A stretch of 64,000 nucleotides of DNA from Pseudomonas sp. M30-35 (GTDB lineage: Bacteria; Pseudomonadota; Gammaproteobacteria; Pseudomonadales; Pseudomonadaceae), in assembly GCF_002163625.1 (NCBI RefSeq), contig NZ_CP020892.1:4526001-4590000 (forward strand), written 5' to 3'. This document shows positions 1-64,000 of the stretch, one piece after another. The translations under genes were made by a program, and so were the position numbers. The notes beneath the pieces are model-generated. The model did not search any database. It saw nothing but the letters and a program-made list of their open reading frames with translations, and was not told the origin of the DNA. How positions within the stretch are numbered: position 1 is the first letter of the stretch; every line of letters begins with the position of its first letter.

Positions 1-744
1 GATGCAGTGACGCTGGCTGATGAGTGCGCGCTGGCTATCAGCTACAACGGCATCAACCATGCTGTGATGATGGTTTCACCGTCCTTCGTTGAAGACTTTA
101 TTACCGGTTTCAGCCTGAGCAATGCACTGATCGACGCCAGCGATGAGATTTATGACATCCAGCTTGAGCGCAAAGGGGATGCCCTCAACGCACAAGTGAC
201 CCTGAGTAATCGGGCATTTTGGGCGCTTAAAGAACACCGCCGGCAATTAGCTGGTACCAGCGGTTGTGGCCTCTGTGGCGTAGAAGCATTGGATCAGGCA
301 TTGCCTGCACTCAAACCATTGCCAATCAGCCCGTTACCACCCGCCGAGCACCTTATTGAGCTGCGCCAACGCATAGGTGCGCAGCAGCAACTGGGCCGCA
401 CCAGCGGCGCACTGCATGCCGCATTATTGGTGGATGCACAGGGCGAAATTCAGCTCTGCCGCGAAGATATCGGACGCCACAATGCGCTGGACAAATTGAT
501 CGGCGCCTTACAAAACAACGCAATTGATACGCAACATGGCTTCGCGGTGATCACCAGCCGTTGCAGCCTGGAACTCATCCAAAAGGCAGTTCGCGCAGGT
601 ATCCGCACGCTCGTCAGCTTGTCCGCCCCTACCGCTCTCAGCGTGCAATGGGCACGGCGCCATAACCTCAACCTGATCCATTTGCCTCACCACAGTTCTC
701 CAAGGGTTTTCAGCCCAGCACCAACAAGGCCATCCAGTCGATGA
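1..744 (+). CDS. fdhD: Formate dehydrogenase accessory sulfurtransferase FdhD (5' end outside window)
   Basis: FdhD passes sulfur from IscS-type cysteine desulfurases to the bis-MGD molybdenum cofactor of formate dehydrogenases. The reading frame is open to the first base of the window, so the N-terminus is missing; by family length (about 270-280 residues) some 25-40 residues are lost. The visible part has the typical start of the fold (YNG then VMMVSP and DFITGFSLS) and the sulfur-carrying CxxC loop GTSGCGLCG near visible residue 88. The C-terminal region has the conserved SRCSLELIQKAVRAG segment. The gene overlaps the next one by an ATGA junction, so it is translationally coupled to the oxidoreductase whose cofactor it probably matures. 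Confidence 0.92.
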   Translation, partial: DAVTLADECALAISYNGINHAVMMVSPSFVEDFITGFSLSNALIDASDEIYDIQLERKGDALNAQVTLSNRAFWALKEHRRQLAGTSGCGLCGVEALDQALPALKPLPISPLPPAEHLIELRQRIGAQQQLGRTSGALHAALLVDAQGEIQLCREDIGRHNALDKLIGALQNNAIDTQHGFAVITSRCSLELIQKAVRAGIRTLVSLSAPTALSVQWARRHNLNLIHLPHHSSPRVFSPAPTRPSSR

Positions 745-3077
745 ACATGCAAGTCGTTAATCCACGCTATCAACCTTACAAAGGCCCGGCTGCGGGCTGG
801 GGTGCGTTACGTAGCGTGACGCGATTCTGGTTGGACAGTAAGCAGCCGCTGAAGAACCTGCGCGCCCTGCTCAAGACCAACCAAAATGGCGGCTTCGATT
901 GTCCCGGCTGTGCATGGGGTGATTCTGCGGAAAGTGGCATGGTGAAATTCTGCGAGAACGGCGCCAAGGCCGTGAACTGGGAAGCCACCAGCCGCGCAGT
1001 CAACGCAGCATTCTTTGCGCGCTACAGCCTCAGCCAGCTCCGTGAACAAAGCGATTACTGGCTGGAATATCAGGGCCGTCTGACCGAGCCAATGCGTTAC
1101 GACGCAGCAACCGATCACTATGTGCCGATTGCCTGGGACGACGCCTTCAAGTTGATCGCCAAGCACCTCAATGCACTCGACAACCCGAATCAGGTGGACT
1201 TCTACACCTCGGGCCGTGCCAGTAATGAGGCGGCATATCTCTACCAGCTGTTTGGCCGTGCGTTCGGCACCAATAACTTTCCCGACTGCTCAAACATGTG
1301 CCACGAGGCCAGCGGCGTTGCCTTGGGCCAAAGCATTGGTATTGGTAAAGGCACCGTCACCTTCGATGATTTCGACATGGCCGATGCAATTTTTGTGTTG
1401 GGTCAAAACCCAGGAACCAATCACCCACGCATGCTCGAACCGCTGCGTGAAGCGGTGAAGCGCGGCGCCCAAGTGGTTTGTTTCAACCCATTGAAAGAGC
1501 GCGGGCTTGAGCGATTCCAGCACCCGCAAAACCCCATTGAGATGCTCACCAACGGCTCTGAGCCGCTTAATACCAGCTTCTTTCGCCCAGCGCTGGGCGG
1601 CGACATGGCGGCCATGCGTGCCATCGCGAAATTCCTGCTGCAGTGGGAACGCGAAGCGCAGGACAACAAGCAGCCGCGTGTCTTCGATCATGCCTTCATC
1701 GAAGCACACACCCAGGGTATCGACGACTACATACATCTGCTCGACGGCACCACTTGGCAGTCATTGACCGAGCAATCTGGTTTGACCCTGCAAGAACTGG
1801 AACACGCGGCCCTGCTCTACCGTAAGGCTGAACGCGTGATTATCTGCTGGGCCATGGGCATCACCCAGCACCACCATTCGGTGGCAATCATTCAGGAAAT
1901 CACCAACCTGCAACTGCTGCGCGGCAATATAGGTCGCGTTGGCGCGGGGTTGTGCCCGGTACGCGGCCACAGCAACGTTCAGGGCGATCGCACCATGGGC
2001 ATCGACGAACGTCCACCCACTGAGCTGCTTGACGCACTGGAGCAACGCTTCAAATTCCGCGCACCGCGCGAAGAAGGCCACAACGTGGTTGCAGCAATTG
2101 ATTCCATGCTGGCTGGCAACACCCGAGTATTTGTCGCCTTGGGCGGCAACTTCGCCCAAGCAACACCCGACACGCCAGTCAGTCACAGAGCCCTGAAAAA
2201 CTGCGAATTGACCGTGCAAATCAGCACCAAGCTCAACCGTAGCCACCTGACCATCGGCACCGATGCACTGATTCTGCCGTGTTTGGGGCGCACCGATATC
2301 GACCTGCAAGCAAGCGGCCCGCAAGCCATTACGGTTGAAGACTCATTCAGCATGATTCATGCGTCTTACGGACAATTGACTCCACTATCAGCGCAGATGC
2401 GCTCAGAACCCGCAATTATCGCAGGCATGGCCAAGGCCACATTAGGTAACACCCCGGTCAACTGGGACGATTTGATTGCCGATTACCGCGAAATTCGCCA
2501 GCTGATTGCCGACACCATCCCTGAGTTCACCGACTTCAACCAACGGCTGGAACAGCCAGGCGGCTTTTATCTCGGTAACTCAGCGGCGCAACGTCTGTGG
2601 CAAACCCGCTCAGGCAAAGCCAACTTCAGGGCTAACCCGTTACTTGATGATTTAATTCCAGAACAAGCCAAACGCAGTGGTCAAAAGGCTGATCTGATCA
2701 TGCAGACGTTGCGCTCGCATGATCAGTACAACACCACCATTTATGGTTTGGATGACCGCTATCGCGGCGTCACCGGCCAGCGTGACGTGATATTTGCCAA
2801 CCAAGCAGACATTATCCGCCTGGGCTTCAAGCCGGGGCAGAAAGTCGATGCAATTTCGCTCTGGGATGACAAGCTTGAACGCAAGATTAAGGGCTTCACC
2901 CTGCTCGCTTTTGACATTCCTGCGGGTCAGGCTGCGGCTTATTATCCAGAAGCCAACCCACTGGTGCCGTTACAGAGTTACGGCAGCGGCAGCTTCACTC
3001 CAACCTCAAAATTCATCGCGATTCGGCTGTTTGCAAGCGCGGTCGATGAACAAATAATTCAAAGCAAAAGCGCTTAA
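741..3077 (+). CDS. Molybdopterin oxidoreductase, FdhF/YdeP family (formate dehydrogenase alpha-like)
   Basis: A 778-residue cytoplasmic bis-MGD oxidoreductase of the formate dehydrogenase alpha-like/YdeP family. No Tat signal is visible. Near the N-terminus C54-x2-C57 and C71 resemble a reduced Fe-S motif. At the position where formate dehydrogenase H has selenocysteine followed by C-A-R-V-C-H, this protein reads D182-C183-S-N-M-C-H, which suggests Asp rather than Cys or Sec next to the molybdenum. The MGD-binding C-terminal domain (GVTGQRDVIFAN) is present. E. coli YdeP is linked to acid resistance and its substrate is unknown, so formate is not a safe assignment. It is coupled to fdhD by a 4-bp overlap and followed by a strong terminator. 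Confidence 0.85.
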   Translation: MNMQVVNPRYQPYKGPAAGWGALRSVTRFWLDSKQPLKNLRALLKTNQNGGFDCPGCAWGDSAESGMVKFCENGAKAVNWEATSRAVNAAFFARYSLSQLREQSDYWLEYQGRLTEPMRYDAATDHYVPIAWDDAFKLIAKHLNALDNPNQVDFYTSGRASNEAAYLYQLFGRAFGTNNFPDCSNMCHEASGVALGQSIGIGKGTVTFDDFDMADAIFVLGQNPGTNHPRMLEPLREAVKRGAQVVCFNPLKERGLERFQHPQNPIEMLTNGSEPLNTSFFRPALGGDMAAMRAIAKFLLQWEREAQDNKQPRVFDHAFIEAHTQGIDDYIHLLDGTTWQSLTEQSGLTLQELEHAALLYRKAERVIICWAMGITQHHHSVAIIQEITNLQLLRGNIGRVGAGLCPVRGHSNVQGDRTMGIDERPPTELLDALEQRFKFRAPREEGHNVVAAIDSMLAGNTRVFVALGGNFAQATPDTPVSHRALKNCELTVQISTKLNRSHLTIGTDALILPCLGRTDIDLQASGPQAITVEDSFSMIHASYGQLTPLSAQMRSEPAIIAGMAKATLGNTPVNWDDLIADYREIRQLIADTIPEFTDFNQRLEQPGGFYLGNSAAQRLWQTRSGKANFRANPLLDDLIPEQAKRSGQKADLIMQTLRSHDQYNTTIYGLDDRYRGVTGQRDVIFANQADIIRLGFKPGQKVDAISLWDDKLERKIKGFTLLAFDIPAGQAAAYYPEANPLVPLQSYGSGSFTPTSKFIAIRLFASAVDEQIIQSKSA

Positions 3078-3102
3078 CGCTTTGCTCTGGAACTGCTGTC
3101 GC

Positions 3103-3137
3103 AAAAAAGCCTGAATAGCGATTATTCAGGCTTTTTT
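3103..3137 (+). terminator. Intrinsic terminator of the fdhD operon
   Basis: A perfect inverted repeat with arms AAAAAAGCCTGAATA and TATTCAGGCTTTTTT and a 5-base loop lies 26 bases after the oxidoreductase stop codon. The right arm ends in six T, as expected for Rho-independent termination. Confidence 0.9.
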
Positions 3138-3383
3138 ATCTACGCGACCAGGCTAGTAAACTAGCCCGCGATAATGGCAATTCAACCTCAAAAACAGCCG
3201 TTAAATAGCCATTATCCAACCTGAGCAATCAGTCTCTGACACCCGCAAATACAACAAAGTTCTTCATTAAAAACATATATTTACAATGTATACAAAATTC
3301 GGGTTATTGGTCGGATTTAGCTTGCGCAGTTACTTGCACAACAAGAGGATCACGGCATCAACATCCATTGAGTGATTGTAGTT
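3138..3383. other. Intergenic region without a recognised gene
   Basis: AT-rich spacer between the terminator and the first glycine-zipper gene. A small palindrome, GGCTAGT-aa-ACTAGCC, sits at 3151-3166. The AT-rich stretch around 3270-3300 could hold the promoter of the next gene, but no convincing -35/-10 pair was found. Confidence 0.4.
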
Positions 3384-3863
3384 ATGAAGTACTCCTCAAT
3401 TATTTTCCTGACCCTGAGCATGAGCAGTGCCAGCGTTTTTGCCGGTGGCACTGAAGCTGGAATCGGTGGCGCGCTGGGAGGCTTATTGGGCGCAGCAGTC
3501 GGCCAACAAATGGGCGGCAGCACGGGCGCTGCAATTGGCGCGGGTGTCGGCGGTGCAGCTGGCGGTGCAGCCGGTGCAGACCGTCGCAACCGTACAGAAG
3601 CAGCCATTGGCGGCGGCCTTGGCGGTGCAGGTGGCAACGTTGCCGGACGCAGTATCGGTGGCACCAATGGTGGTTTGATTGGTGCAGCCCTTGGTGGCGG
3701 TGCAGGTGGCGCGCTAGGCAACTATTACGGCAACGAAAGTCGTTCCGATGACCGTGATGGTTATCGCCGGGATCATCATCACCGTGACCGCGACCGTCGC
3801 AGCTGGAAACGCGATAAGCACCGCCACAAAAAGCACTGGAACCGCGGCTGGCGCCGTCGCTAG
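3384..3863 (+). CDS. Secreted glycine-zipper protein with basic His/Arg-rich tail
   Basis: A 159-residue protein of unknown function. It starts with a signal peptide (MKYSSIIFLTLSMSSASVFA), continues with about 95 residues of Gly/Ala-rich GxxxG glycine-zipper repeats broken by a short charged insert (ADRRNRTEA), and ends in a strongly charged tail rich in Arg, His, Asp and Lys. Glycine-zipper segments usually pack in or against membranes, so an outer-membrane or periplasmic surface role is likely. The ATG at 3384 was chosen because the signal peptide begins there; no good ribosome site is visible. The next gene is a paralogue in the same order of segments, pointing to tandem duplication. Confidence 0.7.
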   Translation: MKYSSIIFLTLSMSSASVFAGGTEAGIGGALGGLLGAAVGQQMGGSTGAAIGAGVGGAAGGAAGADRRNRTEAAIGGGLGGAGGNVAGRSIGGTNGGLIGAALGGGAGGALGNYYGNESRSDDRDGYRRDHHHRDRDRRSWKRDKHRHKKHWNRGWRRR

Positions 3864-4016
3864 AACTGTGTAGCGCAGTCTTGATGCAGTGCCCGCCAGG
3901 AACTTTTGCGGCCTTTTGCCATCAAACTGTCAAGTAATGCTGTGTGGACTGCCTAATGGATGAGACACAGCCAATGCCCTGCAGTGTTTGGGCGACTGAA
4001 TTTCGAGGTTAGTTCT

Positions 4017-4439
4017 ATGCGTACATTAATCACCGCAGTAGCGTTTAGCGCACTGACAGCCCCAATGGCTTTCGCCGATGACGGCAAGGTTGCCATCGGC
4101 AGCGGCGTTGGCGGCGCACTGGGTAATGTTATCGGCCAACAAATTGGTGGCAGCACTGGCGCAGCAGTAGGTGCTGGCGTCGGCGGTGCCGCCGGCGGTG
4201 CGATGACTTCACGCGACGGCAACAAAACTGAATCAGCACTGGGCGGCGGCTTAGGCGCTGCTGGCGGTTCAGTACTTGGTAATCAGATCGGTGGCAGCAC
4301 CGGCTCAGCGATTGGCGCTGGCCTTGGCGGCGCCGCTGGTGGCGCACTAGGCAATAACCTGGCGGATGACGACCGCGACAACGACCGTCACAAGGGCCAC
4401 GGTAAGAACAAACATAAGAAGCACAAAAAACATCACTAA
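4017..4439 (+). CDS. Secreted glycine-zipper protein, paralogue of the upstream gene
   Basis: A 140-residue protein with the same architecture as its upstream neighbour: signal peptide (MRTLITAVAFSALTAPMAFA), two blocks of glycine-zipper repeats (GxGVGGALGN, then GGGLGAAGGSVLG) separated by a short charged insert (SRDGNKTES), and a Lys/His-rich C-terminal tail. The start at 4017 is supported by a GAGG ribosome site at 4005-4008. The repeats of the two proteins are clearly similar (IGQQIGGSTGAAVGAGVGGAAGG against VGQQMGGSTGAAIG...), so they are recent paralogues. Function unknown; membrane or envelope association is inferred. Confidence 0.72.
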   Translation: MRTLITAVAFSALTAPMAFADDGKVAIGSGVGGALGNVIGQQIGGSTGAAVGAGVGGAAGGAMTSRDGNKTESALGGGLGAAGGSVLGNQIGGSTGSAIGAGLGGAAGGALGNNLADDDRDNDRHKGHGKNKHKKHKKHH

Positions 4440-4467
4440 GCCCTAATCAGGACTTAGCCCCGCATAC

Positions 4468-4495
4468 AAAAAGCCCGCATAGTTGCGGGCTTTTT
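4468..4495 (+). terminator. Intrinsic terminator after glycine-zipper pair
   Basis: Perfect 12-bp arms (AAAAAGCCCGCA and TGCGGGCTTTTT) around a 4-base loop. The A and T tracts on both sides make it bidirectional, so it can also end the leftward thioesterase operon. Confidence 0.9.
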
Positions 4496-4515
4496 AGTGA
4501 CTGTCAAAGCACTGC

Positions 4516-4950
4516 TTATTCGGTCAGAAGCTCCGCCAAGGCACGACGTAACTGCTCAGGAATTGGCACTGGGCGATTACTTTGACGGTCGACAAATACA
4601 TGCACAAAACGTCCCGCCGCGCAGGCCAACTCTTCGCCCTGCTTGAACACAGCCAGCTCATATTGCACCGAGCTATTGCCCAGTTTACCAACTCGCAGGC
4701 CTAGCTCTATCTGATCCGGGAATGCAATTGAGGCAAAGTAGTCGCAACTTGAACTGACCACGAAACCAACCACTTCTCCGTTGTGGATATCCAAACCGCC
4801 AACCTCAATCAAGTAGCTATTCACTGCACTGTCGAAGTAGCTGTAATAAGTGACGTTGTTAACGTGGCCATAGATGTCATTGTCATGCCAGCGCGTGGTC
4901 ACCACTTGTAGGTGCCGGTAATCCGTGCGCAGGTGTTGGGCTTGGTTCAT
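4516..4950 (-). CDS. Acyl-CoA thioesterase, hotdog fold (4-hydroxybenzoyl-CoA thioesterase/YbgC family)
   Basis: A 144-residue single-domain hotdog thioesterase. The conserved active-site segment WHDNDIYGHVNN near residues 21-32, with Asp and the GHVNN turn, is typical of the 4HBT/YbgC family, which hydrolyses acyl-CoA esters to free acid and CoA. The start has a good ribosome site (AAGGAC). It is the last gene of a leftward set with an alcohol dehydrogenase, acyl-CoA dehydrogenase and 3-hydroxyacyl-CoA dehydrogenase, only 39 bases downstream of the dehydrogenase. This suggests it releases product or relieves CoA trapping in that pathway. Substrate is not readable from sequence. Confidence 0.85.
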   Translation of the reverse strand: MNQAQHLRTDYRHLQVVTTRWHDNDIYGHVNNVTYYSYFDSAVNSYLIEVGGLDIHNGEVVGFVVSSSCDYFASIAFPDQIELGLRVGKLGNSSVQYELAVFKQGEELACAAGRFVHVFVDRQSNRPVPIPEQLRRALAELLTE

Positions 4951-4989
4951 GCAAAGTCCTTATCCGAAATAGCTATGTACGCGAGTCAA

Positions 4990-6153
4990 TCAATACGCTG
5001 ACTGATAAATCGCCAATGCGTGCTGTTCAGTCATCTCACGCGGGTTATTCACCAGCAAACGTTGTTGCAGCATCGCGTCACGCGCCAGTTGCTCAAGCAT
5101 GTTTTGCGCAACACCTGCATCACGCAAGCGGGTTGGCAAACCGCTGCGTTCACTGAAATCTGCCAGTTCCATAATGAACTGCTCGGTTTGATCCATCGCC
5201 ACGCCCGCGCGTAACTTCTCACCCAACACCAGCGGCGCCAATTCAGCATAAAGCGGCGCAGCAACGCTGGCATTGAAGCCCAGCACATGCGGGAGCACCA
5301 ATGCATTGCTCAAGCCGTGAGGGATATGAAAGTGTCCGCCCAGTGGATACGCCAGCGCATGCACCGCCGCAACGGGAGAATTGGCGAACGCCTGCCCTGC
5401 CAAACATGCACCCAGCAACATTGCCTGGCGCGCTTCGCGGTTGCTGCCGTTATGCACAACTTCATCGAGGTTAGCCGCCAACAGCCGCAATGCTTCACGC
5501 GCCAACATATCTGACAGCGGGTTCTTCTTGTGCACGCTGGTGTAGGCCTCGATCGCGTGCACCATGGCATCAATGCCAGTGGCGGCGGTCACCGCTGGAG
5601 GCAAGCCCAAGGTCAACTCCGCATCCAGAAGGGCCAAATCCGGAAGTAGCAGCGGCGACACCGCACCCATCTTGGTGGTTTCGCCGGTGGTAACAATCGC
5701 TACAGGGGTGACTTCTGAGCCGGTGCCGGCGGTGGTTGGTACCTGAATCAGCGGCAAGCGCTGGCCAGTCGCATTACTGACGCCGTAGATCTCCGACAGT
5801 TGCTGTGTGCTATGCGGATGAGCAAGCAAGGCGACCAATTTGGCGACATCCATCGAGCTGCCGCCACCAAAACCAACAATCAGTTCGGCTTCCAACTCAC
5901 GCGCTTGGCCGACTGCGGCCGCAACGATTGCTTCGGGCGGATCAGCAACCACCTGATCAAATACCTCGAATGCAACCTGCTCAGTGGCAAAGCCCGGTAG
6001 CACCGAGCTCAACAAGCCGAGCTTGGTGATGCCAGGGTCCGTCACGATCAATACACGTTTGGCGCCACGCTCGCGGCATAGCTCCGCTAGACGATTGGAA
6101 GAACCTGACTCGCAGATAATCTGTGCGGTTGTCGCAAAGCTGAATGGGCGCAT
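4990..6153 (-). CDS. Iron-containing alcohol dehydrogenase (group III)
   Basis: A 387-residue NAD(P)-dependent Fe-ADH. The N-terminal nucleotide-binding half carries GFGGGSSMDVAK near residue 95. The C-terminal helical half holds the metal-binding segments TGIDAMVHAIEAYTS and HALAYPLGGHFHIPHG, with the usual Asp and three His. Full length for the family. Members interconvert primary alcohols and aldehydes or reduce short hydroxy-acids. Placed between the acyl-CoA dehydrogenase and the thioesterase on the same strand, it may feed alcohol-derived carbon into the acyl-CoA pathway. The exact substrate is unknown. Confidence 0.9.
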   Translation of the reverse strand: MRPFSFATTAQIICESGSSNRLAELCRERGAKRVLIVTDPGITKLGLLSSVLPGFATEQVAFEVFDQVVADPPEAIVAAAVGQARELEAELIVGFGGGSSMDVAKLVALLAHPHSTQQLSEIYGVSNATGQRLPLIQVPTTAGTGSEVTPVAIVTTGETTKMGAVSPLLLPDLALLDAELTLGLPPAVTAATGIDAMVHAIEAYTSVHKKNPLSDMLAREALRLLAANLDEVVHNGSNREARQAMLLGACLAGQAFANSPVAAVHALAYPLGGHFHIPHGLSNALVLPHVLGFNASVAAPLYAELAPLVLGEKLRAGVAMDQTEQFIMELADFSERSGLPTRLRDAGVAQNMLEQLARDAMLQQRLLVNNPREMTEQHALAIYQSAY

Positions 6154-6222
6154 GATCGATGTCCTCTTATTATCTGTACTGGGCGTGCAGCACCGTGGAG
6201 CGGCGCTGCCTAGCGTTAGCCA

Positions 6223-8013
6223 TTAAAACGCAAAACTGGTCTCAGGCATGGCCATCAGACAGTCGGCACCGCCCAATAACGCTTCACGGTGCATGCTCGC
6301 GCGCGGCAACACGCGCTGCAGGTAAAAATCCGCACTGTGCAATTTGGCCTGATAGAACTCAGCATCCGTATCACCGGCATCGAGCCGGTCTTGCGCGCGT
6401 GCGGCTGCCTGCAACCAAAAGCCAGCCAACAACACATAGGCCGAATACTGCAAGAAGTCCACTGAGCACGCACCAATCTCCTGTGGGTCGCGCTGGCATG
6501 CGCCAATCACTTCGCCGGTCAGTTCACGCCATTGCTCAAACCGCGCCTGAACGGTTGCAGCCATGGCTTGCAGTGCCGGGCGCTGCGCCTGCACAGCACA
6601 CAACTGGCTGAACTCATCGCACAGTTCGGCCAACTGCTGGCCGCCGTCACCCAACAGCTTACGACGGATGTAGTCCAACGCCTGAATACCGTTGGTGCCC
6701 TCATAAAGCTGAGTGATACGACTGTCGCGCATCAACTGCTCAATGCCCCACTCACGAATATAGCCGTGTCCGCCATACACCTGCACCGCGTGACTGGCGA
6801 CCTCTTGCCCCATATCGGTGAAGAATGCCTTGACGATAGGAATCAGCAGCGCCACCCGCTTACCCGCAGCTTTGCGTTCGGCGGCATCCGGGTGAGCATG
6901 CTCCAGATCGAGCAAGCGCGCCGTGTAGGCAGCCAACATGCGCGAGCCTTCGACTAAAGTTTTCTGGGTCAACAACATGCGCCGCACATCAGGATGGACA
7001 ATGATCGGATCAGCCGCTTTTTCAGGCGCAGCTGGCCCGGTCAAGGCGCGGGACTGCAAACGTTCACGGGCGTAACTCAGCGCCCCCTGAAAAGCCGCTT
7101 CGGCAACACCCAAACCCTGCAAACCGACCTGAAAACGCGCGTCATTCATCATGGTGAACATCCCCGCCAAACCTTGATTCGCTTCACCGATCAACCAACC
7201 GGTGGCGCCATCAAAATTCATCACGCAGGTCGCCGCGCCTTTGATTCCCATCTTGTGCTCAAGCGCGCCACAACTCAGCGAGTTACGCTGACCAAGACTG
7301 CCGTCGGCGTTAGCAGTGAACTTGGGTACCAACAACAAGCTGATGCCTTTAACCCCGGCGGGTGCATCAGGCAAGCGAGCCAAGACCAAGTGGACGATAT
7401 TTTCGCTGAGGTCCTGCTCGCCGCCGCTGATGAAAATCTTATTGCCGCTCACCCGATAGCTGCCATCAGCCTGTGGCTCGGCCTTGGTCCGCAGCAAGGC
7501 CAGGTCAGTACCCGCCTGAGGCTCGGTCAGGCACATGGTGCCGGTCCATTCGCCGCTGACCAACTTGTGCAGATAGGCCTGCTTCAATTCATCACTGCCG
7601 TGCGCATTAAGCGCCAGCACCGCGCCTTCGGTCAGACCCGAATAAACCCGGAACGACAAGCTCGCGCCCATCAGCATCTCGTGGAAGTTACAGGCCAGCA
7701 ATTGTGGCAGTGCCTGCCCGCCAAAGTCTGCCGGGCCGGTCATGCTCGCCCAGCCGTTATCCACATATTGCTGATAAGCCTCGCTGAAGCCATCCGGCGT
7801 AGTCACCTTGCCATCAACCAGGCTGGCGCCCTGTTCATCACTGTTGCGATTAAGCGGTGCAACCACCTCGCTGGCATAGCGTGCAGCTTCTTCAAGCACA
7901 CCATCAATCAGCTCACGATCGAGGCCGTTACCCAGCGTTTGGCAATGTGCGCTGATATCGAATAACTCATGCATGACAAAGCGCATATCACGCAGTGGCG
8001 CTTGATAGCTCAT
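6223..8013 (-). CDS. Acyl-CoA dehydrogenase (long form, about 600 residues)
   Basis: A 596-residue FAD-dependent acyl-CoA dehydrogenase. Readable signatures are the FAD/substrate motif WTGTMCLTEPQAGTDL, GNKIFISGGEQD, the C-terminal QVYGGHGYIREWGIEQLMRDSRITQLYEGTNGIQ with its catalytic-region Glu, and an additional C-terminal helical domain typical of the long FadE5-like family found in Pseudomonas. It performs the first alpha-beta oxidation of acyl-CoA and hands electrons to ETF. Its start codon overlaps the stop of the upstream hydroxyacyl-CoA dehydrogenase by ATGA, so the two are translationally coupled. Confidence 0.92.
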   Translation of the reverse strand: MSYQAPLRDMRFVMHELFDISAHCQTLGNGLDRELIDGVLEEAARYASEVVAPLNRNSDEQGASLVDGKVTTPDGFSEAYQQYVDNGWASMTGPADFGGQALPQLLACNFHEMLMGASLSFRVYSGLTEGAVLALNAHGSDELKQAYLHKLVSGEWTGTMCLTEPQAGTDLALLRTKAEPQADGSYRVSGNKIFISGGEQDLSENIVHLVLARLPDAPAGVKGISLLLVPKFTANADGSLGQRNSLSCGALEHKMGIKGAATCVMNFDGATGWLIGEANQGLAGMFTMMNDARFQVGLQGLGVAEAAFQGALSYARERLQSRALTGPAAPEKAADPIIVHPDVRRMLLTQKTLVEGSRMLAAYTARLLDLEHAHPDAAERKAAGKRVALLIPIVKAFFTDMGQEVASHAVQVYGGHGYIREWGIEQLMRDSRITQLYEGTNGIQALDYIRRKLLGDGGQQLAELCDEFSQLCAVQAQRPALQAMAATVQARFEQWRELTGEVIGACQRDPQEIGACSVDFLQYSAYVLLAGFWLQAAARAQDRLDAGDTDAEFYQAKLHSADFYLQRVLPRASMHREALLGGADCLMAMPETSFAF

Positions 8014-9248
8014 AGCGAGCCCTCCTGCACATCAGCGAAGCGCTTGTCGCTCGCTACCAGTTGATTAATTAACTGAGCGGGCTGCCAATGCGTGCCCCGG
8101 TTTTCCTGCAAATACTGCAGGCGTGCCTGAATATCAGCCGCGCCTTGGGTATCGGCCCAACTCATTGGCCCGTCTTTATCAGCGGGGAACCCGTAACCGT
8201 TGAGATACACCAAGTCGATATCGTGGCTGTTGGCAGCGATATTTTCCTGAAGAATTTTCGCGCCTTCGTTGACCAGCGCCAGCAAGCAACGCTCGAGGAT
8301 TTCTTCTGGGTCGATATCACGGCGCGTGAAGCCAAGTGTCTCGGAAACCTTGAGCACCAGCGCATCAACCTCAGGATCATGTTCAGCCTGACGACTGCCT
8401 TCGGCGTAACGGTAATAGCCCATACCCGCCTTCTGCCCGAAACGGCCCAGCTCGCACAGGCGATTATCAACCTGGACAGCAGGCTCATCCTGGCCCTTGC
8501 CCGCCAACTCGCGGGCGCGCCATTCGAGGTCGATACCGACCACGTCGTACATACGAAACGGCCCCATGGCGAAGCCAAAACCTTGCAGCGCAGCGTCTAC
8601 CTGATGCGGATACGCGCCTTCAAGCAACATCATTCGCGCCTCTCGCACGTATGTGTGAAGCATGCGGTTGCCAATAAAACCGTCGCAGTTTCCAGCCACT
8701 ACACTGACCTTGCCAATGCGCTTACCCAGCGCTAAGGCAGCGTCCAGCACCGCCTTGCTGGTTTTCTCACCGCGCACAATTTCCAACAGCTTCATGATGT
8801 GCGCAGGGCTAAAGAAGTGCAGCCCCAGCACATGCTCCGGGCGCTGGGTCACAGCAGCAATTGCGTCGATATCCAACGCAGAGGTATTGCTCGCCAGAAT
8901 CGCACCCGGCTTTAGCGTGCTATCCAGCGTGCGAAAGATTTGCTGTTTGAGCTCAAGGTTCTCGTACACCGCCTCGATCACCAGATCGGCATCAGCCAAC
9001 GCCGCGTAATCCGCAACCGGGGTAATACAGGAGAAACGCGCAGCCGACTGTTCAGCGCTGATGCGTTCTAATTTGACGTTATGTTCGTTGGTCTTCGCGA
9101 CCACTGCCAGCGCTTGCTCCAGCATTTGCGGGTTATTGTCGAGCCAAAGTACCTGGATGCCGGCATTCGCCAGACTCATGACAATCCCCCGGCCCATGGT
9201 CCCGGCGCCAATAACGGCGGCGCGCTGAATATCAAAAACACTGCTCAT
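8010..9248 (-). CDS. 3-hydroxyacyl-CoA dehydrogenase
   Basis: A 412-residue NAD-dependent L-3-hydroxyacyl-CoA dehydrogenase. The Rossmann motif GAGTMGRGI is at residues 15-23. The region SNTSALDIDAIA followed by GLHFFSPAHIMKLLEIV carries the catalytic His and its partner region, and two C-terminal 3HCDH domains follow (GFIGNRMLHTYVREA and later GYGFPADKDGPM). It lacks the N-terminal enoyl-CoA hydratase part of FadB, so it is a stand-alone dehydrogenase. First gene of the leftward operon and divergent from a LysR gene. No thiolase or hydratase is present locally, so the pathway must use enzymes encoded elsewhere. Confidence 0.92.
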   Translation of the reverse strand: MSSVFDIQRAAVIGAGTMGRGIVMSLANAGIQVLWLDNNPQMLEQALAVVAKTNEHNVKLERISAEQSAARFSCITPVADYAALADADLVIEAVYENLELKQQIFRTLDSTLKPGAILASNTSALDIDAIAAVTQRPEHVLGLHFFSPAHIMKLLEIVRGEKTSKAVLDAALALGKRIGKVSVVAGNCDGFIGNRMLHTYVREARMMLLEGAYPHQVDAALQGFGFAMGPFRMYDVVGIDLEWRARELAGKGQDEPAVQVDNRLCELGRFGQKAGMGYYRYAEGSRQAEHDPEVDALVLKVSETLGFTRRDIDPEEILERCLLALVNEGAKILQENIAANSHDIDLVYLNGYGFPADKDGPMSWADTQGAADIQARLQYLQENRGTHWQPAQLINQLVASDKRFADVQEGSL

Positions 9249-9322
9249 GGTTATCCCTCTTGTAATTGAGCCAGCTAAAGATCGCCCACCACCATAAGCA
9301 ACACGCTACTATTATTGAAATT

Positions 9323-9342
9323 TAGTATTGTGATACATACTA
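9323..9342. promoter_or_regulatory. Candidate LysR operator in the divergent promoter region
   Basis: Interrupted palindrome TAGTAT-N8-ATACTA, which contains the T-N11-A pattern usual for LysR-type sites. It lies 9 bases before the LysR start codon and about 75 bases before the divergent operon, so autoregulation is plausible. Inference only. Confidence 0.35.
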
Positions 9343-9350
9343 TTCAGCGA

Positions 9351-10250
9351 ATGAATATACTTAGCTTCGACCTCAACCTACTGCGGGTGCTGGATGCACT
9401 CATGCGCGAGCAAAATGTATCGCGGGCCGCTGAACGCTTGGCATTGAGCCAGCCAGCGGTGAGCAATGCACTCAATCGCTTGCGGGTTTTACTCGATGAC
9501 CCGCTGCTGGTTCGCACCGGCAGAACCATGCAGCCAACACCTCGCGCGCAGGCGCTTGCCGGGCCAATTCGCATGGCCTTGCAACAAATCGAGCAAAGTT
9601 TGACTGCCGGGCAAACCTTTGACCCAGCCAGCAGCAGCCAGCACTTCAACATTGCGCTGACCGACTATGTCGAATTGATTTGCATGCCACAGCTGATGCG
9701 CAAGCTGAGTGACACGGCTCCGGGCATCCGTATTGATATTCACCATCTGAATCCGCGCTTACCTGTCGAGGCGCTGGATAGCGGCGATCTGGATCTGGTA
9801 CTCGGCCGCTTCCAGGATATTCCAGCGCGTTTTAGCCGCCAGCACTGGGCCAGTGAAACCTTGCAGTTAGCCGTGCGTAAAAATCACCCTCTGGTCAGCA
9901 ATGGTGTTGATCTGCCGTTGTTCCTCAAGCTGCGCCAGCTGTGGGTCCACGGCGGTCAAACGCGCGGTATGGTCGATCAATGGTTAAACGAGCAAGGGTT
10001 ACAGCGTGATGTGGTTTACACCACTCCGAACTACCTGCAAGCGGCGCACATTGTTGCCTCCAGCGATCTCGGCGCCGTGCTGCCAGACCAACTGGCGCAG
10101 CACTTTGCAGCACTGCTTCCGTTGCAGCTGTTCGATTTACCCTTCGAGCTAGAAGCCTTCCACCTCGAAGTGGTGAGCCTCAGCCAGCGTCAACGCGACC
10201 CGGCACTGCAATGGCTGATCGAGCAACTATTGAGTATTGCGGCTGACTAG
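9351..10250 (+). CDS. LysR-family transcriptional regulator
   Basis: A 299-residue LysR regulator: winged helix-turn-helix at residues 1-65 (DLNLLRVLDALMREQNVSRA, then LSQPAVSNALNRLR) followed by a periplasmic-binding-protein-like effector domain. An upstream in-frame ATG at 9315 would add 12 residues before the conserved LSFDLNLLRVLDAL; 9351 was preferred because LysR proteins normally start just before that segment. It is transcribed divergently from the acyl-CoA/alcohol dehydrogenase operon and is its likely regulator. The effector is not predictable. Confidence 0.9.
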   Translation: MNILSFDLNLLRVLDALMREQNVSRAAERLALSQPAVSNALNRLRVLLDDPLLVRTGRTMQPTPRAQALAGPIRMALQQIEQSLTAGQTFDPASSSQHFNIALTDYVELICMPQLMRKLSDTAPGIRIDIHHLNPRLPVEALDSGDLDLVLGRFQDIPARFSRQHWASETLQLAVRKNHPLVSNGVDLPLFLKLRQLWVHGGQTRGMVDQWLNEQGLQRDVVYTTPNYLQAAHIVASSDLGAVLPDQLAQHFAALLPLQLFDLPFELEAFHLEVVSLSQRQRDPALQWLIEQLLSIAAD

Positions 10251-10389
10251 CCAGTGGCCGCACCGAAACTTATTGGCCGCATTAAGCGTGTAACACAACA
10301 CTGTAATCGCTACGCACAAGCCAGCTCCTGCGACTAGGCTTTGGGCAGGAACGCCCCCAGTCAGAAACAACGTCAATGGAGTTGCCTGA

Positions 10390-10644
10390 ATGAAGCCGAT
10401 CAAACATTTGTACCTGTACTTCCAGGACGGCCAGCGCTTGGCAATGCGCTTCCCCCAGCAAAGCTCAGACCCAGTCGAGGTTGCACGGGGAATTCGCAAG
10501 CAACTTGAGTCGCCGTTTTTATCGATCGAAGTCGATGGCGACTTGCTGATGATTCCGCGTGAGAGCATCAAATACCTGCAAATCTCACCGGCGCCGGTAT
10601 CTTTACCAGACCCTGTCATCTCCGGCGCAGAGATGATTGATTAG
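10390..10644 (+). CDS. Small conserved-looking hypothetical protein
   Basis: An 84-residue soluble protein with no signal peptide or membrane segment and no family I recognise. It looks like a real gene because it has a GGAG ribosome site about 7 bases before the ATG, a mixed alpha/beta pattern (IKHLYLYFQDGQRLAMRFP, then ARGIRKQLESPFLSIEVDG) and Pseudomonas-like codon use. It converges with the DUF3465 gene, with 5 bases between the stop codons. Function unknown. Confidence 0.6.
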   Translation: MKPIKHLYLYFQDGQRLAMRFPQQSSDPVEVARGIRKQLESPFLSIEVDGDLLMIPRESIKYLQISPAPVSLPDPVISGAEMID

Positions 10645-10649
10645 CCCCG

Positions 10650-11090
10650 CTATTCGAAAGTCTTGCCGTCATGCTTGAGCCAACCATCAACATGACGGCG
10701 CCCCGGGTCACGGTGGGTCCAGTGCACGACGCCGCCTTTGTCGTTCCACTCATATTCACCATAGAACTCAACACTGTCGCCTGCACGCAGGCCGTCAATA
10801 CGCGGCGCCAAGTCAATATTGTGGGCGACTAATACACTCGGCCCACCGGCAATCTTGAGGATAAACTTCTGGTGCCTTGAGCCTTTCAGGTCATCGCGCA
10901 ACACTTTAACCACTTGGCCCTGACCCCCGACCTGAACATCACTCTGTTGCCTGTTGTAAGCCTGTAATAGCGCGGCATTGGAAACCTCGGCTGAGCTTTG
11001 ACCGCTAAAGCCCGGGATCGAAACGCCCTGTTCTTTGGCGAAACCGTAGGCCAAGACCAGTGCAACAATCAGGTAAATAAATTTCTTCAT
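10650..11090 (-). CDS. DUF3465 family secreted/anchored protein
   Basis: A 146-residue protein that matches my memory of DUF3465. An N-terminal hydrophobic signal or anchor (FIYLIVALVLAYGFA) is followed by a small beta-rich OB-like domain with motifs KGSRHQKFILKI, DLAPRIDGLRAGDSVEFYGEYEWNDKGG and VHWTHRDPGRRHVDGWL. The HQ..., WTHHD-type and GW signatures are characteristic of the family, whose function is not known. It probably acts in the periplasm. It stands alone between convergent and divergent neighbours. Confidence 0.75.
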   Translation of the reverse strand: MKKFIYLIVALVLAYGFAKEQGVSIPGFSGQSSAEVSNAALLQAYNRQQSDVQVGGQGQVVKVLRDDLKGSRHQKFILKIAGGPSVLVAHNIDLAPRIDGLRAGDSVEFYGEYEWNDKGGVVHWTHRDPGRRHVDGWLKHDGKTFE

Positions 11091-11269
11091 CGTTATCTAC
11101 AGTCCATGAGCTAGGCCGTCCCCGGCCACGATCCATTTGAATATTCAGCGATTCTAGCTTGCCAGCCAGATATTGCGCTGCAATTAGCCGGCAAACGCAG
11201 CTGAGCATTTATAGCGCCGCGCTGACTCTGTTACTGTTATCTGCAAAGCGAGCAGGTTAAGCCAGACAC

Positions 11270-12415
11270 ATGACCCAAGCACCGTTTATCAACCCGCTTC
11301 AATTAGACCGCAAGGATGCTGGCTCTGGCTTGCACATTGGCGGCGATTGGACGTTGGCGCATTTCGCTGCGCTAGAGCCGCAAGTCATGCGCGCCCGCGA
11401 AGCGGTGGCTGCTGATGCGACGATTGACCTCAGCGACATCAGCCAATTGGATACAGCTGGAGCCGCTTTATTAGTCGAGCTGCTCGGCGAAGCGCGGCTA
11501 CAGGAGCTTGAGACCAGCTCCCCGCAATTGAGCGCCGAACGTCGGCAACTGTTGCTGAGCGTGGGTCACGCAATAACTGAGTCCAAAAGAACACCACCTG
11601 CGCCACACCCTTCATCCATTACTGAGTTTTTTGGGCACATCGGTATTGCTGTCGATGACTTCTTTTGCAAGGCCCGCGAGCTGATCGGCTTCTTTGGATT
11701 AACCGTTAGCACCATGCTCAGCGTAATGTTCAAACCCAGTCGCTGGCGCATCACCTCGCTGACAGCACACCTTCAACAAACCGGGCTTAATGCGGTGCCA
11801 ATTGTGGCGCTACTGACCTTTCTGGTCGGCGCAGTCGTGGCATTTTTAGGCGCGACGATTCTGGCCGACTTCGGCGCCAGTATTTACACCATCAACCTGG
11901 TTGCGTTCTCTTTCCTGCGCGAATTTGGCGTGCTGCTCACAGCAATCCTGATGGCGGGGCGCACAGCCAGCGCCTTCACCGCGCAAATTGGCTCGATGAA
12001 GGCCAATGAGGAAATTGACGCGATCCGCACGCTAGGCCTCAGCCCGATTGAGCTGCTGGTCGTACCGCGGGTCTACGCCATGCTGATTGCCCTGCCCGTG
12101 CTGACATTCATTGCGATGATCTGCGGCATCGTTGGTGGCGCCATGGTCTGCGCCTTGACTCTGAATATCTCGGTCACCAGCTTCATCAGCATTTTCCACG
12201 AAAGCATCGAGCTGAAGCACTTTGTCGTGGGTATGGTCAAAGCGCCGATCTTTGCCTTTCTGATCGCTATTATTGGTTGCCTGGAGGGTTTCAAAGTCAC
12301 CGGTAGCGCGCAGTCAGTTGGCGAGCGCACAACCTCCAGTGTAGTGCAGTCAATTTTCGTGGTGATTCTGCTCGATGCCATCTTCGCGTTATTCATGGTG
12401 GAGATGGGCTGGTGA
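11270..12415 (+). CDS. MlaE-type ABC lipid transporter permease with N-terminal STAS domain
   Basis: A 381-residue inner-membrane permease. Residues 1-120 form a STAS-like domain (GGDWTLAHFAAL, then IDLSDISQLDTAGAALLVELLG). The rest is an MlaE/YrbE permease with about five membrane segments (VPIVALLTFLVGAVVAFLGA, FGVLLTAILMAGRTASAFTAQIGSMK, VYAMLIALPVLTFIAM) and the coupling region NEEIDAIRTLGL. In Mla systems the STAS protein (MlaB) is separate; here it is fused. It begins a four-gene operon with ATPase, MCE protein and lipoprotein, forming a trans-envelope phospholipid or hydrophobic-compound transporter. Confidence 0.92.
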   Translation: MTQAPFINPLQLDRKDAGSGLHIGGDWTLAHFAALEPQVMRAREAVAADATIDLSDISQLDTAGAALLVELLGEARLQELETSSPQLSAERRQLLLSVGHAITESKRTPPAPHPSSITEFFGHIGIAVDDFFCKARELIGFFGLTVSTMLSVMFKPSRWRITSLTAHLQQTGLNAVPIVALLTFLVGAVVAFLGATILADFGASIYTINLVAFSFLREFGVLLTAILMAGRTASAFTAQIGSMKANEEIDAIRTLGLSPIELLVVPRVYAMLIALPVLTFIAMICGIVGGAMVCALTLNISVTSFISIFHESIELKHFVVGMVKAPIFAFLIAIIGCLEGFKVTGSAQSVGERTTSSVVQSIFVVILLDAIFALFMVEMGW

Positions 12416-13200
12416 GTAAGGAAACAGTGATTGAAGTACGCGGGCTGTGTAACCGCTTTGGCACGCAGAGTGTGCATGAAAACCTCGACCTCGATTTATA
12501 CCGCGGTGAAGTGCTCGGTGTCGTCGGTGGTTCGGGTACGGGCAAGTCGGTGCTGCTGCGCTCGATTGTCGGTTTGCGCAAACCCAACGAAGGTAACGTC
12601 AATGTTTTTGGGCAAACCTTGCTGGAGCTGGACGAACACCAGCGCTCGTTGATCGAGCGTCGCTTTGGAGTGCTCTATCAACGTGGTGCTTTGTTTTCAT
12701 CACTCACCGTCAGCGAGAACATCGCGCTGCCGCTGATCGAGCACGCCAAGCTCAGCCGCGCCTCGGCTGAGCGTCTGGCACGGGTCAAACTGGCGTTGGT
12801 CGGCCTGCCCTGCGTGACCGGAAACAAGTACCCGGCGGAACTATCGGGCGGTATGATCAAACGTGCAGCGTTAGCCCGTGCCTTGGCACTTGAGCCAGAT
12901 ATTTTGTTTCTCGACGAGCCCACCGCTGGCCTCGACCCAATTGGTGCCGCTGACTTCGATCAGTTGATTCTGACCCTGCGCGACGCACTCGGCCTCAGCG
13001 TATTTCTGGTCACCCACGATCTGGACACGCTCTATACCATTTGTGATCGTATCGCCGTGCTCTCGCAAAAACGTGTGTTGGTCGCCGACACACTGGAAAA
13101 CGTCGCCGCAACTGATGATCCATGGATTCAGCAATATTTTCACGGCCCGCGTGGACGCGCGGCCAAGCAGGCAGCGGATAACGCGCCACGGAGAGCTTAA
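12412..13200 (+). CDS. MlaF-type ABC transporter ATP-binding protein
   Basis: A 262-residue ABC ATPase of the MlaF/Ttg2A class. Walker A GGSGTGKSVLL, Q-loop LYQRGALFSSLTV, signature LSGGMIKRAALARAL and Walker B DILFLDEPTAGLDP are intact, with an H-loop VTHD. The LSGGM-KR variant is usual for MCE-linked ATPases. It starts with GTG inside a GTGA overlap with the permease stop codon, and its own stop overlaps the MCE gene start by one base, so the operon is tightly coupled. It should energise lipid movement through the permease. Confidence 0.93.
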   Translation: MSKETVIEVRGLCNRFGTQSVHENLDLDLYRGEVLGVVGGSGTGKSVLLRSIVGLRKPNEGNVNVFGQTLLELDEHQRSLIERRFGVLYQRGALFSSLTVSENIALPLIEHAKLSRASAERLARVKLALVGLPCVTGNKYPAELSGGMIKRAALARALALEPDILFLDEPTAGLDPIGAADFDQLILTLRDALGLSVFLVTHDLDTLYTICDRIAVLSQKRVLVADTLENVAATDDPWIQQYFHGPRGRAAKQAADNAPRRA

Positions 13201-14114
13201 TGGAACCTCGCGCACATCATGTTTTGATCGGCCTGTTTACCGTGCTAGTCGTCAGCGCTGCCCTGGTATTTGCGATCTGGCTGAGCAAGCACTCCGCCGA
13301 CCAGCAGTACAACGAATACAGCGTGGTTTTCAATGAAACAGTTAACGGCCTGTCACGCGGTAGCGCCGTTCAATACAGCGGCATCACTGTCGGCGATGTT
13401 CAGCGCTTGTTCCTTGATCCCAAAGATCCGCGCAAGGTCATAGCCTGGATCCGTATCGCCAGCAACACCCCGATTAAAACTGACACCCGAGCTCGCCTGT
13501 CGATCACCGGTATTACCGGTACTGCGGTGATCCAAATGCACGGCGGCACCCCAAAAAGCCCACGCTTGCTTAGTGAAAATGGCGAACGACCTGAAATTAT
13601 TGCTGATCGCTCACCCCTGTCCAAATTGCTCGCCAATGGCGATGACCTGGTAGTCAACGTCAATCACTTGATCAACCAAGCCAACCACCTGCTCAACGAC
13701 GAGAACCTGACACAGGTATCCAAGACGCTGAAAAATCTTGAAGCTGTCACCGCAATGGTCGCGGAACAACGCGATACGCTGAACAAAACCGCGAAAGAAA
13801 TCAGTATCGCCAGCACGGAAACAGCCACGCTGATGCGCAATGCCAATAGCCTACTGAATGATTCAGGGCGCAAGAGCTTCGACAACATCGAGCGCATCAG
13901 TGCATCGCTGGAGCGCAGCAGCAGTAATATCGAACGTATCCTCAGCGAGAACCGCGATGCTCTCAGCCAAGGTATCCAGGGCGTCAGCAACCTGGGCCCG
14001 GCGATCAATGAGCTGCGCGACACCATGAGCGCCATCCGCTCGTTCTCACGCCGCGTCGAGGACGACCCGGCTTACCTACTGCGCAGCGATACCATTAAGG
14101 AGTTTCAACCATGA
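13200..14114 (+). CDS. MCE-family (MlaD-like) substrate-binding protein
   Basis: A 304-residue inner-membrane-anchored periplasmic protein. One N-terminal membrane helix (residues about 8-30, VLIGLFTVLVVSAALVFAIW) is followed by one MCE domain (VNGLSRGSAVQYSGITVGDV, later TRARLSITGITGTAVIQMHGG). A long C-terminal helical region (about residues 150-290) is rich in coiled-coil heptads. This is the single-MCE-domain layout with an extended helix as in YebT/Mce tunnel-like proteins, probably bridging part of the periplasm. It partners the permease and ATPase upstream and the lipoprotein downstream, which starts in its ATGA overlap. Confidence 0.9.
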   Translation: MEPRAHHVLIGLFTVLVVSAALVFAIWLSKHSADQQYNEYSVVFNETVNGLSRGSAVQYSGITVGDVQRLFLDPKDPRKVIAWIRIASNTPIKTDTRARLSITGITGTAVIQMHGGTPKSPRLLSENGERPEIIADRSPLSKLLANGDDLVVNVNHLINQANHLLNDENLTQVSKTLKNLEAVTAMVAEQRDTLNKTAKEISIASTETATLMRNANSLLNDSGRKSFDNIERISASLERSSSNIERILSENRDALSQGIQGVSNLGPAINELRDTMSAIRSFSRRVEDDPAYLLRSDTIKEFQP

Positions 14115-14731
14115 GCCGGTTTATCAGCGTCAGTGCCCTCTTCTTTAGCGCGCTCATGCTCAGTGCTTGCTCGATCTTGCCGGAGCCAGAACAGCTGCAT
14201 GTTTATCGCCTGCCAAGCGCTGCACCGAGCACCAGCTCAAGCGCAAACAGCAGCCCCATGACCTTGCAGATCAATCGCCCGAGCAGTAACCAGATTCTCG
14301 ATAGCTCACGCATTGTAGTGCTGCCCGATGGCAATCAGATCAGTACTTATCAAGGTGTGCGCTGGAGTGATCGCGCACCGACCATATTGCGTGATCGCTT
14401 GATCGACGGCTTCGTCAACGCCAACCGCTTTGCGGCGGTGAGCAGTGACGACAACCATTTGCAAACTGACCTGCAACTGGTCAGCAGCCTCCGGGCATTT
14501 CAGAGTGAATACCGCAACGGAGCGCCGCAGGTGCAAATTCAGCTTGATGCGCAACTGGTCGGCAGCCGCCAACAGATTATCGCCAGCAAACGTTTTAGCG
14601 TCAGCCAAGCGGCGACGGACACCTCTGTCGGCAATGTGGTTGAAGCCTTTGGCAGTGCGGCTGACAGCCTATCAAGCCAAATTGTCGAGTGGACGGTCAG
14701 CCAGAGCAATAACGCGCCTGAACAACCTTAA
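14111..14731 (+). CDS. ABC-type transport auxiliary lipoprotein (PqiC-like)
   Basis: A 206-residue lipoprotein. The signal peptide ends in a lipobox (MLSACS) with the modified Cys near residue 19; the mature protein begins SILPEPEQLHVYRLP, typical of the ABC_trans_aux/PqiC family. The core has the expected ILDSSRIVV ... YQGVRWSDRAPTILRDRLI pattern. In related MCE systems this outer-membrane lipoprotein docks the transporter to the outer membrane. Last gene of the operon; its stop lies 4 bases from the end of the convergent recQ gene. Confidence 0.88.
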   Translation: MSRFISVSALFFSALMLSACSILPEPEQLHVYRLPSAAPSTSSSANSSPMTLQINRPSSNQILDSSRIVVLPDGNQISTYQGVRWSDRAPTILRDRLIDGFVNANRFAAVSSDDNHLQTDLQLVSSLRAFQSEYRNGAPQVQIQLDAQLVGSRQQIIASKRFSVSQAATDTSVGNVVEAFGSAADSLSSQIVEWTVSQSNNAPEQP

Positions 14732-14735
14732 GCGG

Positions 14736-16670
14736 CTATGCCGAGGTCTCAACCCACTCACGCACCTGGGCATATGGGTAATCTTGCAGCGCCGCGAATC
14801 CTGCCAGGTTGCGCGCCTTCAGCTTGGTCAGCAACGGCACGCTGATACCACAGAAAAAACGGGTTAAGCATTCGCTACTCGGCGCTCCTTCCTTCATACC
14901 TTGGTAACGCTGAATAAATTCACCGCCTAACGCGCTAACCGACTGCTGATTGAGCGGTGCTAGTACTGGCGGCTCGGGCAAGTGTGCAATCTGGCCTTGG
15001 CACACCGAACAATGACCGCACTGCAACGGCGCCTGCTCATCCCCGAAGTAACTGGCTAGCCGCTGGCTGAGGCATGTATCACTGGCAAATAAATCGAGCA
15101 TGGCGTGAATACGCTTGATCTCACTGTGCTCTTGTTGCTTGAAGTAGCGGTGCAGCTCTGCGCTTAGTTGGCCGGGATCAAACGCGGGATCAAGCAATGT
15201 ATAAACCTCGGTCATTTGCTTGCTCTCAAGCTCTATCCAGGCGTTTTCCTGAAAATAATCCAGCGCTTTTATCACGCGGGCACGCTCAGCCTGGTGCTGC
15301 TGGTAAAGCTGATCGAAGTCGACAGTGCACCAGGTTCGCGCGCGCTTCGATGACTCGATCAAGGCCTCAACAAAATCTCGGCGCTCACCCTCGAACTTGG
15401 CGCTTAGCTGTTCTGGCTCAATCAGGTATTTGAAGCGATATTCCGCAAAATAGGCATATTTAGGCGCGATAATGCGCCTAAGCTCTAGCTGCACCAGCAA
15501 CGTCTTCAAGGCCAGCAGACGAATATTGCTCTGCTCTGAAAGCACATTAAGGGTCAGTTCCCACTGGCCATCAGTGCTACTGGCGAGCAGTTCATCAAGC
15601 ACCCAACGAATCCCCTCAAGTTCCGGCGTATCGCCGTAAACGAAGTTTTCCAGCACATTAAGGCTGTCGCGGTTGGCCATGACCCAGCAATCTGAAGGTT
15701 GGCCATCACGCCCGGCGCGGCCGATTTCCTGGCTGTAGTTTTCCACCGACTTGGGTAAGTCGTAGTGCAGCACATTGCGGATATCACTTTTATCGATGCC
15801 CATGCCAAAGGCGATGGTGGCGACGATACAGTTCAATTCACCGCCCATGAACTGACGCTGGATCAACTCACGTCGCTCATGCGGCATTCCGGCGTGATAG
15901 GCACTGGCGGGAAACCCTCTGGCCGCTAGTAAATCCGCGATATGCTCAGCGGTTTTCTGCTGGGTGACATAAACAATACTCGGCTGCCCCGCCTTGGCTG
16001 ATAACCACTCAACCAAGCGCCGCTGTTTGTCAGCCCCTGCAACCGGCTCGACCAGTAGATTAAGATTGGGCCGATAAAAACCAGTGGTCACCACATCCGT
16101 CTCAGCAATCTCGAACTTGCGCTGCATATCAGCGATGACCGGCGGAGTCGCTGTCGCGGTAAGCAGCAACACCTGAGCAATGTTGAACTGCCGACGGTAC
16201 TCCGGCAACTTCAGGTAATCAGGCCGAAAATTATGCCCCCACTCCGATATACAGTGCGCTTCATCAACCACCAACAGCGAGATCGGCACCTGCTGGATGA
16301 AGTTGCGAAAGCGTTCATTTTTCAGACGCTCGACCGAAATCATCAGGACTTTTAACTCACCACTCTTGGCGTCGCGCATCACCTGCGCGGCCTCTTCTCG
16401 ACTCTGCGCAGAATCGATACTCGCCGCCTTAATCGAATGCCGCTGCAAAAATGCCAGCTGGTCCTGCATCAAGGCCAGCAGCGGTGAGATCACCAGCGTC
16501 AAGTGCGGCAAATGCATGGCTGGCAACTGGTAACACATCGACTTACCAGAGCCCGTTGGAAAGATTGCCGCGACTGAACGCCCTGCCATAACCGCATTGA
16601 TTGCAGCCTCCTGACCGGGGCGGAATTGCTGGTAACCAAAGGTGCGTTGCAAGCTGTCGTAAATCAACAA
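14736..16670 (-). CDS. recQ: RecQ-family ATP-dependent DNA helicase
   Basis: A 644-residue superfamily 2 helicase. Motif I AIFPTGSGKSMCYQLPA near residue 35, DEAH box VVDEAHCISEWGHNFRPDY, motif III LLLTATATPPV, and motif VI YSQEIGRAGRDG define the RecQ core. A winged-helix RQC region and a Cys cluster (QCGHCSVCQG) follow near residue 560. No clear HRDC domain is visible at the C-terminus, so it is a shorter, non-canonical RecQ as found beside the longer RecQ in many Pseudomonas. It unwinds DNA 3' to 5' in recombination and repair. It is convergent with the MCE operon and stands alone. Confidence 0.9.
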   Translation of the reverse strand: MLIYDSLQRTFGYQQFRPGQEAAINAVMAGRSVAAIFPTGSGKSMCYQLPAMHLPHLTLVISPLLALMQDQLAFLQRHSIKAASIDSAQSREEAAQVMRDAKSGELKVLMISVERLKNERFRNFIQQVPISLLVVDEAHCISEWGHNFRPDYLKLPEYRRQFNIAQVLLLTATATPPVIADMQRKFEIAETDVVTTGFYRPNLNLLVEPVAGADKQRRLVEWLSAKAGQPSIVYVTQQKTAEHIADLLAARGFPASAYHAGMPHERRELIQRQFMGGELNCIVATIAFGMGIDKSDIRNVLHYDLPKSVENYSQEIGRAGRDGQPSDCWVMANRDSLNVLENFVYGDTPELEGIRWVLDELLASSTDGQWELTLNVLSEQSNIRLLALKTLLVQLELRRIIAPKYAYFAEYRFKYLIEPEQLSAKFEGERRDFVEALIESSKRARTWCTVDFDQLYQQHQAERARVIKALDYFQENAWIELESKQMTEVYTLLDPAFDPGQLSAELHRYFKQQEHSEIKRIHAMLDLFASDTCLSQRLASYFGDEQAPLQCGHCSVCQGQIAHLPEPPVLAPLNQQSVSALGGEFIQRYQGMKEGAPSSECLTRFFCGISVPLLTKLKARNLAGFAALQDYPYAQVREWVETSA

Positions 16671-17205
16671 TCTGTCCTCTTTTGTATATCTTCAGTCGGT
16701 TGAGCGCTAAGTACGTGCACACGGCGAATGTGACAGCTGCTGGTTCGGGCGAATACCCATACGACGATCGGTCACTTGCAAATACGCGCCTGAACTCAAG
16801 CAAACCGACCGTATTCACTGGGCTCGACAGCACGCTCAGTTGATAAAGAAATATTAATTTTCTGGGTATGACTAAACCATCTAACGGCGAACTCCGCCAT
16901 GGAGTAGATTGAGGTCATGAACAGTTGCACAGGAGCTTTATATGAAGGAATCGGTTTTTGCGGCAGCTTGACTGCTTTGAACTGAACCATCAACAAAGCG
17001 GGCCGAATGACCCTACGCACCTCATGCTCTTGCCTGGCTTGAGCCGGTACACGAGGCCAACGACCTTGCCACTGGTTGAGTATTGAAACCCTCGAGTTAG
17101 CCGACAACTGAGCCTGAAAACTCCACGTAATGTGGTCATATCAATGTTCAGCACCAACAGTTTGTAGCGTCAAACCGGCATCTTGATGATGATTATCAGC
17201 AAATT

Positions 17206-17328
17206 TTAAGCCGGCAGTGCACAGACGAGTTGGGCCCACTGCGGAGCAGCGAATGACGACGCTACTAAGTCTTCAGAGCACAGCACATAGGCAACACTTA
17301 TAGCCGTGATGAGCGGCCCCTGTTTCAC
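17206..17328 (-). CDS. Possible 40-residue small protein
   Basis: A GTG-started frame of 40 codons with a GGAG site six bases upstream. The product begins MKQGPLITAISVAYVLCSED and ends in AQLVCALPA. It has a hydrophobic first half and no recognised family. It could be a remnant of a longer gene or a true small protein; only the ribosome site and its placement in an otherwise empty gap support it. Confidence 0.22.
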   Translation of the reverse strand: MKQGPLITAISVAYVLCSEDLVASSFAAPQWAQLVCALPA

Positions 17329-17385
17329 GTGTATCTCCATAGTTTCATCGCGTAACGTGTAAGTACTGTATCAGCAGTCACACAC

Positions 17386-17410
17386 AAAAAGCCGCCTTAA
17401 GGCGGCTTTT
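17386..17410. terminator. Bidirectional terminator-like palindrome
   Basis: AAAAAGCCGCC-TTAA-GGCGGCTTTT: a GC stem flanked by A and T tracts on both strands. It could act as a second stop for leftward transcription from the DUF1329 gene. Confidence 0.7.
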
Positions 17411-17508
17411 CCGCGTCTGGTGATGCTGAAAAAGCACGGCGCTTGAAACGACGTTGAAGCAGGCCGTTTAGAGAAGCAGGTCGTTCAGATCAGGGCCTGT
17501 AAAACAAA

Positions 17509-17539
17509 ACACCCTGCGAAGTTGAGCCTCGCAGGGTGT
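17509..17539 (-). terminator. Intrinsic terminator of the DUF1329 gene
   Basis: Arms ACACCCTGCGA and TCGCAGGGTGT around a 9-base loop, followed on the minus strand by TTTGTTTT. It lies 41 bases after the DUF1329 stop codon. Confidence 0.88.
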
Positions 17540-17579
17540 CGGATGAACCGCTTAAACCTATAAGTTACCCGAGAACTAA

Positions 17580-18923
17580 TTAGTTACCCGAACGACGCAG
17601 CGCTTGCGGGGTGAAGTCACGTGGTGTCAGGCCAACTTTAAAGTTATACATGGGCTCATTGTTATCGAGGCCATCGACAAAGTAACGCTCACCTTTGAAA
17701 TCATAGATCGTTTCCAGCGTGCTGCCAAACATCGGCACATCGTAGTAACTGATCGGGTGGCTTTCTTGCAGGCCGCTCAGCTCGCCATCTTTGTTGTAGA
17801 GATCGACCGCTAAAATTTGCCAGCTGTCTTCATCGATGTAAAAGCGACGCTTGGCATAAGGGTGGCTAAAGCCCTTACGCAGGTCTGCTTCAACGATCCA
17901 TACACGGTGCAACTCATAACGCAGCAACGCGGGGTTGATGGTATTGCGCTTGAGGATGGTTTCGTAAGGAATTCCCTTTTGATGCACCGCATAGCTGTTG
18001 TAAGGCACCAGCATTTCCTGCTTGCCCAACAACTTCCATTCATAGCGGTTTGGCGCGCCGTTGTAGGAATCGACAACGTCTGCTGTGGCCATGCCATTGG
18101 TATCTGGCTGCAAGGTGTCATACGCCAGCATTGGCAGGCGACGCACACGGCGCTCGCCACGGTTGAAGCGCCAGGCTTTGCGAATCGCCAACACTTGGTC
18201 AAGCGTTTCCTGCACGACCAGCGCCGAACCTGCCAGCTTGGATGGCGCAATGACCTTGTATTTGTAATAGAACAAGGTGTTATCCAGATCTTTCGGCGTT
18301 ACACCCTCACGGCCGTATAGAAAGTACACATCTCGCTCAAGCTTGAGCAGGTTGTATGCGCCGTTGGAGAGCACCGCAGCCTGGTTAGTCACAAAACTGA
18401 TCTGGTCGCCACGGTAACGCATGATGTGGTTCCAGATGGCCTCCTGGCCATTTTGCGGCAACGGGAATGGAACCCCAGAGGCAACCCCTTGCACACCGTT
18501 GCCGCCAGAGATCAGCTCCGCGTTTACCGCGTTGTAACGCGTGGCATCGTAAATACGCTGTGGCGCAGCCGCGCTACGATGAGTCGGGAAAACACGTAGG
18601 TAGTAATCCGGATTTTTTTCCAGCAAGACTTTCAGGCCCGCTGGCAGCTGGGCTTGATACTGGTTCATGTTTTGACTATTGACCTGATACAACGGCTGCT
18701 CGCCAGCGTATGGGTCCGGGTGATGCATGCCCGACACATAGTTGGCTGGCGGCGTTGCTAACCCACCTTCCCAGCGCGGGATGGAGCCAGCGACATTACC
18801 GGCCACTTCCCCACCCAGCGGGGTCAAGTCCTGGCCAAGCCGAACAGCCTGAGCATTATCAACTTTAGCTTGCGCCTGCAGCGCCACTCCAGCCAACAAC
18901 AAAATCGAAAGTTTTCGCAACAC
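17580..18923 (-). CDS. DUF1329 family outer-membrane lipoprotein-sorting-like protein
   Basis: A 447-residue exported protein of the DUF1329 family. Signal peptide MLRKLSILLLAGVALQAQA is read from a GTG start at 18923 with GGAGAGAG upstream; an ATG at 18956 would add 11 non-signal-like residues and was rejected. Family features are the early LGQDLTPLGGEVAGN, GEQPLYQVNSQNMNQY, and the C-terminal RRFYIDEDSWQILAVDLYNKDG, a LolA-like beta fold. In Pseudomonas such genes often sit beside DUF1302 and RND genes; here it stands alone. It likely handles hydrophobic substrates in the periplasm, but this is inference. Confidence 0.85.
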   Translation of the reverse strand: MLRKLSILLLAGVALQAQAKVDNAQAVRLGQDLTPLGGEVAGNVAGSIPRWEGGLATPPANYVSGMHHPDPYAGEQPLYQVNSQNMNQYQAQLPAGLKVLLEKNPDYYLRVFPTHRSAAAPQRIYDATRYNAVNAELISGGNGVQGVASGVPFPLPQNGQEAIWNHIMRYRGDQISFVTNQAAVLSNGAYNLLKLERDVYFLYGREGVTPKDLDNTLFYYKYKVIAPSKLAGSALVVQETLDQVLAIRKAWRFNRGERRVRRLPMLAYDTLQPDTNGMATADVVDSYNGAPNRYEWKLLGKQEMLVPYNSYAVHQKGIPYETILKRNTINPALLRYELHRVWIVEADLRKGFSHPYAKRRFYIDEDSWQILAVDLYNKDGELSGLQESHPISYYDVPMFGSTLETIYDFKGERYFVDGLDNNEPMYNFKVGLTPRDFTPQALRRSGN

Positions 18924-19369
18924 AGTACTCTCTCCCACAGCGCAAACTTCTTTCATGCACCGCTGTTTTTATGCACAAGCAATAGCTTGGCTTTATTGGT
19001 CAGTCTTGGTGAGAAGCCATCCTGGCGCCGAGTCCTCCCGGCTTAGTATTTCGTCCTTGAAATTGGTGTTTTAGCTTTTTGATTAACACCCAATCGCTCG
19101 TGCTAAAGGCAGGCACATGCGACTCACGGCTAAAAGTCGGGCGCAGTCTACCCTTTCAAACAAGCATTTGCTTCGGATGACCCGTAAATTTATGGGACAC
19201 CCACTGCGCGACCCTACGCGCATGGCCAGCAAGGCTTGAATCACGGGGGACTCGCGCAGGCAAGTGCAATTGCAATTTTTTGTAAACGATACGGTTTAGC
19301 TGGGTTGCTGAGGATTAAGCACGGCGCCTTGCTGAGACTGGTGAACAGCAAGGCTGCGCTTGAGACAGC
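18924..19369. other. 446-bp intergenic region, no gene recognised
   Basis: Spacer between trmB and the DUF1329 start. An 8-bp-arm hairpin (CCTTGCTG and CAGCAAGG, 19327-19353) lies 17 bases downstream of trmB without a T tract; it may weakly end trmB transcription. Nothing else stands out. Confidence 0.4.
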
Positions 19370-20083
19370 TTAGTTCTGGCGCTCGAACTTGAGGTCCCAG
19401 ACGCCGTGACCAAGCCGCTCACCACGACGCTCAAATTTGGTGATTGGACGCTCTGCCGGGCGCGGAACGTATAGGCCATCATCCGCCATGTTTTTGTAGC
19501 CAGGCGCCACGTTCATCACTTCCAGCATGTACTCAGCATAAGGTTCCCAGTCGGTGGCCATATGCAGCACGCCGCCGACTTTGAGTTTTTGCCGCACCAG
19601 TTCGGCAAACTCGGGCTGAACAATACGCCGCTTGTGATGCCGCGCCTTGTGCCATGGGTCAGGGAAAAACAACATCAGTCGGTCAAGGCTGTTGTCAGCG
19701 ATGCAGTTACGCAGCACCTCCAAAGCATCGCAGCTATAGACCCGCACATTATTCAGATTTTGAGTCAGCAAACCGTTGAGCAAAGCACCGACACCGGGAC
19801 GGTGCACCTCAACCCCGATAAAGTCATGCTCAGGCGCAGCGCTGGCCATCTCAAGCAATGAGTGGCCCATGCCGAAGCCGATTTCAAAGGTCCGTGGCGC
19901 TTGGCGGCCAAATAAAGCATCGAAATCTTGCGGGCCGTCTTCAAGCTTTAAACCGAACTTGCTCAAGCCCTGATCAAGGCCCCGCTGCTGCCCTTCGGTC
20001 ATGCGGCCAGCGCGCATAACAAAGCTCTTGATGGTGCGCAGCTTGGGCGAAGTTTCAGGCGTGGCCTGCGGGGAATCAGTCAT
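19370..20083 (-). CDS. trmB: tRNA (guanine-N7-)-methyltransferase
   Basis: A 237-residue SAM-dependent enzyme that makes m7G46 in tRNA variable loops. The SAM motif [15 protein letters not shown] is near residue 72, the family signature [24 protein letters not shown] near 140, and the C-terminal [20 protein letters not shown] near 215. Full length for the family. It sits next to thiG in the same order as in P. aeruginosa, but the two are separated by a 260-bp stretch that holds a MITE-like element. Confidence 0.95.
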
Positions 20084-20168
20084 TTCGTACTCTTTAACTC
20101 GGTCATAATGCGTCTATCAGCGCCAAGACTATGGCTGGCGCGGATAGGCAGTTAAGGAAAAACAGGCC

Positions 20169-20345
20169 TTAGGGGCCTTCTGAAAAAGGTAGCGAGCGAC
20201 GAGAGTACAAGGCAAAAAACTGCGAAAAAGTGACCGAGGTCGCGCTCGACTTTACGAGCTGTAAATGAGCATTTTGAGCAGTTTTTTAACGCAGCACGGG
20301 CTGCCCCAGTAATATCGAGCGCAGTAGTTTTTCAGAGGTGCCTTA
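20169..20345. repeat. MITE-like palindromic element with terminal inverted repeats
   Basis: A ~177-bp element between trmB and thiG. Its ends are imperfect inverted repeats: AGGGGCCTTCTGAAAAA on the left, and AGGCACCTCTGAAAAA when the right end is read on the minus strand. Inside are nested hairpins: AAAAAACTGC at 20214-20223 pairing with GCAGTTTTTT at 20278-20287, and TTTAC/GTAAA at 20251-20265. There is no coding capacity. I recall similar elements in many Pseudomonas genomes. The right end overlaps the thiG stop codon, so it may also supply the terminator. Confidence 0.65.
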
Positions 20346-21137
20346 GCGAATCATACCTTCAAGTGGCGACGATGCACTCGCATAAAGCTTCTTCGGCATG
20401 CGCCCAGCCAAGTACGCCAGGCGGCCAGCTTCAATGGCGTACTTCATGGCTTCAGCCATCATCACCGGGTTTTGCGCATGAGCAATAGCGCTGTTCATCA
20501 GCACGGCTTCGCAGCCAAGCTCCATGGCAATGGTGGCATCAGATGCCGTGCCGACACCGGCATCAACCAGCACTGGCACGGTGGCTTCTTCAAGAATGAT
20601 GCGCAGGTTATACGGGTTACAGATGCCCAGGCCGGTACCAATCAAACCGGCCAGCGGCATTACTGCGATACAACCCATCTCGGCCAATAGACGGGCGATA
20701 ATTGGATCGTCGCTGGTATAAACCATCACGTCAAAGCCATCTTTGACCAGAATTTCGGCGGCCTTGATCGTTTCGATCACGTTAGGGAACAAGGTTTTCT
20801 GATCAGCCAGTACTTCAAGCTTGACCAGATTGTGACCATCGAGCAGTTCGCGGGCCAAACGACAGGTGCGCACAGCTTCGGCAGCGTCATAGCAACCGGC
20901 GGTATTCGGCAAGATGGTGTAACGGTCTGGCGAGATCACGTCGAGCAGATTTGGCTCGCCCGGATTTTGGCCGATATTTGTGCGCCGCACCGCTACGGTG
21001 ACAATTTCCGCACCAGAGGCCTCGATGGCGACGCGGGTTTGTTCCAGGTCCTGATACTTACCGGTACCCACCAGCAAACGCGATTGGTAGGTACGGCCGG
21101 CGAGCGTGAAAGGCTTGTCGTTACGAACTTGGCTCAT
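20343..21137 (-). CDS. thiG: Thiazole synthase
   Basis: A 264-residue TIM-barrel enzyme that forms the thiazole phosphate of thiamine from deoxyxylulose phosphate, dehydroglycine and ThiS thiocarboxylate. The start at 21137 ([10 protein letters not shown]) has a GAGGAG ribosome site; a longer upstream frame was rejected. Key segments are RLLVGTGKY, the Schiff-base Lys region [16 protein letters not shown], and the phosphate-binding [14 protein letters not shown]. The C-terminus ends normally (SPLEGMIR), so the adjoining MITE-like repeat did not truncate it. It lies 120 bases after thiS on the same strand. Confidence 0.96.
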
Positions 21138-21257
21138 CGAAAACTCCTCGTGCGGGTTGCGCTCTTTGCAGCCAGTCAATACGTGCTGATGGCTTGCCTT
21201 TGAGCACCTGACAAAAATTGGCTGGGTGCGGACACTCACGTAGTAGCAAGGAAGTAC

Positions 21258-21458
21258 TTAGCCGCCACCAATCGCATGAACGACTTCAATCCGATCACCT
21301 TCAGATAACACCGTGCTGGCGTGCTGACTGCGAGGCACAATATCCAGATTGAGCTCGACCGCAACGCGGCGGCCCGTCAGATCCAGCTGAGCAATCAGCC
21401 CAGCGACAGTCTGGCCATCGGCAAGCTCAAGCGGCTCACCATTCAATTGAATGCGCAT
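21258..21458 (-). CDS. thiS: Sulfur carrier protein ThiS
   Basis: A 66-residue ubiquitin-fold sulfur carrier. It begins [22 protein letters not shown] and ends in the obligatory Gly-Gly (VVHAIGGG), whose last Gly is adenylated and thiocarboxylated to give sulfur to ThiG. The size is exactly that of the family. It is upstream of thiG in what is probably one transcript. Confidence 0.95.
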
Positions 21459-21585
21459 GACGTAGCGGTCACAAATTTAGAGGGGTCAGCATTCTAGCCC
21501 GATCAACCGCTATGACCAAGGCCAAACAGTATCATTCGCCCTCTTTTCTGACGTGCGAGTCAGCTTACAGTCATGTCCAGCTTTC

Positions 21586-21963
21586 TCAGTTCGGCGTTAA
21601 TCGCCAGGCAGCCAGGCCCAGGCATAGCCAACCAAGCAGAAAGGCCAAGCCGCCAAATGGGGTGATGATACCCAGCTTGCTGATTCCGCTCAGGCTCAAC
21701 AGATACAAACTGCCGGAAAACAGCACGATACCGGCGGTAAAGAATGCACCCGCCAACGTAACCCAACGCCCAGGTACATAAAGCGCAAGCAGCCCAACAC
21801 CGAATAATGCCAATGCATGAATCAACTGGTAATGGGTGCCGGTTTGAAATACCGCTAAATACTCAGCGCTGAGGGTTTTCTTCAAGCCATGGGCGGCAAA
21901 CGCACCAAGGCCCACACCGCTAAAACCAGCAACCGCTGACAAGATTAACCACAAACGAGCCAT
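21586..21963 (-). CDS. DUF423 inner-membrane protein (YgdD-like)
   Basis: A 125-residue membrane protein with four predicted helices. It carries the family hallmark near the start, GFSGVGLGAFAAHGLKK, then HYQLIHALALFGVG and a C-terminal PFGGLAFLLGWLCLG. Function in bacteria is not established. It is conserved between mtgA (divergent) and thiS in Pseudomonas, as here. Confidence 0.9.
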   Translation of the reverse strand: MARLWLILSAVAGFSGVGLGAFAAHGLKKTLSAEYLAVFQTGTHYQLIHALALFGVGLLALYVPGRWVTLAGAFFTAGIVLFSGSLYLLSLSGISKLGIITPFGGLAFLLGWLCLGLAAWRLTPN

Positions 21964-22030
21964 CGAACACTCCAGACAAGACCACTACGATCGTTATAAT
22001 GGCCCGCAAACTCAGCCGGGCCAAGCACGC

Positions 22031-22765
22031 ATGTTGCAAACCATCCGCCGTATCCTGATTAAATCCCTGCTCTGGTTCACGGTCGGCTCGGCCTTGCTGG
22101 TCTTGGTCCTGCGCTGGGTGCCACCGCCGGGTAGCGCACTCATGGTCGAGCGCAAAGTGCAATCGTGGATGGATGGCAAACCCATTGATCTGCAGCGCAC
22201 ATGGCGGCCGTGGCAAGAACTGCCTGATGACTTGAAGATTGCAGTGATTGCTGGCGAAGACCAGAAATTCGCGGATCACTGGGGCTTTGATTTAGCCGCG
22301 ATCCGCGCCGCCATCGAGCACAACCAGGAAGGTGGCAGCGTGCGCGGCGCCAGCACATTGAGCCAGCAAGTGGCGAAGAACCTGTTTCTGTGGTCAGGCC
22401 GCAGCTGGTTGCGCAAAGGCATCGAAGTTTGGTTCACCGGGCTAATTGAATTGCTCTGGCCAAAACAACGAATTCTCGAAGTGTATCTAAACAGCGTCGA
22501 GTGGGGCGATGGCGTATTTGGTGCGCAGGCAGCAGCAGAGCATCACTTTGGAATTGGAGCGCCCTACTTGTCAGCCCATCAGGCGAGTTTGCTGGCGGCA
22601 GTGCTACCAAACCCGCGCCAATGGAGCGCCAGCCGACCCACAGCGTATATCAACCGCCGGGCAAACTGGATTCGCCGACAAATGCGTCAGCTCGGCGGTA
22701 GCCATTACCTCAATCAGCTCAGTACAGCGCAGCCGCAATGGTTAAAAGCCATGCTGGACAACTAA
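22031..22765 (+). CDS. mtgA: Monofunctional biosynthetic peptidoglycan transglycosylase
   Basis: A 244-residue GT51 glycosyltransferase that polymerises lipid II into glycan strands. One N-terminal membrane anchor (IKSLLWFTVGSALLVLVLRW) is followed by the catalytic domain with AVIAGEDQKFADHWGFD (catalytic Glu in the EDQKF motif), RGASTLSQQVAKNLFLW, RKGIEVWFTGLIELLWPKQRILEVYLNSVEWG and AAAEHHFG. Length matches the family. It lies between rpoH and the DUF423 gene, as in P. aeruginosa. Confidence 0.95.
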   Translation: MLQTIRRILIKSLLWFTVGSALLVLVLRWVPPPGSALMVERKVQSWMDGKPIDLQRTWRPWQELPDDLKIAVIAGEDQKFADHWGFDLAAIRAAIEHNQEGGSVRGASTLSQQVAKNLFLWSGRSWLRKGIEVWFTGLIELLWPKQRILEVYLNSVEWGDGVFGAQAAAEHHFGIGAPYLSAHQASLLAAVLPNPRQWSASRPTAYINRRANWIRRQMRQLGGSHYLNQLSTAQPQWLKAMLDN

Positions 22766-22780
22766 CCCCGTTCAGGGCTA

Positions 22781-23395
22781 TCACTCAAGTAAACGCCGCG
22801 GCACAGCAAATAGCAGGCCAACCTCATCATCAAGCGTATGCACGGTCAAACCTCGCTCTGGATAAACCAGGGCTTGGCCGCCCTCTTGCAACTCAAGGCT
22901 CAGTTTAGGCTGGCCCAAACTACTGATGATTCGCTGCGTGGCGACAGCCTCCAACGGCTTGAGACTTAGGTAGATGACCTCGTAATGACCGAGCTGCCTG
23001 ACCAACTGCGCACTGAGTGGCTGCTCCTCACCTTTTTCATCGACGCCGACTGCGGCCATCAGGCTGACCAACTCATCATCGCTCAAGGCAATTCGGGCCT
23101 CGACAGCCCACGCTTGGTCATCAGCCTGCAGCTCACTGCGATAGAGCAACCGAGAGCCGTCAAGACGCGGCTGCAGCCAAAGCTCACCGTCTTCCTCGAC
23201 CTCACTGCTAAGGCGCATCAGCGTTAGTTGATCAGCGGCCAATGGGTCAAAAATATCGGTCTGCCATTTCTGTAACCATGCCAGTGGTTCGACCATTTGC
23301 GGGCCGCGCATCAGCCACGCGCCCCAACTAAAAAAGATAAACGCAACACCTGCAAAAATTAACCAGTGCTGGGCTCGCAACGGCGGCAACTTCAT
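22781..23395 (-). CDS. Membrane-anchored hypothetical protein
   Basis: A 204-residue protein with one N-terminal membrane helix (WLIFAGVAFIFFSWGAWLM) and a periplasmic acidic domain of mixed strands and helices (MRLSSEVEEDGELWLQPRLDGSRLL; LSDDELVSLMAAVG). No family recognised. The gene position between mtgA and rpoH matches an uncharacterised gene in other Pseudomonas, so it is probably conserved. It is convergent with mtgA and follows rpoH on the same strand after a terminator. Confidence 0.75.
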   Translation of the reverse strand: MKLPPLRAQHWLIFAGVAFIFFSWGAWLMRGPQMVEPLAWLQKWQTDIFDPLAADQLTLMRLSSEVEEDGELWLQPRLDGSRLLYRSELQADDQAWAVEARIALSDDELVSLMAAVGVDEKGEEQPLSAQLVRQLGHYEVIYLSLKPLEAVATQRIISSLGQPKLSLELQEGGQALVYPERGLTVHTLDDEVGLLFAVPRRLLE

Positions 23396-23411
23396 ACTTT
23401 TCCTCAGACAG

Positions 23412-23437
23412 AAAAAAGCCGCACTGATGTGCGGCTT
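23412..23437 (-). terminator. Intrinsic terminator of rpoH
   Basis: On the minus strand AAGCCGCAC-atca-GTGCGGCTT runs into TTTTC, 16 bases after the rpoH stop. It separates rpoH from the downstream hypothetical gene. Confidence 0.88.
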
Positions 23438-23452
23438 CCTGAATCGCTATGC

Positions 23453-24307
23453 TTATGCGGCAATCGAGCCTTTAAGCTTGCTCATCGCATTCTTCTCTAG
23501 CTGGCGAATTCGCTCAGCAGAGACATTGTACTTCGCAGCCAGATCATGCAGCGTGGCCTTCTCTTCAGACAACCAGCGCTGATAGAGAATATCGCGACTA
23601 CGCTCATCCAAACCGTCCAACGCTTCATGCAAGTTGGCTGTAGAGCTGTCACTCCAGTCAGCGTTCTCAAGTTGTACCGCAGGATCGTAGCGGTGATCCT
23701 CAAGGTACTGCGCTGGCGTCTGGAATGCGCGGTCGTCGTCATCGTCCGCCGCAGGATCAAAGGCCATGTCATGGCCAGTCAGGCGGCTTTCCATTTCACG
23801 CACTTCACGGGGTTCAACACCCAGGCTTTCAGCTACTGCGTTGACTTCATCATTGTTCAGCCAGGCCAGACGCTTCTTTTGGCTACGCAGGTTAAAGAAC
23901 AGCTTACGCTGAGCTTTAGTGGTTGCCACTTTAACAATGCGCCAGTTGCGCAGGATGAACTCGTGAATTTCTGCACGAATCCAATGCACCGCGAACGATA
24001 CAAGGCGCACGCCCATTTCTGGGTTGAAGCGTTTTACTGCTTTCATAAGGCCGACGTTGCCTTCCTGGATCAGGTCAGCTTGCGCCAGACCGTAACCCGA
24101 GTAGCTACGCGCGATATGCACGACAAAGCGCAGGTGAGCGAGCACCATTTGCCGTGCAGCCTCTAAATTCTGGTGGTAGAAGAGACTTTCGGCCAGCTCG
24201 CGCTCCTGCTCTGGAGTCAGCAGCGGGATGCTGTTGACCGCATGCACATAAGCCTCCAGGTTGGCGCCTGGAACTAACGCATGAACAGGTTGCAAGGAAG
24301 TGGACAT
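23453..24307 (-). CDS. rpoH: RNA polymerase heat-shock sigma factor RpoH (sigma-32)
   Basis: A 284-residue sigma-70-family factor of the heat-shock class. Region 2 reads [60 protein letters not shown]; the RpoH box QRKLFFNLR, diagnostic of sigma-32, is near residue 133; region 4 ends in [27 protein letters not shown]. It directs transcription of chaperone and protease genes. A GGAGGA ribosome site precedes the start. An AlgU-type promoter lies about 40-70 bases upstream, consistent with envelope-stress control known for Pseudomonas rpoH. Confidence 0.97.
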
Positions 24308-24353
24308 TTGAATCCTCCGAACGACTTAACACGTGCAGTCTAACACTGCTCGA

Positions 24354-24380
24354 TATGACTTATAACGTCTCTACAAGTTC
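24354..24380 (-). promoter_or_regulatory. Candidate AlgU (sigma-E) promoter of rpoH
   Basis: On the minus strand GAACTT at 24375-24380, a 16-base spacer and TCATA at 24354-24358 fit the AlgU/RpoE consensus (GAACTT-N16/17-TCNNA). It gives a leader of about 40 bases. P. aeruginosa rpoH is known to be partly AlgU-dependent. Confidence 0.6.
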
Positions 24381-24418
24381 AGTTACTAATAGTCAATATC
24401 AATCAAATCAATAGCTTG

Positions 24419-25435
24419 TTACTTAGGAGCCAGCTCGCGCAAATGGCGCGCTACCGCAATCCAGGCGCCAATATAACCGAGCAATACCGCGCCGAGTAGT
24501 AGTGACAGACCATCGGCGATGGTGACGCCGCCCAAACTGAAGTCGCTGCCGTACAAACCGGCTAGACGCACTACCGAGCCATCGAGCCAGTTCAAGCCAT
24601 AAGCAAGCACCATCCAGGCAAGAACCCCGGCACCTAAACCATAGAGCGCGCCCATATACAGAAAAGGCCTGCGCACATAGCTGTCAGTGCCGCCGACCAG
24701 CTTGATAACCTCAATTTCCGTTCGGCGGTTCTCGATATGCAGGCGGATGGTGTTACCGATCACCAGCAGCAGCGCCATGATCAACAGCAACGTAAGGCCG
24801 AAGATAAAACGCTCGCCGAGCTTAAGAATCGCAGTCAAGCGCTCCACCCAGAGCAAATCCAACTGCGCCTGCTGCACTTTGGGTAACGCAGCCAGACGCG
24901 TGCGTAGCGCCTCAAGGCCAACCTTGTCGACCTCTTTCGGCGTTACCAGCACCACACCAGGCAGCGGGTTTTCAGGCAGTTCCTTCAGCGCTTGGCCTAA
25001 TCCTGATTGCTCCTGAAACTCCGTCAGGGCTTGCTCGCGGCTGACCCAATCGGTCTGCGCCACATCATCCATTTTGTCGATTTGCTCGCGCAGCTCCTGA
25101 CCATCTGCGTCAGTCGCATCAATCTGTAGAAATAGCGAGATCTGCGCCGCACGCTGCCACGAACCGCCCAAGCGCTCTACATTGTTGAGCAACAACGACA
25201 ACCCCATCGGCAAGCTCAGCGCGACCGCCATCACCAGACAGGTGAAGAAGCTACCAATTGGCTGCTTGCCCAGACGGCGCAGGCTGTCAGCCAGGCTGGC
25301 ACGATGATTTTCCAGCCAGGAATGCAGCTGGGTCTTGAAGTCCGGGCCGTCCTCAAGACTGTTATGTTCGGCTTTTTTAGGTGCAGCACCGACACGTTGT
25401 GCAGGCTGCGGGGGTGGCATACGGGTCGCACTCAT
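24419..25435 (-). CDS. ftsX: Cell division protein FtsX
   Basis: A 338-residue inner-membrane protein with four membrane helices. An N-terminal cytoplasmic tail of about 60 residues is followed by a first helix (IGSFFTCLVMAVALSLPMGLSLLL), a periplasmic domain of about 110 residues (AQISLFLQIDATDADGQEL) and three C-terminal helices (FIFGLTLLLIMALLLVIGNTIRLHIENRRTEIEVIKLVGGTD). With FtsE it controls amidase activation at the septum through EnvC-type partners. Its start overlaps the ftsE stop (TAATG). Confidence 0.95.
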   Translation of the reverse strand: MSATRMPPPQPAQRVGAAPKKAEHNSLEDGPDFKTQLHSWLENHRASLADSLRRLGKQPIGSFFTCLVMAVALSLPMGLSLLLNNVERLGGSWQRAAQISLFLQIDATDADGQELREQIDKMDDVAQTDWVSREQALTEFQEQSGLGQALKELPENPLPGVVLVTPKEVDKVGLEALRTRLAALPKVQQAQLDLLWVERLTAILKLGERFIFGLTLLLIMALLLVIGNTIRLHIENRRTEIEVIKLVGGTDSYVRRPFLYMGALYGLGAGVLAWMVLAYGLNWLDGSVVRLAGLYGSDFSLGGVTIADGLSLLLGAVLLGYIGAWIAVARHLRELAPK

Positions 25436-26103
25436 TAGACGGCGTCTCCATCACCAATCAAACGGCCGCGCTGCAATGTCAGCATGCGGTGGCGCATGCG
25501 TGCGATCAGCGCCAAATCGTGACTGGCAATCAGCACACTGGTGCCCAGCCGGTTAATGTCTTCAAACACACCCATGATTTCTGCGGCCAGACGCGGGTCG
25601 AGGTTACCGGTTGGCTCATCCGCCAAGAGTAACGCCGGGCGATGAACAATGGCCCGGGCAATGCCGACCCGCTGCTGCTGACCAGTTGAAAGATCACCCG
25701 GGAACTGCTCGGCTTTATCCGACAGCGCCACACGCTCCAGCGCAGAGCCAACACGCTCACCAATCTCGGCCTTGGACAAGCCGAGAATCTGCAGCGGCAA
25801 GGCAACGTTATCGAAAACGCTACGATCGAACAGCAATTGGTGATTCTGGAACACCACGCCAATCTGGCGGCGCAAGAACGGGATCTGTGTATTGGTAATC
25901 TGGCCCAGATCCTGGCCCGCCAACAACAGCTTGCCGCTGGTTGGCCTTTCCATCGCCAAGATCAGACGCAACAAGGTACTTTTGCCCGCGCCGGAGTGGC
26001 CGGTGACGAATAAAAACTCACCCCGACGCACACGAAAGCTGAGTTCGTGTAGCCCGACATGTCCATTCGGATAACGCTTACCGACCTGCTCGAATCGAAT
26101 CAT
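25435..26103 (-). CDS. ftsE: Cell division ATP-binding protein FtsE
   Basis: A 222-residue ABC ATPase. Walker A GHSGAGKSTLLRL near residue 36, Q-loop VFQNHQLLFDRSVFDNVALPL, signature LSTGQQQRVGIARAI, Walker B LLLADEPTGNLD and the H-loop IASHD are present. It pairs with FtsX at the divisome. The order ftsY-ftsE-ftsX-rpoH is the classical one of gamma-proteobacteria. Confidence 0.96.
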   Translation of the reverse strand: MIRFEQVGKRYPNGHVGLHELSFRVRRGEFLFVTGHSGAGKSTLLRLILAMERPTSGKLLLAGQDLGQITNTQIPFLRRQIGVVFQNHQLLFDRSVFDNVALPLQILGLSKAEIGERVGSALERVALSDKAEQFPGDLSTGQQQRVGIARAIVHRPALLLADEPTGNLDPRLAAEIMGVFEDINRLGTSVLIASHDLALIARMRHRMLTLQRGRLIGDGDAV

Positions 26104-26182
26104 CGAGGGAGTGTCCTAGTCAAAAACAATTGTGAATCCTTGGTATAACGACTGCGCTTGTCGAATGACCCTAGGCAGTGAA

Positions 26183-27481
26183 CTAACGTTCGGCAAATAG
26201 CGCCTTAACGAAGTCATCGGCGACAAAGGTACGCAAATCATCAATCCCTTCGCCAACGCCGATATAACGAATCGGCAGACCAAACTGCTTGGCCAGGGCG
26301 AAAATCACACCACCTTTAGCTGTGCCATCCAGCTTGGTCAAAACTAAACCGCTCAAGTTCACGGTCTGATTGAATTGTTTCGCCTGATTGATCGCGTTCT
26401 GCCCGGTTCCGGCATCCAGCACCAGCAAGACCTCGTGCGGGGCAGTGTCATCAAGCTTGCCCATCACCCGGCGAACCTTCTTCAACTCTTCCATCAGGTT
26501 GTCTTTGGTGTGTAGACGCCCGGCGGTATCTGCGATCAACACATCCATACCCCGCGACTTGGCAGCCTGCACCGCATCGAAAATCACCGAGGCAGAGTCA
26601 GCGCCAGTATGCTGAGCAATAACCGGGATGTTGTTGCGCTCACCCCAAACCTGTAGCTGCTCAACAGCGGCTGCACGGAAGGTGTCGCCCGCAGCCAGCA
26701 TGACTTTTTTGCCCTCTTGCTGCAGTTTTTTCGCCATCTTGCCAATGGTCGTGGTTTTACCCGCGCCATTAACCCCGACCACCAAAATCACGTAAGGCGT
26801 TTTGCTGCTGTCGACTTTTAGCGGCTGCTCAACCGGCTTAAGCAGTGCTGCCAGCTCGTCTTGCAGTGACTTATAAAGCGCGTTGACATTGGTGAGCTGT
26901 TTACGTGCAACCTTTTGGGTCAGGTTCTCGATAATCAGCGTAGTGGCTTCAACACCAACGTCTGCCACCAGCAAACGCGTCTCAATTTCGTCGATCAGGT
27001 CGTCATCGATGGTCTTCTGACCGAGAAACAAACCGGCCATACCTTCGCCAAGACCTGCGCTGGTCTTCGACAAGCCTTGCTTGAGGCGATTGAACCAACT
27101 GCTCTGGTTGCCCGACTTCTCCTGCTCGACAGCGATCACTGGCGGCGTGGCAACAGGCTCAGTTGCAGGCGCGGCAACGCTCGGCTGGGCTGGAGCAGGC
27201 ATGACAGTTGGCGCAGGTGGCGCAGGTGGCGTAACCACCTCGCGAGTCTCTGACTCCAATGCAGCGGGCTTGTCAGCGACTGGCTCAGCAGCGGGCGCAA
27301 CCGATTCAGCGGGCGCAGGTTTCTGCACCTCGGGTTCAGCCGGAACGGGGGCTGGCTCTTGCGGTTTTTTACGCAACCAGCCAAACAGACCTTTCTTCTC
27401 GGCAGTTTTATCAGCAGCTTGCACGGAAATGTTCGCGTCAGACGCTGCTGGAGTCTTCTTATCTTCGTTGGAACCAAACAT
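26183..27481 (-). CDS. ftsY: Signal recognition particle receptor FtsY
   Basis: A 432-residue SRP receptor GTPase that docks ribosome-nascent chains at the membrane. Residues 1-125 form a low-complexity Pro/Ala/Glu-rich A domain (for example APVPAEPEVQKPAPAE), then the N domain (SWFNRLKQGLSKTSAGLGEGMAGLFLG), then the G domain with G1 VVGVNGAGKTTTIGKMAKKL, DTAGRLHTKDNLMEEL and TKLDGTAKGG. The C-terminus PIRYIGVGEGIDDLRTF is typical. First gene of the leftward ftsYEX group. Confidence 0.97.
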   Translation of the reverse strand: MFGSNEDKKTPAASDANISVQAADKTAEKKGLFGWLRKKPQEPAPVPAEPEVQKPAPAESVAPAAEPVADKPAALESETREVVTPPAPPAPTVMPAPAQPSVAAPATEPVATPPVIAVEQEKSGNQSSWFNRLKQGLSKTSAGLGEGMAGLFLGQKTIDDDLIDEIETRLLVADVGVEATTLIIENLTQKVARKQLTNVNALYKSLQDELAALLKPVEQPLKVDSSKTPYVILVVGVNGAGKTTTIGKMAKKLQQEGKKVMLAAGDTFRAAAVEQLQVWGERNNIPVIAQHTGADSASVIFDAVQAAKSRGMDVLIADTAGRLHTKDNLMEELKKVRRVMGKLDDTAPHEVLLVLDAGTGQNAINQAKQFNQTVNLSGLVLTKLDGTAKGGVIFALAKQFGLPIRYIGVGEGIDDLRTFVADDFVKALFAER

Positions 27482-27855
27482 GGAGGCCGACTATCTCAAA
27501 GAAGCAACGCGCCAGTATCAGCACTAAAACCCCAACAATTGCAGGACAAATAGTCGCAGCTAACTGTTCAGCGGTGGTTTTTAGTCACTTTTACAGGCAT
27601 GGTCGCCAGTAAAACGGATGAGTATCCTAGCACCTCAAGACCTGCCGACGCTAAGACCTCGCGCATCTGACTGACCAGTCGCTGCTCGCAGCTGTTTAAC
27701 CAGTGCGTGGTGTGTGATGATCGGCCCAGGCGCAGAATTAAGCTGGATATGAAACACTTGCAGGCTGAACATCAACCTCAAACGCTTCAGACTCGCACAT
27801 TTGCGCCCCAGTCATCCTTGTTTGGTAAACCTTTATCTTCGGTGACCCCCTTCTT
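27482..27855. other. 374-bp divergent intergenic region, no gene recognised
   Basis: Between ftsY (leftward) and the M16 peptidase gene (rightward); it must hold both promoters. No strong consensus promoter, terminator or repeat was identified. Confidence 0.4.
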
Positions 27856-29211
27856 ATGAATACGATTGCCCGCCGCGCTACCGGCCTGCTGATTGGCATG
27901 CTTTGCATTCCTCTCTCTGCATTCGCAGCCGTCCCCCAAGCCACTCATGAATTCAGCCTCGACAATGGCCTCAAAGTGATTGTCCGTGAAGACCACCGTG
28001 CGCCAGTGGTGGTCTCCCAGCTCTGGTACAAAGTGGGCTCCAGCTTTGAAACGCCTGGCCGCACCGGGCTGTCACACGCCCTTGAACATATGATGTTCAA
28101 AGGCAGCAGCAAGCTCGGTCCGGGCGAGGCCTCGCACGTTCTGCGCGACCTCGGCGCTGAAGAAAACGCCTTCACCAGCGATGACTACACCGCCTATTAC
28201 CAAGTACTCGCACGCGACCGCCTGAGTGTCGCGATGGAGCTTGAAGCAGACCGCATGGCCACATTGAAATTGCCCGCTGAGGAGTTCAAGCGCGAGATCG
28301 AAGTCATCAAAGAAGAACGTCGCCTGCGTACCGACGACAAGCCAACCAGCTTGGCGTATGAGCGCTTCAAGGCGATGGCTTACCCCGCCAGCGGTTATCA
28401 CAATCCGACGATAGGCTGGATGGCTGACCTGCAGCGCATGAGTATCGATGAGCTGCGCCAGTGGTACGAGGCGTGGTACGCACCGAATAACGCCACATTA
28501 GTGGTGGTGGGCGATGTCAGCGAAGCTGAAGTCAAAACGCTTGCTCAGAAATACTTTGGCGCAATTCCCAAGCGCGAAGTGCCTGCGGTCAAAATCCCCA
28601 AGGACCTTGATCAGCCAGGCGAACGTCGCCTGACGCTGCACCTCAAAACCCAACTGCCAAGCCTGATGATGGGCTTTAACGTACCGGGACTGGCCACCGC
28701 AGAAAAACCGCGCAGCGTACACGCCCTGCGTTTGATCGCAGCCTTGCTTGACGGCGGCTACAGCGCACGCTTGTCAACAAACCTTGAGCGTGCGCAAGAA
28801 CTGGTGTCGGGCGCATCTGCTTGGTATGACCCCTACCCGCGCGGCGATAGCTTGTTCATGCTGACGGCAACACCCAACACGCAAAAGGGTAAAACCATCG
28901 AGGAAACTGAAGCGGGCCTGTGGGAAGAACTGCAAAACCTGCAGAACAATCCGCCATCAACTGCAGAAGTTGCCCGCGTACGTGCGCAAGTGATCGCTGG
29001 CTTGGTGTACGAGCGCGACTCAATCACCAGCCAAGCCACTTCAATTGGCAAACTGGAAACAGTCGGTTTGTCTTGGAAGCTGATGGATAAAGAGCTCAGC
29101 GAGCTTGAAGCCGTCACGCCTGCGGATATCCAGGATGCAGCCAAGAAATTCTTCACTCGCGATCGCCTCAGCGTCGCTTACATTCTGCCAGAGGAGAAGA
29201 GCGATGAATAA
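27856..29211 (+). CDS. M16-family zinc metallopeptidase (periplasmic)
   Basis: A 451-residue insulinase/pitrilysin-type peptidase. A signal peptide (RRATGLLIGMLCIPLSAFA) is followed by the inverted zinc motif H74-A-L-E77-H78 (SHALEHMMFKG), with the distal acidic ligand expected in the following EEFKREIEVIKEERRLRTDDKP helix region. The second M16 domain has the R/Y region GGYSARLSTNLERAQELVSGASAWYDPY. It overlaps the next gene by 8 bases; such active/inactive M16 pairs form heterodimers. It probably degrades peptides in the periplasm. Confidence 0.92.
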   Translation: MNTIARRATGLLIGMLCIPLSAFAAVPQATHEFSLDNGLKVIVREDHRAPVVVSQLWYKVGSSFETPGRTGLSHALEHMMFKGSSKLGPGEASHVLRDLGAEENAFTSDDYTAYYQVLARDRLSVAMELEADRMATLKLPAEEFKREIEVIKEERRLRTDDKPTSLAYERFKAMAYPASGYHNPTIGWMADLQRMSIDELRQWYEAWYAPNNATLVVVGDVSEAEVKTLAQKYFGAIPKREVPAVKIPKDLDQPGERRLTLHLKTQLPSLMMGFNVPGLATAEKPRSVHALRLIAALLDGGYSARLSTNLERAQELVSGASAWYDPYPRGDSLFMLTATPNTQKGKTIEETEAGLWEELQNLQNNPPSTAEVARVRAQVIAGLVYERDSITSQATSIGKLETVGLSWKLMDKELSELEAVTPADIQDAAKKFFTRDRLSVAYILPEEKSDE

Positions 29212-30667
29212 GCGCACCCCCTTGCGTCCGGGCTTGTTGAGCCTGGCCCTGCTGTCGGTCCTCTCGATCACCAGCCTCGGCGCCAGCGCTGAAGCCACTA
29301 ACGTTAAAAGCGGCAATAAACTGCAATCACTCAGCGAAATGAGCGAGACCGTCAGCCATCGCAAGCTGGATATCCAAACCTGGAAAACCAGCGAAGGCGC
29401 AAAAGTTTTGTTCGTCGAAGCTCACGAACTACCGATGTTCGACCTGCACCTGACCTATGCCGCAGGCAGCAGCCAGGATGGCGATGTTCAAGGCCTGGCA
29501 ATGTTAACCAACGCCATGCTCAATGAAGGCGTGCCGGGGAAAGATGTTGGCCAAATTGCAGCAGGCTTTGAAGACCTCGGCGCTGAGTTCAGCAACGGCT
29601 CATACCGAGATATGGCGGTTACAGGCCTGCGTAGCCTGAGCGCGAAAAAAGAACGTGAACCCGCTCTGGCGCTGTTCAATCAGGTCATTGGTCAACCGAC
29701 ATTCCCAGAAGACTCCTTCATTCGAATCAAGAACCAGGTGCTCGCTGGTTTCGAATATCAAAAGCAGAACCCTGGCAGCCTTGCCGGTATCGAACTGTTC
29801 AAGAAGCTTTATGGCAAACACCCGTACGCGCACCCAAGTGACGGCACCGAGAAATCAATCCCGCCGATTACTATCGAGCAACTCAAAGCCTTCCACGCCA
29901 AAGCCTACAGTGCCGGTAACACGGTTATTGCACTGGTCGGTGACCTGACTCGCAGTGAAGCAGAGGCGATCACTGCAAAAGTCTCGGCAGCACTACCGAA
30001 AGGCCCGGCATTGCCCGCTATTGTTGAGCCGCAACAGCCAGCCGCAAGCAGTAATCATATTGAGTTCCCCTCCAAGCAGACTCACCTGATGCTAGCTCAG
30101 CTGGGAATCGATCGTGCAGACCCGGATTACGCAGCGCTGTACATGGGCAACCAAATTTTTGGTGGCGGTGGCTTCGGTACACGCCTGATGGAAGAGGTTC
30201 GCGAGAAACGCGGGCTAACCTATGGTGTTTACTCCGGTTTCACCGCCATGCAGGTTCGTGGCCCATTTATGATCAACCTGCAAACGCGGGCAGAACTCAG
30301 CGAAGGCACGCTACAACTGGTCAAGGACCTGCTACGCGAATACTTGAAAAACGGCCCAACCGAGAAAGAACTGGATAATGCCAAGCGCGAAATGGCGGGT
30401 AGCTTTCCGTTATCGACTGCGAGCAACTCGGCGATTGTTGGCCAATTGGGCGCTATAGGCTTTTATAATCTGCCACTCGATTACCTCGAAACCTTTATGC
30501 AGCAGGTTCAGGGTCTAACCGTCGAGCAAGTTAAAACAGCCATGGCCAAACACCTCGACCCAGATGCAATGGTCATCGTCACAGCGGGCCCGACAGTTAC
30601 TCAACAAGAGTTGCCGCCACCCACTGAAAACCCTGCCGAGCAACCGCTGGGCGTTCCGGAGCATTAA
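29204..30667 (+). CDS. M16-family peptidase homologue lacking the zinc motif
   Basis: A 487-residue exported M16 homologue. From the ATG at 29204 the product opens with a signal peptide (PGLLSLALLSVLSITSLGASA); a longer in-frame extension upstream lies inside the preceding gene and was rejected. Where the catalytic partner has HxxEH this protein reads GLAMLTNAMLNEG, so it is non-catalytic. The C-terminal domain keeps GGGGFGTRLMEEVREKRGLTYGVYSGF. It should be the substrate-positioning partner of the upstream peptidase. Its stop overlaps the rsmD start (TAATG). Confidence 0.92.
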   Translation: MNKRTPLRPGLLSLALLSVLSITSLGASAEATNVKSGNKLQSLSEMSETVSHRKLDIQTWKTSEGAKVLFVEAHELPMFDLHLTYAAGSSQDGDVQGLAMLTNAMLNEGVPGKDVGQIAAGFEDLGAEFSNGSYRDMAVTGLRSLSAKKEREPALALFNQVIGQPTFPEDSFIRIKNQVLAGFEYQKQNPGSLAGIELFKKLYGKHPYAHPSDGTEKSIPPITIEQLKAFHAKAYSAGNTVIALVGDLTRSEAEAITAKVSAALPKGPALPAIVEPQQPAASSNHIEFPSKQTHLMLAQLGIDRADPDYAALYMGNQIFGGGGFGTRLMEEVREKRGLTYGVYSGFTAMQVRGPFMINLQTRAELSEGTLQLVKDLLREYLKNGPTEKELDNAKREMAGSFPLSTASNSAIVGQLGAIGFYNLPLDYLETFMQQVQGLTVEQVKTAMAKHLDPDAMVIVTAGPTVTQQELPPPTENPAEQPLGVPEH

Positions 30668-31260
30668 TGAGTAAACAAGCTAGCAGAACAGGCGCCCACG
30701 GCGGGTTAGGTCATGTTCGAATTATCGGTGGCGAGTGGGGCTCACGGCGCTTCACTTTCCCTGATGCACAAGGTCTGCGCCCCACCCCAGACCGGGTGCG
30801 TGAAACCCTGTTCAACTGGTTAGCTCCGTACGTTGAAGGCGCACGCGTGCTCGACCCGTTTACCGGCAGCGGCGCGCTGTATCTGGAAGCACTGTCTCGC
30901 GGAGCTGCCAGTGCATTAGCGCTGGACCTGAACCCTGACTCAGTTGCATCACTGCGCGGCCACCTGCAGACCCTACGCTGTGAGAATGGCCAGCTACTGC
31001 AAAGCAATGCCATTACCTATCTGCAAACCCAACCTGCAACTGCGTTCGATCTAGTATTTCTAGACCCGCCATTTCATCAAGATCTACTGGTTCCAACCTG
31101 CGAGCTGCTTGAGTCCCGCGGCTGGCTAAGTGACGCCGCCTGGATCTACTGTGAGAGCGAAAAGGCGCCTTCAAAGCTGGGATTACCGAGCAACTGGCGC
31201 TTACATCGCGAGAAAAAATCCGGGCAGGTGTATTACTCTTTGTGGGAACGCAGCACCTAA
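30667..31260 (+). CDS. rsmD: 16S rRNA (guanine(966)-N2)-methyltransferase
   Basis: A 197-residue SAM methyltransferase that modifies G966 of 16S rRNA. It starts with the usual RIIGGEWGSRRFTFPDAQGLRPTPDRVRETLFNWL, has SAM motif VLDPFTGSGALYLEALSRGA and the catalytic DPPF motif (DLVFLDPPFHQDLL). Full length. It is coupled to the M16 pair, the same arrangement as in P. aeruginosa. Confidence 0.95.
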   Translation: MSKQASRTGAHGGLGHVRIIGGEWGSRRFTFPDAQGLRPTPDRVRETLFNWLAPYVEGARVLDPFTGSGALYLEALSRGAASALALDLNPDSVASLRGHLQTLRCENGQLLQSNAITYLQTQPATAFDLVFLDPPFHQDLLVPTCELLESRGWLSDAAWIYCESEKAPSKLGLPSNWRLHREKKSGQVYYSLWERST

Positions 31261-31281
31261 GAAACCTCTGATAAACAGACC

Positions 31282-31309
31282 CAGCCTCGTATTCGAAAGA
31301 ACGAGGCTG
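31282..31309. repeat. Hairpin after rsmD
   Basis: Perfect 9-bp arms CAGCCTCGT and ACGAGGCTG around a 10-base loop, 21 bases after rsmD. There is no T tract; it could be a weak terminator or an RNA stability element. Confidence 0.45.
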
Positions 31310-31336
31310 AACCACACATGCCCACTGGCAACACCG

Positions 31337-32329
31337 ATGAATAATTCCTTTAAGCCTGCATGGTGGCTTCCAAGCGCGCATTTACAGACGCTCTGGAACT
31401 CAATGTGCCGCACCTCTCCAACGCTCGAGCGGCGGCGCGAGCGCATGTGGCTTAACGATGGCGACTTTCTGGATATGGACTGGTATGGGCCGCATCAAGC
31501 AGACACACCATTGGTCCTCCTGCTGCACGGCTTAACCGGCTCATCCAACTCGCTATACATCCTTGGCGTCCAACAAACGCTTGCCGCTCAAGGCTGGGCC
31601 AGTGTTGCTCTGAATTGGCGCGGCTGCTCCGGCGAGCCCAATCTATTACCGCGCGGCTATCACTCCGGCGCCAGTGAAGATCTGGCTGAAACGGTCTGTC
31701 ATCTGCGCGCGCAGCGTCCTATGGCACCCCTTTACGCGGCGGGTTATTCACTCGGCGGCAATGTACTGCTCAAGTATCTTGGAGAAACGGGCAAAGACAG
31801 TCAGTTGCAAGGCGCTGTCGCAGTTTCGGTGCCGTTCAGGCTCGACCAATGCGCTGACCGCATCGGCATGGGTTTCTCAAAGGTGTATCAGGCGCACTTT
31901 ATGCGCGAGATGGTCGCTTACGTTAGAGACAAACAACGCCTGTTCAGCCACAGCGGCCAGGCTGACCAGTTGTCGATACTCGAAAAGCTCGGCCCGCTCG
32001 ACGGCATGCGTACCTTCTGGGACTTCGATGGCAAAGTCACCGCTCCGCTCCACGGTTTCAGCGATGCGCAGGATTATTACAAGCGCTCTTCAAGCCGCTA
32101 CTTCCTCGGCAAAATTTGCACGCCAACCCTGCTAATCCAGGCCAAGGATGACCCGTTTGTATTTGAGCACAGCCTTCCAGAACCGGATGAGCTGGCAAGT
32201 TGCATCGAGTTTGAGTTGCACCCCAAAGGCGGCCATGTCGGCTTTATCGAGGGCACACCACAGCGCCCGGGCTACTACCTTGAACGGCGTATTCCGCAAT
32301 GGCTTAGCCAGAGCGCTGGGCGCCTCTAA
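31337..32329 (+). CDS. Alpha/beta hydrolase of the YheT/EMB8 family
   Basis: A 330-residue hydrolase. It starts MNNSFKPAWWLPSAHLQTLWN, the typical opening of YheT-like proteins (the in-frame extension upstream overlaps rsmD and was rejected). The oxyanion region LVLLLHGLTGSSNSLY, nucleophile elbow AAGYSLGGNVLLKYLGE with catalytic Ser, acid region AKDDPFV and the final His in HPKGGHVGFIEG make a complete triad. Substrate unknown; relatives are esterases. It ends convergent with the TetR gene with a 4-base overlap of the coding ends. Confidence 0.9.
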   Translation: MNNSFKPAWWLPSAHLQTLWNSMCRTSPTLERRRERMWLNDGDFLDMDWYGPHQADTPLVLLLHGLTGSSNSLYILGVQQTLAAQGWASVALNWRGCSGEPNLLPRGYHSGASEDLAETVCHLRAQRPMAPLYAAGYSLGGNVLLKYLGETGKDSQLQGAVAVSVPFRLDQCADRIGMGFSKVYQAHFMREMVAYVRDKQRLFSHSGQADQLSILEKLGPLDGMRTFWDFDGKVTAPLHGFSDAQDYYKRSSSRYFLGKICTPTLLIQAKDDPFVFEHSLPEPDELASCIEFELHPKGGHVGFIEGTPQRPGYYLERRIPQWLSQSAGRL

Positions 32330-32985
32330 ACCAAGGCCTCGAGCGGCACATAGTACGTCTGATGCAAGGCTTCGATCTCAGCACGAGCTGCAGGGGCTAT
32401 CAGCCCGACTTCTAGCGCAAGCACCTGATAAATGCCGCGCCGCAGCATCTCCTCACTGAGATCGCCAGACTTATGCTGTGATGTGCATAAAAAACGCACC
32501 CATGAAGTCAGAATGATCCAGCTATTAAGAGTGAGCGCCTCGATCTGCAGAGCCGTCATCACCAGAATACCGGCATCGCAGAAGCCTTGATAAATAGTTT
32601 GCGCGCCCTGCAGGCAGCGCTCAGAGAACAGTTGGTAACGTTCAGCCAACGATGGGTCATTGTCGAGCAAATGCTCAAGGTCACGGTGTAAAAACCGATA
32701 GCGCCACATCGCTTCAAGCAGCGATTCCAGATAGAAATTTTTGTCTGCAATGCTTGGCTCACGACCTTCTGGCAGCCGTAAAAAACCGTCGACATCACTT
32801 TCATAACGAATGAACAGCTCGGCGATGATCGCCTGCTTATTACTGAAGTGGTAATACAGGTTACCGGGTGAGATGCGCAAATATTCAGCGATATGGTTAG
32901 TCGTAACGCTACGCTCACCCTGACTGTTAAACAGCTCAAGGCTTGCTTGGATAATACGTTCGCGGGTTTTCAGCGGAGCTGCCAT
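32326..32985 (-). CDS. TetR-family transcriptional regulator
   Basis: A 219-residue regulator. The N-terminal HTH reads KTRERIIQASLELFNSQGERSVTTNHIAEYLRISPGNLYYHFSNKQAIIAEL, a textbook TetR DNA-binding domain, with a helical ligand domain behind it. The ATG at 32985 was used; a TTG at 32991 is also possible. It is divergent from the aldehyde dehydrogenase gene, with a near-perfect palindrome lying in the aldehyde dehydrogenase promoter, so it probably represses that operon. A fatty aldehyde or acyl-type ligand would fit the context but is a guess. Confidence 0.9.
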   Translation of the reverse strand: MAAPLKTRERIIQASLELFNSQGERSVTTNHIAEYLRISPGNLYYHFSNKQAIIAELFIRYESDVDGFLRLPEGREPSIADKNFYLESLLEAMWRYRFLHRDLEHLLDNDPSLAERYQLFSERCLQGAQTIYQGFCDAGILVMTALQIEALTLNSWIILTSWVRFLCTSQHKSGDLSEEMLRRGIYQVLALEVGLIAPAARAEIEALHQTYYVPLEALV

Positions 32986-33160
32986 ATACAACAGGATCTC
33001 ACTACGTAGTCAGGATTGAATGCATCAAGCACGGTGCGGCCCGAACAAAAGGTACACGCTGACGCCGCAAAAGTGTTACTGCACGGTCTCTTTCCAGTAA
33101 ACCTGCGATATCACCCAACTTTTGACATAGCCACATTTGCAAGCAAAAACCCTATGCTAT

Positions 33161-33189
33161 TTGACATCTTAGAGTAATTGCTCTAAAAA
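33161..33189 (+). promoter_or_regulatory. Sigma-70 promoter with TetR-type operator between -35 and -10
   Basis: TTGACA at 33161-33166 and TAAAAA at 33184-33189 are spaced by 17 bases. TTAGAGTAATTGCTCTAA (33169-33186), a palindrome matching in 8 of 9 pairs, fills the spacer and touches the -10. It lies 75 bases before the aldehyde dehydrogenase start and is well placed for repression by the divergent TetR. Confidence 0.6.
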
Positions 33190-33260
33190 TTCATCTCAAC
33201 GTTTTTTAGCCTTGTGCTATTGCCCAGCAAGGTCCACACCGAATCGTAGAGAGCATAAAC

Positions 33261-34691
33261 ATGGTCGCCAACGTCGCTTACCTAGAAAAAAACCAAGAGC
33301 AGATTGATCAGTTGGACAGCACCTTAGCCCTGCAACGCCAGGCCTATCAGGCAAACCCTATGCCGCCTGCTGAACAGCGTATTCAGTGGTTGAATGCGTT
33401 GTGCGACCTGTTAAAAAACGAGCAGCAAGCCCTGATCACGGCAATATCTACAGATTTCAGCAACCGCTCAGCAGATGAAACGCTGCTCGCCGAAATCATG
33501 CCCAGCTTGCACAACATTCACTACGCAACTAAACGCATCAAAAAGTGGATGAAGCCTTCACGGCGCAGTGTCGGCATGCAATTTATGCCCGCATCGGCCA
33601 AAGTCATCTACCAGCCAGTAGGCGTGGTCGGCGTGATCGTGCCGTGGAACTATCCTCTGTTCCTGACCATAGGCCCACTGGTCGGAGCATTGTCTGCTGG
33701 CAATCGGGTCATGATCAAAATGAGCGAGTCGACTCCGGCCACCTCGCAACTGGTCAAAGACCTGCTAGGCAGAATATTTCCAGAAGACCTGGTCAGCGTT
33801 GCGCTGGGTGAAGCCGAAGTGGGCATGGCCTTCTCCAAGCTACCTTTCGATCACTTGCTGTTCACCGGCGCGACCAGCATCGGCAAACATGTAATGCGCG
33901 CCGCCGCAGAAAACCTGACCCCAGTCACCCTGGAGCTGGGCGGCAAATCACCGGCAATCATCAGCAAAGACGCGTCACTGGACGATGCCGCTGAACGCAT
34001 CGCCTTCGGTAAAACCATGAATGCTGGCCAAACCTGCGTAGCACCTGACTACATACTGGTGCCTAAAGGCCAGGTTGAGGGCTTTGTCGAGGCGTATCGC
34101 AAAGTGGTATTGAAGTTTTATCCGAAGCTTGAAGACAACCCTGATTACACAGCGATCATCAATGACCGCCAGCAAGCTCGTCTCAATGGCTACCTCAGTG
34201 ACGCCGAAAGCAAAGGCGCCAAACTGATTCCGCTGTTTGCCAACGCGCAAGACCGACGCATGCCGCACACACTGCTGCTCAACGTTAATGACGACATGAA
34301 AATCATGCAGGACGAAATCTTCGGCCCACTGCTGCCTATCGTGCCGTATGAGCGCATCGAAGATGCTTTCGCTTACGTCAACCAACGCCCGCGGCCATTG
34401 GCCCTGTACTACTTTGGTTATCACAAGGGCGAACAGCAGCGAGTGCTGCATGAGACCCACTCAGGCGGTGTCTGCATTAACGACACCCTGCTCCACGTGG
34501 CTCAAGACGACATGCCGTTTGGCGGTATCGGACCCTCAGGTATGGGCCAATATCACGGCCACGAAGGCTTCCTGACATTCAGTAAAGCCAAAGGCGTATT
34601 CATCAAGCAACGTCTTAACGCTGCAAAAACCATCTATCCGCCTTATGGCACGTCGATTCAGAAGATGATCTACAAGTTATTTGTGCGCTAA
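33261..34691 (+). CDS. calB: Coniferyl-aldehyde-dehydrogenase-type aldehyde dehydrogenase
   Basis: A 476-residue NAD(P)-dependent aldehyde dehydrogenase of the CalB-like class (fatty and aromatic aldehydes). Markers are the PWNYPLFLTIGPL substrate/cofactor region, FTGATSIGKHVMRAAAENLTPVTLELGGKSP with the general-base Glu, and NAGQTCVAPDYILVP with the catalytic Cys. A C-terminal KTIYPPYG membrane-proximal tail is typical of this subgroup. It is followed by a Tat-exported protein and a GMC oxidoreductase on the same strand, suggesting a pathway that oxidises alcohol to aldehyde to acid. Divergent from TetR. Confidence 0.9.
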   Translation: MVANVAYLEKNQEQIDQLDSTLALQRQAYQANPMPPAEQRIQWLNALCDLLKNEQQALITAISTDFSNRSADETLLAEIMPSLHNIHYATKRIKKWMKPSRRSVGMQFMPASAKVIYQPVGVVGVIVPWNYPLFLTIGPLVGALSAGNRVMIKMSESTPATSQLVKDLLGRIFPEDLVSVALGEAEVGMAFSKLPFDHLLFTGATSIGKHVMRAAAENLTPVTLELGGKSPAIISKDASLDDAAERIAFGKTMNAGQTCVAPDYILVPKGQVEGFVEAYRKVVLKFYPKLEDNPDYTAIINDRQQARLNGYLSDAESKGAKLIPLFANAQDRRMPHTLLLNVNDDMKIMQDEIFGPLLPIVPYERIEDAFAYVNQRPRPLALYYFGYHKGEQQRVLHETHSGGVCINDTLLHVAQDDMPFGGIGPSGMGQYHGHEGFLTFSKAKGVFIKQRLNAAKTIYPPYGTSIQKMIYKLFVR

Positions 34692-34697
34692 ACCAAT

Positions 34698-34727
34698 CGC
34701 CGCTGACAGCACGTGCTGTCAGCGGCG
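34698..34727. repeat. Perfect 30-bp palindrome
   Basis: The 15-base arm CGCCGCTGACAGCAC is followed directly by its exact reverse complement with no spacer. It begins 6 bases after the aldehyde dehydrogenase stop and has no T tract. It could form a strong hairpin (terminator without U tract, mRNA end protection) or bind a dimeric protein. Confidence 0.85.
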
Positions 34728-34754
34728 CATGCAATCACGACGGTAACAATAAAA

Positions 34755-35300
34755 ATGACAAAAGCCCCCCCGAATACTGTTGAAATGAGCCGCCGAGGCT
34801 TTTTAAAAACAGGGCTGATTGGCACCGCTTTTTTAGCAACAGCAGGACTTACTGCAACGCTCAGTGGCTGCTCGGCCAGCACGCCAGCTGATGGTTTTCG
34901 AGTGATTCGCGCATCAGATATGGCGCTGCTTTCTGCAATCATTCCAGTGATTATCGAAGGCGCGGTGCCTCCAGCACAAATGCAGCAAGCCGTGACAGGC
35001 ACGATTCAAAGCCTCGATAAAAGTCTCGCCCACCTTTCACCAGAATTACTCAAGCTCACCGTACAACTATTCGATGTGCTCGCATTACCGGTTACCCGGG
35101 GTCCGTTAACGGGCATCTGGGGCAGCTGGGAAAATGCCAGTGCAGAAGATATTCGCCACTTTCTGGAGCGTTGGCAGAACAGCTCGCTTAGCCTGCTGAA
35201 AATGGGTTACGACTCATTAATAAAGCTGGTGCTGATGAGTTGGTACAGCCGCCCCGAGTCCTGGGCTCACTGCGGCTACCCAGGACCGCCTACCTTTTAA
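34755..35300 (+). CDS. Tat-exported small subunit-like protein (gluconate 2-dehydrogenase subunit 3-like)
   Basis: A 181-residue protein with a twin-arginine signal (SRRGFLKTG, then LIGTAFLATAGLTATLSGC). The mature part (FRVIRASDMALLSAIIPVIIEGAVPP) resembles the small subunit that escorts GMC-type dehydrogenases such as gluconate 2-dehydrogenase subunit 3. A Cys in TLSGCSAS also fits a lipobox. The ATG at 34755 was taken; 34785 (starting at the Tat motif) is an alternative. Immediately upstream of the GMC oxidoreductase gene, it probably helps export or anchor it. Confidence 0.72.
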   Translation: MTKAPPNTVEMSRRGFLKTGLIGTAFLATAGLTATLSGCSASTPADGFRVIRASDMALLSAIIPVIIEGAVPPAQMQQAVTGTIQSLDKSLAHLSPELLKLTVQLFDVLALPVTRGPLTGIWGSWENASAEDIRHFLERWQNSSLSLLKMGYDSLIKLVLMSWYSRPESWAHCGYPGPPTF

Positions 35301-35368
35301 GTAAACGTCTTGCTCAGTTGGGCCAAAGCGCCCACTTCTAATAAGAGTTAACCAGAGAACTGCCTAAT

Positions 35369-36962
35369 ATGCCTGTACCTGATCTATTTGCCGAAGGCTT
35401 GGCCCGCGGCTGGAAAACCTACAACGGTTCACGCCTTGAGCAAGACTTAACGCTAGAAGCCGATATTGTGATTGTCGGTACTGGCGCAGGCGGCGGCACC
35501 AGCGCTGAAGTTCTCAGTGCTGCTGGCTATAAGGTCCTGCTGATTGAAGAAGGACCACTTAAAACCAGCAGCGACTTCAAAATGCAGGAAGCCGAAGCCT
35601 ACCCAACGCTCTACCAAGAAGGCATCGGGCGTATGAGCAAGGACGGCGCCATCATAATTCTTCAGGGCCGCGCAGTCGGCGGTACAACCCTGGTCAACTG
35701 GACATCCAGCTTTCGCACGCCACACCAAACCCTTGAGCACTGGGCCAAAGAGCACAATGTCAAAGGCCACAGCGAGAGCGAAATGGCCCCTTGGTTTGAG
35801 CAGATGGAACAGCGCTTAGGTATTGCGCCATGGGCTATTGAGCCTAACGCCAACAATGATGTGATTCGCAGCGGCTGCGAAAAGCTTGGCTACAGCTGGA
35901 AGGTTATCCCACGCAATGTCCGCGGCTGCTGGAACCTGGGTTATTGCGGCATGGGTTGCCCAACCAACGCCAAGCAGTCAATGCTAGTGACGACGATCCC
36001 GGCGACGCTGGAAAAAGGCGGGGAGCTGCTGTACCTGGCACGCGCCGAACGCTTGATACATGACGGCAACAGTGTCAGCGGGCTTGAATGTGTCGCGCTG
36101 GATGAGCGCTGCGTAGCACCGACTGGACGCAAGATCAGGGTTAAGGCACGTCACTACATTCTCGCTGGCGGCGGCATCAACACCCCAGCCATTCTTAAGC
36201 GATCTGATGCCCCAGACCCGCATGATCGCGCAGGCAAACGCACCTTTATCCACCCGGTCAACTTCTCGGCTGCGCTATTCGATAAAGTCATCAATCCGTT
36301 CTACGGCGCTCCGCAATCGATCTATTCCGACAACTTCCAATGGGACCAGGGCACCACTGGCCCACTCTCTTATAAACTTGAAGTACCGCCACTACAGCCA
36401 GCCCTTACCACGACGCTGGTGGGTAAATTTGGCGTCGACAATGCTTTGCGTATGGAACAGCTGCCACACACCAATATGATGCTGGCCCTGATGCGTGACG
36501 GCTTCCACCCCGAAAGTGCTGAAGGCACGGTTGAGCTGCGCGATGACGGTAGCCCGGTACTCGACTACAAGATGACCGATTACACCTGGGATGGGATTCG
36601 CCGTGCATTTCATAGCATGGCTGAAATCCAATTTGCTGCGGGTGCGAAATCGGTAATGCCATTACACGCCGACGCCCAATACGCAAAGACGCCGGCACAA
36701 GTGCGCAGTCAAATCGACAACCTGAGCCTGGAGCTGTACCGCACTCGCTTGGGCAGTGCGCACGTCATGGGCGGGTGCGCAATGGGCGAAGATCCTAAGC
36801 TGGCGGTAACCGATAGCCTCGGCCGTCATCATCAACTTAACAATCTTTCAATCCATGACGGCTCACTGTTTCCGACCAGCATTGGCGCCAATCCACAGCT
36901 GTCTGTTTACGGGCTTACCGCAAAACTTTCGAGCCTACTGGCTGAGCGTCTAAAAACGGCCT

Positions 36963-36964
<2 letters not shown>
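35369..36964 (+). CDS. GMC-family FAD-dependent alcohol/choline-type oxidoreductase
   Basis: A 531-residue flavoprotein. FAD-binding DIVIVGTGAGGGTSAEVLSAAGYKVLLIEEG is near residue 31, the GMC signature GRAVGGTTLVNWTSSFRTP near 96. A Cys-rich stretch (RGCWNLGYCGMGCPTNAKQSML) and the C-terminal active-site region LGSAHVMGGCAMGEDPKLAV with HxxGG-like His, then SLFPTSIGANPQLSVYGLT, are typical of long-chain alcohol oxidase-like enzymes. No own signal is seen, so export by the Tat partner upstream would be piggyback. With the aldehyde dehydrogenase it could oxidise alcohols to acids. Confidence 0.88.
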
Positions 36965-37594
<630 letters not shown>

Positions 37595-37669
37595 GCGGCT
37601 ACTGAGCTACACTTGACTGGACACGGCGATTTTAAGCTAGCAGCTCTGAACAGCACTGGCTTGGCGTGA

Positions 37670-38011
<342 letters not shown>

Positions 38012-38114
38012 TTGATCGCGGTATCTTGTCGCCCTGCCCCGCAACGGCTGATCACAGGCAATGATGCCTGAGACCCCAGTCAGACCCTCGCTGCGACAAC
38101 AACCGACGGTTACC

Positions 38115-39809
38115 ATGACTCGACAGCTTTTTCTCTGCGCACTACTACTCCTCAGCACTTTCAACCTGCAAGCAGCCTCCCGTCCCGGACAGGCTGCAGT
38201 CGCTAGCGCGCACCCTGCTGCGACTGTTGCGGGCGAAGAAACCCTGGCCCATGGCGGCAACGCTTTTGACGCGGCGGTCGCGGTAAGTGCCGCGCTCGCA
38301 GTGGTTGAGCCCTATAGCTCAGGCTTAGGCGGCGGCGGTTTCTTTCTGTTGCGCCAAGCCGCTGAACAACCCACTTACCGCTTTCTCGATGCCCGCGAAC
38401 GCGCACCGCTCGCCGCGCATTCGGATCTATACCGGCGCGACGGAAAAATCCAGCCTGAGCTTTCCCTCAATGGCCCGCTGGCGGCTGCAATCCCCGGCTT
38501 GCCTGCAGCGCTGGTCGAGCTTGCTCAACGCTATGGCCGCCTCCCCCTGAAAGACTCGCTGTTGCCAGCGATTCGCTTGGCGCGCGACGGCGTTTCGTAC
38601 GACCGGGTTTATCGCGAGCGAGCCCGCTGGCGCCTCGCGGCGATGCGTGACGACCCAGAAACAGCGCGAATTTTCCTGCACAACGGTGAGGTTCCAAGCG
38701 AGTTTGGCTTGCTCCGTCAGCCCGATTTGGTACGCACCCTTGAACGTATTGCCCGTGACGGCAAAGCTGGCTTCTACGGCGGCGAAACCGCGAGTAAGCT
38801 GGTCAATGGTGTGCGTAAGGCTGGCGGCATCTGGACCCTGCGTGACCTCAGTGAATACAAGGTGGTCGAGCGTACTCCGCTGCGCTTCCAACTGGCCAAC
38901 GGCAAAGAACTGATCACTGCGCCACCACCGTCTGCGGGCGGCATTGCTATCGCGCAAAGCTTGGCGATGTTGCAACAACTGCCGTGGCAAAAAGCCGAGC
39001 CGGTGCAGCGGGCACATTTTGTAGTCGAAGCACTTCGCCGTGCTTACCGTGACCGCGGCCTGATCGGCGATCCCGACTTTGTCAGAAACCCGGCCCCACA
39101 ATTGCTCGACCGCAGCTATCTGAAAAAACTAGCCGAAGGTATCGATCCACAGCGCGCCACACCAAGCTCCAGCCTACCTCCTGCCGGCAAGCTGCATGAG
39201 GGCAATCACACCACCCATTTCACTGTGCTCGATGCGGATGGCAATGCTGTGTCAGCCACGCTGTCGATCAACCTGCCCTTCGGTGCAGCATTCGTTGCAC
39301 CCGGTACAGGGGTGCTGCTCAACGATGAAATGGACGACTTTGCCGCTGACATTGACGGCTCAAACACCTACGGCTTAACCGGCAGCCGCGCCAATGCGGT
39401 AGATGCAGGCAAGCGCCCTTTGTCGAGCATGAGCCCAACATTTATCGAAAGCCGTGACGACTTCGCCAGTTTCGGCACTCCGGGCGGCAGCCGGATCCCG
39501 AGCATGGTGTTGTTATCTATCTTGCAGTACCTCGATGGCCAACCGATCGCGACCTGGCCGAGCGTGGCACGCTACCACCACCAGTATTTGCCTGACGTAA
39601 TCGAGCACGAACCAAATACGTTTAGCGCCAAGCAAATCGCTGAACTACAGGGCCGTGGCTATCAACTGAAAGCGCTAGACCGCCAGTATGGCAATCAACA
39701 GGTATTGTTTTGGCACAAGCAAAGTAACCTGGTTGAAGCGGCCAGCGACCCCCGCGGCATTGGCACCGCGCAAGTGACCAAAAAGGTGGAAGACGCTAAG
39801 CCCGAATAA
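38115..39809 (+). CDS. ggt: Gamma-glutamyltransferase
   Basis: A 564-residue periplasmic Ntn-hydrolase that cleaves gamma-glutamyl bonds of glutathione. Signal peptide (LFLCALLLLSTFNLQA), AVSAALAVVEPYSSGLGGGGFFLL, the autoprocessing site GNHTTHFTVLDADGNAVS with the nucleophile Thr at about residue 366, and SSMSPTFIE and GTPGGSRIPSMVL of the small subunit are present. An upstream ATG at 38061 would give a signal with an odd polar extension; 38115 was preferred. Last gene of the conserved block before the repeats and the ectoine cluster. Confidence 0.92.
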   Translation: MTRQLFLCALLLLSTFNLQAASRPGQAAVASAHPAATVAGEETLAHGGNAFDAAVAVSAALAVVEPYSSGLGGGGFFLLRQAAEQPTYRFLDARERAPLAAHSDLYRRDGKIQPELSLNGPLAAAIPGLPAALVELAQRYGRLPLKDSLLPAIRLARDGVSYDRVYRERARWRLAAMRDDPETARIFLHNGEVPSEFGLLRQPDLVRTLERIARDGKAGFYGGETASKLVNGVRKAGGIWTLRDLSEYKVVERTPLRFQLANGKELITAPPPSAGGIAIAQSLAMLQQLPWQKAEPVQRAHFVVEALRRAYRDRGLIGDPDFVRNPAPQLLDRSYLKKLAEGIDPQRATPSSSLPPAGKLHEGNHTTHFTVLDADGNAVSATLSINLPFGAAFVAPGTGVLLNDEMDDFAADIDGSNTYGLTGSRANAVDAGKRPLSSMSPTFIESRDDFASFGTPGGSRIPSMVLLSILQYLDGQPIATWPSVARYHHQYLPDVIEHEPNTFSAKQIAELQGRGYQLKALDRQYGNQQVLFWHKQSNLVEAASDPRGIGTAQVTKKVEDAKPE

Positions 39810-39841
39810 CCCCGGCGTCCAAACGGTATACGACCGGGTTT

Positions 39842-39947
39842 GTAGGGGTGGGTGACACTTTTTTCACCCACCATTTGCGGCTGCAAACAGCTGAGCTGAC
39901 TGCCTGCTGAACCTAGATGGACAAGCTTCGCGTTGTCGCACCCTACG
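39842..39947. repeat. Pseudomonas intergenic repeat, copy 1
   Basis: A ~105-bp unit starting GTAGGGGTGGGTGACAC and ending TTGTCGCACCCTACG. It has inverted ends and inner CACCCACCATTTGCGGC. A second copy begins 150 bases further on. I recall repeats of this GTAGGGTGG...CACCCTAC type as common in Pseudomonas intergenic DNA. Confidence 0.75.
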
Positions 39948-39991
39948 AGTCGCGCCTCCACTCCACATATAGCCCCCGCTCTGAGCGACCA

Positions 39992-40096
39992 GTAGGGTGG
40001 ATGACGCTTTTTTCACCCACCATTTGCGGCTGCAAACAGCTGAGCTGACTGCCTGCTGAAACTTGGTGGACAAGCTTCGCGTTGTCGCAACCTACG
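39992..40096. repeat. Pseudomonas intergenic repeat, copy 2
   Basis: Second direct copy of the preceding unit, starting GTAGGGTGGATGACGC and sharing nearly all of its length, including the run from TTTTTTCACCCACC through CTGCCTGCTGAA to GACAAGCTTCGCGTTGTCGC. The pair fills most of the 336-bp gap between ggt and uehC. Confidence 0.78.
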
Positions 40097-40145
40097 GGAG
40101 TGTTTCCACCTACGGTAGCCCAGTTTCAAGCGCGGCAGGAGCTGC

Positions 40146-41429
40146 TTAGCGGAATGCCAAGTCACGCAAGAACAAGGTGATCGGCGGGAACATGATCAGC
40201 AATACCGACATCAACATAAGAATGGCGAAGAACGGCAGGCTGCCCCGAATTACCTCTAGGTAAGGTCGCCTGAACACGGCGATGGCAGTGAAAATATCGC
40301 AGCCAAACGGTGGTGTTGCCGAACCAATAGCGGCTTGCAAGGTGACGATAGTCCCTACCAGCACCGGGTCGAGACCCGAGATGCGCACCGCCGGGGCAAA
40401 GATTGGTACCAGGATCAGCATGACCACAATCGGGTCAACAAACATGCAGCCGATGAAGAAGGCGACCGAGATAATCACCAGCAACTCTGTCGGTGACGCA
40501 CTCATGATGCCGATGCCGCTGAGGATCTGCTGAGGGATCTGGGCAAACGAGATCACCCAAGAAAACGCCGAGCCAGCCGCCACCAGAATAAATACAACCG
40601 CCGTGATCAAGCCGGTAGACAAGGCGATCGACGATAGCTCACTGAGCTTCACCCGGCGGAAAATCAGCACCTCAAGAATCAGTGCATACAACACTGAAAC
40701 GGCGGCCGCTTCAGTCGGGCTGAACACGCCAGTATAAATACCGCCGATGGTCAGCACCGGCAGCAGCAAAGGCAGTATTGCTCGGCGACAAGTTACCAAA
40801 CGCTGGATCCAGCTGAACTTCTCGCCAGATGGAATACCGGTAATCCGTGCATAGATGTAGCAATAGCCACACAACAACAACATCAGCAGCAAGCCGGGGC
40901 CGATACCTGCGATGAACAACTCGGCGACAGAAGTGCCTGAAACCACACCATAGATGATCATGCCGATGCTAGGCGGAATCAGCAGAGCGATGTCTGAGGC
41001 ATTGATGATCAAGGCCATCGCAAAGCTATCTTTGTAGCCTTGCTGCAACATCTTGGGGCGCATGATGCTGCCAACCCCAACCACTGTCGCCTGAGTTGAA
41101 CCAGACAACGCGCCAAACAGAGCACAACTCAAAGCAGTGGTGACCGCCATGCCGCCGCGCACATGCCCAACAAATGCCATTGCCACATCGAGCAGACGGT
41201 TCGCCGTTGCGCCGCGCGTAATGATGTCTGCCGCCAGGATAAACATCGGCACTGCCACCAATGCGGCTGGACGTATACCGGCAATCATCTGCTGCACGAT
41301 AAACTCTGGGCCCATGGTGAAAAACAAGGTAAAGCCTGCCGCCGAAGCAGCCAGCAAAGTAGTCATCATCGGGAAACCGCAAAGCAGCAACACCAGCATG
41401 ATAATTAACAGCGTGGTCGTCATATCCAT
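40146..41429 (-). CDS. uehC: TRAP transporter large permease (DctM/UehC type), ectoine uptake
   Basis: A 427-residue inner-membrane protein with about 12 hydrophobic helices, the large TRAP permease that couples sodium to solute import. Typical segments are LLIIMLVLLLCGFPMM, GATANRLLDVAMAFVGHVRGGMAVTTALSCALFGALSGSTQATVVGVG, and GCMFVDPIVVMLILVPIFAPAV. The ATG at 41429 was chosen because the family starts at that helix; a longer frame adds an untypical Cys-rich lead. It follows the small permease by 10 bases and lies beside enuR, which assigns it to ectoine. Its binding protein is encoded 5 kb away on the other strand. Confidence 0.88.
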   Translation of the reverse strand: MDMTTTLLIIMLVLLLCGFPMMTTLLAASAAGFTLFFTMGPEFIVQQMIAGIRPAALVAVPMFILAADIITRGATANRLLDVAMAFVGHVRGGMAVTTALSCALFGALSGSTQATVVGVGSIMRPKMLQQGYKDSFAMALIINASDIALLIPPSIGMIIYGVVSGTSVAELFIAGIGPGLLLMLLLCGYCYIYARITGIPSGEKFSWIQRLVTCRRAILPLLLPVLTIGGIYTGVFSPTEAAAVSVLYALILEVLIFRRVKLSELSSIALSTGLITAVVFILVAAGSAFSWVISFAQIPQQILSGIGIMSASPTELLVIISVAFFIGCMFVDPIVVMLILVPIFAPAVRISGLDPVLVGTIVTLQAAIGSATPPFGCDIFTAIAVFRRPYLEVIRGSLPFFAILMLMSVLLIMFPPITLFLRDLAFR

Positions 41430-41439
41430 GGGTGCGGGC

Positions 41440-41976
41440 TCAGTGTTGCGAAGGGACGGTGGCGTCGACGTGCCGCTCTGGAGCCTCACGGCGCCCAAGC
41501 AGAACCTGCAGCTGGACATAAGCGTGGCGTGCAAACTGCAGCCCAGTCATGCCCAACCCCAAAGGAATCACCAGATAAATGTAATGCAGTGGCACCTGTA
41601 GCGCCGATGATGAGCGCCCCACTCGCGCAGCGGATTCGACATAGCCCACCGAGGCCCAGGTCAACCACAGCATTAAGCCAGCGGTGCATGTATTGATGAT
41701 TAACAGGGCTGCTGCGGCAGGTTTGCCGGTGAGTTGCTCAACCAATGCGCTCATGCTGATGTGCCGACTGTGACGCGCGGCATAACTACAACCAACGAAT
41801 GTGACGAAGATGAGCAGAAACTGATTGAGCTCTTCGGAAAAGTAGATGCTCTGGTTGAACACATAACGTCCAATCACGTTACCGACCGAATTCAGCGCCA
41901 TGAGCAAAATGCCGCTCGCGAGGATGAAGGCTTCAAGCTTCTCCAGCATCCAGTCCAACTTGCGCAGCCAAGTCAT
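41440..41976 (-). CDS. uehB: TRAP transporter small permease (DctQ/UehB type), ectoine uptake
   Basis: A 178-residue four-helix protein. The sequence LEKLEAFILASGILLMALNSVGNVIGRYVFNQSIYFSEELNQFLLIFVTFVGCSYAARHSRHI is the DctQ signature. The ATG at 41976 has a GGAGGT ribosome site, which excludes the longer frame. It pairs with UehC. A sigma-70-type promoter and a large palindrome lie 55-135 bases upstream of the start. Confidence 0.88.
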   Translation of the reverse strand: MTWLRKLDWMLEKLEAFILASGILLMALNSVGNVIGRYVFNQSIYFSEELNQFLLIFVTFVGCSYAARHSRHISMSALVEQLTGKPAAAALLIINTCTAGLMLWLTWASVGYVESAARVGRSSSALQVPLHYIYLVIPLGLGMTGLQFARHAYVQLQVLLGRREAPERHVDATVPSQH

Positions 41977-42030
41977 AGCTACCTCCAATCCGGCTCTTGT
42001 GAGCGGACGCTTTCTTGTTGTGGAGGCCAA

Positions 42031-42059
42031 ACCTTATCGCCGACAAAAAACCATGTCAA
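42031..42059 (-). promoter_or_regulatory. Candidate promoter of uehBC
   Basis: On the minus strand TTGACA (42054-42059), 17-base spacer, TAAGGT (42031-42036). A perfect -35 with a fair -10, 55 bases before the uehB start codon. Confidence 0.55.
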
Positions 42060-42070
42060 TTGATTATTTG

Positions 42071-42111
42071 AATCATTACAAATGCCCACAAGTTGGGCGC
42101 TTGTAATGATT
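42071..42111. promoter_or_regulatory. Large interrupted palindrome, candidate EnuR operator
   Basis: AATCATTACAA at 42071-42081 and its exact complement TTGTAATGATT at 42101-42111, with inner GCCCA/TGGGC partly extending the arms to about 18 bases. It lies between enuR and the uehBC promoter, just upstream of the -35. The core TTGTAATG recurs upstream of enuR/doeA (43548), which links both to one regulator. Confidence 0.55.
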
Positions 42112-42121
42112 ATGCTCTGTT

Positions 42122-43522
42122 TTAGAACACAAAATGCATTGGCACCGGAGCCTCAAGCATCAGCCCATTTAAGATGCTCAGCCCCGCCTCAACCCGCGAG
42201 CGGCTCTGTTCGGCGCCCAAACTGAAGCGCACGTGTTGGTTGGTTCGATCAGGAGTCGCTAGGAAGGGTTCTGCCGGAAAGATCATCACCCCTTCCTGGC
42301 GCGCACGACGGGCGAACTTTTCTGGCGACCAATGCCCAGGCAGTTCAGCCCAGATATGCATGCCGTTGGGATCGGCCTTGAACTGACACGCCGTCAAGTG
42401 CTCACGTGCCAGCGCCTGGCGCGCGGCCAACTCCTGCTGCTGGAAGCTCACCATACGGTCGAGGGTGCCGTCCTGCATCCACCAACTGGCAATTTCAAAG
42501 GGCATCAAGGTTGCCATCCAAGTGGTGCTGCGCAACCGACCAATCGCCTGATGCACCATGTTTGGTGGAGTCACCAAGTAGCCGGCACGCATGCCCGGTA
42601 GCGTGATCTTGGTCAGACTGGTCGCATAAAAACTGCGCTCAGGAATGAACGCGGATAACGGCGGATGGCGATCAGGCTGCAGGGCTCCGTAGACATCATC
42701 TTCAACCACAGTGAGGTCGTACTTTCGCGCCAGGTCAGCAATCGCCTGACGCCGTTCAAGGCCCATGGTGTCAGTAGTCGGATTGTTCATCGTTGGCGTA
42801 CAGAACAGCACGCGAGCCCCGCCCTGCTTGCATGCGGCCTCCAGCGCTTCTGGCAATAAGCCCTGATCGTCGATGGCCAGCCCCTTGAGTTTAAAGTGCA
42901 GGGTCTGCGCCAAAGCCATTAACAACATGCCGGTTTCCTGCTCACACAGCACGGTATCACCGGGCTTGAGCACCGTTGCCATGGCAATCGTCAGGGCATG
43001 GGCGGCACCATTGCAAAACAATAGATTGTCGGGATTAGCCGGTAGCTTCTGCTGCGCCAGCCAGGTGCAGACCACCTCGCGGTGCAGGGTCAAACCCTGG
43101 GTGGGATGGAATGAGGTAATGAAGTCGTCCCGCCCCTCACGCGCCAGTCGCTCAAGGCTTTCGCGATAGAGCTTGACGTGACGCGGGGTGCACACCGGAT
43201 GCGCAGTGGACAGATCAATACCGCGGCTAGGGTCTTCGTGCTCGTCAATCGACAGGTAATCGGACTCATGGCTGACATGCCGGCTACGGACAAAGGTGCC
43301 GCTGCCTACCTGGGCATAAATTGCGCCCTGTTTTTCGGCATGGGCATACGCATTGCTTACCGTCTGCACGCTTACACCGAGTGTCTCCGCCAACTCGCGA
43401 TGAGTTGGCAGTTTACTGCCAGGCACCAGCGCACCGGTATTGATTGCCTCTGTCAGCGCATTACCAATAGCTAAGTATTTCGGCAGACCTGTGCGAATAA
43501 ACGGCTTTAGGTCAATTGTCAT
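42122..43522 (-). CDS. enuR: MocR/GntR-type PLP-dependent regulator of ectoine genes
   Basis: A 466-residue MocR protein: N-terminal GntR winged helix (GALVPGSKLPTHRELAETLGVSVQTVSNAYAHAEKQGAI) joined to a fold-type I aminotransferase domain. The PLP lysine is K305 in YATSLTKITLPGMR, close to the K302 described for Ruegeria EnuR. EnuR is known as a repressor of ectoine uptake and catabolic genes that responds to acetyl-diaminobutyrate and diaminobutyrate bound to PLP. Its position between the TRAP permeases and doeA supports the assignment. Repeated AGGTCAAT motifs surround its start codon, suggesting autoregulation. Confidence 0.88.
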   Translation of the reverse strand: MTIDLKPFIRTGLPKYLAIGNALTEAINTGALVPGSKLPTHRELAETLGVSVQTVSNAYAHAEKQGAIYAQVGSGTFVRSRHVSHESDYLSIDEHEDPSRGIDLSTAHPVCTPRHVKLYRESLERLAREGRDDFITSFHPTQGLTLHREVVCTWLAQQKLPANPDNLLFCNGAAHALTIAMATVLKPGDTVLCEQETGMLLMALAQTLHFKLKGLAIDDQGLLPEALEAACKQGGARVLFCTPTMNNPTTDTMGLERRQAIADLARKYDLTVVEDDVYGALQPDRHPPLSAFIPERSFYATSLTKITLPGMRAGYLVTPPNMVHQAIGRLRSTTWMATLMPFEIASWWMQDGTLDRMVSFQQQELAARQALAREHLTACQFKADPNGMHIWAELPGHWSPEKFARRARQEGVMIFPAEPFLATPDRTNQHVRFSLGAEQSRSRVEAGLSILNGLMLEAPVPMHFVF

Positions 43523-43796
43523 AGGTCAATAAATTCCTTGACGATAATTGTAATGGTCATGATATTGAGTCTTTAAAGGTATTGACCTGCATTCTTCACG
43601 ATCACTTTAGCAGGCTTCAGTACAATTTCTCCACTGAGTGCTCATCCGTATAAAAACAATTGAGCACGCCGCGGGGGGCTCCATCGAATGATTCTCAGCG
43701 GTTTATCGATGGCGCGCAGCACAGGTGTTCGTCAGGCACTGCCAACGAACTGATTGAATTCTGAACGTTTTATACGTTCGTTATCGAGATGCTGTC
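43523..43796. promoter_or_regulatory. enuR-doeA divergent control region
   Basis: Holds AGGTCAATA at 43523-43531 with a first AGGTCAAT at 43509 inside enuR, the inverted partner TATTGACCT at 43580-43588, TTGTAATGGTCAT at 43548-43560 (shared with the palindrome near uehB), a hairpin GTGCTCA/TGAGCAC at 43638-43667 and GAACG-N7-CGTTC at 43763-43779. These are candidate EnuR or global-regulator sites for divergent transcription. Confidence 0.45.
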
Positions 43797-44984
43797 ATGA
43801 GTGAAATTGCGTTGAGTTTCAGCCGTGCAGAGTACGCCCAGCGTCTGGCCAAGGTGCGCGCCGCCATGGTCGCAAAAGGGATCAATACTCTAATTGTTCA
43901 CGATCCATCAAACATGTCTTGGCTGACAGGCTATGACGGCTGGTCGTTTTACACCCCGCAGTGTGTGGTGGTTGGCGAGCACGGCGAGCCGTTGTGGTTC
44001 GGCCGCGGCATTGACGCCAACGGCGCTCGACGCACAGTTTATCTGGCTGAAGAGAACATCACGTCATACAGCGACAACTATGTGATGAATCCGCCGCATC
44101 ACGCCCTCGATTATCTGTGCGAGCAAGTCCTGCCCGCTCGCGGTTGGACCTCAGGCGTAATCGGCGTCGAGATGGACAACTATTACTACAGCGCCACCTC
44201 TCATCAGGCGCTACAGCGAGGTTTGGCAAAGGCGCAGTTGGTCGACAGCACAGGCCTGGTCAACTGGTGCCGGGCGATCAAGTCCGATCAAGAAATCGAA
44301 TACATGAGCGTGGCCGCACGGATTGTTGAAAACATGCACCGTGCCATTCTCGAGATGATCGAACCCGGCTTACCCAAAAACATTCTAGTGGCTGAAATCT
44401 ATCGCGTTGCCTGCACCGGCCACGACGGTAAATTCGGCGACTATCCAGCAATAGTGCCGATGCTGCCATCAGGCAAAGATGCCTCAGCGCCGCATCTGAC
44501 GTGGGACGACCGCCCGTTTGTAAAAGGCGAAGGCACATTCTTTGAGATTGCCGGTTGCCACAGGCGCTACCACTGCCCCTTGTCACGCACGGTTTATCTG
44601 GGCGAGCCATCGGCAGCATTTCGCAAGGCTGAAGAAGCCATTAACGCCGGGCTGGAAGCGGGCCTGGCGATGGCTAAACCCGGCAATACCTGCGGTGATA
44701 TAGCCCGCGAATTAAATAGCACGCTGCGCCGCTACGGTTATGACCGTGGTGACAATCGCTGTGGCTACCCAATCGGTCTGAGCTACCCGCCAGACTGGGG
44801 CGAGCGAACCATGAGCTTGCGTGAAAGTGACACCACAGTGTTGCAACCAGGCATGACCTTTCACTTTATGCCCGGCCTGTGGCTGGACGACTGGGGCCTG
44901 GAAACCACCGAAAGCATTCTGATTAGCGAAACAGGTGCTGACACCTTTTGCGATTATTCGCGCCAACTGTTTGTGAAGCCCTAA
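43797..44984 (+). CDS. doeA: Ectoine hydrolase DoeA (EutD), M24-fold
   Basis: A 395-residue protein of the M24 aminopeptidase-P/creatinase fold that opens the ectoine ring to N-acetyl-diaminobutyrate. It has the creatinase-type N-domain (LIVHDPSNMSWLTGYDGWSFYTPQ) and a pita-bread C-domain. The metal ligands of true M24 peptidases are mostly replaced: the region normally D...D reads FFEIAG then RYHCPLSRT, the usual His-containing motif is CGYPIGLSYPP and the usual Glu motif is FHFMPG. This fits the metal-free mechanism reported for EutD. It is one base from doeB. Confidence 0.92.
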   Translation: MSEIALSFSRAEYAQRLAKVRAAMVAKGINTLIVHDPSNMSWLTGYDGWSFYTPQCVVVGEHGEPLWFGRGIDANGARRTVYLAEENITSYSDNYVMNPPHHALDYLCEQVLPARGWTSGVIGVEMDNYYYSATSHQALQRGLAKAQLVDSTGLVNWCRAIKSDQEIEYMSVAARIVENMHRAILEMIEPGLPKNILVAEIYRVACTGHDGKFGDYPAIVPMLPSGKDASAPHLTWDDRPFVKGEGTFFEIAGCHRRYHCPLSRTVYLGEPSAAFRKAEEAINAGLEAGLAMAKPGNTCGDIARELNSTLRRYGYDRGDNRCGYPIGLSYPPDWGERTMSLRESDTTVLQPGMTFHFMPGLWLDDWGLETTESILISETGADTFCDYSRQLFVKP

Positions 44985-44985
44985 C

Positions 44986-46053
44986 ATGAGTATTGCAGCA
45001 ATGAACATTTCAGCTGATGCCGAGCAGCGGTCTGTCAGCGGTGCAGGACAGGTCGCGGCAAGCACCATCAGCGCGACCGTAGATTTTGATCGTGACGGCG
45101 TACAGCACGGCTATCTCAAGCTGCCCTACTCCCATGATTTGTCGGCGTGGGGCTGCATCATGATCCCAATCACCGTGGTGAAAAATGGTGACGGTCCGAC
45201 CGCGCTGATGACCGGTGGTAACCACGGTGATGAATATGAGGGCATCACCGCCTTACTCAAGCTGGCCAGCGAGTTGCGTGCTGATGAGGTTAAAGGTCGG
45301 GTGATCATCGTTCCGGCGATGAACTACCCAGCCGTACAAAGCGCTAGTCGTACCTCGCCGATCGACAAAGGCAATATGAATCGTGCGTTTCCCGGTAATC
45401 CCCACGGCAGCATGACGGAGCGGATTGCTGACTATTTTCAACGCACGCTAATACCGCTCTGCGACTACGCGCTGGATATCCACTCCGGCGGCAAGACGCT
45501 CGATATTCTGCCGTTCTCGGCAGCCCATCGCCTGCAAGATCCGCAGCAAGAGGCCAAATGTATTGAAGGGGCTAAAGTCTTCGGTACAGCGGCCAGCATG
45601 ATCTTGTTTGAGCTTGATGCCGCCTCGTTGTACGACACCGCGGTCGAGTCGCAGGGCAAGGTATTCGTCACCACGGAATTGGGTGGCGGCGGCACCAGCA
45701 CGCCAAAAACCATGGCACTGGCGGACCGTGGCGTACGTAATTTCCTCAAATTCGCAGGCATCACCGAAGGCCAGTTCGAGCCTGCGGACGAACCGCTGAT
45801 GTTATTGGATATGCCCGATGCAAGCTGCTACGTACAGAGTCTGCATCGCGGCATTCTCGAACTTAATTTAAGCATTGGCGATCGGGTTAAAAACGGTGAT
45901 TTGATCGCTCGCGTACACAGTTTTGAACGCACCGGTACTCCAGCAGTTGAATACCGCGCCGAGCGTGATGGCTTGCTCGTTGCAAGACGCTTTCCAGCGT
46001 TGGTCGACATAGGCGATACCCTCGCAGTAATAGCCGACATAGTGGATAACTGA
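44986..46053 (+). CDS. doeB: N-acetyl-diaminobutyrate deacetylase DoeB (EutE)
   Basis: A 355-residue zinc deacetylase of the AstE/AspA branch of M14. The zinc site is readable in MTGGNHGDEYEG (H and E) and LDIHSGG (second His). The catalytic-region Glu lies in FVTTELGGGGTSTPK. A biotinyl-lipoyl-like C-terminal strand domain (LHRGILELNLSIGDRVKNGDLIARVH) is usual for this subgroup. It removes acetate from N-acetyl-diaminobutyrate to give 2,4-diaminobutyrate, and works with DoeA as a complex. Downstream is the TRAP binding protein. Confidence 0.92.
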   Translation: MSIAAMNISADAEQRSVSGAGQVAASTISATVDFDRDGVQHGYLKLPYSHDLSAWGCIMIPITVVKNGDGPTALMTGGNHGDEYEGITALLKLASELRADEVKGRVIIVPAMNYPAVQSASRTSPIDKGNMNRAFPGNPHGSMTERIADYFQRTLIPLCDYALDIHSGGKTLDILPFSAAHRLQDPQQEAKCIEGAKVFGTAASMILFELDAASLYDTAVESQGKVFVTTELGGGGTSTPKTMALADRGVRNFLKFAGITEGQFEPADEPLMLLDMPDASCYVQSLHRGILELNLSIGDRVKNGDLIARVHSFERTGTPAVEYRAERDGLLVARRFPALVDIGDTLAVIADIVDN

Positions 46054-46092
46054 CACAACCCTGCACACAAAAAAATAAATGGAGAACTAACC

Positions 46093-47118
46093 ATGAGAAA
46101 TTTCAGCACACTGAAGAAAGTAGCCTTAGCTACTGCAATGGGCTTAGTTTTAGCGGGTCAGGCAGCGGCAGAAGAATGGAAATTCGCACTCGAAGAAATC
46201 AGTGGCAGCGTGCAAGACGCTTATGCGCAAAAATTCAAACAACTGGTTGAAGAAAAAAGCGACGGCAAAATCACCGTCACGGTTTATCCCTACGGCTCAC
46301 TGGGCGAATCGGAAGACCTGACCGAACTGGTTGCCAACGGCGTCCTTCAATTCACCCACGGCTCAACCGGAATTCTAGGTTCGACCGCTCCATCAATGCA
46401 GGTGTTCTCTGTGCCTTACCTGTTGTCACAAGACAACAAGGTAAATCTCAAGGTACTCACCGAAAGCCCAACCATCTACGGGCCAATGGCTGACAAGCTG
46501 AAGACTCGCAACCTACGTCTTCTGAGCATGTACCCGGAAGGTGAAATGGTCTGGACGACCAACAAGGAAATCCACAAGCCTGCGGATTTCGAAAACGTAA
46601 AAATGCGCGTCATGGCCTCACCTATGCTGGTTGAAGCCTACAAAGCCTTCGGCGCAGTGCCTACACCACTGCCTTACTCCGAAGTCTATGGTGCACTGCA
46701 ACTGAAGATGGTCGACGGTCAGGAAAACCCGATCTTTGCCATCGAAGAGATGAAATTCTACGAGGTCAACGACGTACTGACCTGGTCCGGCCAACAGCAA
46801 TTCACGGTCGCCGTATTATCGGGTGAATCGTGGTATCAGGGCCTGCCTGCTGACGAGCAGAAGATTATCGATGAAACCATAACCGAGCTCGGCCCGTACA
46901 TCTTCGATAAGCAAGAGGAATACAGCAAAACCCGCTTGGAAAAAATCAAAAAGGCCAAGCCGGATATCAAAATCGTACACCTGACTCCAGCCGAGAAAGA
47001 TGTCTTCCGCAAAGCCAGCCTGCCACTGCGTGAAAAACTGGTCGAACTGGCCGGCCCAGATGCCGGTGCAGCGCTTAAAGCGCTGGAAAAAGAAATTGCT
47101 GACTTAGAAAAACAGTAA
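46093..47118 (+). CDS. uehA: TRAP substrate-binding protein (DctP/UehA type) for ectoines
   Basis: A 341-residue periplasmic binding protein with a clear signal peptide (LKKVALATAMGLVLAGQAAA) and the DctP fold. The mature start EEWKFALEEISGSVQDAYAQKF carries the acidic residue used by ectoine-binding TRAP proteins. NVKMRVMASPMLVEAYKAFGAVPTPLPYSEVYGALQLKMVDGQENP is the typical TRAP signature region. It sits inside the catabolic operon while its membrane partners uehB and uehC are on the opposite strand beyond enuR. A strong stem-loop follows, common after highly expressed binding-protein genes. Confidence 0.9.
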   Translation: MRNFSTLKKVALATAMGLVLAGQAAAEEWKFALEEISGSVQDAYAQKFKQLVEEKSDGKITVTVYPYGSLGESEDLTELVANGVLQFTHGSTGILGSTAPSMQVFSVPYLLSQDNKVNLKVLTESPTIYGPMADKLKTRNLRLLSMYPEGEMVWTTNKEIHKPADFENVKMRVMASPMLVEAYKAFGAVPTPLPYSEVYGALQLKMVDGQENPIFAIEEMKFYEVNDVLTWSGQQQFTVAVLSGESWYQGLPADEQKIIDETITELGPYIFDKQEEYSKTRLEKIKKAKPDIKIVHLTPAEKDVFRKASLPLREKLVELAGPDAGAALKALEKEIADLEKQ

Positions 47119-47131
47119 GCACAAGCCCTCA

Positions 47132-47163
47132 AGGGAGCCCCTGAAAAGCATCAGGAGCTCCCT
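47132..47163 (+). terminator. Stem-loop after uehA
   Basis: Arms AGGGAGCCCCTGA and TCAGGAGCTCCCT pair at 12 of 13 positions around a 6-base loop, 14 bases after the stop. There is no T tract, so it is more likely an mRNA-stabilising hairpin or partial terminator. Confidence 0.55.
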
Positions 47164-47230
47164 CGCTGGCAAGACCTCTCGCCAGCTTTGTTACATCAGG
47201 TGCGCAGGTGCTCTGCGCCGGAGCAGAAGT

Positions 47231-47707
47231 ATGCGTCTGGACAGTTACGACCTGAAGATTCTGCAAATCCTGCAGAACAATGGCCGCATCACCAAATCCA
47301 GTTTGGCCGAAGCGATCAACCTGTCGATAAGCCCTTGCTGGGAACGGGTTAAGCGCCTTGAAGAAGCAGGGATTATTCGTGGCTATGGCGCCCAACTAAA
47401 CCCCGAAGTGTTGATCAAGCGAGCTCCGGTTATGGTTGAAATCAGCCTCAAACAACACAACCGCGAAGCCTTCCAACGTTTTGAGCGCGCCATCAACGAA
47501 TGCGCTGAAGTCACCGAATGCTACGCCACCGGCGGCGGTATCGACTACATCATCAAAGTCATGGCCCGCGATATCGACCAATACCAGCGCCTGATCGACC
47601 GCTGGTTAATGGCCGACCTCGGTATTGAACGCTACTTCACCTACATAGTGACCAAAACCATCAAACACTGCGAAACACCACTGGAAATCAACGACGACCT
47701 TGCCTGA
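47231..47707 (+). CDS. doeX: Lrp/AsnC-type regulator DoeX
   Basis: A 158-residue feast-famine regulator. HTH: LDSYDLKILQILQNNGRITKSSLAEAINLSISPCWERVKRLEEAGIIRGYGAQLN; RAM ligand domain follows (VMVEISLKQHNREAFQRFERAINECAEVTECYATGGGIDYIIKVMA). In ectoine catabolic clusters an AsnC member (DoeX/AsnC) is standard and acts as activator. Located between uehA and doeC. Ligand is probably a pathway diaminobutyrate derivative. Confidence 0.9.
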   Translation: MRLDSYDLKILQILQNNGRITKSSLAEAINLSISPCWERVKRLEEAGIIRGYGAQLNPEVLIKRAPVMVEISLKQHNREAFQRFERAINECAEVTECYATGGGIDYIIKVMARDIDQYQRLIDRWLMADLGIERYFTYIVTKTIKHCETPLEINDDLA

Positions 47708-47893
47708 AACGCTGGCCACAATCGTCGCGCTGAGCCAGCCCAAAAAAACACCACCTTAAGTGCCTGCAAAACAAAAAAACCTCGGATAGAACCCGCACGA
47801 AGAGAAAAAAACGACAGCCAATCCCTCTTAAAGTGGAAGCCATGATTAGCACCATGCTCGCTGCAATGCGAGCCAGTAGAGAGGATGCACTGC

Positions 47894-49366
47894 ATGCACA
47901 ATTTCGAAGATCCACGCTTGATACGCCAGCTGGCTTATATCAATGGCAAATGGACCGCAGGCAGCTCCGGTCGCGATGAAGCGGTGATCAACCCCGCGAC
48001 CGAAGAAATCATTGGCCGTTGCACTCAGCTCGATGAACCGCAAGTGGTACAAGCCATTGAGGCAGCCTCATCAGCGTTTCCTGCTTGGCGTGCATTGTCA
48101 CTTGAAGCTCGTGGTGAAATCCTCAAGAAATGGCACGACCTGTTGCTCGCGCACAAACAAGACCTGGCCCGACTCATGACCCTGGAGCAAGGTAAGCCAC
48201 TGTTTGAAGCGTTGGGCGAGATTGACTATGCAGCCTCGTTTATCACCTGGTTCGCAGAAGAGGCACGCCGCAGTTATGGCGAAACAATTCCGAGCCATAT
48301 CAGCAATGCGCAACTCGGCAGCGTCCGCGAACCTATTGGCGTTGCGGCACTGATTACGCCGTGGAACTTCCCCTGCGCGATGATCACTCGCAAAGCTGCA
48401 GCGGCATTGGCCGCTGGCTGCACCGTAGTGATTAAGCCCGCAGGGGAAACACCCTTTTCGGCACTGGCCTTGGCCGAACTGGCTGAGCGTGCGGGTTTCC
48501 CGGCGGGTGTATTCAACGTCATCGTCGGTGAGCCTGAGATGATTTCGCGGGTGCTCTGTGCCAGCGACAAGGTTAAGGCCTTGTCATTCACCGGCTCGAC
48601 CCGCGTTGGCCGCTTACTGCTCGAACAATCAGCGGCGACGGTGAAAAAGTGCTCAATGGAGCTAGGTGGTAACGCACCCTTTATCGTCTTGCCCGACATG
48701 GATGTGGAGCAGGCTGCGCAGGCGGCTATCGATGCAAAGTTCCAGACCACTGGCCAGGATTGTCTCGCCGCTAACCGGATTTTCGTTCACCGCTCACTGT
48801 ACCAGCCATTCCTTGAAAGCTTCGCCCGGCGCATGGGCGAACTGACGCTGGGTAACGGCCTGGTTCGGGGCGTCAATCAAGGTCCGCTGATCAACCAAAA
48901 AGCCGTCAGCAAAGCTCAAGAGCTGGTCGACGATGCCGTGGCCAAAGGCGCACGCCTGCTGATGGGCGAGCAAGACCAGGCACCGGGCCGCAACTTCTTT
49001 GTACCCACCCTGCTGGCTGACGTAACCGCTGAAATGCGTGTGTACCGCGAAGAGAATTTTGCGCCGATTGCAGGCGTGCTGCCGTGGGACGACCTGGAGC
49101 AAGTGATTAGCCAGGCCAACGACACCGAATACGGCCTCGCGGCCTATGTGTACGGCTATGACATCCGCCAGATCTGGCAACTGCTGCGCGGTTTGGAATT
49201 CGGCATGGTCAGCGTCAATTCGGTGAAGATGACCGGACCACCGGTGCCATTCGGCGGCGTTAAACAGTCAGGTCTAGGCCGTGAAGGCTCAAGCCATGGC
49301 CTCGATGAGTACACCCAAATCAAATACTACTGCCTGGGTAATTTGCCCAGTGTCAGCGGCTGTTAA
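47894..49366 (+). CDS. doeC: Aldehyde dehydrogenase DoeC (aspartate-semialdehyde oxidation)
   Basis: A 490-residue NAD(P)-dependent aldehyde dehydrogenase close to the succinate-semialdehyde class (GabD-like). Markers are TPWNFPCAMITRKAAAALAAGCTVVIKPA, SFTGSTRVGRLLLEQSA, MELGGNAPFIV with the general-base Glu, and TTGQDCLAANRIFVH with the catalytic Cys. The start at 47894 is preceded by GAGAGG at a good distance; an ATG at 47885 touches that site directly and is less likely. In ectoine breakdown it oxidises aspartate semialdehyde to aspartate. Confidence 0.88.
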   Translation: MHNFEDPRLIRQLAYINGKWTAGSSGRDEAVINPATEEIIGRCTQLDEPQVVQAIEAASSAFPAWRALSLEARGEILKKWHDLLLAHKQDLARLMTLEQGKPLFEALGEIDYAASFITWFAEEARRSYGETIPSHISNAQLGSVREPIGVAALITPWNFPCAMITRKAAAALAAGCTVVIKPAGETPFSALALAELAERAGFPAGVFNVIVGEPEMISRVLCASDKVKALSFTGSTRVGRLLLEQSAATVKKCSMELGGNAPFIVLPDMDVEQAAQAAIDAKFQTTGQDCLAANRIFVHRSLYQPFLESFARRMGELTLGNGLVRGVNQGPLINQKAVSKAQELVDDAVAKGARLLMGEQDQAPGRNFFVPTLLADVTAEMRVYREENFAPIAGVLPWDDLEQVISQANDTEYGLAAYVYGYDIRQIWQLLRGLEFGMVSVNSVKMTGPPVPFGGVKQSGLGREGSSHGLDEYTQIKYYCLGNLPSVSGC

Positions 49367-49413
49367 TTGCGTTGAGTCACTTGAACGCCAACCTATCAAC
49401 CAAGGACATAATC

Positions 49414-50820
49414 ATGACCCTCGACACCCAGAAAATCATCGAGATTGATCGCCAGAACGTCTTCCACGCCTCGACTCACCTCAAGCAACATGCCCATGGC
49501 GAAAGCCCGGCGCGCATCATCACCGGCGCCCAAGGCATTCGTATTCAGGACTCGCTTGGCAACGAATTTATCGACGGTTTTGCCGGTCTGTATTGCGTCA
49601 ACATTGGCTACGGCCGCACTGAAATGGCCGAAGCCATTTATGAGCAGGCCAAGCAATTGGCGTATTACCACACCTACGTTGGCCACACGACCGAAGGCAT
49701 GGCGCAACTGTCAGAACGCATCGTCAAACTCGCCGGTCAAGGCATGAGCAAAGTCTATTACGGCATGTCCGGCTCGGATGCCAACGAAACCCAGCTCAAA
49801 CTGGTTTGGTACTACAACAATATCCTCGGCCGTAAGGACAAAAAGAAAGTTATCTCGCGTGATCGTGGCTATCACGGCTCAAGCATCGCCTCCGGTTCGA
49901 TGACCGGCCTGCCGGTATTCCACGCACACTTCGACCTGCCACTTGAGCGGATCAAGCACACAGTCGCGCCGGTTTACTATCGCCGCGAAGATGACGCAAT
50001 GAGCGAGCAGGAATTCTCGGTTTACTGCGCGCAAAAACTTGAAGAAATGATCCTCGCTGAAGGCCCCGATACAGTCGCCGCAATGATCGGTGAACCGGTG
50101 CTTGGCACCGGCGGTATCGTGCCACCGCCAAAAGGCTACTGGACTGAAATCCGCAAGGTGCTGGATAAGTACGACATCCTGCTGATCGCCGACGAAGTGG
50201 TCTGTGGCTTTGGCCGTTTGGGTGTGGATTTCGGCTCGCAGTACTACGAAATGAAACCAGATCTGATCACCGTAGCCAAAGGCTTGACCTCGGCCTACCA
50301 GCCACTTTCCGGCGTAATCGTTGGTGAGCGCGTCTGGCAAGTGCTTGAACAAGGCACCGACACCTACGGCGCAATCGGCCATGGTTACACCTACTCCGGT
50401 CACCCAATGGGGATCGCCTCGGCAATCGCCAACCTGAACATTATCGACCGTGAAAACCTCACCGGTAATGCCCGCGATACCGGTGCTTATTTGCAACAAC
50501 GGATGCAGCAAACCTTCGGCGATCATCCGTTGGTCGGTGAGACGCGGGGCATTGGCCTGCTGGCTGCGCTGGAGTTCTCCAGCGACCGCAGCAAGCGTCA
50601 GCATTTCGACCCGAACCTGAAAGTCGGTGCGCAGATTTCTGCAGCCTGTCTGGAAGAAGGCTTGATCGCCCGCGCCATGCCGCACGGTGACATTCTAGGT
50701 TTTGCGCCACCCCTGATTGTCAGCCGTGACGAAGTGGATGACATCGTCGCTCGCGCAGAACGCGCAGTGAACAAAGTCACCGACAAGTTGATCAGCAGCG
50801 GTGCCTGGCAAGCCAAGTAA
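49414..50820 (+). CDS. doeD: Diaminobutyrate transaminase DoeD (class III aminotransferase)
   Basis: A 468-residue class III aminotransferase. HASTHLKQHAHGESPARIITGAQG opens the family fold, MSGSDANETQLKLVWYYNN holds the phosphate region, DEVVCGFGRLG the PLP-contact Asp, and K289 in TVAKGLTSAYQPLSG is the PLP lysine. The ATG at 49414 with AAGGAC upstream was chosen over a TTG at 49372. It would transfer the gamma-amino group of diaminobutyrate to give aspartate semialdehyde for DoeC. Confidence 0.88.
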   Translation: MTLDTQKIIEIDRQNVFHASTHLKQHAHGESPARIITGAQGIRIQDSLGNEFIDGFAGLYCVNIGYGRTEMAEAIYEQAKQLAYYHTYVGHTTEGMAQLSERIVKLAGQGMSKVYYGMSGSDANETQLKLVWYYNNILGRKDKKKVISRDRGYHGSSIASGSMTGLPVFHAHFDLPLERIKHTVAPVYYRREDDAMSEQEFSVYCAQKLEEMILAEGPDTVAAMIGEPVLGTGGIVPPPKGYWTEIRKVLDKYDILLIADEVVCGFGRLGVDFGSQYYEMKPDLITVAKGLTSAYQPLSGVIVGERVWQVLEQGTDTYGAIGHGYTYSGHPMGIASAIANLNIIDRENLTGNARDTGAYLQQRMQQTFGDHPLVGETRGIGLLAALEFSSDRSKRQHFDPNLKVGAQISAACLEEGLIARAMPHGDILGFAPPLIVSRDEVDDIVARAERAVNKVTDKLISSGAWQAK

Positions 50821-50837
50821 CACCCGCCAGCTAACCC

Positions 50838-50866
50838 GGCCGGACGCCTTCAGCCTCCGGCCTTTT
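50838..50866 (+). terminator. Intercistronic terminator-like hairpin between doeD and eutB
   Basis: GGCCGGA-N11-TCCGGCC followed by TTTTAATT, 18 bases after doeD. The weak T tract suggests partial termination that could lower expression of the eutBCA part. Confidence 0.6.
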
Positions 50867-50888
50867 AATTGTTGGGACGGGAAATAAC

Positions 50889-51884
50889 ATGCACACCGAA
50901 CTAACCCTGAAAGACATTTATCTCGCGCAGCAACGAATTGCCGGGCTGGCTGAACGCACACCTTTGCTGCGCAGCGAATCGCTTTCTCGGCGCTGGGACT
51001 GCGATGTCTGGCTCAAACTCGACAACCTACAACCCACCGGCGCGTTCAAGCTGCGCGGTGCAGTCAACGCACTGCTCGGCCTGGATGACGCCCAACGTGA
51101 GCGCGGTGTGGTGACCATGTCGACCGGCAACTTTGGTCGCGCCTTAGCTTACGCCGGGAAGCATCTGGCGATTGCCGTAACGGTATGCATCTCCAAGCTG
51201 GTGCCGGACAACAAGGTTGCCGCCTTACGCGAAAGTGGCGCACAGGTGGTGATTGTCGGTGACACCCAAGATGATGCAGACATCGAAGCGCGGCGCCTGC
51301 AACAAGAACAAGGCCTGGCCTACATTTCCCCGTTTGATGACCCATTAGTGATCGCCGGCCAAGGTACTTGCGGGCTAGAGATCATGGAACAACAACCGCA
51401 GATTGATACGGTCTTTGCTGGGCTTTCGGGCGGCGGCTTGATCGCCGGAATTGGCTTGGCGGTCAAGTCCATCAATCCCAACGCCGAGGTGATTGGCGTG
51501 AGCATGAATCAAGGCGCAGCAATGCTTGAGAGCCTGGCCGCTGGCAAGCCGGTGCAAGTTCAGGAAGTCGCCTCGCTGGCAGACAGTCTGGGCGGCGGCA
51601 TCGGTCTTGAAAATGCGTGGACCTTCGCCATGACCCAGCGCTATATGGACCGTGGTTTTCGGGTCGACGAAGAGCAAATTGCTCGCGCCATGTTGCATCT
51701 GTTCAACCATCAACGCTTGGTGGTTGAAGGTGCAGCGGCGGTTGGCATCGCGGCAGTTGAACAGCACCAAATAAACCTGCGCGGTCGGCAGGTGGCGCTG
51801 GTGATCAGCGGCCAGAATCTATCCAACAACACCTTTGCCCAAGCCTGCCAACTGGCTGGAGAGGCCAACTATGCACATCTATAA
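50889..51884 (+). CDS. eutB: Threonine-dehydratase-like PLP enzyme EutB
   Basis: A 331-residue fold-type II PLP enzyme of the serine/threonine dehydratase family. LAERTPLLRSESLSRRWDCDVWLKLDNLQPTGAFKLRGA carries the PLP lysine K54; MSTGNFGRALAYAGKHLAI is the phosphate-side loop and GLSGGGLIAGIGL the Gly-rich PLP loop. No ACT domain, so it is a short catabolic type. In ectoine clusters EutB is thought to process hydroxy-diaminobutyrate from 5-hydroxyectoine; this step is less firmly established. eutC begins inside its 3' end. Confidence 0.88.
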   Translation: MHTELTLKDIYLAQQRIAGLAERTPLLRSESLSRRWDCDVWLKLDNLQPTGAFKLRGAVNALLGLDDAQRERGVVTMSTGNFGRALAYAGKHLAIAVTVCISKLVPDNKVAALRESGAQVVIVGDTQDDADIEARRLQQEQGLAYISPFDDPLVIAGQGTCGLEIMEQQPQIDTVFAGLSGGGLIAGIGLAVKSINPNAEVIGVSMNQGAAMLESLAAGKPVQVQEVASLADSLGGGIGLENAWTFAMTQRYMDRGFRVDEEQIARAMLHLFNHQRLVVEGAAAVGIAAVEQHQINLRGRQVALVISGQNLSNNTFAQACQLAGEANYAHL

Positions 51885-52815
51885 CCGTGAGCAGATTAGC
51901 GCGGTGGTCAAGCTCGACCCAGCCGCACTGGAGGTCGTGGAAGCAGGCTTTGCTGCGCTTGGCCGTGGCGAAGTTGAAATGCCACCGATACTCAGCATGA
52001 ATATTGCCGAAAGCAACGGCGAGGTAGACGTCAAAACCGCGCATATTCGCGGTTGGCCACGCTTCGCGATCAAGATCAGCCCCGGCTTTTTCGACAACCC
52101 GGCCCTCGGCCTGCCCAGCCTCAACGGCTTGATGCTGCTGTTCTCAGCCAAGACCGGGCTGGTCGATGCGGTACTGTTTGACGAAGGCTACCTGACCGAT
52201 ATTCGCACCGCTCTGGCCGGCGCGATTGCCGCTAAGCATTTGTCACGCAGCAATTCACAACGGGTTGCGGTAATCGGCGCGGGCCTACAGGCCGAACTGC
52301 AAGTCGCGGCTCTGCAACTGGTGCGTGATATCCGCGAGGTCCATGTCTACACCCGTGACCGCAGCAAGGCGCAAGCGTATGCGGCGCATATGCAGGAGCA
52401 ATACGCTCTCAGTGTGAGCATCCATGACAGCGCTGCCAGTGCCTGCGCACAGGCTGACATCGTGGTAACAACCACGCCAGCGCGGGAGCCAGTTTTGAAC
52501 TGGGCTGATCTGCCCAAAGGTGTTCACGTCACAGCCATGGGCTCGGACAATCCGCATAAAAATGAATTGCACCCGACCATTCTGGCCAGCGCCGATGTGT
52601 TGGTGGTTGACCGTCTCAGCCAGTCTCGCGCGCTCGGCGAACTGCATCACGCGCCTGCATTGCAACGCGAAGTATTCGAACTCGGCAGTTTGATCAGCCA
52701 GCAGCAAAAAGCACGCAGCAGTGACCAACAAATCACAGTGTGCGACCTGACCGGCACCGGCGTGCAAGATACGGCCATCGCCAACTATGCAGCACGCCTG
52801 CTCGAAGGTGCTTGA
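51871..52815 (+). CDS. eutC: Ornithine-cyclodeaminase-family protein EutC
   Basis: A 314-residue member of the ornithine cyclodeaminase/mu-crystallin family. SRSNSQRVAVIGAGLQAELQVAALQLVRDIREVHVYTRD is the Rossmann dinucleotide site; the N-terminal KTAHIRGWPRFAIKISPGFFDNP is the substrate domain. The ATG at 51871, with GGAGAGG upstream, overlaps eutB by 14 bases. Family members act as NAD-linked imine reductases or cyclodeaminases. Together with EutB and EutA it is assigned to the hydroxyectoine branch by context. Confidence 0.87.
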   Translation: MHIYNREQISAVVKLDPAALEVVEAGFAALGRGEVEMPPILSMNIAESNGEVDVKTAHIRGWPRFAIKISPGFFDNPALGLPSLNGLMLLFSAKTGLVDAVLFDEGYLTDIRTALAGAIAAKHLSRSNSQRVAVIGAGLQAELQVAALQLVRDIREVHVYTRDRSKAQAYAAHMQEQYALSVSIHDSAASACAQADIVVTTTPAREPVLNWADLPKGVHVTAMGSDNPHKNELHPTILASADVLVVDRLSQSRALGELHHAPALQREVFELGSLISQQQKARSSDQQITVCDLTGTGVQDTAIANYAARLLEGA

Positions 52816-52816
52816 A

Positions 52817-53632
52817 ATGATCGAAACCTTCGCCGAGTTTCAAGCGCTGCAACAACGCTTCGAGCATCAGAGTTCGAGTGATAATGGCTGCGTATGCATT
52901 GGCCTGGTGCAACTGGCCAGCGATTTCACTCTGGAGAATGAATGGCGCCAGTTGCTCGGCGAACGTGTTGAGCTGTACAGCACGCGCACCCCCTGCAGCC
53001 CGACGGTTACCCCAGAAGGCTTGCGTAAAATGGCGCAGAGTTTGACGCAGTCCAGCACCTTGCTGGTACCGGGAATGCCACTCGATGTAATCGCGTTCGG
53101 TTGCACCTCGGGCAGCATACTGATTGGCGAGCAGGAGGTCAGTCGGCTGATTAATGAGGCTCACCCGGGCATACCGGTGACCAATCCGTGGAGCGCGGTT
53201 AAAGCCGCACTGCGTGAACTGAACGCAAAGAAAGTGGCGGTACTCACGCCCTACATTGGCGAGGTCAATTACCCGATATACCTCGGTTTGCAACAAGCGG
53301 GGTTGGAGATCAGCGCATTCGGCACCTTTGCCGTGCTCGATGACGCCTTGATCCCACGGATTCCAGCAGATGCCATTGCCCACGCCGCCGAGCAGCTGTT
53401 GCTAGGCAGCAAAGCAGATGCATTGTTCTTGTCATGCACCAACCTGCGCACCCTTGAGCTGCTTGATGAGCTGGAGCGACGTTTAGGTTTACCGGTTATT
53501 TCCAGCAACCAGGCATTGCTGTGGCACGCACTGCAACTGACCGACTGCATCCACCGCCCGCAAAACTTTGGCAGCCTGCTTCGTCAACAGACATTGCCTA
53601 CGCACTCACCTGAGCAGCAACGCGAAGCTTAG
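52817..53632 (+). CDS. eutA: Asp/Glu racemase/maleate isomerase-family protein EutA
   Basis: A 271-residue protein of the Asp/Glu racemase superfamily, the EutA (arylmalonate decarboxylase-like) type. Both putative catalytic Cys are present: VIAFGCTSGSILIGEQEV in the first half and ALFLSCTNLRTLELLDELE in the second. True arylmalonate decarboxylases keep only the second, so racemase, isomerase or maleate-isomerase-like chemistry is more likely. It starts two bases after eutC. The EutA reaction in hydroxyectoine use is not settled, to my knowledge; it may correct a stereocentre. Confidence 0.85.
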   Translation: MIETFAEFQALQQRFEHQSSSDNGCVCIGLVQLASDFTLENEWRQLLGERVELYSTRTPCSPTVTPEGLRKMAQSLTQSSTLLVPGMPLDVIAFGCTSGSILIGEQEVSRLINEAHPGIPVTNPWSAVKAALRELNAKKVAVLTPYIGEVNYPIYLGLQQAGLEISAFGTFAVLDDALIPRIPADAIAHAAEQLLLGSKADALFLSCTNLRTLELLDELERRLGLPVISSNQALLWHALQLTDCIHRPQNFGSLLRQQTLPTHSPEQQREA

Positions 53633-53750
53633 CGCTGAAAGCACCTGAAGATAGGCCGACCATCACCAATGGCGAACACCAGGTGAGCGGCCGATGGTGC
53701 ATCCTGAGCTGAAAATGTAGCATTGGCGCAGAGTCATCATGGAGACGCAC

Positions 53751-54371
53751 ATGGAGCTTGCGACGTTAGCGTTATTCCTGCCCGCGTGCTTTGCACTGAA
53801 TATGGCACCTGGGCCTAACAATCTGCTCTCTATCAGCAACGCCACCCGATATGGATTCCGCTCATCCTGTATGGCGGGTGCCGGTCGTCTGCTTGCCTTC
53901 GCGATCATGATTGCACTGGCGTCAGCAGGCTTGGCTGTCGTGCTACAAACGTCAGAACTGGTCTTCTATGGGATCAAGATAGTTGGCGCTGGCTACCTAT
54001 TCTACTTGGCATACCAGCTATGGGGCGCTGCCGCGAAAGCCGAGGCTGAGCCAGCAAGCACCCACGTGGGTTTATGGACTCTGGCACGACAAGAGTTCCT
54101 CGTCGCGGCAGGTAACCCCAAAGCCATTCTGATATTTACCGCATTCCTACCGCAGTTTATTGATCCGACTGCAGACATTGGCGCTCAATTTACGGTGCTT
54201 GGGTTATGTTTCCTGGCATTGGAATGGATTGCTATCGGGATCTACGCATACATTGGATTGCATATGCGCCGCTGGTTTGCCCAGCCTCGAGGTCAGAGGA
54301 TTTTCAATCGATGCTGTGCCGGATTATTGTCCGCTGCCGCCTCGCTGCTATTGATGGCTCGCCGAGCCTGA
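53751..54371 (+). CDS. LysE/RhtB-family amino-acid exporter
   Basis: A 206-residue inner-membrane exporter with about six helices. FLPACFALNMAPGPNNLLSISNATRYGFRSSCMAGAGRLLAF is the LysE signature; GNPKAILIFTAFLPQFIDPTA is the second conserved region. The ATG at 53751 with GGAG upstream was chosen over 53739. It is 118 bases after eutA on the same strand, so may be co-transcribed and export excess amino-acid intermediates, or may be an independent gene. Confidence 0.88.
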   Translation: MELATLALFLPACFALNMAPGPNNLLSISNATRYGFRSSCMAGAGRLLAFAIMIALASAGLAVVLQTSELVFYGIKIVGAGYLFYLAYQLWGAAAKAEAEPASTHVGLWTLARQEFLVAAGNPKAILIFTAFLPQFIDPTADIGAQFTVLGLCFLALEWIAIGIYAYIGLHMRRWFAQPRGQRIFNRCCAGLLSAAASLLLMARRA

Positions 54372-54460
54372 CCCGCATCAGGTTGCCCAGGTCGCGCTTC
54401 ACCGGGCTCACCAGATGCTCAGGACAAAAAGCGGTGTTCGCCCTACGTACTTCAGGCACA

Positions 54461-54499
54461 AAAAAACCGGCGTTCAGAGTATGAATCCGCCGGTTTTTT
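54461..54499. terminator. Bidirectional intrinsic terminator
   Basis: Arms AAAAAACCGGCG and CGCCGGTTTTTT around a 15-base loop between the LysE gene and the convergent small envelope-protein gene. It closes the ectoine-cluster side. Confidence 0.88.
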
Positions 54500-54513
54500 G
54501 TTCTGAGTAGAAC

Positions 54514-54861
54514 TCAGTTATTGCCTTTGTAACCCACGCTGGTGCAACCCAGACAACGCTGAAAAGCCTCGCGACCCGGCTCTTGGATCAGCGCGGTTGC
54601 GGCCTCATCAATGTTACCGCCGAGCGCGGTAAATGGCAGGCTGACGATAAATGCAGCAGTACCAATGATGGTCGCCCCGATAAGCAGTGGACGTGCAATA
54701 AGCAAGTCACCAATCATCGAATACGCCTTGGGTGCATTGGCGGTGTAAATTGGGTCACCACTGGTATTGTCGTCCCGCTGAACCACTTCAGCCGACGCCG
54801 GTAGTGCCAGCAGGCCAGAGGAAAGCGCCAGGACAACAGCGATCGAGCGAAACAGATTCAT
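54514..54861 (-). CDS. Small exported/envelope hypothetical protein
   Basis: A 115-residue protein with a signal peptide ([21 protein letters not shown]), a hydrophobic helix in the middle ([25 protein letters not shown]) and a short Cys-containing tail ([12 protein letters not shown]). ATG at 54861 with AAGGA upstream; a TTG five codons earlier was rejected. From memory, a gene of this kind sits in the same place upstream of mutM in P. aeruginosa, so it is the likely right boundary of the inserted ectoine cluster. Function unknown. Confidence 0.75.
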
Positions 54862-55056
54862 GGAATAATCCTTCAACGATACAGAGTCAGTTCATATAAC
54901 TATATCAGCGCAATGCCAATTGTCAGCGTGATTGGCTTCAATATCCGTGAACAAGCACCGTTCAACTGACTTTTTGACGTGAGAACGCAGACTGCATCAC
55001 TCTTTAACCGCATTCAGCGCCCTCTGAAAAGCCAGCAACCACCAGTGATGGACTCG

Positions 55057-55869
55057 CTAGCGCTGGCACTGCGCACAATAAACGCTGGCGCGCTGCCCCA
55101 GTTTTAGCTCACGCAATGTACTGCCGCACACTTTGCAAAACTCACCGCCACGGCCATAGGCGAACAGTTCTTGCTGGAAGTAGCCGGGCTGGCCGTCACC
55201 GCCGATAAAATCCCGCAAGGTAGTGCCGCCACGCTCGATGGCATGGGCCAGAATGCGTTTAATCTCCACCGCCAGCTTGGCGTAACGCGCCTTGGAAATG
55301 CTTCCGGCTTCGCGGCGAGGGTCAATCCCTGCGGCAAACAGCGCTTCAGTCGCGTAGATATTGCCCACACCGACCACCACGGCGTTATCCATGATGAACG
55401 GTTTGACCGCCATCGAACGCCCTCGCGACTTCTCGTACAAGCGCTCGCCGGAAAACGCATCGGTCAGGGGTTCGGGCCCCAGCTTGCTCAGCAGCACATG
55501 CTCAAGTGGCGTGTTACTCCAGAGCAGCGCACCGAAACGACGCGGGTCGGTGTAGCGCAGCGCCATGCCCGATTCCAGCTCGATATCGACATGCTCGTGT
55601 TTTGCCGCAGGCGTGCCACATGGCACTAACCGCAGATTGCCAGACATACCCAAGTGGCTGATCAAACTGCCGGTTTCGAGCTTGATCAGCAAATACTTGG
55701 CGCGGCGCTCGACGCATTCGATACGCTGGCCTGAGACCAGAATATCGAGGTCCTCCGGGATCGGCCAACGCAAGCGGCGGTCACGCACAATCACCCGGCT
55801 GATACGTTGGCCAACTAAATGAGGCGCAATGCCGCGGCGGGTGGTTTCGACTTCAGGGAGTTCGGGCAT
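55057..55869 (-). CDS. mutM: Formamidopyrimidine-DNA glycosylase
   Basis: A 270-residue base-excision enzyme removing 8-oxoguanine. The N-terminal catalytic Pro is in [16 protein letters not shown]-lyase/helix-two-turn-helix region [29 protein letters not shown] follows, and the zinc finger at the C-terminus reads [30 protein letters not shown] (four Cys). Full length. Divergent from the RlmI gene with about 126 bases between. Confidence 0.97.
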
Positions 55870-55995
55870 AGGTCGCCAATTCGGTAGATATTTCAGCGAT
55901 TAATTTTCACATTATCCTGTCGCTAAAACCAGCAAGCACAGCCCTAAGAAGCCTGTGCTGCGCTATAATTTCGCTCTTTTTTCGGAGAGCACCCA

Positions 55996-57192
55996 ATGTC
56001 CCTGCCCAGCCTGCGCCTGAAAGCCAATGCCGACCGACGCCTGCGCGCCGGCCATCTTTGGGTCTACAGCAACGAAATTGATGTCGCCGCCACGCCACTC
56101 AACGGTTTTGCCGCCGGTGATCAAGCGATTCTTGAGGCCGCAGGCGGTAAGCCGCTTGGCGTTGTCGCGCTCAGCCCGAACAACCTGATCTGCGCTCGCC
56201 TGCTGTCGCGTGACGTCAAGCATGTGCTGGACAAATCATTGCTGGTGCATCGCATTAACGTTGCCTTGAGCCTGCGCGAGCGCCTGTTCGACAAGCCTTG
56301 CTACCGCTTGGTCTATGGCGATTCTGATCTGCTGCCAGGCCTGGTGGTTGATCGTTTCTTCGATATTTTGGTCGTGCAACTGGCTTCTGCGACCATGGAG
56401 CGGCACAAGGATGACGTGCTTGCAGCGCTGATTCAAACCATCAAACCCAGCGGGATTTTGCTCAAGAATGATTCCGCAGCGCGCGACGCTGAAGGCCTTG
56501 AGCGTTATGTCGATACCGCCTTTGGCGTGGTGCCTGAATGGGTCGCGCTGGAAGAAAACGGCGTTAAGTTCGAAGCGCCGGTCATCGAAGGTCAAAAGAC
56601 TGGCTGGTTCTATGATCACCGCATGAACCGCGCTCGCCTGGCTCCGTATGTTAAAGGCAAGCGAGTGCTGGACCTGTTCAGCTACATCGGCGGCTGGGGC
56701 GTGCAAGCCGCTGCATTTGGCGCCACTGAAGTCATGTGTGTCGATGCCTCAAGCTTTGCTTTGGACGGTGTTGAGCGCAACGCAACGCTCAATGGTTTGT
56801 CTGAGCAAGTGGTCTGTGTTGAAGGCGATGCCTTCGCCGCGCTGAAAGAGTTGAAGTCGGCCGAAGAGCGCTTCGATGTGGTGATTGTTGATCCACCTGC
56901 GTTCATCAAGCGCAAAAAAGACATGAAAAACGGTGAAGCCGCTTACCGCCGCCTCAATGAACAGGCGATGCGTCTGCTTAATAAAGACGGAATCCTGGTC
57001 AGCGCCTCGTGCTCCATGCACCTGCCCGAAGATGACTTGCAGAATATCCTGCTGACCAGCGCACGCCACCTCGATCGCAATATCCAGTTGCTTGAGCGCG
57101 GCGCGCAAGGTCCTGATCACCCGGTGCATCCAGCTATCGTTGAGACTCGCTATATCAAGAGCCTGACTTGCCGGCTGCTGCCAAACAGCTAA
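55996..57192 (+). CDS. rlmI: 23S rRNA m5C methyltransferase, RlmI-like
   Basis: A 398-residue SAM methyltransferase with an N-terminal PUA domain (DRRLRAGHLWVYSNEIDV), the EEhEhE linker domain (GVVPEWVALEENGVKFEAPVIEGQKTGWFYDHRMNRARL), SAM motif VLDLFSYIGGWGVQAAAFGATEV, catalytic VIVDPPAFIKRKKD and the nucleophile Cys in SASCSMHLPEDDL. Family length. E. coli RlmI methylates C1962 of 23S rRNA; here assigned by motifs. A loose hairpin follows its stop at 57205-57235. Confidence 0.85.
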   Translation: MSLPSLRLKANADRRLRAGHLWVYSNEIDVAATPLNGFAAGDQAILEAAGGKPLGVVALSPNNLICARLLSRDVKHVLDKSLLVHRINVALSLRERLFDKPCYRLVYGDSDLLPGLVVDRFFDILVVQLASATMERHKDDVLAALIQTIKPSGILLKNDSAARDAEGLERYVDTAFGVVPEWVALEENGVKFEAPVIEGQKTGWFYDHRMNRARLAPYVKGKRVLDLFSYIGGWGVQAAAFGATEVMCVDASSFALDGVERNATLNGLSEQVVCVEGDAFAALKELKSAEERFDVVIVDPPAFIKRKKDMKNGEAAYRRLNEQAMRLLNKDGILVSASCSMHLPEDDLQNILLTSARHLDRNIQLLERGAQGPDHPVHPAIVETRYIKSLTCRLLPNS

Positions 57193-57566
57193 AAGCAGTT
57201 AGCGGCGGCCACACCTGATTTTAGGATGTGGCCGCGCTCGCCAACGCCCCCGCCCAATACACCTGCAACAGCTACGCACTAATACCGTGCGGGTATTCGG
57301 GTGTCTGCTGCATAGCGTTTTGCTGTGTAGTTGTTACAAGTCCCCACACCCAAAGTGGCCAATAGCCCAGAGCCAACTAGTCTTATCGACAAAGCGACGC
57401 GTCAAATAGGCCATCTGTTTTGTTTGGCGTGGTAATTGCTTTGTTGTTCAGCATAAAACGTATCAATAACAGCAGATCGCAGATGAGCAGGCGCTACTGC
57501 TGGTAAAAAATATACAAGGACTGGTCATGAGCCAGTGCTTGTTTTTGTTTTCGGGCGGGGAGATGT
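57193..57566 (+). promoter_or_regulatory. 374-bp leader region of the polyamine-type transporter
   Basis: Contains the hairpin after rlmI (arms GCGGCCACA/TGTGGCCGC, 57205-57235) and, near its 3' end, a terminator-like stem-loop with a possible leader peptide just before potA. No gene other than that short frame was recognised; the rest is AT-rich and probably holds the promoter. Confidence 0.45.
57515..57550 (+). terminator. Terminator/attenuator hairpin in the potA leader
   Basis: CAAGGACTGG and CCAGTGCTTG pair at 9 of 10 positions around TCATGAG and run into TTTTTGTTT. It ends only 16 bases before the potA ATG. A terminator at this place implies conditional read-through. Confidence 0.6.
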
Positions 57567-57574
57567 ATGGCTGA
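57527..57574 (+). CDS. Possible 15-residue leader peptide upstream of potA
   Basis: ATG in the hairpin loop with AAGGA six bases upstream, encoding MSQCLFLFSGGEMYG and stopping at TGA 57572-57574, 8 bases inside potA. Its frame runs through the T tract and the potA ribosome site (GGGCGGGGAG). If translated it would open the hairpin and couple to potA. No proof that it is expressed. Confidence 0.3.
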   Translation: MSQCLFLFSGGEMYG

Positions 57575-58694
57575 TCAAGCTGGGGACAAACCGTTCCTGC
57601 AATTCACCAACGTAAAAAAGACCTATGACAACAAGAGCCTTGTAGTCAAAGACTTCAACCTCGATGTAGCCAAGGGCGAATTTATCACCCTGCTCGGCCC
57701 GTCAGGCTCAGGCAAAACCACCTGCTTAATGATGCTCGCCGGTTTCGAGGATGTTACCAGCGGCGAAATCCTCATCAATGGCCGCTCGGTCACTAGCATT
57801 GCGCCTTACCAGCGCAACATCGGCATGGTCTTCCAGCAATACGCCCTGTTCCCGCACTTAACCCTGCGCGAAAATTTGGCGTACCCGTTGAAAGTTCGCA
57901 AAATGGGCAAGGATGAAATCAACGCCAAGGTCGATGAATACCTGGCGCTGGTTGAGCTGCAAGACTTTGGCAATCGGCATCCCGGCCAGCTTTCCGGCGG
58001 CCAGCGCCAGCGCGTGGCCTTAGCCCGCGCGCTGATTTTCGCCCCGGATATCGTGCTGATGGACGAACCGCTTGGCGCTCTCGACAAAAAACTGCGCGAG
58101 CAAATGCAGTTCGAAATCAAACGCCTGCACGAGCAGCTCGGTTTCACCGTGATTTATGTCACCCATGATCAGACTGAAGCGCTGACCATGAGCGACCGCA
58201 TTGCCGTATTCAACAACGGTATCGTCCAGCAATGCGCGGCGCCACACGTGCTGTATGAGCGCCCGGCCAACCTATTCGTTGCGGGTTTTATCGGCGAGAG
58301 CAACACGCTTAAAGGCACCATTGCCTCAGTCGAATCAGACACCGTCACCGTACGCCTCGAAGACGGCGCGCAAGTCAGTTGCCTGAAAGCCAACTGCACA
58401 GAGGTTGGCGCGCCAACCACCATTTCGGTACGCCCCGAGAAGCTGACCTTTACCGATCGCCTTGGCACCACAGGCAACCAGATCAAGGCCCGCTTCGTCG
58501 CTCGCCACTATGTCGGCGAATACATTCGCTACCAGTTCGAAGCCGCAGACGGCACTGAGTTGGTAGTCAAGAATCTGAACGACAGTTCAGCTCCGCAATT
58601 CAGCGCCAAAGATGAAGTCGCCTTGGCCTGGCTTGCCCAAGACAGTCAGGCGCTTGACCGGCCTGCACCACAGACAACAACACAGGTTCCGTAG
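57567..58694 (+). CDS. potA: Polyamine-type ABC transporter ATP-binding protein
   Basis: A 375-residue ABC ATPase with a C-terminal TOBE regulatory domain. Walker A LLGPSGSGKTTCLMMLAG, Q-loop VFQQYALFPHLTLRENLAYPL, signature LSGGQRQRVALARAL, Walker B IVLMDEPLGALDKKLR and H-loop YVTHDQTEAL are intact. The TOBE region (FVAGFIGESNTLKGTIASVESD) is typical of PotA/FbpC-type. It precedes a PotD-like binding protein and two permeases, so putrescine or spermidine is the best guess, with other compounds possible. Confidence 0.9.
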   Translation: MADQAGDKPFLQFTNVKKTYDNKSLVVKDFNLDVAKGEFITLLGPSGSGKTTCLMMLAGFEDVTSGEILINGRSVTSIAPYQRNIGMVFQQYALFPHLTLRENLAYPLKVRKMGKDEINAKVDEYLALVELQDFGNRHPGQLSGGQRQRVALARALIFAPDIVLMDEPLGALDKKLREQMQFEIKRLHEQLGFTVIYVTHDQTEALTMSDRIAVFNNGIVQQCAAPHVLYERPANLFVAGFIGESNTLKGTIASVESDTVTVRLEDGAQVSCLKANCTEVGAPTTISVRPEKLTFTDRLGTTGNQIKARFVARHYVGEYIRYQFEAADGTELVVKNLNDSSAPQFSAKDEVALAWLAQDSQALDRPAPQTTTQVP

Positions 58695-58779
58695 CCGTGG
58701 AAAAGGCAGCGCATTAATTTGCATAGACTTCCCAAAGCGGCTTAGCAACACACATAAAAACAGGCAATGGAGCACGGAT

Positions 58780-59853
58780 ATGGCTAGATCACTATGCACC
58801 AGTATTTCCGCTTTCACTCTGACGGCTGCCTTGGGCTTGGCGTCGTTTGGCGCGCACGCTGAAGACAGTTTGACTGTTGTATCCTGGGGTGGCGCTTACG
58901 GCACAGCCCAAAAGAATCACATGATTGACCCGTTCCAAAAGGATACCGGCGTCAAGGTGCTGTTCGAGGACTACTCCGGCGGTGTGGCCGAAATGAAGGC
59001 TCAAGTTGAGTCCGGCAATATCCAGTGGGACGTGGTCGACGTAGAAGTAATCGACCTTGAGCGCGCCTGTTCCGAGGGGCTACTCGAAACCATCCCGCGT
59101 GACATTCTGCCACCAGGTGTGGACGGCACACCGGCTGAGGAAGACTTCATCCCGGATGCCCTGTCCAGCGAGTGTGCGATCGGCAACATTGTCTGGTCGG
59201 TGGTGTTTGCCTACAACGAAAAAACCATTGGCGACACCAAGGCGAGCAGCATTGGCGACTTCTTCGACACTGCAAAAATCCCGGGCAAGCGCGCCATGCG
59301 CAAACGTCCGCAGGTAAATATGGAGTGGGCATTGCTGGCTGATGGTGTTGCCCCTAAAGATGTCTATGAAGTTCTGGCAACGCCTGAAGGTCAGGAACGC
59401 GCTTTCAAAAAGCTCGACACCATCAAGAACGACATCGTCTGGTTTGACTCCTGGTCGCAAGCTCCACAACTGCTGAATGATGGCGGTGCGGTGTTGGTGC
59501 AATCGGCTAACGGTCGCTTCTATGACTCGATCCGTAAAGAAGGCAAACCTTTCGTTATCGTCTGGGACGGCCACGTCTACGACCTCGACGCCTGGGCAGT
59601 ACTGAAAGGCTCGCCGAAAAAAGACCTGGCATTCAAGTTCATCGCTTACGCCACCCAATCCAAGCCACTGGCGGGGATGAGTGACGTGGCTTACGGCCCA
59701 ACCCGTAAGTCTTCAACGCCGATGATGGACCCTGCCGCAGCACCGCATCTGCCAACTGCGCACCTGGATGAAGGTATCCGTGCCGGTTCTGAGTTCTGGG
59801 CAGACTACGGCGAGTCGCTCGGTGAGAAGTTCAACGAGTGGTTGCTCAAGTAA
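58780..59853 (+). CDS. PotD/PotF-like periplasmic binding protein
   Basis: A 357-residue binding protein with a signal peptide (ISAFTLTAALGLASFGAHA) and a mature start EDSLTVVSWGGAYGTAQKNHMIDPFQKDTGVKVLFEDYSGG, the family 1 polyamine/iron-type binder. The ATG at 58780 has GGAG upstream; a longer frame reaching into the preceding gene was rejected. The interior CAIGNIVWSVVFAYNEKTIG and KFIAYATQSKPLAGMSDVAYGP are usual for PotD relatives of the Pseudomonas family. Ligand unproven. Confidence 0.88.
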   Translation: MARSLCTSISAFTLTAALGLASFGAHAEDSLTVVSWGGAYGTAQKNHMIDPFQKDTGVKVLFEDYSGGVAEMKAQVESGNIQWDVVDVEVIDLERACSEGLLETIPRDILPPGVDGTPAEEDFIPDALSSECAIGNIVWSVVFAYNEKTIGDTKASSIGDFFDTAKIPGKRAMRKRPQVNMEWALLADGVAPKDVYEVLATPEGQERAFKKLDTIKNDIVWFDSWSQAPQLLNDGGAVLVQSANGRFYDSIRKEGKPFVIVWDGHVYDLDAWAVLKGSPKKDLAFKFIAYATQSKPLAGMSDVAYGPTRKSSTPMMDPAAAPHLPTAHLDEGIRAGSEFWADYGESLGEKFNEWLLK

Positions 59854-59932
59854 CTTAACGCCCCATCAGCTGGGCGACGACTAAGTCGCCCAGCTGGATT
59901 TACGACTGACCCCTGATCTACGGAGTTCACGC

Positions 59933-61165
59933 TTGTCATCGTTAACCACCACTGAAGCCAGACAAGCAGCCAGCGCGCAACGCAAAAAACGTCTCACCGC
60001 GTTTATGTTTGTGGTGCCACTGCTGGTGTTTATATTACTGACCTTCGTTGCCCCCATCGCCAGCATGCTCTGGCGCAGCGTGCATCACCCGACAGTGGCC
60101 GAGCTGATTCCGCACACCCTGATTGCGCTGAAAGACTGGGACGGCAAAGCTGTGCCCGATCAACAGACCCTGCAAATTTTTGCCGTAGAGCTTAATGGCC
60201 TGGCCAAGGAGCGTCTGTCCGGCAAGCTCGCTGAAGAGATCAACCGTGCCTACGCGGGCATGTCTAGCGTGGTCAAATCCACAGCGCGTAAAGTCACCAA
60301 ACTGAAAGGTGACGACCTCACAGAAAAAGGCGCCGAAACCCTGCTCGCCGCCAACCCCAAGTGGCAACGTACTGACCTGTGGTTCGCGATTCAGCGTGCT
60401 GGTAAGAGGTACACTTACGATTATTACCTGACCGCACTCGACCTCGAACTGAAACCCGACACGGGTATTCAAGTGCGCGAAGAAACTCAGATTTACCTGC
60501 AGCTTTACAGCAAAACGCTGACCATGGCGCTGGTGATCACCCTGCTCTGCGCCGCACTTGGCTATCCGCTGTCCTATTACCTTGCCAGGCTCCCGGCGAA
60601 CCGCGCGAACCTGCTGCTGGTGTTGGTACTGCTGCCATTCTGGACATCGTTACTGGTGCGCACGACTGCGTGGATTGCGCTGTTGCAGACCAACGGGGTG
60701 ATTAACTCATTCCTGATGGGCGTCGGACTAACCGATGAGCCGTTCGAGATGCTCTATACCTCGTTCGCCACCGTGGTCGCGATGACCCACATTCTGTTGC
60801 CATTCATGATTCTGCCGCTGTACAGCGTGATGCGCGGCATTGACCCCAGCTACATGCGCGCCGCATTGTCACTGGGAGATAAACCGATCCCGGCGTTCGC
60901 CAAGATTTACTTTCCCATGACCCTACCCGGCCTTAGCGCTGGCGCCTTGCTGGTCTTCATCATCTCAGTGGGTTACTACATCACCCCAGCGCTGGTGGGT
61001 GGCACCGACGGCCAGATGATCAGCAACATCATTGCCTTCCACATGCAGCGCTCGAACAACTGGGAGCTGGCCGCTGCGCTGGGCTCACTGCTGCTCGCGC
61101 TGATTCTGTTGCTCTACTGGCTGTACGACCGTTTCGTCGGCGCCAGCAATATCAAGTTGGGTTAA
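59933..61165 (+). CDS. ABC transporter permease (PotB-like) with a long first periplasmic loop
   Basis: A 410-residue permease, far longer than PotB (about 285). TTG start at 59933 with GGAG upstream. Membrane helix 1 (FMFVVPLLVFILLTFVAPIASMLW) at residues 24-47 is followed by about 150 residues of polar, helical sequence (PHTLIALKDWDGK ... VREETQIYLQLYSKT) before helix 2 near residue 195. The later helices and the EAA-type loop (YMRAALSLGDKPIPAFAKIYFPMTLPGLSAGA) are standard. I know such extended permeases from proteobacterial polyamine-like systems; the loop's role is unknown. Confidence 0.87.
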   Translation: MSSLTTTEARQAASAQRKKRLTAFMFVVPLLVFILLTFVAPIASMLWRSVHHPTVAELIPHTLIALKDWDGKAVPDQQTLQIFAVELNGLAKERLSGKLAEEINRAYAGMSSVVKSTARKVTKLKGDDLTEKGAETLLAANPKWQRTDLWFAIQRAGKRYTYDYYLTALDLELKPDTGIQVREETQIYLQLYSKTLTMALVITLLCAALGYPLSYYLARLPANRANLLLVLVLLPFWTSLLVRTTAWIALLQTNGVINSFLMGVGLTDEPFEMLYTSFATVVAMTHILLPFMILPLYSVMRGIDPSYMRAALSLGDKPIPAFAKIYFPMTLPGLSAGALLVFIISVGYYITPALVGGTDGQMISNIIAFHMQRSNNWELAAALGSLLLALILLLYWLYDRFVGASNIKLG

Positions 61166-61168
61166 ACC

Positions 61169-62020
61169 ATGGCCAAAACTCCTGCATATTTCGGCTTCTG
61201 GTATCACATTGGCACCTGGCTGCTGAAAAGCACCTCGTGGCTGGTGCTGTTTTTCCTGATCATGCCGATCCTGGTGATTATTCCGCTGTCGTTTAACGTC
61301 GAGCCGTTCTTTAGCTTTACCAAAGGCATGCTGACGTTCCAACCCGAGGCGTACTCACTGCGCTGGTACAGTGCAATTTTCAGTGATCCAAAGTGGGTTC
61401 TGGCAATCAAGAACAGCTTCTTTATCGGCATCTGCGCCACGATCATCGCCACCCTCTTGGGCACCTGCGCGGCGGTTGGGCTAGCGCGCGACGATATGCC
61501 TGCACGGCGCTTAATCACCGCATTGCTGCTATCACCGATGATCGTGCCGCTGATCATCACCGCCGCGGGCATGTTCTTCTTCTACTCGGACCTAGGTTTA
61601 GCGGGCAATTATCTTGGGGTGATTCTGGCCCACGCCGCGCTCGGCACACCGTTCGTCATCATCACCGTGACGGCGACACTGACTGGCTTCGACTACTCGC
61701 TGGTGCGCGCGGGGTTAAACCTGGGCGCACGGCCGGTGCGAGTGTTCTGGGACATCATCATGCCGCTGATTCGCCCCGGCGTTATTTCCGGCGCGTTATT
61801 CGCCTTTATTACCTCGTTCGATGAAGTGGTGGTGATTCTGTTTATGGCCGGGCCGCAGCAACGCACCATTCCCCGGCAAATGTTCTCGGGCCTGCGTGAA
61901 CAGATCAATCCGAGCATTCTGGCGATTGCCACACTGCTGATCATCCTCTCAATCATCATGCTGGTGACCATCGAACTGCTGCGCCGACGCTCAGCCCGTT
62001 TACGCGGCGTCGAGGCTTAA
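61169..62020 (+). CDS. ABC transporter permease (PotC-like)
   Basis: A 283-residue permease with six helices and the EAA loop LVRAGLNLGARPVRVFWDIIMPLIRPGVISGALFAFITSFDEVVVILFM, typical of PotC. It starts 3 bases after the PotB-like gene stop and completes the transporter. An 8-bp hairpin (GGCTTAAT/ATTAAGCC, 62014-62035) overlaps its stop codon and has no T tract. Confidence 0.92.
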   Translation: MAKTPAYFGFWYHIGTWLLKSTSWLVLFFLIMPILVIIPLSFNVEPFFSFTKGMLTFQPEAYSLRWYSAIFSDPKWVLAIKNSFFIGICATIIATLLGTCAAVGLARDDMPARRLITALLLSPMIVPLIITAAGMFFFYSDLGLAGNYLGVILAHAALGTPFVIITVTATLTGFDYSLVRAGLNLGARPVRVFWDIIMPLIRPGVISGALFAFITSFDEVVVILFMAGPQQRTIPRQMFSGLREQINPSILAIATLLIILSIIMLVTIELLRRRSARLRGVEA

Positions 62021-62347
62021 TTGCAGGATTAAGCCAGCAGTAAAGCGGCGAGCAAACCAGAGTGAAGCGACGAGCAAGCCGTCCATCAGTCGCCACAACC
62101 CTTTCGCCAAACCGCTCGCAGGGATTAGAATCAGAAGTCTCCTGCCACACCTCGGCGGAGCTGGTCACTGCCGCGCTAACCCTGCGCCGCAAGTGACCTC
62201 AGACCAACCCGCGGACATTTCCGTTTGCGTTGTGCCTGAACCCGGCTCACCCTACGTATATAAGGGCGCTTGTAAAAACCACTGCGTTACCCACCACAGT
62301 TGTTTTTACAGGCTCCCGCCAACCGTTATTAGCTGCAGGAACCTGTC
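62021..62347. other. 327-bp intergenic region before ilvD
   Basis: No gene recognised. A long inverted repeat at 62264-62317 (GGGCGCTTGTAAAAAC against GTTTTTACAGGCTCCC, 14 of 16 pairs, 22-base loop) resembles a small palindromic intergenic element and lies 30 bases before the ilvD start. Confidence 0.5.
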
Positions 62348-64000
62348 ATGCCTGATTATCGCTCGAAAACCTCCACCCACGGCCGCAACATGGCTGGCGC
62401 CCGTGCCCTTTGGCGTGCCACTGGCATGAAGGATGAGGATTTCAAGAAGCCAATTATTGCCATTGCCAACTCCTTCACCCAGTTCGTGCCAGGCCACGTA
62501 CACCTGAAAGACATGGGCCAGTTGGTCGCCCGTGAAATCGAAAAAGCTGGCGGCGTGGCGAAAGAATTCAACACCATCGCAGTCGATGACGGCATCGCCA
62601 TGGGCCACGACGGCATGCTTTATTCGCTGCCAAGCCGCGAGATCATCGCCGACTCCGTGGAATACATGGTCAACGCCCACTGCGCCGACGCCATTGTCTG
62701 TATCTCCAACTGCGACAAAATCACCCCCGGCATGTTGATGGCCGCTTTGCGCCTGAACATTCCGGTTGTATTCGTCTCGGGCGGGCCGATGGAAGCGGGC
62801 AAAACCAAGCTCGCCAGCCACGGTCTGGACTTGGTTGACGCCATGGTGATTGCCGCTGACGAAAGCGCGTCGGATGAAAAAGTTGCCGAATACGAGCGCA
62901 GCGCCTGTCCAACATGCGGCAGCTGCTCGGGCATGTTTACCGCCAACTCGATGAACTGCCTGATGGAAGCCTTGGGTCTGGCATTGCCAGGCAACGGCTC
63001 AACGTTGGCCACTCACTCTGACCGTGAGCAATTATTCCTGCGCGCCGGTCGTTTGGCGGTTGAACTGTGCCAACGCTACTACGGCGAAAATGATGATTCA
63101 GTGCTGCCGCGCAATGTCGCCAACTTCAAGGCGTTCGAGAATGCTATGAGCCTGGACATCGCCATGGGCGGCTCGACCAACACAATCCTGCACTTGCTGG
63201 CCGCAGCGCAAGAAGGCGAAATTGCCTTCGACCTGCGCGACATCGACCGCCTGTCACGCAAGATCCCGCAGTTGTGCAAAGTGGCGCCGAACATTCAGAA
63301 ATACCATATGGAAGACGTACACCGTGCTGGCGGGATCTTCTCGATCCTCGGCGAACTGGCACGCGGCGGCTTGCTGCACACCGATGTATCGACCATTCAC
63401 AGCCCGAACATGGCTGAGGCGATCGCCCAGTGGGATATCACCCAGACGCAAGATGAAGCGGTGCACACCTTCTTCCGCGCAGGCCCTGCTGGCATCCCAA
63501 CGCAAACTGCATTCAGCCAGTCGACCCGCTGGGACACCGTGGATGACGACCGCGAGAACGGCTGCATCCGCAGCGTAGCCAACGCCTATTCACAGGAAGG
63601 CGGCTTGGCGGTGCTGTACGGCAACATCGCACTGGATGGTTGCGTAGTGAAAACCGCAGGAGTCGATGAGTCGATCCACGTGTTTGAAGGCAGCGCCAAA
63701 ATCTTCGAAAGCCAGGACAGCGCGGTAAAGGGCATCCTCAATGACGAAGTCAAAGAAGGCGACATCGTTATCATCCGCTACGAAGGCCCGAAAGGCGGCC
63801 CGGGTATGCAGGAAATGCTTTACCCAACCAGCTACCTGAAATCCAAAGGTCTGGGTAAAGCCTGCGCATTACTCACCGACGGTCGCTTCTCCGGTGGCAC
63901 CTCCGGTTTGTCCATCGGTCACGCTTCGCCTGAAGCGGCTGCCGGGGGCGCGATTGGCCTGGTCCAAGAAGGCGATAAAGTGCTTATCGACATTCATCAG
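62348..64000 (+). CDS. ilvD: Dihydroxy-acid dehydratase (3' end outside window)
   Basis: The first 551 codons of IlvD, which dehydrates dihydroxy-acids in isoleucine and valine synthesis; the family is about 612 residues. [27 protein letters not shown] opens it, and Fe-S cluster Cys lie in [13 protein letters not shown] and [18 protein letters not shown]. The frame DVEPR-free catalytic region continues to [23 protein letters not shown] (substrate and Mg site) at the window's end. ATG at 62348. No stop occurs before base 64000. Confidence 0.96.

Follow-up and report, generated by a model that had tools for sequence, protein, structure and literature searches.

Does the segment of Pseudomonas sp. 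M30-35 between positions 40146 and 53632 of the 64,000-nt window (the whole stretch of DNA analyzed here) encode a system for consuming ectoine, a salt protectant that other microbes make, and how would such a system recognize its substrate? We confirmed twelve open reading frames in this segment, which very probably form a cluster for substrate-induced scavenging of ectoine and, probably, 5-hydroxyectoine as a carbon and nitrogen source. The features are given below, with profile scores against the cut-offs of the models.

40146 to 41534, minus strand: uehM, TRAP large permease (DctM family; TIGR00786, 348 against 268; PF06808)
41440 to 42030, minus strand: uehQ, TRAP small permease (DctQ family; PF04290, 92 bits)
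42122 to 43522, minus strand: enuR, MocR/GabR-type repressor (NF052286, EnuR/EhuR, 586 against 480)
43515 to 43530, no strand: candidate EnuR operator, ATTGTN6ACAAT with one mismatch, over the enuR start codon (consensus scan)
43538 to 43566, plus strand: weak sigma-70-like promoter of the doeA unit, TTGACG-17-GATATT (consensus scan)
43797 to 44984, plus strand: doeA (eutD), ectoine hydrolase (TIGR02993, 626 against 613)
44986 to 46053, plus strand: doeB (eutE), N-alpha-acetyl-diaminobutyrate deacetylase (TIGR02994, 480.5 against 402.7)
46093 to 47118, plus strand: uehP, TRAP solute-binding protein, apart from the permease genes (PF03480)
47231 to 47707, plus strand: doeX (asnC), Lrp/AsnC regulator (general Lrp/AsnC matches only, none over cut-off)
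47885 to 49366, plus strand: doeC (ssd), aldehyde dehydrogenase, presumed aspartate-semialdehyde dehydrogenase (synteny)
49372 to 50820, plus strand: doeD (atf), aminotransferase, presumed diaminobutyrate transaminase (synteny)
50889 to 51884, plus strand: eutB, hydroxyectoine utilization dehydratase (NF005680, 461 against 413)
51835 to 52815, plus strand: eutC, protein of the ornithine-cyclodeaminase family that probably starts farther downstream (NF006141, 474 against 408)
52787 to 53632, plus strand: eutA, divergent Asp/Glu-racemase-superfamily protein (PF17645)

The genes form two divergent units, enuR-uehQ-uehM on the minus strand and doeA-doeB-uehP-doeX-doeC-doeD-eutB-eutC-eutA on the plus strand. 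The placing of uehP within the doe unit, with uehQM following enuR, matches the 12-gene layout of Vibrio diabolicus. The open frames, family models, and gene order bore out the original prediction that the twelve genes make one ectoine-use cluster. DoeA, DoeB, DoeD, EnuR, and EutB passed curated cut-offs of profile models. No specific curated cut-off was passed by EutA, DoeC, or DoeX, which counts against our reading, as does the failure of EutB and EutC on one of two ectoine models each. Twelve other Pseudomonas loci carry the same twelve genes in this order, giving 13 TRAP-type loci with this one; of four presumed Vibrio loci, three have all twelve and the fourth is without eutA. For uehM, uehQ, and eutC, the earliest possible start is listed, and the true one is probably farther downstream; with the listed starts, uehM and uehQ overlap by 95 nt and eutC and eutB by 50 nt. 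UehM probably starts downstream of its listed TTG, and its PF06808 match begins at residue 43.

The breakdown route was worked out in Halomonas, and we assign it here from homology and synteny. DoeA would open the ectoine ring to yield N-alpha-acetyl-diaminobutyrate, DoeB would remove the acetate, and DoeD and DoeC would convert diaminobutyrate through aspartate semialdehyde to aspartate. The doeA and doeB genes are adjacent, the first ending at 44984 and the second starting at 44986. Creatinase and succinylglutamate desuccinylase had been named beforehand as families that DoeA and DoeB might match better, and we ran both comparisons. DoeA scored 598 and 597 bits against the ectoine hydrolase structures PDB 6twk and 6twj and 65 bits against creatinase 1chm, placing it with the ectoine hydrolases and not with creatinases or prolidases. 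DoeB scored 406 bits against the DoeB structure PDB 6twm and 405 bits against PDB 3na6, deposited as "succinylglutamate desuccinylase/aspartoacylase"; because these scores are alike, PDB names cannot tell the two families apart. Instead, the family models ruled out the desuccinylase, as the ectoine DoeB model TIGR02994 was the sole NCBIfam family matched. The best family for DoeC was the SSADH model TIGR01780, under its cut-off (605 against 646), and DoeD matched NF005684 (819 against 687), a model described as hypothetical protein.

EutB, EutC, and EutA probably serve 5-hydroxyectoine use in this cluster by analogy with a published proposal, in which they would strip the hydroxyl group. Each of the first two fell short of a second ectoine model, EutB of TIGR02991 (389 against 413) and EutC of TIGR02992 (408 against 472), and EutA scored below the curated cut-off of TIGR02990 (180 against 318). 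All 13 Pseudomonas loci have EutA Cys106, and 12 have Cys217, the frame in locus L120 leaving the fetched stretch; we take these to be the cysteine pair of the Asp/Glu racemase superfamily. Section 8.4 of a 2018 review (PMC5924519) treats the role of EutABC in hydroxyectoine use as a proposal, biochemically unevaluated.

Searches of the whole single-contig 4.93-Mb genome gave no match over cut-off to ectA, ectB, ectC, or ectD, either as orphans or as the full set of an ectoine producer (ectA, ectB, and ectC, with ectD for hydroxyectoine). This agrees, genome-wide, with the earlier claim that ectABC and ectD are missing, and the positive controls worked for EctA, EctC, and EctD, each over cut-off in same-genus genomes (G081 and G380); EctB was searched in the M30-35 genome only, without a positive control. 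The top EctA match reached 21 bits against a cut-off of 120.6, and the top EctB match, at 359 bits against 552, is probably a diaminobutyrate transaminase from another pathway. Among 398 sampled same-genus genomes, 72 carried doeB over cut-off, and two of these 72 had an EctC match: doeB carriers of Pseudomonas without ect genes are the rule, not the exception. This genome is marked as an ectoine consumer that depends on ectoine from others, which bears on natural osmolyte turnover. We infer that ectoine is food and not the cell's own protectant, as originally put forward; imported ectoine may protect temporarily.

The cluster itself is largely ordinary and already published. An April 2026 paper (PMC13188858) reports an identical 12-gene cluster in V. 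diabolicus and in nine species of Pseudomonas, most others of the genus having an Ehu-type ectoine cluster, so the occurrence in Pseudomonas that the original prediction singled out as an accessory feature is not new. The same paper reports that V. diabolicus, with the 12-gene layout, grows on ectoine and requires eutD and that V. natriegens, which has eutDE-asnC-ssd-atf alone, fails to grow on it. We did not find in its main text the operator at the enuR start codon or a cage-poor UehP outside the UehA/TeaA clade. The binding protein is the remaining puzzle, and the interest left lies in how a protein that is without the known aromatic cage would recognize ectoine and in the possible control of both divergent units by a single operator at the start codon of enuR.

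UehP would bind the solute in the periplasm for import by UehQM; gene context suggests ectoine or hydroxyectoine as the ligand. UehP scored over the DctP family cut-off (TIGR00787, 180 against 175). A tree of 45 selected proteins separated it from the UehA/TeaA clade by a branch with 99/98 support; the label "UehA" first given to it does not hold, as in this tree it is not an orthologue of Ruegeria UehA. We take TeaA residues F66, W167, W188, and F209 to be the aromatic cage. In a sequence alignment, UehP has I94, Y195, A216, and F237 at these positions, changing the pattern F-W-(W/F) to I-Y-A, and UehP is without three of the four cage residues in every one of the 17 loci, Pseudomonas and presumed Vibrio alike. 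The charged or polar anchors Glu35, Arg172, and Asn212 are retained, together with Phe237. Presumably, Glu and Asn are further ectoine anchors in UehA/TeaA proteins. The arginine holds the ectoine carboxylate in binding proteins of this type (PMC6344544).

It is unlikely that the enzymes act on ectoine while UehP-UehQM mainly imports another solute, with ectoine entering by a general osmolyte transporter elsewhere. In all 17 loci uehP lies inside the doe unit, uehQM sits behind enuR, and the anchors are kept. V. natriegens, which is without these uptake genes, fails on ectoine, but it is also without eutBCA and enuR (PMC13188858). What speaks for another solute, and also weighs against our reading, is the clade placement and cage loss, along with UehP relatives in two TRAP loci whose visible stretch holds no doe genes, L205 (49% identity, adjoining an agmatinase gene) and L192 (58%). 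In addition, PDB 4pfi matches UehP as well as UehA does (255.0 against 254.6 bits). The 12-gene clusters of Pseudomonas and Vibrio may pair an ectoine-type permease with a binding protein from another TRAP clade, its charged anchors kept and its cage mostly lost. Such a protein could capture ectoine or hydroxyectoine by a second structural means (or widen the range of solutes imported), and it may have been exchanged into an older ectoine cluster; we propose this tentatively, at somewhat under an even chance. A plasmid search with UehP returned 24 records, every one below 60% identity.

EnuR, of the EnuR/EhuR family, would repress through the operator that covers the enuR start codon, next to the promoter of the divergent doeA unit. 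Its Lys305, in the motif SLTK, is invariant across the 13 loci and is likely the PLP lysine, which in R. pomeroyi EnuR is Lys302 in TTFTK (PMC8739950), an equivalence drawn by motif and not by alignment. The operator consensus was taken from the same paper. The candidate begins 23 nt before the TTGACG hexamer on the doeA side. All 13 Pseudomonas loci have it at this position, exact in 8 and with one mismatch in 5; it is exact in all four presumed Vibrio loci, giving 17 of 17 loci with at most one mismatch. At two mismatches the consensus occurs 23 times in the window against 22.3 expected, which is not significant; the weight of the candidate lies in its position and its conservation across loci that are related. 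This conservation may be partly coding, because the half adjoining enuR also encodes Met-Thr-Ile. A start-codon operator is not limited to this cluster type: Leisingera locus L208 has a one-mismatch site where the enuR start should be. Ehu-type loci L126 to L128 carry a one-mismatch site elsewhere, roughly 100 nt ahead of the enuR match, and in L193 to L195 and L201 no site within one mismatch was found. The TTGACG hexamer is found in 13 of 13 loci, and the region holds two such sigma-70-like sites against 8.2 expected from shuffles.

DoeX probably activates. As a possible site for it we examined the inverted repeat GAACG..CGTTC, which lies about 33 nt upstream of doeA. This repeat ranks first in 9 of the 13 Pseudomonas loci and can be seen in L120 too; it was not found in L003, L005, or L119, and the four presumed Vibrio loci did not show it. 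Some perfect repeat of this size arose in 1239 of 3400 shuffled upstream stretches. We claim no DoeX site, because the repeat is patchy across loci and frequent in shuffles.

By inference from R. pomeroyi, EnuR would be released once an intermediate from basal DoeA reacts with PLP. Because uehQM lies behind enuR, one operator could control the permease and the catabolic unit, and because the permease genes join enuR and uehP joins doeAB, uptake should be induced along with breakdown. This linkage, along with an EnuR inducer that is a breakdown product (PMC8739950), makes it very improbable that the cluster is mainly osmoprotective, importing ectoine as a protectant and degrading it only once salt stress ends, although in Halomonas this is the primary role of the related TRAP system TeaABC (PMC5924519).

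A decayed or partial island with no function is hardly credible, despite several family scores under cut-off, since all twelve frames are open and the 13 Pseudomonas loci, which lie at several chromosomal sites, agree in gene content and order. A foreign base composition, as a sign of recent transfer, was considered and set aside, as the cluster (0.50 to 0.58 GC per kb) shows no contrast with the examined flanks (0.53 to 0.62). UehM and DoeX share 82 to 95% and 82 to 92% identity, respectively, with the 12 other TRAP-type Pseudomonas loci, and the 13 loci form one DoeA clade (support 99/99). Counting this genome, 10 of the 72 doeB carriers have the TRAP-type cluster.

The scavenging cluster does not differ from that of V. 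diabolicus in gene content or order, whereas V. diabolicus also makes ectoine and this genome is without an ect match over cut-off. Ehu-type Pseudomonas clusters share EnuR, EutB, EutC, DoeA, DoeB, DoeC, DoeD, and usually DoeX, but have another gene order, no eutA match, a DoeA in a separate clade (support 100/98), and the ABC transporter EhuABCD in place of TRAP (family scan, L128 only). A known TRAP-type system with EnuR has the same functions, with uehABC as an uninterrupted part of a single operon; here, uehP stands apart from uehQM, usp is absent, and the order is eutBCA. Halomonas elongata makes ectoine, and its doeABXCD cluster with eutBC is without a transporter or eutA, but the breakdown route is the same, and doeX likewise lies between doeB and doeC.

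The genome of Pseudomonas sp. M30-35 is a single contig of 4,926,954 bases, of which the window covers positions 4,526,001 to 4,590,000. Twelve open reading frames lie within the window at 40146-53632, and an exporter gene follows them:

40146-53632, minus strand: open frames of uehM, uehQ and enuR
40146-53632, plus strand: open frames of doeA, doeB, uehP, doeX, doeC, doeD, eutB, eutC and eutA
53739-54371: gene for an RhtB/LysE-type exporter, shortly after the end of eutA (conserved at 90% in P. segetis)

The original prediction of a complete cluster for scavenging ectoine and hydroxyectoine had its gene list and coordinates right; its observation is confirmed, and its interpretation is supported with corrections. 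EnuR, DoeA, DoeB and DoeD scored over their NCBIfam cut-offs, and EutB and EutC each exceeded one of two ectoine-related cut-offs. For EutA, DoeC and DoeX, which passed no specific NCBIfam cut-off, the names come from synteny and superfamily.

Comparison with solved structures placed DoeA with ectoine hydrolase (598 bits to 6twk and 597 bits to 6twj) rather than creatinase (65 bits to 1chm), as predicted. DoeB scored 406 bits against N-acetyl-diaminobutyrate deacetylase 6twm and 405 bits against 3na6, an entry that carries the general name succinylglutamate desuccinylase/aspartoacylase; the sole NCBIfam match of DoeB is the ectoine DoeB model. The route from ectoine through N-alpha-acetyl-diaminobutyrate, diaminobutyrate and aspartate semialdehyde to aspartate was established in Halomonas elongata by deletions and heterologous doeA expression (PMC3187862). 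H. elongata still grew unimpaired on ectoine when eutB or eutC was deleted (PMC3187862), which fits a role for these genes limited to hydroxyectoine. The hydroxyectoine branch itself is a proposal (PMC5924519, section 8.4). The EutA sequence of the window has diverged, although two cysteines are retained; among solved structures it comes closest to a maleate isomerase and to arylmalonate decarboxylases (56-66 bits).

Synthesis genes had been predicted to be absent, and the whole-genome model search agreed, with no ectA, ectB, ectC or ectD match over cut-off. EctC and EctD had no match, and EctA reached at best 21 bits (cut-off 120.6). These negatives are informative because the same three models score over cut-off in two same-genus genomes (G081 and G380). 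The EctB model, which had no positive control, reached 359 bits (cut-off 552.2). This match is a diaminobutyrate-transaminase-like gene outside the window (G000:C1:2451358-2452626, minus strand), perhaps, at a guess, from a siderophore pathway. Among 398 same-genus genomes, 72 had DoeB over cut-off, and EctC matched in two of these (G142 and G204) and in none of the 10 with TRAP-type uptake. A doe cluster without synthesis genes is therefore normal for the genus. Two further same-genus genomes (G362 and G376) have strong EctC matches of 180 and 178 bits without EctA or EctD, consistent with the orphan ectC genes described in PMC5924519.

By score, the 72 DoeB proteins divide into a high group of 62 (573-600 bits) and a low group of 10 that includes the one of M30-35 (478-485 bits). 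All nine other low-group genomes carry the same 12 genes in the same order, as do P. segetis (L003) and two named Pseudomonas (L004 and L005), taken from the best 80 of 592 loci in a scan of named genomes. In three loci (L117, L118 and L120) the doeX-doeC junction, and only this junction, is longer than elsewhere (1.6-2.5 kb). Three of the 62 high-group genomes, fetched at length (L126-L128), have a different gene order and no TRAP match; EhuABCD, an ABC transporter, was found in L128, which was scanned for it. A DoeA tree of 44 rows (the window and 43 picked loci) joins the 13 TRAP-type Pseudomonas in a single clade (99/99), nested in a group together with Aeromonadaceae, the presumed Vibrio and Oceanospirillaceae; the nine Ehu-type Pseudomonas make up a separate clade (100/98) beside Paraburkholderia and Denitromonas. 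The two clades and two score groups agree with the statement in PMC13188858 that Pseudomonas acquired the region twice. Since that paper also reports the 12-gene cluster of V. diabolicus in nine Pseudomonas species, the cluster finding is already known, and the ectoine system is ordinary and previously described for the genus.

The gene content of the block is constant but its position varies, as seen from differing flanks around the same 12 genes. In the window and P. segetis, coaD and ggt precede the block and the rhtB-type gene follows it; mutM comes next in the window, and the P. segetis stretch ends before that point. The RhtB/LysE-type gene had no match in the stretches of the other TRAP-type Pseudomonas loci, that of L120 ending at eutA; a 51% relative is convergent to eutA in a presumed Vibrio (L237). 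Upstream of the block, eight relatives (L004, L117-L120 and L122-L124) have a different flank in common, which by eye belongs to the pho region on its pst-phoU side. L005, L121 and L125 differ upstream, though on the downstream side L005 and L121 are similar to the eight (gene names by eye). Of the 3.8-kb stretches around mutM from 18 other same-genus genomes, four lack the cluster and have ggt at a distance of about 25-540 bases from mutM, 10 have coaD near mutM, and four show neither arrangement.

Two small points remain beyond the known system, an unusual binding protein and a shared candidate operator. UehP, the TRAP binding protein, scored about equally against 4pfi (255.0 bits), UehA 3fxb (254.6), TeaA 3gyy (254.0) and TeaA 2vpn (247.7). 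UehP stands apart from the UehA/TeaA clade (99/98) in a tree built from 45 selected binding proteins, where the branches of 4pfi and L205 are long and the composition of 4pfi is odd. At the aromatic cage positions of TeaA, which we take to be F66, W167, W188 and F209, the alignment places I94, Y195, A216 and F237 of UehP; E35, R172 and N212 are retained. All seven letters are identical in 13/13 Pseudomonas and 4/4 presumed Vibrio. In L193-L195, three genomes from another class, uehP is likewise split from uehQM within a doe cluster, but their cage reads H-W-F-Y and their protein falls on the UehA/TeaA side, so the split is not by itself tied to the UehP pocket. Relatives of UehP at 49% (L205) and 58% (L192) adjoin a TRAP permease, with no doe genes within 12 kb and about 9 kb on each side, respectively. 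A foreign role for UehP, other than ectoine uptake, is argued against by its fixed position inside the doe unit in 17 loci and by the growth on ectoine of V. diabolicus, which has the same layout (PMC13188858); the mutant described there is in eutD. Ectoine uptake is most likely the role of UehP, with a predicted pocket most likely unlike the two solved ones.

A related TRAP system lies at about 7.7-16.3 kb of L206, a Photobacterium sp. TY1-4 plasmid, beside an Asp/Glu racemase, an M20 aminoacylase, an Lrp regulator, an Xaa-Pro peptidase-family protein and diaminopropionate ammonia-lyase; L207 has similar matches. This region looks like another breakdown cluster assembled from cousins of ectoine parts.

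The published EnuR consensus is ATTGTN6ACAAT (PMC8739950). A candidate operator with one mismatch spans the enuR start codon at 43515-43530 and starts 23 nt ahead of a TTGACG hexamer. The site is exact in eight of the 13 Pseudomonas loci, has one mismatch in the other five and is exact in all four presumed Vibrio loci. Coding may account for the conservation of the half that overlaps the first EnuR codons; the remaining half lies outside them. Leisingera (L208) has a one-mismatch site at the expected enuR start and an exact one behind enuR, and L193-L195 and L201 have no site within one mismatch; the start-codon site is not special to the 12-gene type. Because uehQM come after enuR, a single candidate operator could control both units. 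The enuR gene of R. pomeroyi is transcribed from a promoter of its own, which is unresponsive to ectoine (PMC5924519). The words operator, pocket and aromatic do not occur in the main text of the V. diabolicus paper (PMC13188858). Between enuR and doeA, a second block at 43581-43626 (ATTGACCTG ... GTACAAT) is conserved, with minor variation, across the 13 Pseudomonas loci. Upstream of doeA, an inverted repeat, GAACG..CGTTC (43763-43779), is partly conserved in Pseudomonas and is a weak candidate for a DoeX binding site.
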